40,365 nt of DNA from an uncultured Ectothiorhodospiraceae bacterium. GTDB taxonomy: Bacteria; Pseudomonadota; Gammaproteobacteria; UBA9214. Shown one piece after another: positions 1 to 40,365 of the stretch (its first letter is position 1; the number at the start of each line of letters is the position of its first letter). Location: positions 1 through 40,365 of the forward strand of contig CAMYIX010000082.1 in assembly GCA_947258615.1 (NCBI GenBank). The letters are read 5' to 3'. The notes below the pieces were generated by a model that worked only from the letters and a program-made list of their open reading frames with translations, searched no databases and was not told the DNA's origin. The translations under genes were made by a program, and so were the position numbers.

Positions 1-74
1 TGCAGCATCAGGTCTTCGGAATATTGACGATTACCCCCATTGGGATTGCATCTGGATAACAGATGACGATGAAA

Positions 75-120
75 CACCGTTGGTCGAAAACACCGTTGGC
101 CGAAAACACCGTTGGCCGAA
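75..120. repeat. 16-bp tandem repeat, nearly three copies
   Basis: The unit CACCGTTGGYCGAAAA occurs at 75-90, 91-106 and, truncated to 14 bases, at 107-120. The first copy has T and the others C at the Y position. The last copy runs into the inverted repeat at 112-160, so the tandem array seems to have grown from one arm of that hairpin. There are no spacers, so it is not a CRISPR array. Confidence 0.85.
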
Positions 121-160
121 TGAATTCGGCCCTACAGTAGGAACGAATTCATTCGGCCAA
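112..160. repeat. perfect 17-bp inverted repeat (REP-like hairpin)
   Basis: TTGGCCGAATGAATTCG at 112-128 is exactly complementary to 144-160, with a 15-base loop containing CTACAGTAGG. It lies past the 3' end of the leftward cheR gene (stop at 213). It may act as a transcription barrier or be a copy of a dispersed REP-type element. There is no T-run, so it is not a canonical intrinsic terminator. Confidence 0.8.
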
Positions 161-212
161 CAACCTCGCCAGCAGAAGGTATGCGTCTCGTCTGAATTGA
201 TGTGTTACCCAC

Positions 213-1046
213 TCATTCAGGGGAAGACCCGCTTTTTTTATAGACGCAGCGGCTGCCTGGCAGGGGGGTAAAGCCGGCCGCGCCGGCCGGCAGGGTCTCG
301 TGGCTGCCCAGCACCAGCATGCCTCCGGGTCGCAGGGCGGCATGCAGCCTGGCCGTGATCTCCTGCTGCAGGTCCTGTCGATAATAGGTATAGACCAGGT
401 TTCTGCACAGGATCAGGTGCAGGGAGGTGGCCGGTGCCGGCGTGCGTACATCATGTTCAACGAACAGCACCGGTCGCCTGAATCTCTCCCGCAGGCAGTA
501 ACCGGCAGTGGAATCCGTGAAGGCCGCCTCGAGCCATGCGGTCGGCAGGTCCTTGAGACTGCTCCAGGGATAGCAGGCCCTGCGGGCACGCCCAAGCAGG
601 TGCCGGTCGCTGTCGCTCGCCAGTATCAGCGGCTCCAGGTCTGGAAAACAAGGCTTGAGTTGCAGCATGCACAGGATCGCCAGTGAATAGGGTTCCTCGC
701 CGGAGGCGCAGCCGGCGCTCCAGATACGCAGTTGTGCCTGATTGTCCTGCCGGGCCTGTTGCGCCAGGCCCGGCAGGATCTCTCCGCCAAGCTGCGTATA
801 AAGGCCCTGGTCACGGTAGAATCGCGAGATGCTGATTCGGCACAGCGTGTCGAGCAGGCGCCATTCCCCGGGATGCTGCAACAGGTAGTCGCGATAGGCC
901 CCGGGGTCGGCCAGGCCGAGGGCCTGCAGGCGTCTCAACAACCGTTTCTGCACCTGGCCGCGCACCTTCCGGAAGCCGGCCCAGCGCATGCGCAGCTGCG
1001 GCAGGGCCCACTTGAAAAAGGCTATCCAGTCCGGGTCATCGGTCAC
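213..1046 (-). CDS. cheR: CheR-type chemotaxis protein methyltransferase
   Basis: The 277-residue protein has the CheR layout. An all-helical N-terminal domain (about 1-75) is followed by a Rossmann-type S-adenosylmethionine domain with SAGCASGEEPYSLAI (about 109-123), corresponding to the family glycine/acidic loop. LILCRNLVYTYY matches the usual CRN motif, and LVLGSHETLP lies near the end. CheR enzymes methylate glutamates on chemoreceptors to reset sensitivity. No other chemotaxis gene is in the window, so this is an orphan copy and could modify a receptor encoded elsewhere. It may be co-transcribed with the small gene 90 bp upstream. The family is clear but the physiological target is unknown. 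Confidence 0.85.
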   Translation of the reverse strand: MTDDPDWIAFFKWALPQLRMRWAGFRKVRGQVQKRLLRRLQALGLADPGAYRDYLLQHPGEWRLLDTLCRISISRFYRDQGLYTQLGGEILPGLAQQARQDNQAQLRIWSAGCASGEEPYSLAILCMLQLKPCFPDLEPLILASDSDRHLLGRARRACYPWSSLKDLPTAWLEAAFTDSTAGYCLRERFRRPVLFVEHDVRTPAPATSLHLILCRNLVYTYYRQDLQQEITARLHAALRPGGMLVLGSHETLPAGAAGFTPLPGSRCVYKKSGSSPE

Positions 1047-1136
1047 GCCTGCATTATGGGTCAGGAGTGCAGCCGGCCGCCATGCCGATGGCCGCTGGCG
1101 CGGCGTGCGCGGCCGGTTACACTACAGCGGGTGAGT

Positions 1137-1448
1137 TTATGAGTCCCGCGTGGTGGAGAGCCGGCCTTTCCCGTGTGTGCCACTGTCGTAAAGGGTCAGC
1201 TCCCAGGTGTCAGTGGCACAATCATGGCGCAGGATGTAGATACCGGCATCGTCGCCACGCAGTTTGAAGTAGCTGTGGTCAGGGTCGAGCCAGCGGTCGA
1301 TAATTTCGGTTACCTTGATTTCACGCCGGCCCAGAAAGAAACGGCGTGGTGACTCCGCCGCGCGCTGACCGGCATAGCACTCAACCCGGACGAGACCGGT
1401 GTCGTCTTCTTCGTGCCCGGGGGGCTGTGCCTGACCCTTGCCTGTCAT
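1137..1448 (-). CDS. small conserved-looking protein of unknown function
   Basis: This is a 103-residue soluble protein with no signal peptide or membrane segment. The start is placed at the ATG at 1448; a further in-frame start at 1481 would add 11 residues. The N-terminal 30 residues are polar and probably disordered. The core RRFFLGRREIKVTEIID, then RWLDPDHSYFKLR and GIYILRHD, then WELTLYD, looks like a compact beta-rich domain of alternating charged and aromatic residues. The C-terminus is rich in Gly, Ser and Arg. I do not recognise a named family and assign no function. It reads toward cheR and may share its transcript. Confidence 0.6.
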   Translation of the reverse strand: MTGKGQAQPPGHEEDDTGLVRVECYAGQRAAESPRRFFLGRREIKVTEIIDRWLDPDHSYFKLRGDDAGIYILRHDCATDTWELTLYDSGTHGKGRLSTTRDS

Positions 1449-1551
1449 GTTGTGACCCTCGTTTTTTACAAGCTTCTGCAAGTCAGGGGTTCCCGTCGAG
1501 CGGTCCCGCTATTCACGCTGCGCTGGTGAGGTGCCGTGGTCCGGTGCGTGC

Positions 1552-1571
1552 CGCGGGACACTGTGCCCGCG
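1552..1571. promoter_or_regulatory. near-perfect 20-bp palindrome between divergent genes
   Basis: CGCGGG at 1552-1557 pairs with CCCGCG at 1566-1571, and the inner CAC/GTG also pair, leaving only central mismatches. It lies between the leftward small gene (start 1448) and the rightward RraA-like gene (start 1697), where an operator would be expected. The rest of 1449-1696 shows no clear promoter. Its role is inference. Confidence 0.3.
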
Positions 1572-1696
1572 ATAGTCGACACACTGCAAGTATAGGCCAG
1601 TGTCATTATTTGCTGTCCCCGCCTGTCTGACTATTGTTAGCATAAGGCCTTCATGCACACGTCCAGCATTAATTGACGCTGGAGGAGCAGGTAATC

Positions 1697-2320
1697 ATGC
1701 CAGACTACGCCGCCTTCAGGGCCCTTTCACCTACAACGCTCGCCGACGCGATGGGCCGTGAGCGCGTCATGGATATCGGTATCCGGCCCATGTGGCAGCC
1801 GATCCCGCGCATCGCCGGGCCGGCCTACCCGGTGCAGTGTGCGCCCGGTGACAACCTGATGCTGCATGCCGCCATCTACCGTGCCCCGCCCGGTTCCATC
1901 ATCGTGGTGCAGGCGGGGGATGTCGACTACGCCGTTTCCGGCGGTAATGTGTGTGCCGTGGCACAGCGGCATGGCATCGCCGGCTTTGTCATTGACGGCG
2001 TGATTCGTGATATCGCCGAGGTGCGGGAAGAGGGCTTTCCGGTGTTCGCGCGCGGCGTGATTCCCGTTCCCGGGGAAAAACATGTCATCGGGACGCTCAA
2101 TGGCATCGTGCACTGCGGCGGGGTGGAGGTGGCGTCAGGGGATGTCGTGGTCGCAGACGAGGAAGGCATCGTGGTGGTGCCGGCTGACCGCCAGGAGGAG
2201 GTCCTCGAGGCCGCCCAGGCGCGCGCGGCCAGTGATGCCGCCCTGACCCTGGATGAATGGGAGGCGGCGCACCGTGCCCGGATCGGTGCGATCCTGCAGG
2301 AAAAGGGGTTCAGCGAATAG
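1697..2320 (+). CDS. RraA-like / HMG-CHA aldolase family protein
   Basis: The 207-residue protein belongs to the RraA/class II pyruvate aldolase fold. Family landmarks are LSPTTLADAMGR at the N-terminus, the glycine-rich PPGSIIVVQAGD, GFVIDGVIRDI with the Arg-Asp pair used for metal and substrate binding, and GDVVVADEEGIVVVP. Relatives include 4-hydroxy-4-methyl-2-oxoglutarate or 4-carboxy-4-hydroxy-2-oxoadipate aldolases, oxaloacetate decarboxylases and the RNase E inhibitor RraA; sequence alone does not separate these. A TTG at 1673 is also in frame, but the ATG at 1697 has GGAGGAG 10 bases upstream and was chosen. The gene is solitary and convergent with the methyltransferase 20 bp away. 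Confidence 0.8.
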   Translation: MPDYAAFRALSPTTLADAMGRERVMDIGIRPMWQPIPRIAGPAYPVQCAPGDNLMLHAAIYRAPPGSIIVVQAGDVDYAVSGGNVCAVAQRHGIAGFVIDGVIRDIAEVREEGFPVFARGVIPVPGEKHVIGTLNGIVHCGGVEVASGDVVVADEEGIVVVPADRQEEVLEAAQARAASDAALTLDEWEAAHRARIGAILQEKGFSE

Positions 2321-2340
2321 CACCGGCTGCGACGCCTGGC

Positions 2341-2985
2341 TCATTTGTGCAAGTGCACAGCGAGAAAGCCCCCGCCCGGAAACGAATTGGGCAGGAGGCG
2401 TTCGACCCGCTGCGCGCTCTCCGAACCGCCCGGCAGGAAGATGGCGTAGCGCAGCTTGGAGCGGTGAGGTGGTGGCGCCAGTTCCCCGACCCAGGCCCGG
2501 ATTTGCGCCGCTTTGTCCCAGCGGGCGTCCCGGTAGCCGCCACGACCGTGCTTGCGGTGATAGAGGAGACTCCGCCGGTTCAGCAGGCCCAGCACGACAC
2601 CGAACCGGCAGACCCGCCAGAGTTCCCGTAGCGCGGTTGCCGGTTCGGGCACGAAACACAGGCTGGTGACCGCCGCACAATAATCAAAGCTGGCATCGGC
2701 GAACGGCAGGGCCGTCATCGTGCCCTGCAGGTAAGAGACCGTTGTGCCCTGCTCGCGGGCGCAGGCGATGGCCGCGGCATCGGCATCCAGTCCGGTGACG
2801 GTGAGACCGGCGGCTGCGAAGCGCCGGCTGAAGTAACCCGTGCCGGCACCGGCATCAAGCAGGCTGGCGCCGGCGGTTGGCTGCAGCAGCTGCATCAGCA
2901 AGCCAAACTCTGTGCCCCCGATCCACCGACCGCGCGGCGTGTGGTACCACGCTTCGTAACGCGCCGGTTCCACGCTCCCGCTCAT
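2341..2985 (-). CDS. class I SAM-dependent methyltransferase
   Basis: A soluble protein of about 214 residues with the UbiE/BioC-like methyltransferase core. Motif I is LLDAGAGTGYF, followed by the acidic TVTGLDAD end of strand 2, GTMTALPFADASFDYC (motifs II/III region) and the LRELWRV helix typical of this superfamily. The N-terminal EAWYHTPRGRWIG is characteristic of a methyltransferase group in proteobacteria. The substrate cannot be read from the sequence. The ATG at 2985 places EAWY near the N-terminus as in relatives, but it lacks a good ribosome site. A TTG at 3021 preceded by CAGGG would add 12 residues and is a real alternative. Confidence 0.8.
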   Translation of the reverse strand: MSGSVEPARYEAWYHTPRGRWIGGTEFGLLMQLLQPTAGASLLDAGAGTGYFSRRFAAAGLTVTGLDADAAAIACAREQGTTVSYLQGTMTALPFADASFDYCAAVTSLCFVPEPATALRELWRVCRFGVVLGLLNRRSLLYHRKHGRGGYRDARWDKAAQIRAWVGELAPPPHRSKLRYAIFLPGGSESAQRVERLLPNSFPGGGFLAVHLHK

Positions 2986-3028
2986 GCGGGAGGAAAAATT
3001 GGGGACATTCCGCTTTTTCAATTAACCC

Positions 3029-3105
3029 TGCAGGTCGGGTCATGTGCACGGCACCGTAGCCCGACATTGATGCGTCGCATTACGCTGGCGCTAATCCGAC
3101 CTGCA
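3029..3105. repeat. REP-type dispersed palindromic element
   Basis: TGCAGGTCGG at 3029-3038 is complementary to CCGACCTGCA at 3096-3105. The interior contains GTAGCCCGACATTGATGC and CGCATTACGCTGGCGCTAAT. This matches the GTCGGATTAGCG-type intergenic repeat family widespread in proteobacteria, recognised from memory. It fills the gap between the methyltransferase start and the hydrolase stop. Confidence 0.65.
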
Positions 3106-3113
3106 ACTCTTTT

Positions 3114-4019
3114 CTAGAGTCGGTCGAGAAAATCGACAATGGCATCCACCAGGTCCTCGGCATACAGGTCCCGGAAATAGTGGTCTGCACCCTCGATGGC
3201 AATATGCTCGACGTGGTCGGCTTGCTCCAGTTGTGAAAGCTTCTCTGCCAGCCCGGTCACAGTCGTGTCCTCGGTGCCGCTGAACACCAGTACCGGTATG
3301 CCGATCCCGGGCAGCAGGGAGGGGGTGTCGAAGCGGGTGTCCGGCGTGTAGTAGGCGGCGAAGCTGCCGGCCGTCACCTGGGTATCGGCACAGTAGATGA
3401 AGTCCGTGTGCTCGAGTTTGCTGTCGGACTTGCCGGCCTTGACCAGGGTCCGGGCCTGCTCCAGCAGCGGCCCCAGCGGTTTGCCATAATCCCCTTCGTA
3501 GCCTTTTTTATCACTCGCCTCGTCCCAGGTTTGGGGCGCCACCAGCACGGCGGCCTTCACGGCCGGCTGCTTGTGCTCGGATGCGAACCAGGCGCTCTGG
3601 TTGCCGCCACGCGAATGGCCGAGCAGGACAATACTGTCGGCACCCTGGCCCTTGAGCCAGCCGATCCAGGCGCCGATCTCGTCCATGGCGTCGGTGTGCC
3701 GGTGGGTATGCAGCGTCTCGCAGGGGTACATGCCGTGACGGTCGTCCAGGCCCAGGCCCAGGTTGATGGCCAGGGTGTTCAGGCCGTTCTCATTCAACAG
3801 GTCCTGCAGGGTCTGGATGATCTCCATGCCGTTATGCGCCAGCGTCCCGTGCGTCATCAGGATCACGCCGTCCTTGAGGGTCTTGCCATCCGCCAGTTCC
3901 AGCCTGGCGTTGAGCGTGATGTTGCCATGCTCCAGGGTGACTTCCCCGGCGAGGCCGGCCTGGCTGGCAAGGGTCAGTATCAGGATTGTCAGCAGGTGGG
4001 ATAATTTCAATCGCTTCAT
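3114..4019 (-). CDS. secreted alpha/beta hydrolase (DUF3530-like or dienelactone-hydrolase-like)
   Basis: The 301-residue protein begins with a signal peptide (MKRLKLSHLLTILILTLASQ, likely cut after AGLAG), so it is probably periplasmic. The alpha/beta-hydrolase core shows ILMTHGTLAHNGME (oxyanion region), the nucleophile elbow GHSRGGNQ, VLVFSGTEDTTV with the acidic residue, and IEGADHYFRD with the catalytic His. The start at 4019 has CAGGAG a few bases upstream; an earlier in-frame codon at 4085 would hide the signal peptide. The fold is clear but the substrate is unknown. Beyond facing the same way, there is no evident link with its neighbours. Confidence 0.8.
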   Translation of the reverse strand: MKRLKLSHLLTILILTLASQAGLAGEVTLEHGNITLNARLELADGKTLKDGVILMTHGTLAHNGMEIIQTLQDLLNENGLNTLAINLGLGLDDRHGMYPCETLHTHRHTDAMDEIGAWIGWLKGQGADSIVLLGHSRGGNQSAWFASEHKQPAVKAAVLVAPQTWDEASDKKGYEGDYGKPLGPLLEQARTLVKAGKSDSKLEHTDFIYCADTQVTAGSFAAYYTPDTRFDTPSLLPGIGIPVLVFSGTEDTTVTGLAEKLSQLEQADHVEHIAIEGADHYFRDLYAEDLVDAIVDFLDRL

Positions 4020-4133
4020 TGTTATTGACTCCTGTGTTGATGGTTTATCCGGGACTGGAATACAGACCCGCAATCGATCTGTCAATCATAGCCGCAATGT
4101 GTGAGACCGGACAGCGGTCCGGTCACGCGCCGG

Positions 4134-5105
4134 CTAGTGTGTTACCGGCAGCCCCAGTTCATTCCAGCGGGTCATGCCACCGCGCACCACGTGCACGTCG
4201 CTGAATCCGCCCTTGCCCAACAGCAGTGCGGCCTTTGCGGAACGCTTGTCGGTACGGCAGACAATGGCGACCGGGCGGTCGGCATAATCCGCGAGTTCGC
4301 CCATGCGCGCAGGCAGGTCCTCTACCGGGATATTGAGGGCCTCGGGGATGTGCCCCTGTTCGCCGGTAAAGTCGGCCGCCGTACGCACGTCAAGAATGCA
4401 TAATTCACGCCCGTTGTTGCGCATTTTCACCAGGTCCGGCACCTCGAGCATGGGGCCGCGGCGCAGGCGGCTGATCAGGCGCGGCAGGAACGCGACCATC
4501 GCCAGCAGGGCGAGGGCAAGCAGCGCCTTGCGGATGATGCCCTCGCCGCCGGCGAGTGCCTCGCGCCCGGCATAGCCGAGATAGGTATAGGCCGCCGCTC
4601 CCGGCAGCATGCAGATGTAACTGGCGATGATGTAGTGGGAAAGCCGCAGGCGGGTGAGCCCCAGGGCGTAGTTCAGGAGGTTGAAGGGGAATAATGGCAC
4701 CAGGCGCACGAAGGCGACGAAGCGCCAGCCTTCCTCCTCGACCCCGTTGATCAGCTGCTTCGCGCGCCCACCGGCCTTTTGCATCACCCAGTCCGAGGCC
4801 AGGTAGCGGGCAATCAGGAAGGCCAGGGTGGCCCCCAGGGTGGCGCCGGTCAGGTTATAGAGGGTGCCGAGTACCGGCCCGAACAGCGCCCCGCCGGCCA
4901 GGGTCACCACCGTGCCAGGCAGGAACAGCACGGCCGCAAGGGCATAGACCAGGATGAACAGCAGCGGCGCGACGATACCGGCCTCGTGGATCCAGGTCTC
5001 CAGTGCCGCGGCGTCGAAGTGATCACGGTAGGCAATGGCAAGTGTAATGCCCGCCACCAGCCCGAGCAGCAGCAGGACGCGCAGCCAGTGCCGGTTAGTG
5101 TTCAC
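4134..5105 (-). CDS. VTT (DedA/TVP38-like) membrane protein fused to a rhodanese domain
   Basis: An integral membrane protein of about 323 residues. It has an N-terminal membrane segment, a VTT/SNARE-associated domain (FLPGTVVTLAGGALFGPVLG around 64-83, FVRLVPLFPFNLLNYALGLT around 134-153), a last membrane segment near 195-212, then a cytosolic rhodanese domain from about 224. That domain has LDVRTAADF, GHIPEALNIP and the loop VCRTDKRS, whose cysteine is the expected sulfur carrier. VTT proteins act in lipid scrambling or envelope homeostasis; the fusion suggests a redox or sulfur-linked role, which is inference. The GTG at 5105 has GGAG eight bases upstream; a GTG at 5114 is also possible. 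The upstream gene ends inside this start region, so translation is probably coupled. Confidence 0.85.
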   Translation of the reverse strand: MNTNRHWLRVLLLLGLVAGITLAIAYRDHFDAAALETWIHEAGIVAPLLFILVYALAAVLFLPGTVVTLAGGALFGPVLGTLYNLTGATLGATLAFLIARYLASDWVMQKAGGRAKQLINGVEEEGWRFVAFVRLVPLFPFNLLNYALGLTRLRLSHYIIASYICMLPGAAAYTYLGYAGREALAGGEGIIRKALLALALLAMVAFLPRLISRLRRGPMLEVPDLVKMRNNGRELCILDVRTAADFTGEQGHIPEALNIPVEDLPARMGELADYADRPVAIVCRTDKRSAKAALLLGKGGFSDVHVVRGGMTRWNELGLPVTH

Positions 5106-5958
5106 GGGGCTCACTCCACTGGCGCCGGTTGATGGCGTAGTCGCTTATCTTGCCCACGAAGGGAATGGCCAGCATGCCCGGCAGCCAGCTGCACCAGCGG
5201 GTCTGGCGAAAGGTGCGGATGCCGATGGTCATCTGCCGATGGCCGGCACGCGGCTGGCTCCGGTAGGTACCGAACAGGCGGTCCCACCAGGGCAGGTTGA
5301 ATCCAAAATTGCTGTTGGTCTCGTCGTCCTCGACCGAGTGATGCACGCGGTGCATGTCCGGGGTCACGACAATCAGGCGCAACAGGGCATCGATCGCTAC
5401 GGGGATGCGGATGTTGCTGTGGTTGAACATCGAGGTCGCGTTGAGGATGACCTCAAAGATCAATACGGCCACCAGCGGCGGACCCAGCAGCAGGATGACG
5501 GCGAACTTGATCAGCATGGAGAGGATGATCTCCAGCGGGTGAAAACGCGCGCCCGTGGTGACGTCGAAGTCCAGATCGGCATGGTGTACCCGGTGCAGTC
5601 GCCACAATACCGGGACTGCATGCACCATGACGTGCTGGAGGTAGATAGTGAAATCCATGACCAGTACCGAGGCCACCACCGCCAGCAGGAAGGGCGCCTC
5701 GATGTAGTTGAACAAGCCCCAGCCCTGCTGGTTTGCAAAGGCGGCCATGCCCACGGCCGCGGCGGGGAACAGGATGCGCAACAGGAAGCTGTTGAGGGCG
5801 ACCAGTCCCAGGTTGTTGGCCCAGCGGACCGCCTTGGAGACGCCCAGCGCACGCCGCGGGGCAAACAGTTCCCATAACGCCATCACGGCGAAGATGCCGA
5901 AGAAAAAACCCAGGCGAATGGGCAGTTCCTGTTCCAGAATGAATTCGTTCCAGTTCAA
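5095..5958 (-). CDS. sterol desaturase / fatty acid hydroxylase family membrane enzyme
   Basis: A protein of about 287 residues with several membrane segments and the eight-histidine motif set of di-iron hydroxylases: QHVMVH, then LHRVHHAD, then NHSN and MHRVHHS. The pattern FHPLEIILS between the His clusters is typical of this family. These enzymes hydroxylate or desaturate lipids, carotenoids or sterol-like substrates; the substrate here is unknown. The start is a TTG at 5958 with GGAGGAG eight bases upstream. A longer frame to 6063 lacks a ribosome site and homology-like sequence. Its stop overlaps the start region of the VTT-rhodanese gene, so the pair is likely an operon acting on the envelope. 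Confidence 0.85.
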   Translation of the reverse strand: MNWNEFILEQELPIRLGFFFGIFAVMALWELFAPRRALGVSKAVRWANNLGLVALNSFLLRILFPAAAVGMAAFANQQGWGLFNYIEAPFLLAVVASVLVMDFTIYLQHVMVHAVPVLWRLHRVHHADLDFDVTTGARFHPLEIILSMLIKFAVILLLGPPLVAVLIFEVILNATSMFNHSNIRIPVAIDALLRLIVVTPDMHRVHHSVEDDETNSNFGFNLPWWDRLFGTYRSQPRAGHRQMTIGIRTFRQTRWCSWLPGMLAIPFVGKISDYAINRRQWSEPREH

Positions 5959-6102
5959 GGCGATGACTCCTCCGGACCGGGCCGGTGGTAATGATGCTGT
6001 CCCGGGGGCACAGAAGGCGTGGTCCTGCTGTGGGCAAACTGCATACAGGGAGTCTATAGCCAAGCGTCTTGGCAGGCAAAACCGGCTTGCCGGGCGGCCG
6101 CT

Positions 6103-7296
6103 TCAGGGTGTGGTATCGATGCGTTCGGCCAGCAACGCTTCCAGTGCGGCCAGGAGTTGCGGAATGTCATGGCGTGCAGGTTTCAGATCCACATGGGCGA
6201 GGCCGTCGATCAGGAACAGCCGGGCCTGCCCGTGCGGGAGGGCGTTCGCCAGCGCGCTGCTCTCGGTGTAGGGCACCAGGGTGTCACCGCGGCCATGCAG
6301 CAGGATGACCCGGGCCTGCAGCTGCGCCAGGTCCCGACCGGAGGGATCGATACCCTCGAGCTGGACACGCAGCTTCTGCGGCAGGCGCTCGATCAATGTC
6401 GGCACCCGGGTCGGGTCCGGATTGGTCAGCAGTTCATAAAAGGCACGCGCGTCGGGTGCGAGCGTGGCGGGCACGGGTTCGTCCTCGATCCCGTTGTCTC
6501 CGACGAGATAATCCGCATAGCTACGCAGGAAGCCCCGGTCGACGGCGCGTTCCAGCAGATCCAGGTTCGAGCGAATGAAAACGGCCACGCCATAAGGGTG
6601 CGGCGGGCCCGGGCGTGCAGAAACCGATGCCGTTTCCGCGGCGGACACCGTGGTGGCCGGGTAACCGGTGGTCAGATAGGCGATTACATTATGCAGTGAA
6701 TAGTAACCGCCGACACTCATCACGAAGCGTACCCGCTCACGGATTTCCGGCTGCATGGCGGCCAGTAGCACCGGGCCTGCACCGTAACTGAAACCGGCAA
6801 TACCGGCGGCGCCCTGTGGTGTCAGGTCGGGTCGGGACGCCAGCCAGTCAAAGGCCGCGGCCACTTCGTCGGCATCACTCGCGCGCAGCCGGAAACGGCG
6901 CACCTCCGGCATATCCGGCACCAGCACCGCGAAGCGCAGCCGTGCGAATGTGCGGGCGACGCTCACCAGACGCGGGTCCCGCCCACCCTGTGCCACGGCA
7001 CCGGGCACCAGCACAATGCCGGCGCGGGCCCCCTGCGGCGACAGGTAGAGGTCCGCCCGGCGTTCGCCGACGGCCGTGGCATAGCTGACGGTACGACGCA
7101 TGGGGGTCGGTGTTTGTGCAGACAGTCGACTGCCGCCCAGGCCGGAGGCAAGGTCTTCCAGTGCCATCGCCGCCTCCGAGTCACCCAGGTAAGGGGTGGT
7201 GCAGCCACCCAGCAACAACCATGTAAACAGGCAGACCACCCTGCGTGCTGACAAGTGAATCCCGGGTATGCGCTGTATCAGTAGCGGTCGATGCAT
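6103..7296 (-). CDS. lipoprotein alpha/beta hydrolase
   Basis: A protein of about 397 residues. After a basic start comes VVCLFTWLLLGGC, whose LLGGC is a lipobox, so the mature protein should be lipid-anchored in the envelope. The hydrolase core follows: GIVLVPGAVAQGG, the nucleophile elbow GIAGFSYGAGPVLLA, ILLHGRGDTLVPY with the acid, and GLAHVDL with the catalytic His. The insert between strands 5 and 6 is long, about 100 residues. The ATG at 7296 was chosen because it puts the lipobox near residue 32; a start at 7386 would give an implausible 60-residue leader. The ribosome site is weak. The substrate is unknown. Confidence 0.78.
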   Translation of the reverse strand: MHRPLLIQRIPGIHLSARRVVCLFTWLLLGGCTTPYLGDSEAAMALEDLASGLGGSRLSAQTPTPMRRTVSYATAVGERRADLYLSPQGARAGIVLVPGAVAQGGRDPRLVSVARTFARLRFAVLVPDMPEVRRFRLRASDADEVAAAFDWLASRPDLTPQGAAGIAGFSYGAGPVLLAAMQPEIRERVRFVMSVGGYYSLHNVIAYLTTGYPATTVSAAETASVSARPGPPHPYGVAVFIRSNLDLLERAVDRGFLRSYADYLVGDNGIEDEPVPATLAPDARAFYELLTNPDPTRVPTLIERLPQKLRVQLEGIDPSGRDLAQLQARVILLHGRGDTLVPYTESSALANALPHGQARLFLIDGLAHVDLKPARHDIPQLLAALEALLAERIDTTP

Positions 7297-7513
7297 GCGT
7301 GGTTCGCCGGGTAACGCGGCCTGCCATTGTGATACGAATCCATATACAAGATGGTAGATTACCGGCCCACGCCCTGCCTGGTGCATTCCGGCAGGGTCGG
7401 TGAAGGATATCAGCTATCCTTAGGCGAATTGCGTTTCTGCTGTTGCGTTTGAACAGGCAACGTCACAGGCAGGCCCTCTGCCGGATCCGGCCTTGTGGAT
7501 GTGGCAGCGATGA

Positions 7514-8203
7514 CTAGTCCAGTCCAAACAGTGACAGTAATTCGCGCATATCCCTGACTTCGGCATGCGGCGTGATGCCGGGTGCGCGGGGCTGCTTGGT
7601 GCGATTCATCCAGATGACGGTAACCCCGGCGGCCTGCCCCCCTGCCAGGTCGGTATCCGCTTCATCACCCACGTGGGCGAGTTGCGCCGGCTCTACCCCT
7701 GCGTGGCGACAGGCCTCCTCGAACATGAGCGGATCCGGCTTGGCCCGGCCGACGGATTCCGCTGTCAGGGAAAAATCGAACAGCCGTGAAATGCCCAGGC
7801 GCCCGACATCTGCATTGCCGTTGGTCATTGAGCCGAGGGAATAGCCGGCACCCTTGAGGCGCTGCAGGGCCGGGATGACGTCGTCATACAACTCGATCTT
7901 GTGGCGGGCCTCGAGAAACACCGCGAAGGCGGGTTCCGCCAGCGCGGGATCATAGCCGGCGGCTTCTGCCGCCTGTCGCAGTGAGGCCCTGCGTAACCCG
8001 GATATGTCGTGCCGCAGGGTCGGATCCTTTCGATACAGGTCAATCCGCAGACTGCGCATGTCCTCCAGGGTATAGCGTTTCCCGATCCTCGGGTAATAAC
8101 GGACCAGCCAGTCATACAGCTGCTGTTCCGCTTCCATCAGCACGGGTCGGTTGTCCCACAGGGTATCGTCCAGGTCGAAAGTAATGGCGCAGATATGTTT
8201 CAC
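7514..8203 (-). CDS. HAD-superfamily hydrolase, YigB-like
   Basis: The 229-residue cytosolic phosphatase has all HAD motifs: FDLDDTLWDN near the start (two catalytic Asp), SMTNGNAD (motif II), GRAKPDPLMFEEA with the Lys of motif III, and HVGDEADTDLAGGQAAG (motif IV). The helical cap of about 90 residues and the overall pattern match the YigB group, whose E. coli member dephosphorylates 5-amino-6-(5-phosphoribitylamino)uracil in riboflavin synthesis. Many relatives are promiscuous, so the exact substrate is inference. It reads in the same direction as L-serine dehydratase, starting 47 bases after that gene's stop. Confidence 0.85.
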   Translation of the reverse strand: MKHICAITFDLDDTLWDNRPVLMEAEQQLYDWLVRYYPRIGKRYTLEDMRSLRIDLYRKDPTLRHDISGLRRASLRQAAEAAGYDPALAEPAFAVFLEARHKIELYDDVIPALQRLKGAGYSLGSMTNGNADVGRLGISRLFDFSLTAESVGRAKPDPLMFEEACRHAGVEPAQLAHVGDEADTDLAGGQAAGVTVIWMNRTKQPRAPGITPHAEVRDMRELLSLFGLD

Positions 8204-8250
8204 GGCAGGTGTTCAGGACGGCGCTTGCATGCAACGGTAACCGGCAGGTA

Positions 8251-9627
8251 TCAACATTCAATCACGTTCACCGCCAGGCCGCCGCGTGCCGTTTCCTTGT
8301 ATTTCGTCTTCATGTCCGCGCCGGTCTCACGCATGGTCTTGATGACCTTGTCCAGGGAGACAAAGTGCCGGCCATCGCCGCGCAGCGCCATGCGCGAGGC
8401 ATTGATGGCCTTGACGGCACCCATGGCGTTGCGTTCGATGCAGGGCACCTGCACCAGGCCGCCGATCGGGTCGCAGGTCAGGCCCAGGTTGTGCTCCATG
8501 GCGATCTCAGCGGCATTCTCGACCTGCTCGGGCGTGCCGCCGAGGACCTCGGTGAGTCCCGCCGCGGCCATCGAGCAGGCCGTACCGACCTCGCCCTGGC
8601 AGCCGACCTCGGCGCCGGAGATCGAGGCGTTGATCTTGTAGAGGATGCCGATGGCACCGGCCGTCAGCAGGAAGCGTACGATGCCGTCATCATTGCAGCC
8701 GGGCGAGAAGCGCCAGTAATAGTGCAGCACGGCCGGGATGATGCCGGCCGCCCCGTTGGTCGGCGCCGTGACCACCCGTCCCCCGGCGGCATTTTCCTCA
8801 TTCACGGCAAGGGCATACAGGTTGACCCAGTCCATGGTGCCCAGGGGTACGTTTTCCAGTTCACGGTCGTTGGTGAGCTGGCGGTGGAGCCGGGCAGCGC
8901 GGCGTTTGACCTTCAGCCCCCCGGGGAGGATACCCTCGGTCTGGCAGCCGCGTTCGACGCAGGCCTGCATCACATTCCATATCTCCAGCAGACCGCTGCG
9001 GATCCCGGTCTCGGTGCGCCAGGCCATCTCGTTGCACAGCATGATCTGACTCATGGAGAGACTGTGCTCTGCACACAGCTCAAGCAAGCCGGCAGCACTG
9101 CTGAAGGCATAGGGCAGGGGGGTGCTGTCCTCGACGATGCGATCGGCCCCGGCGGCGTCCTCGTTGACAACGAAACCACCGCCGACCGAGTAATAGACCC
9201 GTTCGTTCAGCGGGTTCCCGTCGGCACCGCTGGCCATGAATTTCAGGCCATTGGGATGATAGGGCAGGGTCTTGCGGCGGTGGAATTCCAGGTCGCGGTC
9301 CGGATCGAATCCGATTGCCGGACCGCCCGGCAGTTGCAGGCGCCGCTGCTGGCGCAGAGATTCCAGGCGCGCCGGTATGGCGTCGGTGTCGACCGTTTCG
9401 GGGTGCTCACCCTGCAGCCCCAGGATGATGGCCTTGTCCGTTCCGTGTCCCTTGCCCGTGGCACCCAGTGATCCGAACAGCTGGACCTGGACCCGCACAA
9501 CTGTATCCAGCAATCCCCGTGACGTCAGGTCGCTAATGAACAGGCCGGCCGCCCGCATGGGTCCGACCGTGTGCGAACTGGAGGGGCCAATGCCGATCTT
9601 GAAAAGATCGAATACGCTGATTGCCAT
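8251..9627 (-). CDS. sdaA: L-serine ammonia-lyase (single-chain, iron-sulfur)
   Basis: The 458-residue enzyme converts L-serine to pyruvate and ammonia using a [4Fe-4S] cluster. The N-terminal beta domain carries [18 protein letters not shown], the family signature. The C-terminal alpha domain has [32 protein letters not shown] and [14 protein letters not shown], which hold the likely cluster cysteines. The ATG at 9627 gives the standard [10 protein letters not shown] start; an open frame to 9768 is not conserved-looking and was not used. The enzyme consumes serine and ties into the one-carbon/glyoxylate metabolism suggested elsewhere in the window, but nothing shows joint regulation. Confidence 0.95.
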
Positions 9628-9861
9628 GAAATCACCCGGGTATCTGCCTGTTAGGTTCGCATTGGGCCAATGTCCCCGCCTTGTGCCCATGGCCGGTACC
9701 GGGATCTGCCAGACCGGGAATGCACTATGCCTGATCCGGTTGCGGCGGTTCAACACCGAAGCGCTCACGGACTTCGAGTTTGCCCGGGTTCCGGCTGGTC
9801 TCTGGGCAGCCGTACAGGGGTCGGCATTTAGATCGCGAGTCCCGGACGCTTCACGAGAATA

Positions 9862-9889
9862 CTAATACAAATGGGCTAATACAAACGGG
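9862..9889. promoter_or_regulatory. tandem 14-bp direct repeat, candidate operator
   Basis: CTAATACAAATGGG at 9862-9875 is followed directly by CTAATACAAACGGG at 9876-9889 (13 of 14 identical). The 13-mer ATGGGCTAATACA spanning the junction (9871-9883) recurs in inverted orientation at 17345-17357, just past the end of the cluster. Spacing and position suggest binding sites for a regulator, possibly the LuxR-type protein encoded at 10503, or the termini of a transferred segment. Neither is proved. Confidence 0.55.
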
Positions 9890-9963
9890 TAGTGCATGTC
9901 TAGGCCGTTTGTCTGATGTATATGCTACGTGATTGATTCTATAGTCGGTCACAGGGGCTTCTG

Positions 9964-9999
9964 ATGAGCAGCGGAACGATTGGGGGGGATCCTTGGTAG
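9964..9999 (+). other. possible 11-codon leader reading frame
   Basis: An ATG at 9964 preceded by CAGGGG opens an 11-codon frame (MSSGTIGGDPW) that stops at 9999, one base before the ATG of the next gene. Such spacing would let terminating ribosomes re-initiate. It may be chance, and I give it little weight. Confidence 0.2.
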
Positions 10000-10000
10000 C

Positions 10001-10282
10001 ATGACAATTCTGACGCATAAGCTGGGTATGGTTCTTGGGCTGGATCAGCCTGTTGACACCGAAAACCGCAGGCTTATCGAAGAGACTATTGCAGCAACAA
10101 CCGGAGTGGTCAGTGCTGACTTCAGTGTTGACCAGGCGGATATGGTGGTTGTCGAGTATGACCCCTATGTCACCTCACCCACAGAACTCCATCAAAATAT
10201 CAGGGATATCAACCCGGGGGCCGTCCTGAGGACCGTGTTTGTCAGTCGGCCACCTGCCGACGAGGAAGCCGAAACGACCTAG
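10001..10282 (+). CDS. small HMA-like ferredoxin-fold protein without metal-binding cysteines
   Basis: This 93-residue cytosolic protein has the beta-alpha-beta-beta-alpha-beta rhythm of heavy-metal-associated domains: RRLIEETIAATTGVVSADFS, then MVVVEYDPYVTSPTELHQNI, then VLRTVFVS. The usual CxxC metal site is absent and the protein has no cysteine at all, so direct copper or zinc binding through thiols is excluded. The C-terminus is acidic. The ATG at 10001 was chosen, with a G-rich stretch upstream; a TTG at 9980 is also in frame. It is first in the signalling cluster, 220 bp before the response regulator. I do not know its function; it could be a protein-interaction or non-metal ligand domain. 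Confidence 0.7.
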   Translation: MTILTHKLGMVLGLDQPVDTENRRLIEETIAATTGVVSADFSVDQADMVVVEYDPYVTSPTELHQNIRDINPGAVLRTVFVSRPPADEEAETT

Positions 10283-10502
10283 GGCCGGATGCTTGCCCGT
10301 TGTGTCTCCGGGATCAACGCTCTAGATCTACCGGACTTGGCTGTCGCCTTTCACCTGCAGATCATTGGTCCGGCCATCCCGATGGGCAGGGCCGGAAATC
10401 CGGGCTGTTTTATAGGTGGTTTATTTGCGTTTGCTCGGCAGGTAACAGTACCCTGTTGATAAACAAGGATAACGATATCGAAGGGGGTGATGCAGGTGCG
10501 CC

Positions 10503-11150
10503 ATGAAGATACTCATAGCCGATGACCACGGGATTGTCCGGGAAGGTATCAAGCTACTGCTGGCCGAGCTGTCGACGGAACTGTCCGTTCTGGAGGCCGC
10601 GGACAGCAAGCAGGTGCTCGCGGCCGTCTCCGAGAACCGCGATCTCGACCTGATCCTGCTTGATCTGTATATGCCCGGGGTCACCGATCTCGATCTGCTG
10701 GCCGAGATCTGCAACAGATATCCCCATATCCCCGTGATCATACTCTCGGCAACAGATGATGCCCGTGTCATGCAGCGTGTCATTGACCGCGGGGCGGCGG
10801 GATTCATACCGAAAAGTGCCGCACAGGCCGTGATGACCAGCGCCATCCAGCTGGTCCTGTCTGGTGGTGTCTACATACCGCCGGCAATGGTGCACCATCA
10901 TGAGGACGATGCCGCGAACCCTACAGCCAGGGTCACGCATGCCTCGCAGCTCGATCTCACAAACCGCCAGCTTGAAGTACTCAAACTCCTGGGTAAAGGC
11001 AAGTCCAACAAGACCATCGCCCGGGAACTGGGCTTGTCGGCCCATACCGTCAAGATCCATGTAACGGCCATATTCAAGGCGCTGGGGGTGAGCAACCGTA
11101 CCGAAGCTGCAATGGCGTCCCGGGAGATAGATATATCCCAACCAGGCTGA
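10503..11150 (+). CDS. NarL/LuxR-type response regulator
   Basis: The 215-residue regulator has an N-terminal receiver domain (about 1-120) with the acidic pair in IADDHG, the phospho-acceptor Asp54 in LILLDLYMPG, a switch Ser/Thr in IILSATDD and the conserved Lys in GFIPKSA. The C-terminal LuxR helix-turn-helix is LTNRQLEVLKLLGKGKSNKT followed by ARELGLSAHTVKIHVTAIFK. Phosphorylation normally promotes dimerisation and DNA binding. The hybrid kinase at 14496-17264 ends in an Hpt domain and is the obvious phosphodonor. Likely targets are the tandem repeats upstream of the cluster, which is inference. Confidence 0.93.
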   Translation: MKILIADDHGIVREGIKLLLAELSTELSVLEAADSKQVLAAVSENRDLDLILLDLYMPGVTDLDLLAEICNRYPHIPVIILSATDDARVMQRVIDRGAAGFIPKSAAQAVMTSAIQLVLSGGVYIPPAMVHHHEDDAANPTARVTHASQLDLTNRQLEVLKLLGKGKSNKTIARELGLSAHTVKIHVTAIFKALGVSNRTEAAMASREIDISQPG

Positions 11151-11264
11151 AGTTAAGCCTCGCGTCGCAGTCTTGCCCCGTACAGGGTGGCCAGCCAAGG
11201 AACGAGCAAGATAATAAAATCGTCAGGTCATGATCCTTCCAACACTCAACTATCCAGGGTGTAT

Positions 11265-13454
11265 ATGATGAAAATGAGCTGCCAGCTCAACCTGTTTGTC
11301 TGTTTTGCACCAGTGCTGGTCTTCTTGACCATGGGGGAGCCGTCGGCAGCGGAGTTACCGACGGAGGTGGATGTACTGGCCGAGATTCCGATGGTCAGTT
11401 CAGCGGCACGGCTACCACAGCGCCCGGAGGATTCTCCTGCGACAGTCACGGTGATCGATCGCGACATGATCCGGATGTCAGGAGCCATCAACCTGGCCGA
11501 TATCTTCCGGCTGATACCGGGCTTCCAGGTCGGGCACGTGACCGGCAATAAGTTCTCCGTGACCTCTCACGGGTTGGCGGACGAAATATCGCGCCGTCTG
11601 CTGGTCCTGGTTGACGGACGCTCCCTGCACACGGCATTCAACTCCGGGGTCGACTGGGCCAACACGCCGCTGGAGATCGAAGACATCGAGCGCATCGAGG
11701 TTATCAGCGGGCCAAATGTGGCCAGCTACGGTGCCAATGCCTTCAACGGTGTCGTCTATATCACCACCCGGCAGCCCTTCCAGGATCAGGGTACCTATAT
11801 CGGTATGACCGGTGGCAGCCAGGATACCGGCATCGGTAAGTTTCGGTATGGCGGTCGCACCTCGAACTTTGATTATCGTGTCAGCGGCAGTTATCGGGAG
11901 GATGACGGCTTTGACGATGTAAACGACGACACCGAGCAGGCCAGGCTTTCTTTTCGAGGCATCTATCAGAAAGACCTGCGTGACCAGTGGGATATCCAGC
12001 TGGGCCTGGCCCGGGGCGATTACGGCATCGGCCTGCCGAATGACCGGTTTACACCGGAGCGCACTGGAGAAAGAACCTCCCACCATGAATACCTGCGCTG
12101 GACGCGCACCCTGAATCCGACGGACTCGGTCTACGTTCAGTTCTATCACAACCGGTACCGGATGGATGATGATTTTACCATTGGCCCACTGTCTGAAGTC
12201 GTTTCCGAAGAACTGGGGGTTCCGATCTCGCCAGAGGTATTTGAAACGATACCCTGGGGATTCCCGCCCAATCAGTTCACGCTGGAGGACCAAACCATCC
12301 GCTACGGCCTGGATGATATCGAGACCGATCGCTACGATCTCGAGTTTCAGCACGTACTTCAACCGATTGATGACTTTCGTATGGCGTGGGGCGCCGGCCT
12401 GCGTTACGAAACCATCGAGGGTGAATACTGGCTTGATGGCGAAGAAGAAGATCTCGTATTACGCCTGTATGCAAACGGAGAGAAGAGGTTCACGGACCGC
12501 CTTGTTCTGAATCTGGGCGCGAATCTCGAGGACAATAATATTGTCGGGACGGAAATATCGCCCCGGGTTGCTTTTAATTATCATATATCGGACAGGCACA
12601 CCCTGCGCCTTGGCGCAGCACGCGCCTATCGCACGCCTTCGCTCCTGGAAAACCACTGGTCGAGTTATTTTGATTTCGACGGCGGCCCGCCGTTGGCCCG
12701 GCATATCAGTTATGGGCTGGACGATCCCGAGGAAATCACCTCTTACGAGATCGGGTATATCGCGAAATGGCCGGAACAGGCGCTGACGCTGGATATGAAA
12801 TTATACCGTGAACGCATTGATCCAATTATCAATAACGTCGATGACAAGCGTGACTTGACGCTTGATCCCTATGATATCGCAAGCTGGGTACAAATTCAGA
12901 ACAACGATGTGGGTTCAATCGATATCGACGGTTTTGAGGCGCGACTTGTATACAGGCCCAGGCAATCAGCTTTCCTGATGCTGACCTATTCCTATGCCAA
13001 TCCCGAGGGGATATTTCTTGACGAATACAGCGTATTTACACAGCAAGAGTTGGATTCCGGGGGGCTGGAATTCCTGACTTTCTGTCCGGCAGCGCCAGAT
13101 ATTATCGTCGTTTCGCCTGAGGAGCAAAGAGAGTATTACGCAACCTGCAGGACATTTTCGGATCGTGCGCCAGAGCATTCGTATAGCCTGCTTGCCGGTT
13201 ACCGTTTCGCATCCGGCTGGGAATCGAGTGTATCTGTATCCGGAACAAGCGCCTTTAACTGGTTCGGTGACGGTGACAACTTGCCGAGCCACACACGCGT
13301 CGACGTAAGACTGGCTAAGCAATTAAAGCTTGGAAGCTCGACTGCCCATGTCGCACTGATCGGACAAAACCTGGGCGGTGATTATCTGGAGTTTCGTGAC
13401 GATAATGTCTTCGAGACCCGGGCCTATCTCCAGTTTGGCCTGTCACTTCCATAA
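11265..13454 (+). CDS. TonB-dependent outer-membrane receptor
   Basis: The 729-residue protein starts with a signal peptide (MMKMSCQLNLFVCFAPVLVF, cut near PSAA). A plug domain follows (about 50-165: SPATVTVIDRDMIRMSGAIN, LADIFRLIPGF, LLVLVDGRS, IEDIERIEVISGPNVASYGA, GVVYITTR). The rest is a beta-barrel of alternating aromatic strands ending in YLQFGLSLP with a terminal hydrophobic residue, as outer-membrane barrels do. Such receptors import scarce ligands (metal chelates, cobalamin, glycans) using TonB energy; no ligand can be assigned. No TonB, ExbBD or ABC permease is adjacent. A GTG at 11187 is in frame but would bury the signal peptide. Base composition looks more AT-rich than in flanking housekeeping genes, which may mean transfer. 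Confidence 0.92.
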   Translation: MMKMSCQLNLFVCFAPVLVFLTMGEPSAAELPTEVDVLAEIPMVSSAARLPQRPEDSPATVTVIDRDMIRMSGAINLADIFRLIPGFQVGHVTGNKFSVTSHGLADEISRRLLVLVDGRSLHTAFNSGVDWANTPLEIEDIERIEVISGPNVASYGANAFNGVVYITTRQPFQDQGTYIGMTGGSQDTGIGKFRYGGRTSNFDYRVSGSYREDDGFDDVNDDTEQARLSFRGIYQKDLRDQWDIQLGLARGDYGIGLPNDRFTPERTGERTSHHEYLRWTRTLNPTDSVYVQFYHNRYRMDDDFTIGPLSEVVSEELGVPISPEVFETIPWGFPPNQFTLEDQTIRYGLDDIETDRYDLEFQHVLQPIDDFRMAWGAGLRYETIEGEYWLDGEEEDLVLRLYANGEKRFTDRLVLNLGANLEDNNIVGTEISPRVAFNYHISDRHTLRLGAARAYRTPSLLENHWSSYFDFDGGPPLARHISYGLDDPEEITSYEIGYIAKWPEQALTLDMKLYRERIDPIINNVDDKRDLTLDPYDIASWVQIQNNDVGSIDIDGFEARLVYRPRQSAFLMLTYSYANPEGIFLDEYSVFTQQELDSGGLEFLTFCPAAPDIIVVSPEEQREYYATCRTFSDRAPEHSYSLLAGYRFASGWESSVSVSGTSAFNWFGDGDNLPSHTRVDVRLAKQLKLGSSTAHVALIGQNLGGDYLEFRDDNVFETRAYLQFGLSLP

Positions 13455-13506
13455 GCCTGCTGGTATCGAATGAGGCATCAGGCACGAACTCCTTCATGAT
13501 AAGAAG

Positions 13507-14499
13507 ATGAAGTGGGAAATAAAGGCAGGATTGCTTGCGCTGCTGTTATGCGGCGTATGGGCGGTATTGCATCCTGCCATGGCGGCCGAGTTCACGCCAC
13601 GGATTCTCCTGCTTCTCAGCGGCGACACCGAGGTGCATCTGAAAACCATGCGTGGTTTCAAGGAGCGTCTTGATGAATACGGAAGCATCACGGCCATCCT
13701 GGATGTAAAAAAACTGGGCGACGCTGAGCGGGCTGATGAAATCAGTCTTTCCAATCCGGGCAGTGACCTGGTACTCGCCATTGGCACGCGTGCTACACGC
13801 ATGGCGGCAGAGGCTGACGTCGGTATCCCGATGCTGAGCATTGTGGTGCCGAAGATCACATTTAATGGCCTGATGGATTCCTCGGTATCGGTAAAGAAGC
13901 GTCACGAGGCCGGCAAGTTTTCCGGTATCGTACTCGACCAGCCGCCCTTGCGCAGGATGCGTCTGGCCAGGATCCTGCTGCCTGACTTATCAAGGATCGG
14001 CCTACTGCTTGGGCCGACCTCGCAACTGGAAGCCGATGAATACGTATCGGCGGCCAAACAGGCCGATGTCCAGCTGAATATCTCGGCGGTGGGTAGCGAC
14101 ACGAACCCGATACCGGCCATTGAAGCGCTGTTAAAGGGAAATGATGCCTTGCTGGCGGTGTACGACAGTGTGGCGCTTAATCCGAGTACCGCCAAGTGGT
14201 TGTTATACCTTTCCTATCAGAATCGCATACCGGTTATCGGTTTCTCCAGGGCCTATGTCGACGCCGGCGCCCTGGCTGCTGTCTATTCGACCCCTGAACA
14301 GATCGGTCGCCAGGCGGCGGAGGTGGTCTATGACTTTGTGAATGGCAAGTCAGGAAGTCTCCCGCTGCAGGTCTATCCGAAATACTACAGTATCGGGCTA
14401 AACAGCTCTGTTGCCCGTTCAATAGGCCTGTCCTTGCCCGATGAAGAGAGTCTTCAGCGGCAATTGAAGCAGCTCGAGCCAAGCGGGCCTGTGCAATGA
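13507..14499 (+). CDS. periplasmic ABC-type substrate-binding protein, probably a sensor component
   Basis: The 330-residue protein has a signal peptide (residues 1-26, ending AMAA) and then a two-lobe periplasmic-binding fold of the ABC_sub_bind (PF04392-like) type. Landmarks are ILLLLSGDTEVHLKTMRGF, DLVLAIGTRATRMA, IPMLSIVVP, RIGLLLGPTSQLEADEYV, ALLAVYDSVALNPSTAKWLL and IPVIGFSRAYVDAGALAAVY. It overlaps the next gene by four bases (ATGA), so binding protein and kinase are translationally coupled. No permease or ATPase is nearby, so I infer that it presents a ligand to the kinase, in the manner of TorT-TorS or LuxP-LuxQ, rather than feeding a transporter. Confidence 0.85.
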   Translation: MKWEIKAGLLALLLCGVWAVLHPAMAAEFTPRILLLLSGDTEVHLKTMRGFKERLDEYGSITAILDVKKLGDAERADEISLSNPGSDLVLAIGTRATRMAAEADVGIPMLSIVVPKITFNGLMDSSVSVKKRHEAGKFSGIVLDQPPLRRMRLARILLPDLSRIGLLLGPTSQLEADEYVSAAKQADVQLNISAVGSDTNPIPAIEALLKGNDALLAVYDSVALNPSTAKWLLYLSYQNRIPVIGFSRAYVDAGALAAVYSTPEQIGRQAAEVVYDFVNGKSGSLPLQVYPKYYSIGLNSSVARSIGLSLPDEESLQRQLKQLEPSGPVQ

Positions 14500-17264
14500 T
14501 TGGCTGGTTCAATAGCCGGAGTATCAGGACCCGTGTACTGATCAGCGCACTCGTTCCACTGGTTGTCGTCACCGTGACATTGGGGTATTACATGACAGTG
14601 TCCCATTTGCGTGATATCGATCAGCAACTGGTTCAGCGCGGGACCGCACTGGTCAATTCCCTTGCACCCTTGAGTGAGTTCGGGCTGTTTGCTAAAAACC
14701 GGGAAATGCTCTATCCGGTATTGCAGCGTGCGCTTGATGAACCCGATGTGCAGGCTGTTGTTATTCTCGATGCTGAGAAGAATGTAATCCTGCAGGGGGG
14801 AAGCGGTACGTCAAAAGCTGAAACGGCTGCAGAACAACTGAAGTCGCGGGAGGCGTTGCTGGTCTTTACGGCGCCGATCCAATCAAGCCAGGTAGAGATA
14901 TCGGATTTCCCACTGAGTGATTCGAAGGAAGTTGGCAAGTCAGACGTGAATACACTAGGCTGGATTGAAGTCCATATTTCGAGGGAATCAACCCAGACGC
15001 GCCGACTCCAGATACTGCGTAACAGTACCCTGATGGTGCTAGCCGGAATCTTGCTCAGCATCCTGCTGGCGTTGATGATCGGGCGCAGCGTAACCCGACC
15101 GTTGGGGAATATCATCGACACTGTCAGCCAGTTGCGTAGAGGGCGTCTCGAGGAAAGGGCCCCGGTCGAGTTCGGTGGCGAACTTGCGACCCTGGGCGAA
15201 GGCATTAATGCTATGGCCTCGACGATCGGCCAGGCGCAGGACAGACTCGCTGCCGAAGTCAGTCAGGCCACCTCTGACCTGAGAAGTACGGTGAAGAGCC
15301 TTGAAAACAGGAACCGGGAACTTGATGAAGCGCGCAAAGAGGCCTTGCAGGCGGGTGAGGCGAAAGCAGAATTTCTGGCCAAGATGAGCCATGAAATCCG
15401 CACCCCCCTGAATGCCGTTATCGGATTCTCCAGCCTGCTCGAGAAAACGCAGCAAACGGAACAGCAGAGGGAATATACCACTACCGTGTCACAGGCTGCG
15501 TCTGCATTGCTCTCTGTGATTGACGACATTCTCAATATTTCCAGGCTGGAGTCCGGTTCGCTGGTCATCGAACCGACGCTTTTCGACTTGCGTGATTCTC
15601 TCGAGAATGTTGTCACTATGCTGAGTGCTGCTGCCCATGAAAAAGGCCTCGAACTGGTGTTGAACCTGCATTCTGATGTGCCCGCGAAGATATTTACCGA
15701 CGGTAACCGCATCAATCAGATTGTCAGCAATCTGTTGAACAATGCGATCAAGTTCACCGAAAGCGGGTTTGTGGTTCTGGAGGTGTCGGTGGCGGAGGTC
15801 GATGAGCCACACATAACCACCCGTATCGAAGTAACTGATACGGGAATTGGCCTGAGTGCAGAGGAAGCGAAATTTGTGTTTCAACCATTTCGGCAGGCAA
15901 GTTCCGCAACCAGCCGTCAGTATGGCGGGACGGGTCTCGGGCTCTCAATCTGCAAGGAGATGGTTGGACTGCTCGGTGGTGAAATGGGACTCAAGAGTAT
16001 CCCGGGGCAGGGCTCTACGTTCTGGTTCACGGTTCCGGCCAGGATGTCTGAGGCGGCTGATCGGCAAACCCGGCACTACCTGGCAGGCGCCAAGGTGCTC
16101 GTTTACGACAAAAACGACTACTCGCGCAGGGCCTTGCGGAACCGTTTCATCACCTGGGGTGCCAGTGTCTTCAATATGGGCGAATGGGACAAATCACTCG
16201 GTTTTCTGCATTCAGCGCAAGCCGGTGAGGAACCCTGCCATTTGCTGGTGATCGGACTGTCACCTCAGGATATCAGTGAGGCTGTCATCGGCGACCTGCT
16301 GGATGCCACTGCCGCATGGCCCGCGCTTCCGGTTTTGATCCTGGTTGGGGGAGATTCCGGTAAGTTAGGAGCCGCAGTCCCGGGTGACCGCATCGTCCAG
16401 GTGGCACCCAAGCCTGCGTTGAGTAATGCCCTGTTGAGGTCCGTGCGCGGGCTGCTCGGGATGCCTCAGGGCCTGTCAGAAAATGACCTGAGATCGCCTG
16501 CATCCAGCGGCGTGGTCGCCGGTGGCGATTTTGAGGGAATGCGGCTGCTGGTCGCGGAGGATAACCGCTTCAACCGCGAGTTGATCATACGGCTGCTGAA
16601 TGATCTGGGCGTCTCTGTACAGATGGCAGTTGATGGCCGGGAAGCCGCGCATTGTGCCATGCAGGAGATGTTTGACCTTGTCCTGATGGATATCCATATG
16701 CCGGAAATGGGAGGTGTGCATGCGGCACAGCTTATTCGCGAGGGACTGAACAAACAGACACCGATTGTCGCCCTGACAGCAGATGTGTTTGCAGATCGCA
16801 ACCAGAGCCTGGATGCAATCGGTATCGATGACTGCATATACAAGCCGATCACCGATAACAAGCTGATCGAGGTTCTTTACAAGTGGGTCAACAGGCGCCG
16901 GAGTGTGACCCGACTCCGTGGTTCGGCCGGCTCTGACCAGCCGGAGGAGGCTGGTTTTAGCCGTGAACACCGGAATGGCGCAATACCGGATGAGCTGGTC
17001 CGTCTGCTGCATGAAGAGTTGAGCGTGCAGCTGCAGGGCCTGCGCACTGCCCTGGGTGACAAGGATGTCGAGGGAATGCGTGACCATACGCATCAACTCA
17101 AGGGGCTGACGGGTTATTTCGGGTTGAGCGGGCTCCACGAAAAGATCGGTCTGTTTCAGCGGGCGGTTTCTGCCGGAGAGCACGCACAGGGTGCTGCCGT
17201 GCTCGGGGAGCTTGAAGCCATGGCGAATGACATCGTGAACAGCCGGGCTGTGTCGGGGGAATAA
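14496..17264 (+). CDS. BarA-like hybrid sensor histidine kinase with receiver and Hpt domains
   Basis: The 922-residue inner-membrane kinase has membrane segments at about 14-34 and 178-198 bracketing a periplasmic sensor region whose [20 protein letters not shown] resembles BarA/CHASE8 sensors. Next come HAMP (about 198-250), a coiled coil, and the dimerisation domain with His299 in [11 protein letters not shown]. The ATPase has [16 protein letters not shown] and GGTGLGL. A degenerate receiver (about 532-655) lacks the phospho-acceptor. A functional receiver has EDN at 688-690, Asp732 in [11 protein letters not shown] and Lys783. The C-terminal Hpt domain has His866 in HTHQLKG. The His-Asp-His relay can pass phosphate to the response regulator at 10503. 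It is coupled to the binding-protein gene upstream, its likely input. Confidence 0.95.
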
Positions 17265-17344
17265 CCGCCTGCCGTCCAGCCATGTCCCTGGGTTTGCACC
17301 GGACCGCTGACCACTTCGTCACGCCAGGCCGGTACTAGTACATC

Positions 17345-17357
17345 TGTATTAGCCCAT
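17345..17357. repeat. inverted copy of 13-bp cluster-boundary sequence
   Basis: TGTATTAGCCCAT here is the exact reverse complement of ATGGGCTAATACA at 9871-9883. It sits 81 bases past the stop of the hybrid kinase, so the two copies bracket the whole five-gene cluster in inverted orientation. Confidence 0.6.
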
Positions 17358-17384
17358 GTGCATGATTTACGCAGCATCGACGAG

Positions 17385-17687
17385 ATGCCATCCTCTGCAC
17401 AGGTTCACTTGTCAATTAGAGGTCCAGCCGGAGTGGGAACGCGTTTCATCCTTTGCCTCGTCTGCCTTGGCCTGACGGCTGCGCTGAAGGCTGAATGCCT
17501 GACCTCGCTGCCCATGCCGCAGCTGGAGGACTGCATCCTTGCCGAGGCCGCAGGCCGCAGTTATGCCGTTGAGGCGCGCCTGGATTTCCGACAATCCGGG
17601 AGCGGACCAGAGGCATTATTGCAGCGGTCCCACGAGGCAAGTGGTGCCGGAGCCACGGTGCCGGAAATTCCCGGCATGGATCCGTGA
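17385..17687 (+). CDS. doubtful small secreted protein
   Basis: An open frame of 100 codons from an ATG at 17385 (a GTG at 17358 is also possible). It includes a hydrophobic stretch, FILCLVCLGLTAALKAEC, that could act as a signal peptide or lipobox-like segment, then a short polar tail. There is no visible ribosome site and no recognisable domain, and overlapping frames of similar length exist on the other strand. I list it only as a possibility; it may be noncoding or a gene remnant. Confidence 0.2.
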   Translation: MPSSAQVHLSIRGPAGVGTRFILCLVCLGLTAALKAECLTSLPMPQLEDCILAEAAGRSYAVEARLDFRQSGSGPEALLQRSHEASGAGATVPEIPGMDP

Positions 17688-18025
17688 TCACCTGTGGAGC
17701 AGTAACCGCCAGGGATGGCGCCTATTGAATCCGCGTTGCCGCGCCTGGCACAGCTTGCTCCCCCTCCCCCCGGCTCCCTCGCTTGCATGGCCCGCAGGTG
17801 CCGGCCCATGCGCCCCACCGGGCAATCTCTTGTGCTAATATTCCACGTTGAACACCGCCACGGGTGATAGTCCGCAGCGGTGTGTAAGAGTAGACCGTCG
17901 TGCGCCGGCCCCGGTGTGTACCTGCAGATGAGGCCCGCTGGCAGACAAGACGCCGGTTATTCCTGAGAGAAGTGCAAGCCAATCCGTCGGTCAACATGAT
18001 GTTTGGTGTATTGTGACTGTTTATG

Positions 18026-18122
18026 GCGGCTTGTGCCGGTCCCCTCGCGACGATAAGCTGTGAACCCCGTCAGGCCCGGAAGGGAGCAGCGGCAGCAGTG
18101 GACTCGGGCGCCGGTATCCGTC
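18026..18122 (+). ncRNA. ffs: signal recognition particle 4.5S RNA
   Basis: The invariant domain IV hairpin is present: GTCAGGCCCGGAAGGGAGCA at about 18069-18088, with the GGAA tetraloop flanked by the asymmetric loop that binds Ffh. Outside it, TGCCGGTCCCC near 18034 pairs with GGGCGCCGGTA near 18107 to form the long stem of a small bacterial SRP RNA. The RNA works with Ffh to deliver nascent membrane proteins to the translocon. It lies directly before dnaX, a position common in proteobacteria. The ends are estimated to within about 10 bases. Confidence 0.85.
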
Positions 18123-18123
18123 A

Positions 18124-19719
18124 ATGAGTTATCAGGTCCTCGCGCGCAAGTGGCGCCCGCGCAATTTCAGCGAGCTGGTCGGGCAGGAGCATGTCCGTCG
18201 GGCACTGGTCAATGCCCTGGACCACGACCGACTGCACCATGCCTACCTGTTCACCGGCACCCGCGGTGTCGGCAAGACCACCATCGCCAGGATATTTGCC
18301 AAGTCCCTCAACTGCGAGGAAGGTGTCGGTTCCACGCCCTGCGGTAAATGCAGCGCCTGCGAGGAAATCGACAACGGCCGTTTTGTCGACCTGGTGGAGG
18401 TGGACGCGGCCTCCCGTACCAAGGTCGAGGACACCCGCGAACTGCTCGAGAACGTGCAGTATGCGCCGACCCGGGGGCGCTACAAGGTCTACCTCATCGA
18501 CGAGGTGCACATGCTTTCGGGCCACAGCTTCAATGCGCTGTTGAAGACCCTGGAAGAGCCCCCGCCGCATGTGAAATTCCTGCTGGCAACGACCGATCCG
18601 CAGAAACTGCCGGTCACCATCCTGTCGCGCTGCCTGCAATTCAATCTCAAGAGCCTGAGCGTACCGCAGATTACCGGGCAACTCGAGACCATCCTCCAGC
18701 AGGAGAAGATAAAGGCCGATGAGGCGGCCATCCGTCAGCTGGCCTTTGCCGCCGATGGCAGCCTGCGCGATGCCCTGAGCCTGCTGGACCAGGCCATCGC
18801 CTACGGCAGCGGGGCGCTCGCGGAGGACGAGGTGCGTGCCATGCTCGGCACCATCGACCGGGATGCCGTCTATCGCATCCTGGACCAGCTGGCAGGGAAT
18901 GACGCCGCCGGCCTGCTGGATGAAATCAGCGCCGCGGACGAATACGCTCCGGATTACGAGGCCCTGTTGGCGGACATGCTGTCGATTCTGCAGCGAGTCG
19001 CCCTGGCCCAGGTCCTTCCCGATGCCATCGACGATACCTTCGGGGACAGGGATGCCGTGCTCGGACTGGGCGAACGATTTTCCCCCGAGGATGTGCAGCT
19101 TTACTACCAGATCGGCCTGATCGGCCGGCGCGACCTTTCCCTCTCACCCGAGCCGCGCAGCGGCTTCGAGATGGTGATGCTGCGCATGCTGGCCTTCCGT
19201 CCCGGCGATGCCGCCGGTTCGGAACGCAGTGTCACGCGCAGTCCGGCAGAAACAGTCGGGCAGGCGGATCGTGCCAGCCCCGAGCAGAAGGCGGCCCCTG
19301 CGGCGCCCGTGGATAGTGCGCGGGCGGGCGTGGCCGGATCGGGGGAATGGGCGCAGATCGTCGACAGGCTTGCCCTCAAGGGAATGACTCACCAACTGGC
19401 CGTCAACTGTGCCTTGCAGGAGGTCAGCGACACCGCGCTGACCCTGACGGTGGATCCGTCGCACATACGCCTGCTCAGCAAGGTGCGCAGCGAGCAGATC
19501 CAGAAGGCCCTGTGCAAGTTTTATGACCGCAACGTCAAGTTGAAGATCCTCGAGGTCGGAGCGTTGCAAGATGAGACACCGGCACGCAGGCAGGTGCGGG
19601 AACAGCAGAATCGCCAGCAACAGGCCGTCGAGTCGATCGAGAACGATGAGAACATAAAGGCATTCCAGGACACCTTCGGGGCGACGGTCAATTACGATTC
19701 CATTCGCCCGCGAGACTAG
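18124..19719 (+). CDS. dnaX: DNA polymerase III tau/gamma subunit
   Basis: The 531-residue clamp-loader ATPase begins with the family signature MSYQVLARKWRPRNFSELVG. Walker A is GTRGVGKTT (45-53). The zinc module uses Cys64, Cys73, Cys76 and Cys79. Walker B is YLIDEVHMLS, and the SRC sensor is in ILSRCLQF. The tail (about 365-410) is a low-complexity linker, then a short domain that could contact polymerase alpha. At 531 residues it is shorter than E. coli tau (643). I find no A-rich slippery site like the E. coli A_AAA_AAG, so a separate gamma form by frameshifting is not evident. It leads a dnaX-ybaB-recR set. Confidence 0.97.
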   Translation: MSYQVLARKWRPRNFSELVGQEHVRRALVNALDHDRLHHAYLFTGTRGVGKTTIARIFAKSLNCEEGVGSTPCGKCSACEEIDNGRFVDLVEVDAASRTKVEDTRELLENVQYAPTRGRYKVYLIDEVHMLSGHSFNALLKTLEEPPPHVKFLLATTDPQKLPVTILSRCLQFNLKSLSVPQITGQLETILQQEKIKADEAAIRQLAFAADGSLRDALSLLDQAIAYGSGALAEDEVRAMLGTIDRDAVYRILDQLAGNDAAGLLDEISAADEYAPDYEALLADMLSILQRVALAQVLPDAIDDTFGDRDAVLGLGERFSPEDVQLYYQIGLIGRRDLSLSPEPRSGFEMVMLRMLAFRPGDAAGSERSVTRSPAETVGQADRASPEQKAAPAAPVDSARAGVAGSGEWAQIVDRLALKGMTHQLAVNCALQEVSDTALTLTVDPSHIRLLSKVRSEQIQKALCKFYDRNVKLKILEVGALQDETPARRQVREQQNRQQQAVESIENDENIKAFQDTFGATVNYDSIRPRD

Positions 19720-19745
19720 GAATCCTCCGGTTGATTGATGAGTCA

Positions 19746-19832
19746 CGTCATTGGGAGCGTAGCGAAGCAATCTCAGGACAGTATGATCAATCAGTTACAG
19801 ATTGCTTCGTCGCTTTGCTCCACGCAATGACG
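19746..19832. repeat. palindromic MITE-like repeat
   Basis: CGTCATTG at 19746-19753 pairs with CAATGACG at 19825-19832. Inside, GGAGCGTAGCGAAGCAATCT pairs imperfectly with AGATTGCTTCGTCGCTTTGC. This is the well-known GAAGCAATCTC-type dispersed bacterial repeat, recognised from memory. It lies between dnaX and ybaB and could form a hairpin in their transcript. The following GACCTTCTCTAGGTC (19842-19856) is a further small hairpin. Confidence 0.8.
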
Positions 19833-19906
19833 AATTGATCAGACCTTCTCTAGGTCAACTGAAACAACGTCACGATTCAAACATTCAGGATATTGAGGTA
19901 AGGACA

Positions 19907-20230
19907 ATGAAAGGCGGACTAGGTAACTTGATGAAGCAGGCCCAGGAGATGCAGGCCAATATGCAAAAGGCCCAGGAGGAGCTTGCCAGGCTGGAAGTCA
20001 GCGGGGAATCCGGGGGCGGGCTGGTCAGTGTGGTGATGACCGGCAAACACGAGGTCCGGCGCGTCGCCATCGACGACAGTCTCCTGGGTGACGATAAGGA
20101 CATGCTCGAGGACCTGGTGGCCGCGGCCATCAACGACGCGGTGCACAAGGTTGAATCAACTACCCAGGAGCGCCTTGCCGGTGTCGCCGGCGGCCTCAAT
20201 CTCCCGCCCGGTATGAAGCTGCCTTTCTGA
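19907..20230 (+). CDS. ybaB: YbaB/EbfC nucleoid-associated protein
   Basis: This 107-residue DNA-binding protein matches the YbaB/EbfC family throughout: [20 protein letters not shown] at the start, [15 protein letters not shown], then [30 protein letters not shown] and a C-terminal [12 protein letters not shown]. The protein forms a tweezer-like dimer and coats the nucleoid. The ATG at 19907 follows GAGGTAAGGAC and gives the standard length; the open frame to 19802 runs into the repeat element and is rejected. recR begins five bases after its stop, the usual arrangement. Confidence 0.96.
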
Positions 20231-20235
20231 CAGCC

Positions 20236-20832
20236 ATGAGCAGCTCCCGCCTGATCGGGCAGTTGATTGAGTCATTGCGCTGCCTGCCGGGTGTGGGACC
20301 GAAATCCGCGCAACGCATGGCCTATCACCTGCTGGAACACGACCGCGAGGGTGGCCGGCGGCTCGCCGAGGCGCTGAACGAGTCGATGGAGCATGTCGGT
20401 CATTGCCGTGACTGCCGCACCCTCAGCGAGGACGACTGCTGCGCCCTGTGTTCCAGCGATCGCCGCGACCGCAGTCAGCTGTGCGTGGTGGAGACACCGG
20501 CGGATGTGCTGGCACTGGAGCAGTCCATCGGGTACCAGGGTCTGTATTTCGTGCTGATGGGACACCTGTCACCACTGGACGGTATCGGACCGGAGGAACT
20601 CGGACTGGACCGCCTGGAGTCGCGCCTGCGGGACGGCGAAGTCCGGGAACTGATCCTGGCCACCAACCCCACTGTGGAAGGGGAGGCAACAGCGCACTAT
20701 GTAAGCGAAATGGCCCATGCCCTGGGTGTCCGCGTCACCCGGATTGCGCACGGCGTCCCCATGGGCGGCGAGCTGGAATATATCGACGGCAATACCCTGT
20801 CACACGCCTTTGCCGGCCGCACCGAGCTGTAG
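20236..20832 (+). CDS. recR: recombination mediator protein RecR
   Basis: The 198-residue protein has the helix-hairpin-helix [17 protein letters not shown] (17-33), a four-cysteine zinc module (Cys57, Cys60, Cys69, Cys72), and a Toprim domain beginning [16 protein letters not shown] with [14 protein letters not shown]. The C-terminal Walker-like segment is ARGVPMGG-type, here [19 protein letters not shown]. RecR acts with RecO to load RecA on gapped DNA. Length is typical. It closes the dnaX-ybaB-recR group, and a repeat island follows at once. Confidence 0.97.
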
Positions 20833-20854
20833 TGGTCTGTTGAACGACAAACAT

Positions 20855-21162
20855 CTCACCGCAAAGGCGCAAAGTGCGCAAAGGGCGCAAAGAACCGAAA
20901 TTATTCAAAAAAATAATCTCACCGCACGACTGCAGGGATGCAGGAGGTAGAGTAACGCATGGAGCAGTTACCGAGAGACGCAGAGAAAACGGAGAAAAAA
21001 TAATTATTTCAAAAAACTCCGAACCTGTTTATAAGCAATTACACGGAAAATTGTTGTTTATGTAACATTATTTTGAAGTATTTACTCCGCGTTCTCTGCG
21101 TCTCTGCGGTGAATATTTTTGAATTTATATTCTTTGCGCCCTTGGCGTCTTTGCGGTGAACG
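20855..21162. repeat. nested inverted repeats, CACCGCAAAG / CACCGCAGAG type
   Basis: This fills most of the 356-bp gap between recR and the HIT gene. The outer arms are CACCGCAAAGGCGCAAAG (from about 20857) and CTTTGCGCCCTTGGCGTCTT to GCGGTG (about 21132-21158). The inner arms are GAGACGCAGAGAAAACGGAG (about 20975-20994) and CTCCGCGTTCTCTGCGTCTC (21085-21104). Between them, 20919-20973 shares CACCGCACGACTGCA and GGAGGTAGAGTAACGCATGG with the island at 25178-25284. No gene lies here. Confidence 0.8.
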
Positions 21163-21188
21163 ATTTTTCTCAGACACAGGAGTGACCG

Positions 21189-21533
21189 ATGGCGGACTGT
21201 ATCTTCTGCAAGATGGCCCGGGGGGAAATCCAGCCGGATATTGTCTACGAGGACGATGAGGTGCTTGCCTTCAGGGACATGAACCCCCAGGCGCCGACGC
21301 ATTTTCTGGTGATCCCCAGGCGCCACATCGCCACTACCAACGAACTGGAGGCCGGCGATGCCGGGCTGGTGGGCAAGCTGTACCTGGTGGCCCGCCAGGT
21401 GGCCGCCGAGGAAGGTGTCGCCGAGCGCGGCTACCGCATGGTGATGAACTGCAACCCCGAGGCCGGCCAGTCGGTCTACCATATTCACCTGCACGTGCTC
21501 GGCGGTCGGTCGATGAACTGGCCGCCCGGCTAG
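21189..21533 (+). CDS. HIT-family nucleotide-binding protein (HinT-like)
   Basis: The 114-residue protein is a standard histidine-triad hydrolase. MADCIFCKMARGEIQPDIVY at the start includes the CxxC found in many HINT proteins; FLVIPRRHI and MVMNCNPEAGQSVYHIHLHV carry the triad His98-x-His100-x-His102. HinT enzymes hydrolyse nucleoside phosphoramidates such as adenylated lysine adducts. The start at 21189 follows CAGGAG. It stands alone between a repeat island and the convergent rsgA gene nine bases away. Confidence 0.95.
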   Translation: MADCIFCKMARGEIQPDIVYEDDEVLAFRDMNPQAPTHFLVIPRRHIATTNELEAGDAGLVGKLYLVARQVAAEEGVAERGYRMVMNCNPEAGQSVYHIHLHVLGGRSMNWPPG

Positions 21534-21542
21534 TGGCGCCTA

Positions 21543-22502
21543 TCAGGACACCGTATCAGTCATCCACTGCAGCAGGCTGCGGTAGCTTTCCAGGCGCCGC
21601 GCGCTGATCTCCCCGCGGCTTGCTGCCGCAGCCAGGGCGCAATCCGGTTCATTCGCATGACGGCAATTATGGAACCTGCACTGTCCAAGGAAAGGGCGAA
21701 ATTCACGGAAGCCTCGCGCCAGCTCGGCGGCCGCGGTCGGCTCCAGCCTGAAATCGCGCACCCCCGGTGAATCGATGAGCTTGCCACCGTGCGGCAGGTG
21801 GTAGAGCGTGGTGGCGGTAGTGGTGTGGCGGCCCTGGCCCGAGGCATCAGAGAGCTTGCCGATCTCGATATCCAGGTCCGGTAACAGCCGCATAATCAGT
21901 GATGACTTGCCCACGCCCGATTGCCCGACCAGTATGCTGGTCCTGCCGGCCAGTGCCTCCGCCAGCGGGTCGATACCGTCATCGCTGAATGCGCTGGTGA
22001 AAAGGACCTGGTAGCCGATGCCGGCATAGCCGCTGACCCGGTCAGCGAGTGCCGCGCGTTCGTCAGTATCGAGCAGGTCGGACTTGTTGACCACCAGCAC
22101 CGGGTTCGTGCCGATGAGTTCGGCGGCGACCAGGTACTTGTCGATTAGCGTCTCGTCGAGTGCGGGTTGCGGCGCACTGACCACAACGATCTGGTCGATA
22201 TTGGCGGCCAGGGGCCGTGGCTTGCGGGTGATGTCCATGCGCCTGAGGACAGTGCTGCGGGGCGCGACCGCGCTGACGACGCCTTCCCCGCTGCCGGTGG
22301 GCTCCCAGCGGACACGGTCGCCGCTGACGACCCGGCCCAGGTTACGGCGTGCCACGCAGCGATGCAGGTCACCCTGGTTGTCTTCGACCAGTAGCGCCTT
22401 GCCGTAATTGACGATCACCAGCCCGTTTGTTTGCTGTGCTGGCGGGTTGTTGTGTGAGGTGTCGATGGGAGCCGGGTCAGGTGGCGAGTGCCATGCTGGC
22501 AT
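21543..22502 (-). CDS. rsgA: ribosome small-subunit-dependent GTPase A
   Basis: The 319-residue protein is a circularly permuted GTPase. An N-terminal OB fold (about 28-95) is followed by the G motifs in permuted order: VVNKSDL (G4), then GQSGVGKSSL (G1), then DSPGVRDF (G3). A C-terminal zinc module has CRFHNCRHANEPDC. RsgA binds the 30S subunit late in assembly and releases RbfA. The pair with orn nearby is common in gammaproteobacteria. The first 27 residues are proline-rich and may not all be translated. The dehydratase gene ends 32 bases upstream. Confidence 0.96.
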   Translation of the reverse strand: MPAWHSPPDPAPIDTSHNNPPAQQTNGLVIVNYGKALLVEDNQGDLHRCVARRNLGRVVSGDRVRWEPTGSGEGVVSAVAPRSTVLRRMDITRKPRPLAANIDQIVVVSAPQPALDETLIDKYLVAAELIGTNPVLVVNKSDLLDTDERAALADRVSGYAGIGYQVLFTSAFSDDGIDPLAEALAGRTSILVGQSGVGKSSLIMRLLPDLDIEIGKLSDASGQGRHTTTATTLYHLPHGGKLIDSPGVRDFRLEPTAAAELARGFREFRPFLGQCRFHNCRHANEPDCALAAAASRGEISARRLESYRSLLQWMTDTVS

Positions 22503-22534
22503 GCCGTGGTGTCGGGGTAGGCCGCGGGACGTGT

Positions 22535-22885
22535 CTAGCCGGACTCCGCAACCAGTGCATCGATCCTGGCGGCACAGATGAAGTCATTCATCGAAAGGCC
22601 GCCGACCGAGTGCGTGCTATAGCGCACCCGGCAGCGGTTATAACCGACTTCGAGGTCCGGGTGATGGTCTTGCACATGCGCCACCCAGGCCAGGGCATTG
22701 ACGAAGGCGATGGTCTGGTAATAGTTATCGAACCGGAAGCTGCGGCTGATGCCGGTGCCGCCGTCATCCAGGGTCCAGTCGGGGTGCACGCCGGTCAGGG
22801 TTTCAGCGGCCTGTTCCGGGCCCAGGGGAGGATCGCCCTGTTTGCAGGGCACACAGTGTCTGTTACCCAGATCCGCTGTCGTCAT
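22535..22885 (-). CDS. phhB: pterin-4a-carbinolamine dehydratase
   Basis: The 116-residue enzyme shows the family's alpha-beta fold and motifs: GVHPDWTLDD, FRFDNYYQTIAFVNALAWVA, and the catalytic histidines in HVQDHHPDLEVGYNRC followed by VRYSTHSVGGLSMNDFICA. It dehydrates 4a-hydroxytetrahydropterin, recycling the cofactor of aromatic amino acid hydroxylases. No phenylalanine hydroxylase is in the window; many bacteria keep this gene without it, and it may then serve molybdopterin enzymes or another pterin user. It lies seven bases after the cytochrome gene's stop side and forms part of a leftward run with the M48 peptidase. Confidence 0.93.
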   Translation of the reverse strand: MTTADLGNRHCVPCKQGDPPLGPEQAAETLTGVHPDWTLDDGGTGISRSFRFDNYYQTIAFVNALAWVAHVQDHHPDLEVGYNRCRVRYSTHSVGGLSMNDFICAARIDALVAESG

Positions 22886-22891
22886 GCCGGC

Positions 22892-23167
22892 TTACTTGAA
22901 ATGGTAGTAGTTATCGTTCAGGTAAGTGGTCACGGCATCGATATCGGCATCGAACCACTTCAGGCCCAGTGACAGTTCACAGCGCCTGACCTGTTTGTTC
23001 AGGGCCTCTATGGTTTTGACCCGGCGGTTCTCCCGGGTGTACACCGCGTCACCGTGACAACTTGTGCAGTTGCTGTCGACCAGCGCCTTGCCGGTGTCGG
23101 CCGCCTGCAGTGGCGGTGTTGTCGCCAGCAGCGGGACCAGGGCGACAGTCTTGAAAAAACGTTTCAT
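22892..23167 (-). CDS. small monoheme cytochrome c
   Basis: The 91-residue precursor has a signal peptide ([20 protein letters not shown], cut near QAAD). A single heme attachment motif, CTSCH, follows at about 34-38 in [19 protein letters not shown]. The C-terminal half, [20 protein letters not shown], then [10 protein letters not shown], lacks an obvious axial Met, so the sixth ligand is unclear. It should be a periplasmic electron carrier. Its start overlaps the stop of the M48 peptidase gene by four bases (ATGA), so the two are translationally coupled. The electron partner is unknown. Confidence 0.9.
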
Positions 23168-24432
23168 GCATAGCCTCCTGAAGATAACTGTTTCATATTA
23201 CCGGAAATCTGTGAGATCCGCAGTGGGGCGGGTGGATGCGAGTCATGGAATGCCGAGTACAGCGGGTCCGGTGTCAGGGTGCTGGCATTCTCCTTGTACA
23301 TCTTGACCAGGGCCTGCACCAGGTCGCTGCCGCTTGATTGCTGCACCGCGTAGGCATCGGCCTCGAATTCATGCTTGCGCGAGAGCCGCGCCATCAGCGG
23401 CTGCAGGAAAAAGGTGAACGCCGGGGTGATCATCATGAACAGCATCAGGGCCATGTAGGAAGAGGGCTGGCTGACACCCAGGCCGTTATAGAACCAGGGC
23501 TGGCCTTCCAGCCAGCCGAGCACGGCGAGACCGGCGAGACTGAGTGCGGCGGTCGTCAGCAGGCGTTTCTGGATATGCCTGAGCTTGAAATGGCCCAGTT
23601 CATGGGCGAGTACCGCTTCGACCTCCTGCGGGTCGAGGCTTTCCAGCAGGGTGTCGAAGAAGACAATCCGCTTGTTGCGCCCGAAGCCGGTGAAATAGGC
23701 GTTGCCGTGACCGGAGCGCCGTGAGCCATCCATGACATAGATGCCCTGACTCCTGAAGCCGCATTTGTCGAGCAGCGACTGGATGCGGGTCTTGAGAGAC
23801 TCGTTCTCCAGCGGGGTAAACTTGTTGAACAGGGGCGCAATGATCGCCGGGTAGGCCCAGAACATGATCAGCGAGAAGCTCATCCACACCAGCCAGACAT
23901 ACAGCCACCAGAGGCCGCCGGAGGAGTTCATGATCCACAGGGCCAGGGCGATCATCGGTGCGCCGATGGCAATCAGCAGGATGCCCTGCTTGACCAGGTC
24001 GCTGAGAAAGACACCCAGGCTGGAACGGTTGAATCCGAAGCGCTCCTCGATGACGAAGGTATTGTAGAGACTGAACGGGAGGTCCAGCAGGGACATTATG
24101 ATCATCGCGCTCAGCATGAATCCGACACCGGTCGTTATCGAGCCGAGACCGATGCTGCGCCAGAGGGTGTCGAGCCACTCCAGACCGCCACCGAGTGTCC
24201 AGGCGATCAGCAGCAGGCTGCCATACAGCAGTTCGATCATGCCGAGGCCGGTCCTGGTGACGGTATAGTCGGCGGCCTTGTGGTGCTCATCGAGCGCGAT
24301 GCGTTCGGCAAACTCGTTGGGCACGGCCCCACGGTTGGCGCGTACATGCGAGCGCTGCCGGTTGGCCAGCCAGAGCTGCAGGAGCAGGGATCCGGCCAGG
24401 GCGGCGAGAAACACGGCGGTAAACAGGTTCAT
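23164..24432 (-). CDS. M48-family integral membrane metallopeptidase (STE24-like)
   Basis: A zinc protease of about 422 residues with an N-terminal membrane segment ([20 protein letters not shown]) and several more at about 65-85, 98-120, 150-170, 178-200 and 297-315. The active site HELGH lies at about 277-281 in [20 protein letters not shown], and [12 protein letters not shown] supplies the third zinc ligand. The pattern [16 protein letters not shown] is typical of bacterial STE24 homologues. Such proteases take part in membrane protein quality control. The ATG at 24432 was chosen for its GGA eight bases upstream; an ATG at 24441 is possible, and 24585 is not. It faces away from orn. Confidence 0.92.
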
Positions 24433-24459
24433 CGATTTCATCCGTTTGTCACATGGGGA

Positions 24460-24486
24460 TTGTGGGAGATTAGCCTCTGGTACAAT
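24460..24486 (+). promoter_or_regulatory. candidate orn promoter
   Basis: TACAAT at 24481-24486 is a good -10 box 37 bases before the orn start. A weak -35, TTGTGG at 24460-24465, lies 15 bases upstream, a short spacer. It is in the 91-bp divergent region between the M48 peptidase and orn. Confidence 0.35.
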
Positions 24487-24523
24487 GCGAGACAACCATA
24501 CTAATTGGAAGGGAAGACAGCGC

Positions 24524-25069
24524 ATGACGCAAGATGCAAACAACCTTATCTGGATCGATCTGGAGATGACCGGCCTCGACACCATGAAGGATTACATCAT
24601 CGAGATCGCGACCGTCGTCACCGACGGCAAGCTGAACATCGTGGCGGAGGGTCCGGTTCTGGCGATACACCAGGCGGACGAGATTATGAACGGCATGGAC
24701 GAGTGGAACACCCGGCAGCACGGTAAGTCCGGCCTGACCGAGCGGGTCCGCACCAGCAGCCTGGACGAGGGTATGGCCGAGCGCCAGACGCTGGAATTCC
24801 TGGCGCAGCATGTCCCATCCAATACCTCGCCGATGTGCGGCAACAGTATTTGCCAGGACCGGCGCTTCCTGGCGCGCTGCATGCCCGAGCTGGAACGCTT
24901 CTTTCATTACCGCAACCTCGACGTCAGCACCATCAAGGAGCTCGCGGGCCGCTGGTCGCCGGACGTGGCCAGGGGTTTCACCAAGGGCGGCACCCACCTC
25001 GCCATGGACGACGTGAAGGATTCAATCCGCGAGCTGCAGTACTACCGGGAAAAACTGTTCAGGTTGTAA
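24524..25069 (+). CDS. orn: oligoribonuclease
   Basis: The 181-residue 3'-5' exoribonuclease degrades two- to five-base RNA remnants, including pGpG from cyclic-di-GMP breakdown. All DEDDh catalytic residues are present: Asp12 and Glu14 in [11 protein letters not shown], Asp112 in [11 protein letters not shown], and His158 with Asp163 in [14 protein letters not shown]. Length matches E. coli. The ATG at 24524 follows GGAAGGGAAG; the open frame further upstream is not used. The facing arrangement with M48 and rsgA is common in gammaproteobacteria. Confidence 0.97.
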
Positions 25070-25077
25070 CCCGCATT

Positions 25078-25658
25078 TCTCACTGCGGAGTCGCGGAGGA
25101 CGCAGAGAAAAACAGCAAATAAAGATTCACCGCAAAGGCGCAAAGAGCGCAAAGACTCAATAATTCAAAAAACAGATTCACCGCACGACTGCATGGACGA
25201 TGTATATGGACGTACAAGTGTCGCGAGAGGGCAGGATGCCCAAAGCGACGGCAGGAGGTAGAGTTACGCATGGAGCAGTTACCGGAAGGGCGCAAAGTCA
25301 AAAAACAATAATTCACCGCAAAGACGCGAAGGGCGCAAAGAAAGAAATAACTATTTCAAAATCTCCATGAATCTGGCTATGTAGCAACATGGGAAATTGA
25401 TATTTACCAAGAATTCCTTTTTTAGACTCATATTTCGTCATTCCGGCGAAGGCCGGAATCCAGCAACTGGTTGATTGGCTGAAAGAGATTGCTTCCATTC
25501 GTTCGCAATGATGTGGGGCATGAAAACCGCATGCAGGCTTGCTATTCCCCGTATCGGGGTTTTTCACAATAATTATATTTTCTTTGCGCTCTTTGCGCCT
25601 TTGCGGTGAACATGTTTTTTAATATTTCTCTCTGCGTCCTCCGCGACTCCGCGGTGAG
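25078..25658. repeat. 580-bp nested palindromic repeat island
   Basis: The outer arms are CACTGCGGAGTCGCGGAGGA (from 25081) and TCCTCCGCGACTCCGCGGTG (about 25637-25656). The next arms are TTCACCGCAAAGGCGCAAAG (about 25127) and CTTTGCGCCTTTGCGGTGAA (about 25592-25611). Inside are the CACCGCACGACTGCATGGA segment, about 55 extra bases absent from the copy at 20919, then GGAGGTAGAGTTACGCATGG, and another TTCACCGCAAAGACGCGAAG arm at 25314. The order suggests successive insertion of related elements into each other. Confidence 0.75.
25436..25463. repeat. GTCATTCCGGCGAAGGCCGGAATCC-type hairpin repeat
   Basis: CATTCCGGC and GCCGGAATC form a compact hairpin around GAAG. This dispersed intergenic repeat is found in many proteobacterial genomes, recognised from memory. 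Here it sits inside the larger repeat island, between two arms of a different family. Confidence 0.75.
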
Positions 25659-25715
25659 TTATTGTGTGTTAAAAACGCCGATCCAGTTCGGCCCGGTACC
25701 GGGCTGCCCCGACGG

Positions 25716-26531
25716 TTACTCGATGGGCAAGTCGGGGTTGTTGCCCCAGTCCGACCAGGACCCGGCATAGCCTCTGACGCGCTGGAAACCCAGGTGCTTC
25801 AGTACCATGTAGGTGTGAGCGGAGCGGTGATGACTCTGGCAGTAAACGATGATTTCCTTGTCGGGCATGATGCCGATGTCCGCGAGCAGTTGCTTCAGCT
25901 CGACATCGGGCTTGAAGCGCAGGTTGAGGTTCTGCGCCATGGCGTTGGTCCATTCGAAATTGACAGCACCCGGGATATGGCCGGCGCGCTCGGCGAATTT
26001 CCGGTTGCCGTGGTATTCGTCCGGACTGCGCACGTCCAGCAGGCGGGTGTCCGCCGAGTCCAGCCGTTCCAGGATGTAGTCGCTGCTGGCGCAGGGCCCG
26101 TCGTTGTGTACCACCCGGAATTCAGCCGGGGTTGGGGTGACCGGTGTGGCGTCACAGGGGTTGCCTTCATTGGCCCAGGCGTGCAGTCCGCCGTTTACCA
26201 GTGAATAGCGCCGGTGCCCGGCGACCTCGAGGGTCCACAGGAGACGCGCGGCCCGGCCGCCACCCTCGTCATCGTAGGCGACCACGTGGGTATCGGCATT
26301 GATGCCCAGCGAGGAGAACACCCGTTGCAGGGTGTCATCGTCCGGCAGCAGGCCCATGACGGGCCGGCTGCTGGCCACGATCCGGGCGTAATCGAGAAAC
26401 ACGGCGCCCGGGACGTGCAGTTTCCGGTAGGTATCGGCCTTGCCCAGGTCGACAATCAGTACGTTATCGTAACCCATTGTTACTTCGAGAGTATCAGGTT
26501 CGATCAGCAGGGGGAGCTGGAGTTCGGTCAT
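25716..26531 (-). CDS. thiosulfate / 3-mercaptopyruvate sulfurtransferase (two rhodanese domains)
   Basis: The 271-residue enzyme has tandem rhodanese domains. The N-terminal one (about 5-130: VLIVDLGKADTYRKLHVPGA) has Asp in place of the active Cys (VAYDDEGGGRAARL), as in inactive leading domains. The C-terminal one (about 150-270: RLLDVRSPDEYHG, GHIPGAVNFEW) has Cys231 in YCQSHHRSAHT. This loop is neither the classic rhodanese CRKGVT nor MST CGTGVT, so the sulfur donor is uncertain. The start at 26531 overlaps the glcF stop by four bases (ATGA), so it is translated with glycolate oxidase, an unexpected partner. Confidence 0.9.
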   Translation of the reverse strand: MTELQLPLLIEPDTLEVTMGYDNVLIVDLGKADTYRKLHVPGAVFLDYARIVASSRPVMGLLPDDDTLQRVFSSLGINADTHVVAYDDEGGGRAARLLWTLEVAGHRRYSLVNGGLHAWANEGNPCDATPVTPTPAEFRVVHNDGPCASSDYILERLDSADTRLLDVRSPDEYHGNRKFAERAGHIPGAVNFEWTNAMAQNLNLRFKPDVELKQLLADIGIMPDKEIIVYCQSHHRSAHTYMVLKHLGFQRVRGYAGSWSDWGNNPDLPIE

Positions 26532-27760
26532 GGTGCCTCGGTGAGTAATGGTTCCAGTAGTTCGATCCAGTGTCTGACGGGGACCCGGGCGTGGCCGGCC
26601 ATGTGCGTCAGGCAACCGATGTTCGCGGTGGCGATAGCGGAGGGTAGCTCCGCCTGCAGTGCCTGGAGTTTGTTGCTGCGCAGTTGCCCGGCCAGTGCCG
26701 GTTGCAGTATGGAGTAGGTGCCGGCCGAGCCGCAACACAGGTGGGCATCGGCCACCGGCACCAGGGTATAGCCCGATTCGATCAGCAGGTCTTCGACGAC
26801 ACCCGTTATCTGTTGCCCATGCTGCAGTGAGCAGGGTGAATGGAATGCGATGCTGTCGCCACCGGCACGGCGCTTCAGGGATGCCGCCGGCTGTTCCGCA
26901 GTGATGACCTCGCTGAGATCTCGGGCCAGCTCGCTGACGCGCCTGGCCTTGTCCGCATAGGCGGGGTCATCTCCCAGCAGGCGACCGTAATCCTTGACCA
27001 TGGGGGCGCAGCCACTGGCGCTGACTACGATCGCTTCGGCGCCGGCCTCGATGGCGGGCCACCAGGCATCGATATTGGTTTTCATGAACCCCCGTGCTTC
27101 CTGCATGGCCGTCAGGTGGTGACTGAGTGCACCGCAGCAGCCGCTGCCTTGCGGGGTCACGGCATCGATACCGAGCGCTGCCAGGACCTGGCGTGTTGCC
27201 CGGTTGATTTGCGGTGCCAGTGCCGGTTGCACACAGCCGTCCAGCAGCAGCATGGTCCGGGAGAGTTGTCCACCGGTTGCGGCATGTCCGCCAGGGACGC
27301 GGGCGGGGACAGATTTCCCGAGACCGGCCGGCAGCAGGGGACGCAGGCCCTGGGCCACACGCAGCAGGGGGGTGAATCGCCGCGGGCTGCTCAGGACCAG
27401 GCGCAGCAGGCGCCGCAGCAGACGCTGATGCAGTGGCCGCCTGACGCGCTGCTCGATGTATTCGCGGCCGGTATCCAGCAGGGTGTGGTAATCGACCCCG
27501 GAGGGGCAGGTGGTCTCGCAGGCCCGGCAGGTCAGGCAGCGGTCTAGATGCAACAGGGTGCGGGCGGATGGTTGCCGGCCCTCCAGTGCCTGTTTCATGA
27601 GATAGATGCGCCCGCGCGGGCCGTCGAGTTCGTCGCCGGTCAGCTGGTAGGTCGGGCAGGTCGCGTTGCAAAAGCCGCAGTGGACGCAATTACGCAGGAT
27701 CTTATCGGCGGTCCTGCCAGTCGGTGTCTGCAGCAGCGATTCAGGCAACTCGGTTTGCAC
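26528..27760 (-). CDS. glcF: glycolate oxidase iron-sulfur subunit
   Basis: The 410-residue protein has two N-terminal [4Fe-4S] motifs, Cys25/28/31/35 in CVHCGFCNATCPTYQ and Cys75/78/81/85 in CLTCRACETTCPSGVDY. Two CCG-type domains follow, with GSGCCGALSHHL and HLCCGSAGTYSILQP. GlcF passes electrons from the flavin subunits toward the quinone pool. It is encoded directly after glcE (four-base gap) and overlaps the sulfurtransferase gene. The order glcD-glcE-glcF is the usual one, but no glcC regulator or glcG/glcB follows. Confidence 0.96.
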   Translation of the reverse strand: MQTELPESLLQTPTGRTADKILRNCVHCGFCNATCPTYQLTGDELDGPRGRIYLMKQALEGRQPSARTLLHLDRCLTCRACETTCPSGVDYHTLLDTGREYIEQRVRRPLHQRLLRRLLRLVLSSPRRFTPLLRVAQGLRPLLPAGLGKSVPARVPGGHAATGGQLSRTMLLLDGCVQPALAPQINRATRQVLAALGIDAVTPQGSGCCGALSHHLTAMQEARGFMKTNIDAWWPAIEAGAEAIVVSASGCAPMVKDYGRLLGDDPAYADKARRVSELARDLSEVITAEQPAASLKRRAGGDSIAFHSPCSLQHGQQITGVVEDLLIESGYTLVPVADAHLCCGSAGTYSILQPALAGQLRSNKLQALQAELPSAIATANIGCLTHMAGHARVPVRHWIELLEPLLTEAP

Positions 27761-27764
27761 GGAT

Positions 27765-28817
27765 CTAGAACTCGCTGTACATGCGGCCGGGGTTGAGGAT
27801 ACCGGCCGGGTCGAAACTTGCCTTCAGGCGCTGGTGCAGTGCCTTGAGTGCCGGATCCAGGGGATGGAACACATCATCGCGGTCACCGCCGCGGAAGCGG
27901 GTGGCATGTCCGCCGGCGCCTGCAGTCGCCTCGCGCAGGGTCGTTGCCGGCTGTTCGGTCCTGAGCCAGCGCTGGGCGCCGCCCCAGTCGATCAGTTCTT
28001 CTCCCTCTAGAGCGGGTAGTGCGGCCGCGGGCGGGACCGACAGCCGCCACAGGGGGCGGTCGTCCTGGAAGAACGGGAGGCGGTGTTCGCGCAGGTCTTC
28101 CCAGAAGCCCCCCGCCGCGTCGGGTTCATCACCGCCCAGCTGTTCGGCTGCCGCCCTGACCCCCTGTTCGAACCCGGACAGGCGGACCATAAGCCGGCCG
28201 TCGAAGTAGCAGCCCGCACTCAGCGGCAGCGGCTGTCCCGCCCAGCGGTTCAGCAGTTGCAGGGCCTGTTCGGAGGTCATCTCCCGTGACAGGGTGCGCT
28301 CGGTTTCCGGGCGCGGCAGGACCTTGATAGTGATGTCCAGCATAACGGCCAGGGTGCCCAGGGAGCCGGTGAGGGTGCGCGAGATGTCATACCCCGCCAC
28401 GTTTTTCATGACCTGGCCACCGAAGCGCAGGGCTTCACCCCGGCCGTTCAGGCAGGTGATCCCCAGTACATGATCGCGGGCGGCACCGGCGTAGGGCCGG
28501 CGCGGCCCGGAGAATCCGCAGGCGATGGTCCCGCCGAGGGTGGCGCCCGGGCCGAAGTGCGGCGGTTCGAACGGCAGCATCTGGTTTTCATTCGCCAGCG
28601 CGGCCTCCAGTTCGGACAGCGGGGTCCCGGCATGCGCCGAGATCACCAGTTCCGTGGGGGAATAGTCGATGATGCCGGTATATTCAGCGACACTGAATTC
28701 GCTGCCCGTGGCGGGTCGGCCATAGAAAGACTTGCTGCCGCCGCCACGGATCGAGAGCGGCGTGCCCTTGGCATGTGCCGCGCGCAGGGTGTCCCGGAAG
28801 GATTCGACCAGTGACAT
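27765..28817 (-). CDS. glcE: glycolate oxidase FAD-binding subunit
   Basis: The 350-residue subunit has an FAD_binding_4 (PCMH-type) domain: PLSIRGGGSKSFYG, LVISAHAGTPLSELEAAL, FGPGATLGGTIACGFSGP, GRGEALRFGGQVMKNVAGYD. The C-terminal half is divergent as usual for GlcE. It forms the membrane-associated glycolate dehydrogenase with GlcD and GlcF, oxidising glycolate to glyoxylate. The ATG at 28817 was chosen; the open frame extending to 29078 lies over the end of glcD in another frame and is not credible. It begins 17 bases after the glcD stop. Confidence 0.94.
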   Translation of the reverse strand: MSLVESFRDTLRAAHAKGTPLSIRGGGSKSFYGRPATGSEFSVAEYTGIIDYSPTELVISAHAGTPLSELEAALANENQMLPFEPPHFGPGATLGGTIACGFSGPRRPYAGAARDHVLGITCLNGRGEALRFGGQVMKNVAGYDISRTLTGSLGTLAVMLDITIKVLPRPETERTLSREMTSEQALQLLNRWAGQPLPLSAGCYFDGRLMVRLSGFEQGVRAAAEQLGGDEPDAAGGFWEDLREHRLPFFQDDRPLWRLSVPPAAALPALEGEELIDWGGAQRWLRTEQPATTLREATAGAGGHATRFRGGDRDDVFHPLDPALKALHQRLKASFDPAGILNPGRMYSEF

Positions 28818-28834
28818 GGTGGCTGGCCCGACGC

Positions 28835-30289
28835 TCAGAAGCGTTCCAGTTCCGGGTGCGGCAGCTGGCCGCGATGGACATGCATGGCCCCGAACTCGGC
28901 ACAGCGGTGCAGTGTCGGAATCGCCTTGCCGGGATTCAGCAGTCCCTGCGGATCGAAGGCGTGCTTGACGGCGTGCAGCTGGGTCAGTTCCTCGGTATTG
29001 AACTGGACGCACATCTGGTTGATCTTCTCCAGGCCCACGCCGTGTTCCCCGGTGATGGTGCCGCCCACGGCGACGCACAGTTCGAGTATCTTGCCGCCCA
29101 GTTCCTCGGTGCGTTCCAGCTCGCCCGGCTGGTTGGCATCGTAAAGGATCAGGGGATGCAGGTTGCCATCGCCGGCATGGAAGACATTGCAGATGGGCAG
29201 GCCGTATTCAGTCGACAGGCGGTCGATCTCAGCGAGCACCCGGGCCAGGTGCTTGCGCGGGATGGTGCCGTCCATGCAGTAGTAGTCAGGTGACAGCCGG
29301 CCCATGGCAGGGAACGCCGCCTTGCGCCCGGCCCAGAATCGCTGGCGTTCCTGCTCGTCGCGTGAGACGCGCAGTTCGGTTGCACCGGCCGCCCTGAATA
29401 CTGCGCTGACCCGCTCGATCTGGGTGGCGACATCGGCGTCGGTGCCGTCGAGTTCGCACAGCAGGATGGCGGCGGCGTCTTCCGGGTAGCCGGCGTGTAC
29501 GAACTGTTCCACGGCGCGTATCGCCGGGTTGTCCAGCAGTTCGAGGCCAGCCGGAATAATGCCGCCCGCGATGGTGGCAGTGACCGCTGCCCCTGCAGCC
29601 TCGACCGATGTGAAGGCGGCCAGCACTACCTGGGCGGTTTCCGGAAGGGGCAGCAGTTTCACGGTGATCTCGGTGATCACCCCGAGCAGGCCTTCCGACC
29701 CCGTCATCAATGCCAGCAGGTCGTAACCCGGGCTGTCCAGGGCCTGGCTGCCAATGGTCAGGTGCTCGCCATCGATGGTCAGCACCTCGATCTTCTGGAT
29801 GTTGTGCACGGTGAGCCCGTACTTGAGGCAGTGAACGCCACCGGCATTTTCCGCCACATTGCCACCGATGGAGCAGGCGATCTGCGAAGAAGGGTCGGGT
29901 GCGTAGTAGAGGCCATGGGGCGCGGCGGCCTTCGAGATCGACAGGTTGGTCACACCCGGCTGTACCCGTGCGCAACGATTGGCGGTATCGATCTCGAGGA
30001 TGCGGTTGAACCGCGCCATGCTCAGCAATACCCCGTCCGACAAGGGCAGTGCGCCACCGGACAGGCCGGTGCCTGCCCCGCGCGCCACGACTGCCACAGC
30101 CTTTTGTGCGCAGAGTTTCAGTGTCGTCTGCACCTGCTCAAGGGTTTGCGGAATGACCACCACCATGGGCAGCCTGCGGTAGGCTGACAGGCCGTCACAT
30201 TCGTAGGGACGCAGGTCCTCGGCCTCGGAAAGCACGCATTCCGACGGCAGCCTTTGACGCAGGAGATCGATGATATTCGTGTCAGACAT
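28835..30289 (-). CDS. glcD: glycolate oxidase catalytic subunit
   Basis: The 484-residue flavoprotein has the FAD_binding_4 domain (about 40-215: VVVIPQTLEQVQTTLKLCAQ, AVVARGAGTGLSGGALPL, PDPSSQIACSIGGNVAENAG, GYDLLALMTGSEGLLGVITE) and the FAD-oxidase C-terminal domain with NVFHAGDGNLHPLILYD and GGTITGEHGVGLEK, whose histidines are typical of the family. GlcD oxidises glycolate or D-lactate-like 2-hydroxyacids. It leads a leftward operon glcD-glcE-glcF-sulfurtransferase. The 181-bp region before it is shared with a divergent DUF1249 gene and contains a 16-bp palindrome that could be the control site. Confidence 0.95.
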   Translation of the reverse strand: MSDTNIIDLLRQRLPSECVLSEAEDLRPYECDGLSAYRRLPMVVVIPQTLEQVQTTLKLCAQKAVAVVARGAGTGLSGGALPLSDGVLLSMARFNRILEIDTANRCARVQPGVTNLSISKAAAPHGLYYAPDPSSQIACSIGGNVAENAGGVHCLKYGLTVHNIQKIEVLTIDGEHLTIGSQALDSPGYDLLALMTGSEGLLGVITEITVKLLPLPETAQVVLAAFTSVEAAGAAVTATIAGGIIPAGLELLDNPAIRAVEQFVHAGYPEDAAAILLCELDGTDADVATQIERVSAVFRAAGATELRVSRDEQERQRFWAGRKAAFPAMGRLSPDYYCMDGTIPRKHLARVLAEIDRLSTEYGLPICNVFHAGDGNLHPLILYDANQPGELERTEELGGKILELCVAVGGTITGEHGVGLEKINQMCVQFNTEELTQLHAVKHAFDPQGLLNPGKAIPTLHRCAEFGAMHVHRGQLPHPELERF

Positions 30290-30425
30290 GCAGGAGTCTT
30301 GCCCGATAACAGTCAGCGCTGAAGTTTGCCATGTGTATCAATAACCATGCCATATCCTCATGCAAGGCACGATCAAGAATTGACGTTCTGCGCCGATAGA
30401 TTTACCCATACTATAAAACATAAGT

Positions 30426-30441
30426 ACTGCCTGCAGGCAGT
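30426..30441. promoter_or_regulatory. perfect 16-bp palindrome in divergent glcD / DUF1249 region
   Basis: ACTGCCTGCAGGCAGT is its own reverse complement. It lies 30 bases before the DUF1249 start and about 140 bases before glcD. A TTGACG (30380) and an AT-rich CATACTATAAAAC (30407-30419) nearby suggest promoter sequence, though the spacing is not canonical. Candidate operator; the regulator is unknown. Confidence 0.4.
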
Positions 30442-30470
30442 TTAATTACACATCATGGTATGATTGAAAA

Positions 30471-30992
30471 ATGAAATGCAGTTTGCGACAGGTCGATTAT
30501 TGTGGCATCCCGCCGCGCACCTTTGCCGGTTTGATGGAGTTGTACGAGTGCAATTACATCAGGCTCAGAAACCTGGTGCCCGATCTCGATGCCATCCCGG
30601 CTGCCCTGATCTCGCGGGTGCCGGGTGCCCTTGACCTGCGCCTGCGTATCATCGAACGCTGCAAGTTCACCACCACCCTGAACCTGACCTATTACTTCCG
30701 GGACGGGGAGGGTGAGTTTCCGGCCCCCGATCTGCAGGTGCGCATCTACCACGATGCCCAGGTGGGCGAGGTGATTGCCTGCGGGCGCCGCCGGGGCCGG
30801 CGCCACGCCGAGTACAACCGTATGCATCACAACTACAGCCTGGACGAGAAGTGGCGCATGAACCGATTTCTGCAGAAGTGGCTGGGATACTGCCTGATGC
30901 AGGGGCACCGTTTTAACCCGAAAATCACTACCCCGGTCGCGGGTAAAACCACACAAGCAGTTGAGAATTCACTGCTTATCGCTGAATCCTGA
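30471..30992 (+). CDS. DUF1249 family protein (YqiB-like)
   Basis: The 173-residue cytosolic protein matches the YqiB/DUF1249 family: FAGLMELYECNYIRLRNLVP at the N-terminus, LDLRLRIIERCKFTTTLNLT, then PDLQVRIYHDAQVGEVIACG and the basic stretch RRRGRRHAEY, followed by DEKWRMNRFLQKWLGYCLMQ-GH. The function of the family is unknown; in E. coli yqiB lies near cpdA and nudF. The C-terminal 20 residues are variable. It is transcribed away from glcD. The ribosome site is weak. Confidence 0.9.
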   Translation: MKCSLRQVDYCGIPPRTFAGLMELYECNYIRLRNLVPDLDAIPAALISRVPGALDLRLRIIERCKFTTTLNLTYYFRDGEGEFPAPDLQVRIYHDAQVGEVIACGRRRGRRHAEYNRMHHNYSLDEKWRMNRFLQKWLGYCLMQGHRFNPKITTPVAGKTTQAVENSLLIAES

Positions 30993-31040
30993 AGTGTTTT
31001 CCGGGCCACCGCCCGGGCTCTCCGGCCTCGTGCCAACTAC

Positions 31041-31095
31041 TTGATAGTCATACCCGGATACCGCATACTAGTACCTGAGCGTTTTAGTAGGTTAT
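31041..31095 (+). promoter_or_regulatory. iscR promoter with candidate type 1 IscR site
   Basis: TTGATA (31041-31046) and CATACT (31064-31069), 17 bases apart, make a reasonable promoter. Directly downstream, 31071-31095 matches the E. coli type 1 IscR consensus at 20 of 25 positions by my alignment, with half-sites ACCTGA and TAGTAGGT around an AT-rich centre. Its location over the expected start point fits autorepression by [2Fe-2S]-IscR. Confidence 0.6.
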
Positions 31096-31143
31096 TAGTC
31101 GTTGCCCCCCGTCCACGGTGCGGGCAGCCAACGGGAAAAATTC

Positions 31144-31620
31144 ATGCGGTTATCGACAAAGGGGCGCTACGCAGTGACCGCCATGCTGGATCTTGCCATT
31201 CATCATGGGCAGGGGCCGGTGACGCTGGCGGATATCTCCGAGAACCAGGGCATTTCCCTTTCCTACCTGGAGCAGTTGTTTGCCCGGTTGAGAAAGTGCG
31301 GCCTGGTGGAAGGCCTGCGCGGCCCCGGCGGCGGTTATCGCCTGTCGCGCCATCCCCGGGATATCTCGGTGGCCGAGGTGATCACCGCTATCGGTGAGGG
31401 CATTGATGCCACCCAGTGTGAGGGCAGGGAGGATTGCCAGGACGGTGAGCGTTGCCTGACCCATGTGCTCTGGACCCGGCTAGGCAAGGAGATCTACGAA
31501 TTTCTGAATGATATTACGCTGGCCAGTTTTATCGAACGCGATGATGTCAACCAGGTGATCCGTCGGCAGCAACAGGGGCTTGATGTTACGGTGCCGGGTT
31601 TGGACAAGACTGTCGCATGA
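31144..31620 (+). CDS. iscR: iron-sulfur cluster regulator IscR
   Basis: This 158-residue Rrf2-family regulator starts [20 protein letters not shown], with a winged helix covering about 1-80 ([20 protein letters not shown], then [10 protein letters not shown]). The cluster ligands Cys92, Cys98, Cys104 and His107 are at the same positions as in E. coli IscR. It senses [2Fe-2S] status and represses its own operon. The ATG at 31144 was chosen over an open frame to 31102. A 25-base-consensus binding site lies in its promoter. Confidence 0.96.
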
Positions 31621-31659
31621 CTACTACCGGTTATGATTGTTTAGGCAGGAACTGACGTT

Positions 31660-32880
31660 ATGAACATTAGTATTCCGATTTACATGGACTACTCGGCAAC
31701 CACCCCTGTGGATGAGCGGGTAGCCGAGAAGATGTGTACCTACCTGACCCGCCAGGGCAAGTTCGGTAACCCGGCATCACGCTCGCACCAGTTCGGCTGG
31801 GATGCGGACACGGCCGTTACCGAGGCGCGCAGCAACGTCGCGGCGCTGATCAACGCAGACCCCAGGGAGATCGTCTGGACCTCGGGGGCAACCGAGTCGG
31901 ACAACCTGGCCATCAAGGGTGCCGCACACTTTTACAAGAAGCAGGGCAATCACATCATCACCGTGAAGACGGAACACAAGGCCGTCCTGGACACCTGTCG
32001 GCAGCTGGAGCGTGAAGGCTACGAGGTGACCTACCTGGATCCCGAGCCCAGCGGGCTGCTGGACCTGGAGAAACTTGAGGCGGCCATGCGCGACGACACC
32101 ACCGTGGTATCGGTGATGCATGTCAACAATGAGATTGGCGTCATCCAGGACATCGCCGCAATCGGCGAATTGTGTCGCGAACGCAAAATCATCTTCCACG
32201 TCGATGCCGCCCAGAGTGCCGGCAAGATCCCCATTGACCTGCAGACCCTGAAGGTCGACCTGATGTCCTTTTCGGCCCACAAGATCTACGGGCCCAAGGG
32301 CATCGGCGCCCTCTACGTGCGGCGCAAGCCACGGGTGCGCATCGAGGCACAGATGCACGGCGGCGGCCACGAGCGCGGCATGCGCTCCGGTACCCTGGCC
32401 ACCCACCAGATTGTCGGCATGGGCGAGGCCTTCCGTATCGCCAGGGAGGAGATGGCCGCGGAGAACGAGCGCTTCAGGATGTTGCGTGACCGCCTCTGGA
32501 ACGGTCTCAAGGAAATGGAAGAGGTCTACCTCAACGGTGACCTGGACCATCGGATCCCCGGCAACCTGAACGTGAGTTTCAACTTCGTCGAGGGAGAAAG
32601 CCTGATCATGGCGCTCAAGGACATGGCGGTGTCTTCCGGCTCCGCCTGCACCAGCGCCAGCCTGGAGCCGTCCTACGTGCTACGTGCCCTGGGCCGCAAC
32701 GACGAGCTGGCGCACAGTTCGATCCGTTTCTCCATTGGCCGCTATACCACGCAGGACGAGATCGACTACATCATCGAACGTGTCACTGAAAAGGTGACCA
32801 AGCTGCGCGAGTTGTCACCCCTTTGGGAGATGTACAAGGATGGCATCGACCTCGACTCGGTGCAGTGGGCGGCACACTAG
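31660..32880 (+). CDS. iscS: cysteine desulfurase
   Basis: The 406-residue PLP enzyme mobilises sulfur from cysteine as a persulfide. Landmarks are [14 protein letters not shown], His106 in [13 protein letters not shown], the PLP Lys208 in [14 protein letters not shown] and the persulfide Cys330 in [14 protein letters not shown]. The C-terminal tail [20 protein letters not shown] is kept; in E. coli this tail docks IscU. The start follows CAGGA. It comes 39 bases after iscR. The next gene should be iscU, but iscA follows instead (see findings). Confidence 0.98.
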
Positions 32881-32913
32881 TTTCCAGGGAAGATATTCAT
32901 CAGGTAGCACAGC

Positions 32914-33237
32914 ATGGCAATTACCCTGACAGAGGCGGCGGCGGGCCGCGTGAAAGAGTTTCTTGATAACCGCGGCAAAGGTATCGGCCTGCGTCTGGGC
33001 GTGAAGACCACGGGCTGCTCCGGCATGGCCTATGTCGTCGAGTTTGCCGACACACTCGAAGCGGATGACGTGGTTTTCGAGGACCACGGCATTAAGGTGA
33101 TCATCAATCCGAAGAGTCTGGTGTACCTTGATGGCACCGAGCTGGACTATGCCAAGGAAGGGCTGAATGAAGGCTTCAAGTTCAACAATCCCAATGTCAA
33201 GGACATGTGTGGCTGCGGGGAGAGCTTCAACGTCTGA
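32914..33237 (+). CDS. iscA: A-type iron-sulfur carrier protein IscA
   Basis: The 107-residue protein has the three conserved A-type cysteines: Cys35 in [10 protein letters not shown] and Cys99 and Cys101 in [25 protein letters not shown] at the start and [13 protein letters not shown] at the end are typical of IscA. It is a full IscA, not an IscU (there is no CGD or LPPVK). It accepts and delivers iron or [4Fe-4S] clusters. It starts 33 bases after the iscS stop. Confidence 0.96.
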
Positions 33238-33283
33238 GGTCGGCGTCCGGCTGGCCCTGTTTCCGAGGTCCTTTTTTTAAGCC

Positions 33284-33826
33284 ATGGCTGTGGATTTATC
33301 CTCAACCTATTTCGAGCTGTTCTCCCTGCCGCAGTCGTTCAGGGTGGACCTCGGTCAGCTGGACGAGCGCTACCGCGAGTTGCAGCGCACGGTGCACCCG
33401 GACCGCTACGTGAACGGGACGGACCAGGAGCGGCGGCTGTCCATGCAACTGGCGACTCGCATCAACGAGGGCTACCGGACCCTGAAGGACCCCCTGAGGC
33501 GCGGGCGCTACCTGATGGAACTGGGCGGCCATCGCTTTGATGACGAGCAGCGCACCACCAGTGATGGCGGTTTTCTGATGGAACAGGTGGAATTGCGCGA
33601 GGCGCTGGCGGAGGTGCGCGCGGCGGACGACCCGTTCAGCACACTGGCCGGGATCATGGACAGGATTGACGCGGATTTCGATGGCCTGACCGGCGAGCTG
33701 CAGGCGCAACTGGACAGTACCGACGAGGGCGCGGCGGCGGAAACCCTGATGAAGATGCAGTTCTTCCGACGCCTCAACGAAGAGGCACACGAACTGGAAG
33801 CGGCCCTCGAGGACGAACTGGACTGA
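33284..33826 (+). CDS. hscB: Fe-S assembly co-chaperone HscB
   Basis: The 180-residue J-protein has an N-terminal J-domain with His38-Pro39-Asp40 in LQRTVHPDRYV and ATRINEGYRTLKDPLRRGRY, then a C-terminal three-helix bundle (about 90-178) with LMEQVELREALAEV that binds IscU in E. coli. It stimulates HscA ATPase activity and hands over IscU. An IscU partner must exist elsewhere for this role. The palindromic element at 33845 separates it from hscA. Confidence 0.95.
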   Translation: MAVDLSSTYFELFSLPQSFRVDLGQLDERYRELQRTVHPDRYVNGTDQERRLSMQLATRINEGYRTLKDPLRRGRYLMELGGHRFDDEQRTTSDGGFLMEQVELREALAEVRAADDPFSTLAGIMDRIDADFDGLTGELQAQLDSTDEGAAAETLMKMQFFRRLNEEAHELEAALEDELD

Positions 33827-33844
33827 GGCGGATTGAAAACATCA

Positions 33845-33990
33845 TTCACCGCAGAGACGCAGAGGACGCAGAGAATATCTATTATTCAAAGGCCCGGAAT
33901 TTATCCACTGAATCAGCTGATCACGTGGCGCTGATTAATCCGGGATTTAGTAATCATTGACTCTGCGTCCTCTGCGTCTCTGCGGTAAAG
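33845..33990. repeat. palindromic repeat element inside the isc operon
   Basis: Perfect 26-bp arms at 33848-33873 (beginning ACCGCAGAGACGCAGAG) and 33961-33986 enclose 87 bases with a smaller inner inverted repeat (CCCGGA...ATCAGC and GCTGATTAATCCGGG). It is the same family as the islands at 20855 and 25078. It occupies almost the entire gap between hscB and hscA, ending 11-15 bases before the hscA ATG, so it can affect hscA translation. Confidence 0.85.
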
Positions 33991-34000
33991 ATATTAATTT

Positions 34001-35881
<1,881 letters not shown>

Positions 35882-35920
35882 CCATCGCACGCAATAATTT
35901 TTCAGGGACCCGTAACCGTT

Positions 35921-36259
35921 ATGCCGCAGCTAATCTTTTTACCGCATGAGGAAATATGCCCGGAAGGTGCCGTCGTCGAGGCCGAGGCCGGTACCAGTAT
36001 CTGCGATGCCGCACTAGGCCATGGCATCGAGATCGAACACGCCTGCGAGAAATCCTGCGCCTGCACGACCTGCCATGTCTATATCCGCGAGGGGGGCGAT
36101 TCCCTCAACGAATCCGACGAGGACGAGGACGACCTGCTGGACAAGGCCTGGGGACTGGATCCGGATTCACGCCTGAGCTGCCAGGCGATCATTGCCGACC
36201 AGGACCTGGTCATCGAGATACCCAAGTACACCATCAACATGGTGAGCGAGAATCACTAG
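35921..36259 (+). CDS. fdx: [2Fe-2S] ferredoxin, ISC type
   Basis: The 112-residue adrenodoxin-type ferredoxin has ligands Cys42, Cys48, Cys51 and Cys87 (CEKSCACTTCHVYI and LSCQAI), the same spacing as E. coli Fdx, plus the extra Cys46. The acidic patch SLNESDEDEDDLLDKAWGL is the typical partner-binding surface. It supplies electrons for cluster assembly. It starts 39 bases after hscA, in the standard order. Confidence 0.97.
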   Translation: MPQLIFLPHEEICPEGAVVEAEAGTSICDAALGHGIEIEHACEKSCACTTCHVYIREGGDSLNESDEDEDDLLDKAWGLDPDSRLSCQAIIADQDLVIEIPKYTINMVSENH

Positions 36260-36266
36260 GAAATGT

Positions 36267-36380
36267 CTGATCAGGCCGTCATTCCGGGTGCCGCATAGCG
36301 CAGACCCCGCATCCGGTAACCTTGTTCAATCCATCCGGATTACGGCCTGCTCCGGAAGGTGGAAAAAATGGCTTGATCAG
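36267..36380. repeat. possible degenerate inverted-repeat element between fdx and iscX
   Basis: CTGATCAGGCC at 36267-36277 is complementary at 10 of 11 positions to GGCTTGATCAG at 36370-36380. The interior has CATTCCGGG and CATCCGG repeats. The fdx-iscX gap of 182 bases is unusually long for this operon, consistent with an inserted element. No gene is visible in it. Weakly supported. Confidence 0.35.
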
Positions 36381-36441
36381 ACCATCCTCTATCTGACATG
36401 GGTGCACTGCACGCTGCCAAGTCAACTGCCGGAGACCGACA

Positions 36442-36642
36442 ATGGGACTTAAATGGACGGATTCACTGGATATCGCTATTGAGCTGGATGATGCGCATCC
36501 CGGCGTGGACCCCCTGCACGTGAATTTCGTGGACCTGCGTGCCTGGGTGCTGGCGCTGGATGACTTCGACGACGAGCCGGAGCACAGCGGCGAGCGCATC
36601 CTCGAGGCCATCCAGATGGCCTGGATCGAGGAACGCCAGTAG
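36442..36642 (+). CDS. iscX: IscX (YfhJ) Fe-S assembly adaptor
   Basis: The 66-residue acidic protein matches IscX: MGLKWTDSLDIAIELDDAHP, then VDPLHVNFVDLRAWVLALDD, FDDEPEHSGERILEAIQMAW and the final IEERQ. IscX binds IscS and iron, and modulates desulfurase activity at the site also used by frataxin. The ATG follows GGAGACCGACA. It is the last recognised gene of the isc operon. Confidence 0.95.
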   Translation: MGLKWTDSLDIAIELDDAHPGVDPLHVNFVDLRAWVLALDDFDDEPEHSGERILEAIQMAWIEERQ

Positions 36643-36962
36643 GACGCCGCGCCGGCGGTCCTGTGGCGCCTTATGTATGCGATGTAACTTTCTGTTATTA
36701 GAAATGATATAGGGTCTTTCCGGCGGTTCGGGGCACGGCCACCGCTGGCAGGGACGGACGATGAGCAAGCCGTCCAGATTCCATTAATCCCGCCAACCTT
36801 GTATATTACGCGGCCTTGATTTTCGCCCGTTTACCCCAAGCCTGGATGGCCTGACCGGGTGTCCGGGCAGCCCGCTCGACCCTACGGTCCCGGAATACCG
36901 CTGTATTCGGGCCGGGGCGGGGACCGAAAACGTTCATATCGACAAAAATTTAGAGGTAATCC
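36643..36962. other. intergenic region between iscX and malyl-CoA lyase
   Basis: These 320 bases carry no supported gene. An AT-rich patch around 36680-36715 (GTAACTTTCTGTTATTAG, AATGATATAGGG) may hold the promoter of the malyl-CoA lyase operon, but no confident -35/-10 pair is seen. The last bases before the ATG carry AGAGGT, a good ribosome site. Confidence 0.5.
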
Positions 36963-37934
36963 ATGGCTGTTAGAAATCGTCTGCACCGAAGTGAGCTGGC
37001 CGTACCCGGCAGCAATACCCGCATGCTTGAAAAGGCCCCGAATTCCGGTGCCGATGTCGTGTTCCTCGACCTCGAGGACGCCGTGGCGCCGGATGACAAG
37101 GCGCAGGCGCGCAAGAATGTCATCCAGGCACTGAATGACATGGACTGGTCAGGCTGTGCGGTATCGGTGCGCATCAACGGGCTGGATACCCACTACTGCT
37201 ACCGCGACATCGTCGATGTGGTCGAGCAGGCCGGCGACAAGCTCGATACCATCCTGATCCCCAAGGTCGGTACCCCCGCCGATATCCTGTTCGTCTCCAC
37301 CCTGCTCGAGCAGATTGAAGCGTCCAAAAAGATCAAACCCATCAACATCCACATCCTGATCGAAACCGCGCTGGGCATGGCCAATGTGGAGAGCATCGCC
37401 CAGACCTGCCCGGAGCGACTGGAAGCCATGGTGTTCGGCGTGGCCGACTATGCGGCCTCCACGCAGGCGCGCACCACCCAGATGGGCGGCGCCAACCCGG
37501 ACTACTTCATGCTTACCCACCCTGATAACGAGGGTGCGCGCGAGCGCCACTGGGGTGACCAGTGGCACTTCGCGATCTCGCGCATGGTGGTGGCCTGCCG
37601 TGCCTACGGTCTGCGTCCCATCGATGGCCCGTTCGGGGACATCCAGGACCCGGAAGGCTACAAGGCCGTGGCCCGCAGCGTGGCCGCGCTGGGCGTCGAA
37701 GGCAAATGGGCCATCCACCCCTCGCAGATCGCGCTGGCCAACGAGGTGTTTACCCCGCCGGAGACCGAAGTGGACCGCGCCCGGCGCATCCTGGTTGCCA
37801 TGGACGAGGCGGCGAAAGAGGGGCGTGGTGCCGTGGCGCTGGATGGCCGGCTGATCGATGCCGCCTCCATTCGCCAGGCGCAGGTCATGGTCGACAAGGC
37901 CGCCCAGATCGAGAAATCGCTGGCGGCACACTAA
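36963..37934 (+). CDS. mcl: malyl-CoA lyase (HpcH/HpaI, CitE-like)
   Basis: The 323-residue enzyme of the CitE-like aldolase group resembles the MclA of serine-cycle methylotrophs: LHRSELAVPGSNTRMLEKAP, VVFLDLEDAVAPDDKAQARK, SVRINGLDTHYCYRDIVDVV, ILIPKVG, HILIETALGMANVESIA, the metal-binding GVADYAAS, CRAYGLRPIDGPFGDIQDPE and GKWAIHPSQIALANEVFTP. It splits L-malyl-CoA to glyoxylate and acetyl-CoA, or runs in reverse. The start has AGAGGT upstream. It leads an operon with a CoA-ligase pair, which matches the mcl-mtkAB logic of making malyl-CoA from malate. Confidence 0.92.
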   Translation: MAVRNRLHRSELAVPGSNTRMLEKAPNSGADVVFLDLEDAVAPDDKAQARKNVIQALNDMDWSGCAVSVRINGLDTHYCYRDIVDVVEQAGDKLDTILIPKVGTPADILFVSTLLEQIEASKKIKPINIHILIETALGMANVESIAQTCPERLEAMVFGVADYAASTQARTTQMGGANPDYFMLTHPDNEGARERHWGDQWHFAISRMVVACRAYGLRPIDGPFGDIQDPEGYKAVARSVAALGVEGKWAIHPSQIALANEVFTPPETEVDRARRILVAMDEAAKEGRGAVALDGRLIDAASIRQAQVMVDKAAQIEKSLAAH

Positions 37935-37949
37935 ACGGAGTTACTGGCT

Positions 37950-39122
37950 GTGAATATTCACGAATATCAGACAAAAGAACTGCTCAAGGGCTATGGCGTG
38001 CCGGTTCCCGGCGGGCGCGTGGCACACAATGTCGATAATGCCGCCACGGTGGCAGAGGAACTCGGTGGCGAGCGCTGGGTGGTCAAGGCGCAGATTCACG
38101 CCGGTGGCCGTGGCAAGGGCGGCGGCGTCAAGGTCGCGTCCTCGCTGGACGAGGTCCGGCAGTTCACCGATCAGCTCATCGGCAGTCACCTGGTGACGCC
38201 GCAAACCGGCGCCGGCGGCAGGCTGGTGCAGCGGGTGCTGGTGGAACAGGCCTGCGACATCAACAAGGAATATTACCTCGGCCTGGTTATCGACCGCGGT
38301 TCACAACGCGTTACTGTCATTGCCTCGGCATCCGGTGGTATGGATATCGAGGAGGTCGCCAGGGCCACACCCGAGAAGGTCGTGCGCGAGACGGTGGATC
38401 CGGCCGTCGGCCTGATGGCATTCCAGTGCCGCAAGATTGCGGCCAATATCGGTCTCAAGGGCAAGCAGATCCACGCAGCCACCAAGCTGATGCGTGCCCT
38501 GTACCGCTGTTTCCGTGACCAGGATGCCCTGATGGCGGAGATCAACCCGCTGGCGGAGGTGAACGGCGGCCAGCTGATGGCACTGGATGCCAAGATGTCC
38601 TTCGACGGCAATGCCCTCTACCGCCTGCCGGCGATCACCGAGCTGCGCGATTTCGATGAGGAAGACCCGAAGGAGGTCGAGGCCACCGGTCACGGCCTCA
38701 ACTATATCGCCCTCGACGGCAATGTCGGCTGCATCGTCAACGGGGCCGGGCTGGCCATGGCGACCATGGACGCGATCAGCTTCCACCAGGGCAAGCCGGC
38801 CAACTTCCTGGATGTCGGCGGCGGTGCCTCGCCTGAGAAGGTCGGCAACGCCTTCCGCATCGTGCTCGCCGATCCGAATGTGAAAATCATCCTGGTTAAC
38901 ATCTTTGCCGGCATCAACCGCTGCGACTGGATCGCCGAGGGCCTGATTAAGGCGATGCAGGACCAGCAGATCGGGGTGCCGATCGTGGTGCGCCTCGCCG
39001 GTACCAACGTGGAAAAGGGCGCACAGATGCTGGCCGCCTCCGGTCTGGATTTCATTATGGCCGACAACCTGGATGATGCCGCTACCAAGGTCATGGCAAC
39101 ACTCGGGGGGCAGGGCTCATGA
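37950..39122 (+). CDS. mtkA: malate-CoA ligase or succinyl-CoA ligase, beta subunit
   Basis: The 390-residue ATP-grasp subunit opens MNIHEYQTKELLKGYGVPVP and has WVVKAQIHAGGRGKGGGVK, MAEINPL, ALDAKMSFDGNAL, GCIVNGAGLAMATMD and NFLDVGGGASPEKVG. This pattern fits both SucC and the MtkA subunit of malate thiokinase; adjacency to malyl-CoA lyase makes MtkA more likely, though this is context-based. The start is a GTG at 37950 with CGGAG nine bases upstream, 15 bases after the lyase stop. It overlaps the alpha subunit by four bases. Confidence 0.8.
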   Translation: MNIHEYQTKELLKGYGVPVPGGRVAHNVDNAATVAEELGGERWVVKAQIHAGGRGKGGGVKVASSLDEVRQFTDQLIGSHLVTPQTGAGGRLVQRVLVEQACDINKEYYLGLVIDRGSQRVTVIASASGGMDIEEVARATPEKVVRETVDPAVGLMAFQCRKIAANIGLKGKQIHAATKLMRALYRCFRDQDALMAEINPLAEVNGGQLMALDAKMSFDGNALYRLPAITELRDFDEEDPKEVEATGHGLNYIALDGNVGCIVNGAGLAMATMDAISFHQGKPANFLDVGGGASPEKVGNAFRIVLADPNVKIILVNIFAGINRCDWIAEGLIKAMQDQQIGVPIVVRLAGTNVEKGAQMLAASGLDFIMADNLDDAATKVMATLGGQGS

Positions 39123-39988
39123 GTGTATTCGTACACAAGCATTCCAGGGTCATCATCCAGGGCTTCACCGGCCAGCACGCGACCTTCCACGCCGAGGAGT
39201 CGATGGCCAACGGTACTAACGTGGTCGGTGGCGTGACGCCGGGCAAGGGTGGCCAGACCCACCTCGAGCGTCCGGTATTCGATACCGTGTCGCAGGCCGT
39301 CGAGGAAACCGGTGCCGATGTCAGCGGCATTTTCGTGCCGCCACCGTTTGCCGCGGATGCCATCATGGAGGCACTGGAAGCCGGGATCGGCGTGATTGTG
39401 GTGATCGCCGACGGCATTCCGGTGCAGGACATGGTGCGGGTGAAACGCTATGCCAGGGACCGCAATGCCATCATCATCGGTCCCAACACGCCGGGCATCA
39501 TTACGCCGGCGGCCTGCAAGGTCGGCATCATGCCGTCACACATCTACAAGCCCGGGCGCATCGGCGTTGTGTCCCGTTCGGGCACGTTGAACTACGAAGC
39601 GGTGCAGCAGATGAGCGCCCTGGGGATGGGGCAGTCGACCTCGGTCGGCATCGGCGGCGACCCCGTCAACGGTACCGATTTTGTCACCGTGCTGCGCGCC
39701 TTCGAGGAGGACCCGGAAACCGACGCCGTCATCATGATCGGCGAGATCGGCGGACCCCAGGAGGTCGAGGCGGCCCGCTGGGCCAAAGCGAACATGAGCA
39801 AGCCGGTGGTTGGCTTCGTTGCCGGCGTATCTGCACCGCCCGGGCGGCGCATGGGCCACGCCGGGGCCATCATCTCCGGGGAGTCCGATACCGCCAATGC
39901 CAAGATGGACACAATGGAAGAGCTGGGCGTACACGTGGTACGCAACCCGGCCCTCATCGGCGAGACTGCCCACCGGGTCTTTTCCTGA
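39119..39988 (+). CDS. mtkB: malate-CoA ligase or succinyl-CoA ligase, alpha subunit
   Basis: The 289-residue CoA-binding subunit shows VIIQGFTGQHATFHAEESMA, VVGGVTPGKGGQTHL, IIIGPNTPGIITP, GRIGVVSRSGTLNYEAV and the phospho-histidine loop GRRMGHAGAIISG. In place of the usual Cys of SucD (NCPG) it has NTPG, as in some thiokinases. With the beta subunit it forms acyl-CoA from the dicarboxylate, ATP (or GTP) and CoA. The substrate, malate or succinate, is inferred from the mcl neighbour. Confidence 0.8.
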   Translation: MSVFVHKHSRVIIQGFTGQHATFHAEESMANGTNVVGGVTPGKGGQTHLERPVFDTVSQAVEETGADVSGIFVPPPFAADAIMEALEAGIGVIVVIADGIPVQDMVRVKRYARDRNAIIIGPNTPGIITPAACKVGIMPSHIYKPGRIGVVSRSGTLNYEAVQQMSALGMGQSTSVGIGGDPVNGTDFVTVLRAFEEDPETDAVIMIGEIGGPQEVEAARWAKANMSKPVVGFVAGVSAPPGRRMGHAGAIISGESDTANAKMDTMEELGVHVVRNPALIGETAHRVFS

Positions 39989-40018
39989 CCGGCGCTGTGG
40001 ATTGCCGCACTGCAGTGG

Positions 40019-40048
40019 GTCGGGTCAGGGCTGCGGCCGTGACCCGAC
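40019..40048. terminator. hairpin after the mcl operon
   Basis: GTCGGGTCA at 40019-40027 pairs with TGACCCGAC at 40040-40048 around a 12-base loop, 31 bases past the operon stop. There is no T-run, so it may be a Rho-linked or processing hairpin rather than a classical intrinsic terminator. Confidence 0.4.
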
Positions 40049-40230
40049 AGCCGCGGGGGCGCGCCGCCGCTGGATCATGCCGCGCTGGTTCCCGCCGGCT
40101 CCCCGGATGCTGACGGCATCATTGCCTGCCCCGCCCCTTCGGCGTTACACTACGCGCCTTAACAAATTTCACTAAGCTCCCGTTTTCTGGCGGGTTTCCT
40201 GATAGACAAGAGAGACAGACGGAGTACTGC

Positions 40231-40365
40231 ATGGCCATCGAACAGACCTTTTCCATTATCAAGCCGGATGCGGTTGCGAAAAACATCATCGGTGAGATCT
40301 ACAGCCGCTTCGAAAAGGGCGGCCTGCGCATCGTGGCGGCGAAAATGCTGCACCTGACCCGGGAG
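40231..40365 (+). CDS. ndk: nucleoside diphosphate kinase, N-terminal part (cut by window edge)
   Basis: The 45 codons present read [20 protein letters not shown], then [20 protein letters not shown] and HLTRE, the unmistakable start of Ndk, with the nucleotide-binding Lys12 in IKPDAV. The enzyme equilibrates nucleoside di- and triphosphates. The ATG follows CGGAG. The gene continues past the right edge. In many gammaproteobacteria ndk follows the isc operon directly; here the malyl-CoA module lies between. Confidence 0.95.

Follow-up and report, generated by a model that had tools for sequence, protein, structure and literature searches.

Side by side in the genome of an uncultured Ectothiorhodospiraceae bacterium lie genes for a TonB-dependent receptor (TBDR), a periplasmic solute-binding protein (SBP) and a hybrid kinase. 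Does the binding protein feed a transporter, or does it present a ligand to the kinase beside it, and do these genes form a system? We addressed this question in the window, the whole stretch of 40,365 nucleotides that was analysed, and in related loci of other genomes. We use "sensor" for the sCache_4-HAMP protein encoded beside the SBP.

Layout and history of the locus

An earlier sequence-only reading of the window had described five open reading frames in one cluster. All five were found, all on the + strand, in a module spanning positions 9980-17264:

10001..10282, + strand: HMA-like protein of 93 amino acids (TTG start at 9980 possible; PF00403 match below cut-off)
10503..11150, + strand: NarL-type response regulator with REC and GerE domains (Pfam), phospho-site D54
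11262..13454, + strand: TBDR with Plug and barrel (Pfam; NF053590, 223.5 bits)
13507..14499, + strand: PF04392 SBP, periplasmic (Pfam; AF2 fold; apparent Sec signal peptide)
14496..17264, + strand: BarA-like hybrid kinase, sCache_4-HAMP-HisKA(H299)-HATPase-REC(D732)-Hpt(H866) (Pfam)
14496..15260, + strand: sensor front, periplasmic sCache_4 plus HAMP (Pfam, AF2, trees), constant while the output swaps

Most of what had been read from the letters was borne out. The SBP stop codon and the kinase ATG share an ATGA at 14496-14499, and the His-Asp-His relay of the kinase is complete, with H299, D732 and H866 all present, as is D54 in the regulator. The suspected AT-richness was also confirmed: the module has 55.6% GC compared with 62.1% in the remainder of the window, and third-position GC is 63-70% in its genes compared with 77-81% in sdaA, dnaX and recR. 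No ABC permease or ABC ATPase gene adjoins the SBP at the locus, in agreement with the reading. A scan of the module for promoters and terminators gave no signal exceeding that of shuffled sequences.

The HMA-like protein is cysteine-free, as had been stated; with no Cys it has no CxxC metal site, and its score against PF00403 (22.5 bits) is under the cut-off of 24.8. Its orthologues were found only beside the module, in two members of the same genus (G002, with two copies, and G003), elsewhere giving weak matches. Judged by this distribution, the gene is a genus-level accessory outside the conserved core, and its proposed membership of the system was not upheld.

The module occupies about 8 kb between sdaA and ffs-dnaX, the 4.5S SRP RNA gene (ffs) lying directly before dnaX. 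The assembly from which the window comes (G000) is 65% complete. In G002 and G003, which are 93-95% complete, the module sits at the same site between sdaA and dnaX; in a third genus mate (G004, 100% complete), the sdaA-dnaX gap measures 875 bases and holds no part of the module. The stretch around the 4.5S SRP RNA gene is kept in G004 and in one other genus. Since the module is present in the first two and the site is empty in the third, its arrangement is most readily read as an insertion at this site, or as a loss in the relative that lacks it. Identity to the genus mates declines from the flanks towards the receptor: 92-93% for sdaA, 85-87% for dnaX, 80-82% for the regulator, 71% for the kinase, 63% for the SBP and 52-55% for the TBDR, the fastest-evolving gene of the module. 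Spread by plasmids was considered and rejected, as no full-length relative of the SBP was found on plasmids.

A conserved TBDR-SBP-sensor unit with exchangeable output

We searched the class with the SBP as sole query (E<=1e-15) and recovered homologues in 70 of the 369 genomes sampled. Combining 60 neighbourhoods from class- and order-level searches with 80 from a scan of named contigs and the window itself yielded, after deduplication, 122 non-redundant loci; the scan used a 10-sequence SBP alignment, a 46-sequence alignment being too divergent. Across all 122 loci, the gene directly downstream of the SBP encodes a sensor with a shared N-terminal region in 114/119, and the gene directly upstream encodes a TBDR in 88/118. 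Cultivable members of the set include Sedimenticola, Zoogloea, Aromatoleum and Neptunomonas. Similar figures came from the 61 non-redundant loci that the SBP as sole query had recovered in the class sample and in the order to which the window belongs (sensor directly downstream in 56/60, TBDR directly upstream in 47/60). This grouping is far beyond chance. The kinase precedes the SBP in two exceptions (L082 and L084), and three loci (L070, L091 and L114) have the TBDR and SBP with no recognised sensor adjoining the SBP. The 30/118 loci without an adjoining TBDR, some of the form RR-SBP-HK, imply that the receptor is not strictly needed or is located elsewhere. The commonest junction between SBP and sensor is a 4-base overlap (77/115), a count biased to short distances by our choice of the start nearest the SBP stop. 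Distance-matrix correlations of 0.78 (SBP/sCache), 0.80 (SBP/TBDR) and 0.67 (SBP/kinase core) include species history and carry little weight, but agree with co-evolution.

A phylum-wide search recovered the TBDR-SBP-sensor order outside the class as well, there with a HAMP-PAS-kinase-REC sensor. On these neighbourhoods, the TBDR-SBP-sensor unit appears to be conserved in many Pseudomonadota, mainly Gammaproteobacteria. The three genes are thus not split across relatives; such splitting was what the sequence-only reading had said would refute it. The larger unit of five that it proposed had to be rejected: the HMA-like gene is confined to the genus, and the regulator is optional, occurring at a minority of loci.

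The periplasmic part of the sensor was modelled with AF2 (pLDDT 88.7) as a Cache-like domain, and Foldseek matched it to the sensor domains of LapD-type 4u64, WalK and CitA. In ten relatives examined with Pfam, the outputs that follow this sCache_4-HAMP front are HisKA-HATPase-REC, in some cases with an added Hpt, GGDEF-EAL, PAS-GGDEF-EAL and a lone GGDEF; sCache_4 fell under detection in L103, and HAMP in L126. Output labels across the loci were assigned by regular expression and are rough, these ten having been checked by Pfam. The kinase/GGDEF label changes seven times on the SBP tree, at least four of these forced by starred branches, and five times on the sCache-HAMP tree, at least three of them forced; both trees were built by a quick method and contain some long branches. 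The trees and domain assignments indicate that the output has been exchanged in evolution between a kinase relay and c-di-GMP enzymes, with the sCache_4-HAMP front held constant.

The regulator follows the output type. A NarL-type regulator lies near 25/92 kinase-type loci compared with 0/24 GGDEF-type loci (Fisher p=0.0018, relatedness of loci ignored), and in the other 67/92 kinase loci none was found nearby within the fetched stretch. Such a bias is expected if the regulator takes phosphate from the kinase. The adjoining NarL-type regulator is therefore the likely target of the relay; the receiver role assigned to it from the letters gains indirect support from these counts.

The binding protein and the competing explanations

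The SBP matches PF04392 with 55.1 bits (cut-off 25.9), and a Sec signal peptide is apparent by eye at its start. Its AF2 model (pLDDT 91.6) has a type I SBP fold, with CD0873, the TrpX-type 3lft and 3lkv as top PDB matches, followed by XylFII, from a complex with LytS, and by LuxP, the latter two being structures of SBPs from SBP-kinase systems. Three motifs common to 3lkv, 3lft and CD0873 (T-P, S-D and D-N) are replaced by VGTRA, LDQP and PDP in the module SBPs, so that it would be unsafe to assume an aromatic amino acid as the ligand. Residues G93, D144-Q145-P146-R149, D220, S247-A255 and N299 are kept even in very divergent members, which suggests a conserved ligand site. The protein scores 51.8 bits against the TrpX family NF041285 (cut-off 390) and has no permease or ATPase adjoining it, and was not identified as TrpX.

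One alternative is that the locus is an orphaned ABC uptake operon, in which the SBP feeds an unlinked permease and the kinase senses something else directly through its Cache domain. Aromatic amino acids are indeed the ligands of PF04392 proteins of known structure, which carry the annotation of SBPs for ABC transport, and PF02653 is the usual permease family for such SBPs. Among 13 module-bearing genomes searched, PF02653 permeases are present in three (G331, G268 and G341), where a link to the module SBP is a candidate only. None was found in the other ten, which comprise G000, G002, G003 and seven others, although the same search found the family in 12/14 control genomes. A dedicated permease elsewhere, which would have spoken against the sequence-only reading, was thus absent from the well-sampled G002 and G003 as far as PF02653 is concerned; PF06541 was also absent from G000, G002 and G003, but is a poor choice of partner family. 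Moreover, the coupling of SBP to sensor (114/119) persists when the output is GGDEF-EAL. We consider the uptake explanation quite unlikely. Judged on the PF02653 and PF06541 searches and the genes of the locus, the SBP probably serves no ABC permease, and the view that it is part of a sensor rather than of a transporter has held up well.

An SBP that binds no small molecule could instead act as a protein relay between the plug or barrel of the TBDR and the Cache domain, reporting receptor occupancy as YfiR does in YfiBNR-like systems. This would fit the altered 3lkv/3lft/CD0873 motifs, and parallel clusters do exist in which a TOL_0244-type TBDR is followed by YfiR (DUF4154) and then by a CHASE8-HAMP kinase or GGDEF-EAL protein. 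The cleft fold predicted with high confidence, the retained residues of the putative ligand site and the loci without an adjoining TBDR all point the other way, and we regard such a relay as unlikely. It is very improbable that the kinase is no more than the global regulator BarA/GacS of this cell, placed after receptor genes by chance. BarA is indeed its best NCBIfam match (NF008318, 595.6 bits), and searches of G000, G002 and G003 turned up no sCache_4 protein besides the module kinase. This score is nevertheless under the cut-off of 890, and the adjoining regulator is not UvrY/GacA (NF007018, 91 bits; cut-off 280), on which grounds we rejected a BarA orthologue; furthermore, no sCache_4 protein was found in the complete genus mate that lacks the module (G004), and relatives exchange the kinase for GGDEF-EAL.

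We thus favour, with reasonable but not high confidence, a sensing role: the module would be a TBDR-fed, SBP-dependent three-component sensor acting across the envelope, in which we infer both SBP-sensor contact and ligand passage. This reading builds on the observed gene order, domain make-up, phospho-sites, conservation, swapping of outputs and absence of the usual ABC permease in the genus. The TBDR would bring in, or report, a specific external compound, powered by TonB proteins whose genes lie outside the locus; TonB_C proteins are indeed encoded elsewhere in the window's genome and in both genus mates, as the receptor would need. The PF04392 SBP would bind the compound in the periplasm and, handing it to no ABC transporter, act in its loaded form on the sensor, whose gene overlaps that of the SBP, at the periplasmic sCache_4 domain, and HAMP would relay the change inward. 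Here, phosphate would pass from H299 via D732 to H866, and then most probably to D54 of the NarL-type regulator, which probably controls its own operon, genes for ligand use, or both. In relatives, the same front end would drive GGDEF or GGDEF-EAL and set c-di-GMP instead.

Relation to known sensing systems

The gene for a periplasmic SBP lies beside that for a sensor with a periplasmic domain, the arrangement that marks SBP-dependent three-component systems. LuxP-LuxQ, TorT-TorS, XylFII-LytS and CuaD-CuaS-CuaR likewise have a periplasmic or extracytoplasmic binding protein encoded beside a sensor kinase and serving no transporter; in CuaDSR, the SBP gene is beside those of the kinase and regulator (PMC10384115). 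The module differs from all four in its PF04392 SBP, its sCache_4 sensor, the TBDR heading the operon and the choice between kinase and GGDEF or GGDEF-EAL outputs. With BarA/GacS it shares the full domain order of the kinase, sCache_4-HAMP-HisKA-HATPase-REC-Hpt, and is set apart by the sub-cut-off score, the coupling to an SBP and a different NarL-type partner.

Coupling of an outer-membrane TBDR to a signalling output is found in FecA-FecR-FecI and in the SusCD and hybrid two-component sensors of Bacteroidetes. The module TBDR consists of Plug and barrel with nothing else N-terminal (Pfam), and it therefore lacks the extra N-terminal signalling domain of FecA-type cell-surface signalling receptors; in further contrast to these systems, there is no sigma/anti-sigma pair, and an SBP stands between receptor and sensor. 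A literature search for a TBDR combined with an SBP and a kinase or GGDEF protein found no description in open-access papers. The kind of system is thus the SBP-dependent three-component one, and the TBDR coupling, the PF04392 and sCache_4 parts and the swapping of outputs look undescribed in that literature. TBDRs are usually regarded as importers of nutrients; where they are known to signal, they do so through sigma/anti-sigma pairs. If our reading is true, the TBDR-SBP-sensor unit would be a second route by which the outer membrane acts on gene control or c-di-GMP. As gene order pairs the three, screening the soluble SBP would offer a direct path to the ligands of orphan TBDRs.

The nearest named receptor family is that of TOL_0244 of Thalassolituus and OmpS of Alcanivorax, TBDRs tied to long-chain alkanes, OmpS being reported as required for alkane detection (PMC6304351). 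All 60 module TBDRs match this family (NF053590; best E 1.2e-74), yet distantly: the window's receptor is far under the cut-off of 645 bits, and identity as a TOL_0244 alkane receptor was rejected. There is no sign that the module senses alkanes, and we draw no ligand inference from this link. The parallel clusters with YfiR resemble the module in having a related TBDR, a small periplasmic protein and a HAMP sensor with swappable output; they differ in carrying YfiR/DUF4154 in place of the PF04392 SBP and CHASE8 in place of sCache_4, and the module TBDRs score far under the TOL_0244 cut-off. The same plan built from other parts suggests a general design. Tentatively, both may belong to one general and so far undescribed class of signalling across the envelope in Pseudomonadota, consisting of a TBDR, an adaptor (PF04392 SBP or YfiR) and a Cache/CHASE-HAMP sensor with swappable phosphorelay or c-di-GMP output, through which TBDR activity could be read by means other than a sigma/anti-sigma pair.

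Divergence of the receptor gene

The gene encoding the TonB-dependent receptor (TBDR; window 11262-13454) is the most divergent of the locus, sharing 52-55% identity with its counterparts in the two genus-mate loci (L036 and L037), versus 85-93% for the flanking genes. The receptor looks as if it were under diversifying pressure.

Surroundings of the module

Two neighboring features were recorded, one in the window and one in a genus-mate genome (G002):
window 18034-18126: gene for the 4.5S RNA of the signal recognition particle (RF00169), immediately upstream of dnaX
L036:12482-13456, - strand: HMA-like gene in two tandem copies, upstream of the module in G002

A near-identical stretch at the 4.5S RNA gene was also observed in a different genus. 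GC content dips a second time, to 51%, at window 25001-26000.

Variant and parallel arrangements

Three loci (L070, L091, and L114) carry the pair of TBDR and binding protein (SBP) with no recognized sensor directly 3' of the SBP gene. In L082 and L084 the order is reversed, the kinase gene lying 5' of the SBP gene, and adjacency is kept. A parallel cluster order, found in L206-L225, runs from a TOL_0244-type TBDR through YfiR/DUF4154 to a CHASE8-HAMP kinase or GGDEF-EAL protein:
L206:3467-9217: example of this cluster order

Within the family to which the window belongs, two genomes (L208 and L209) also carry such TBDR-YfiR/DUF4154 clusters.
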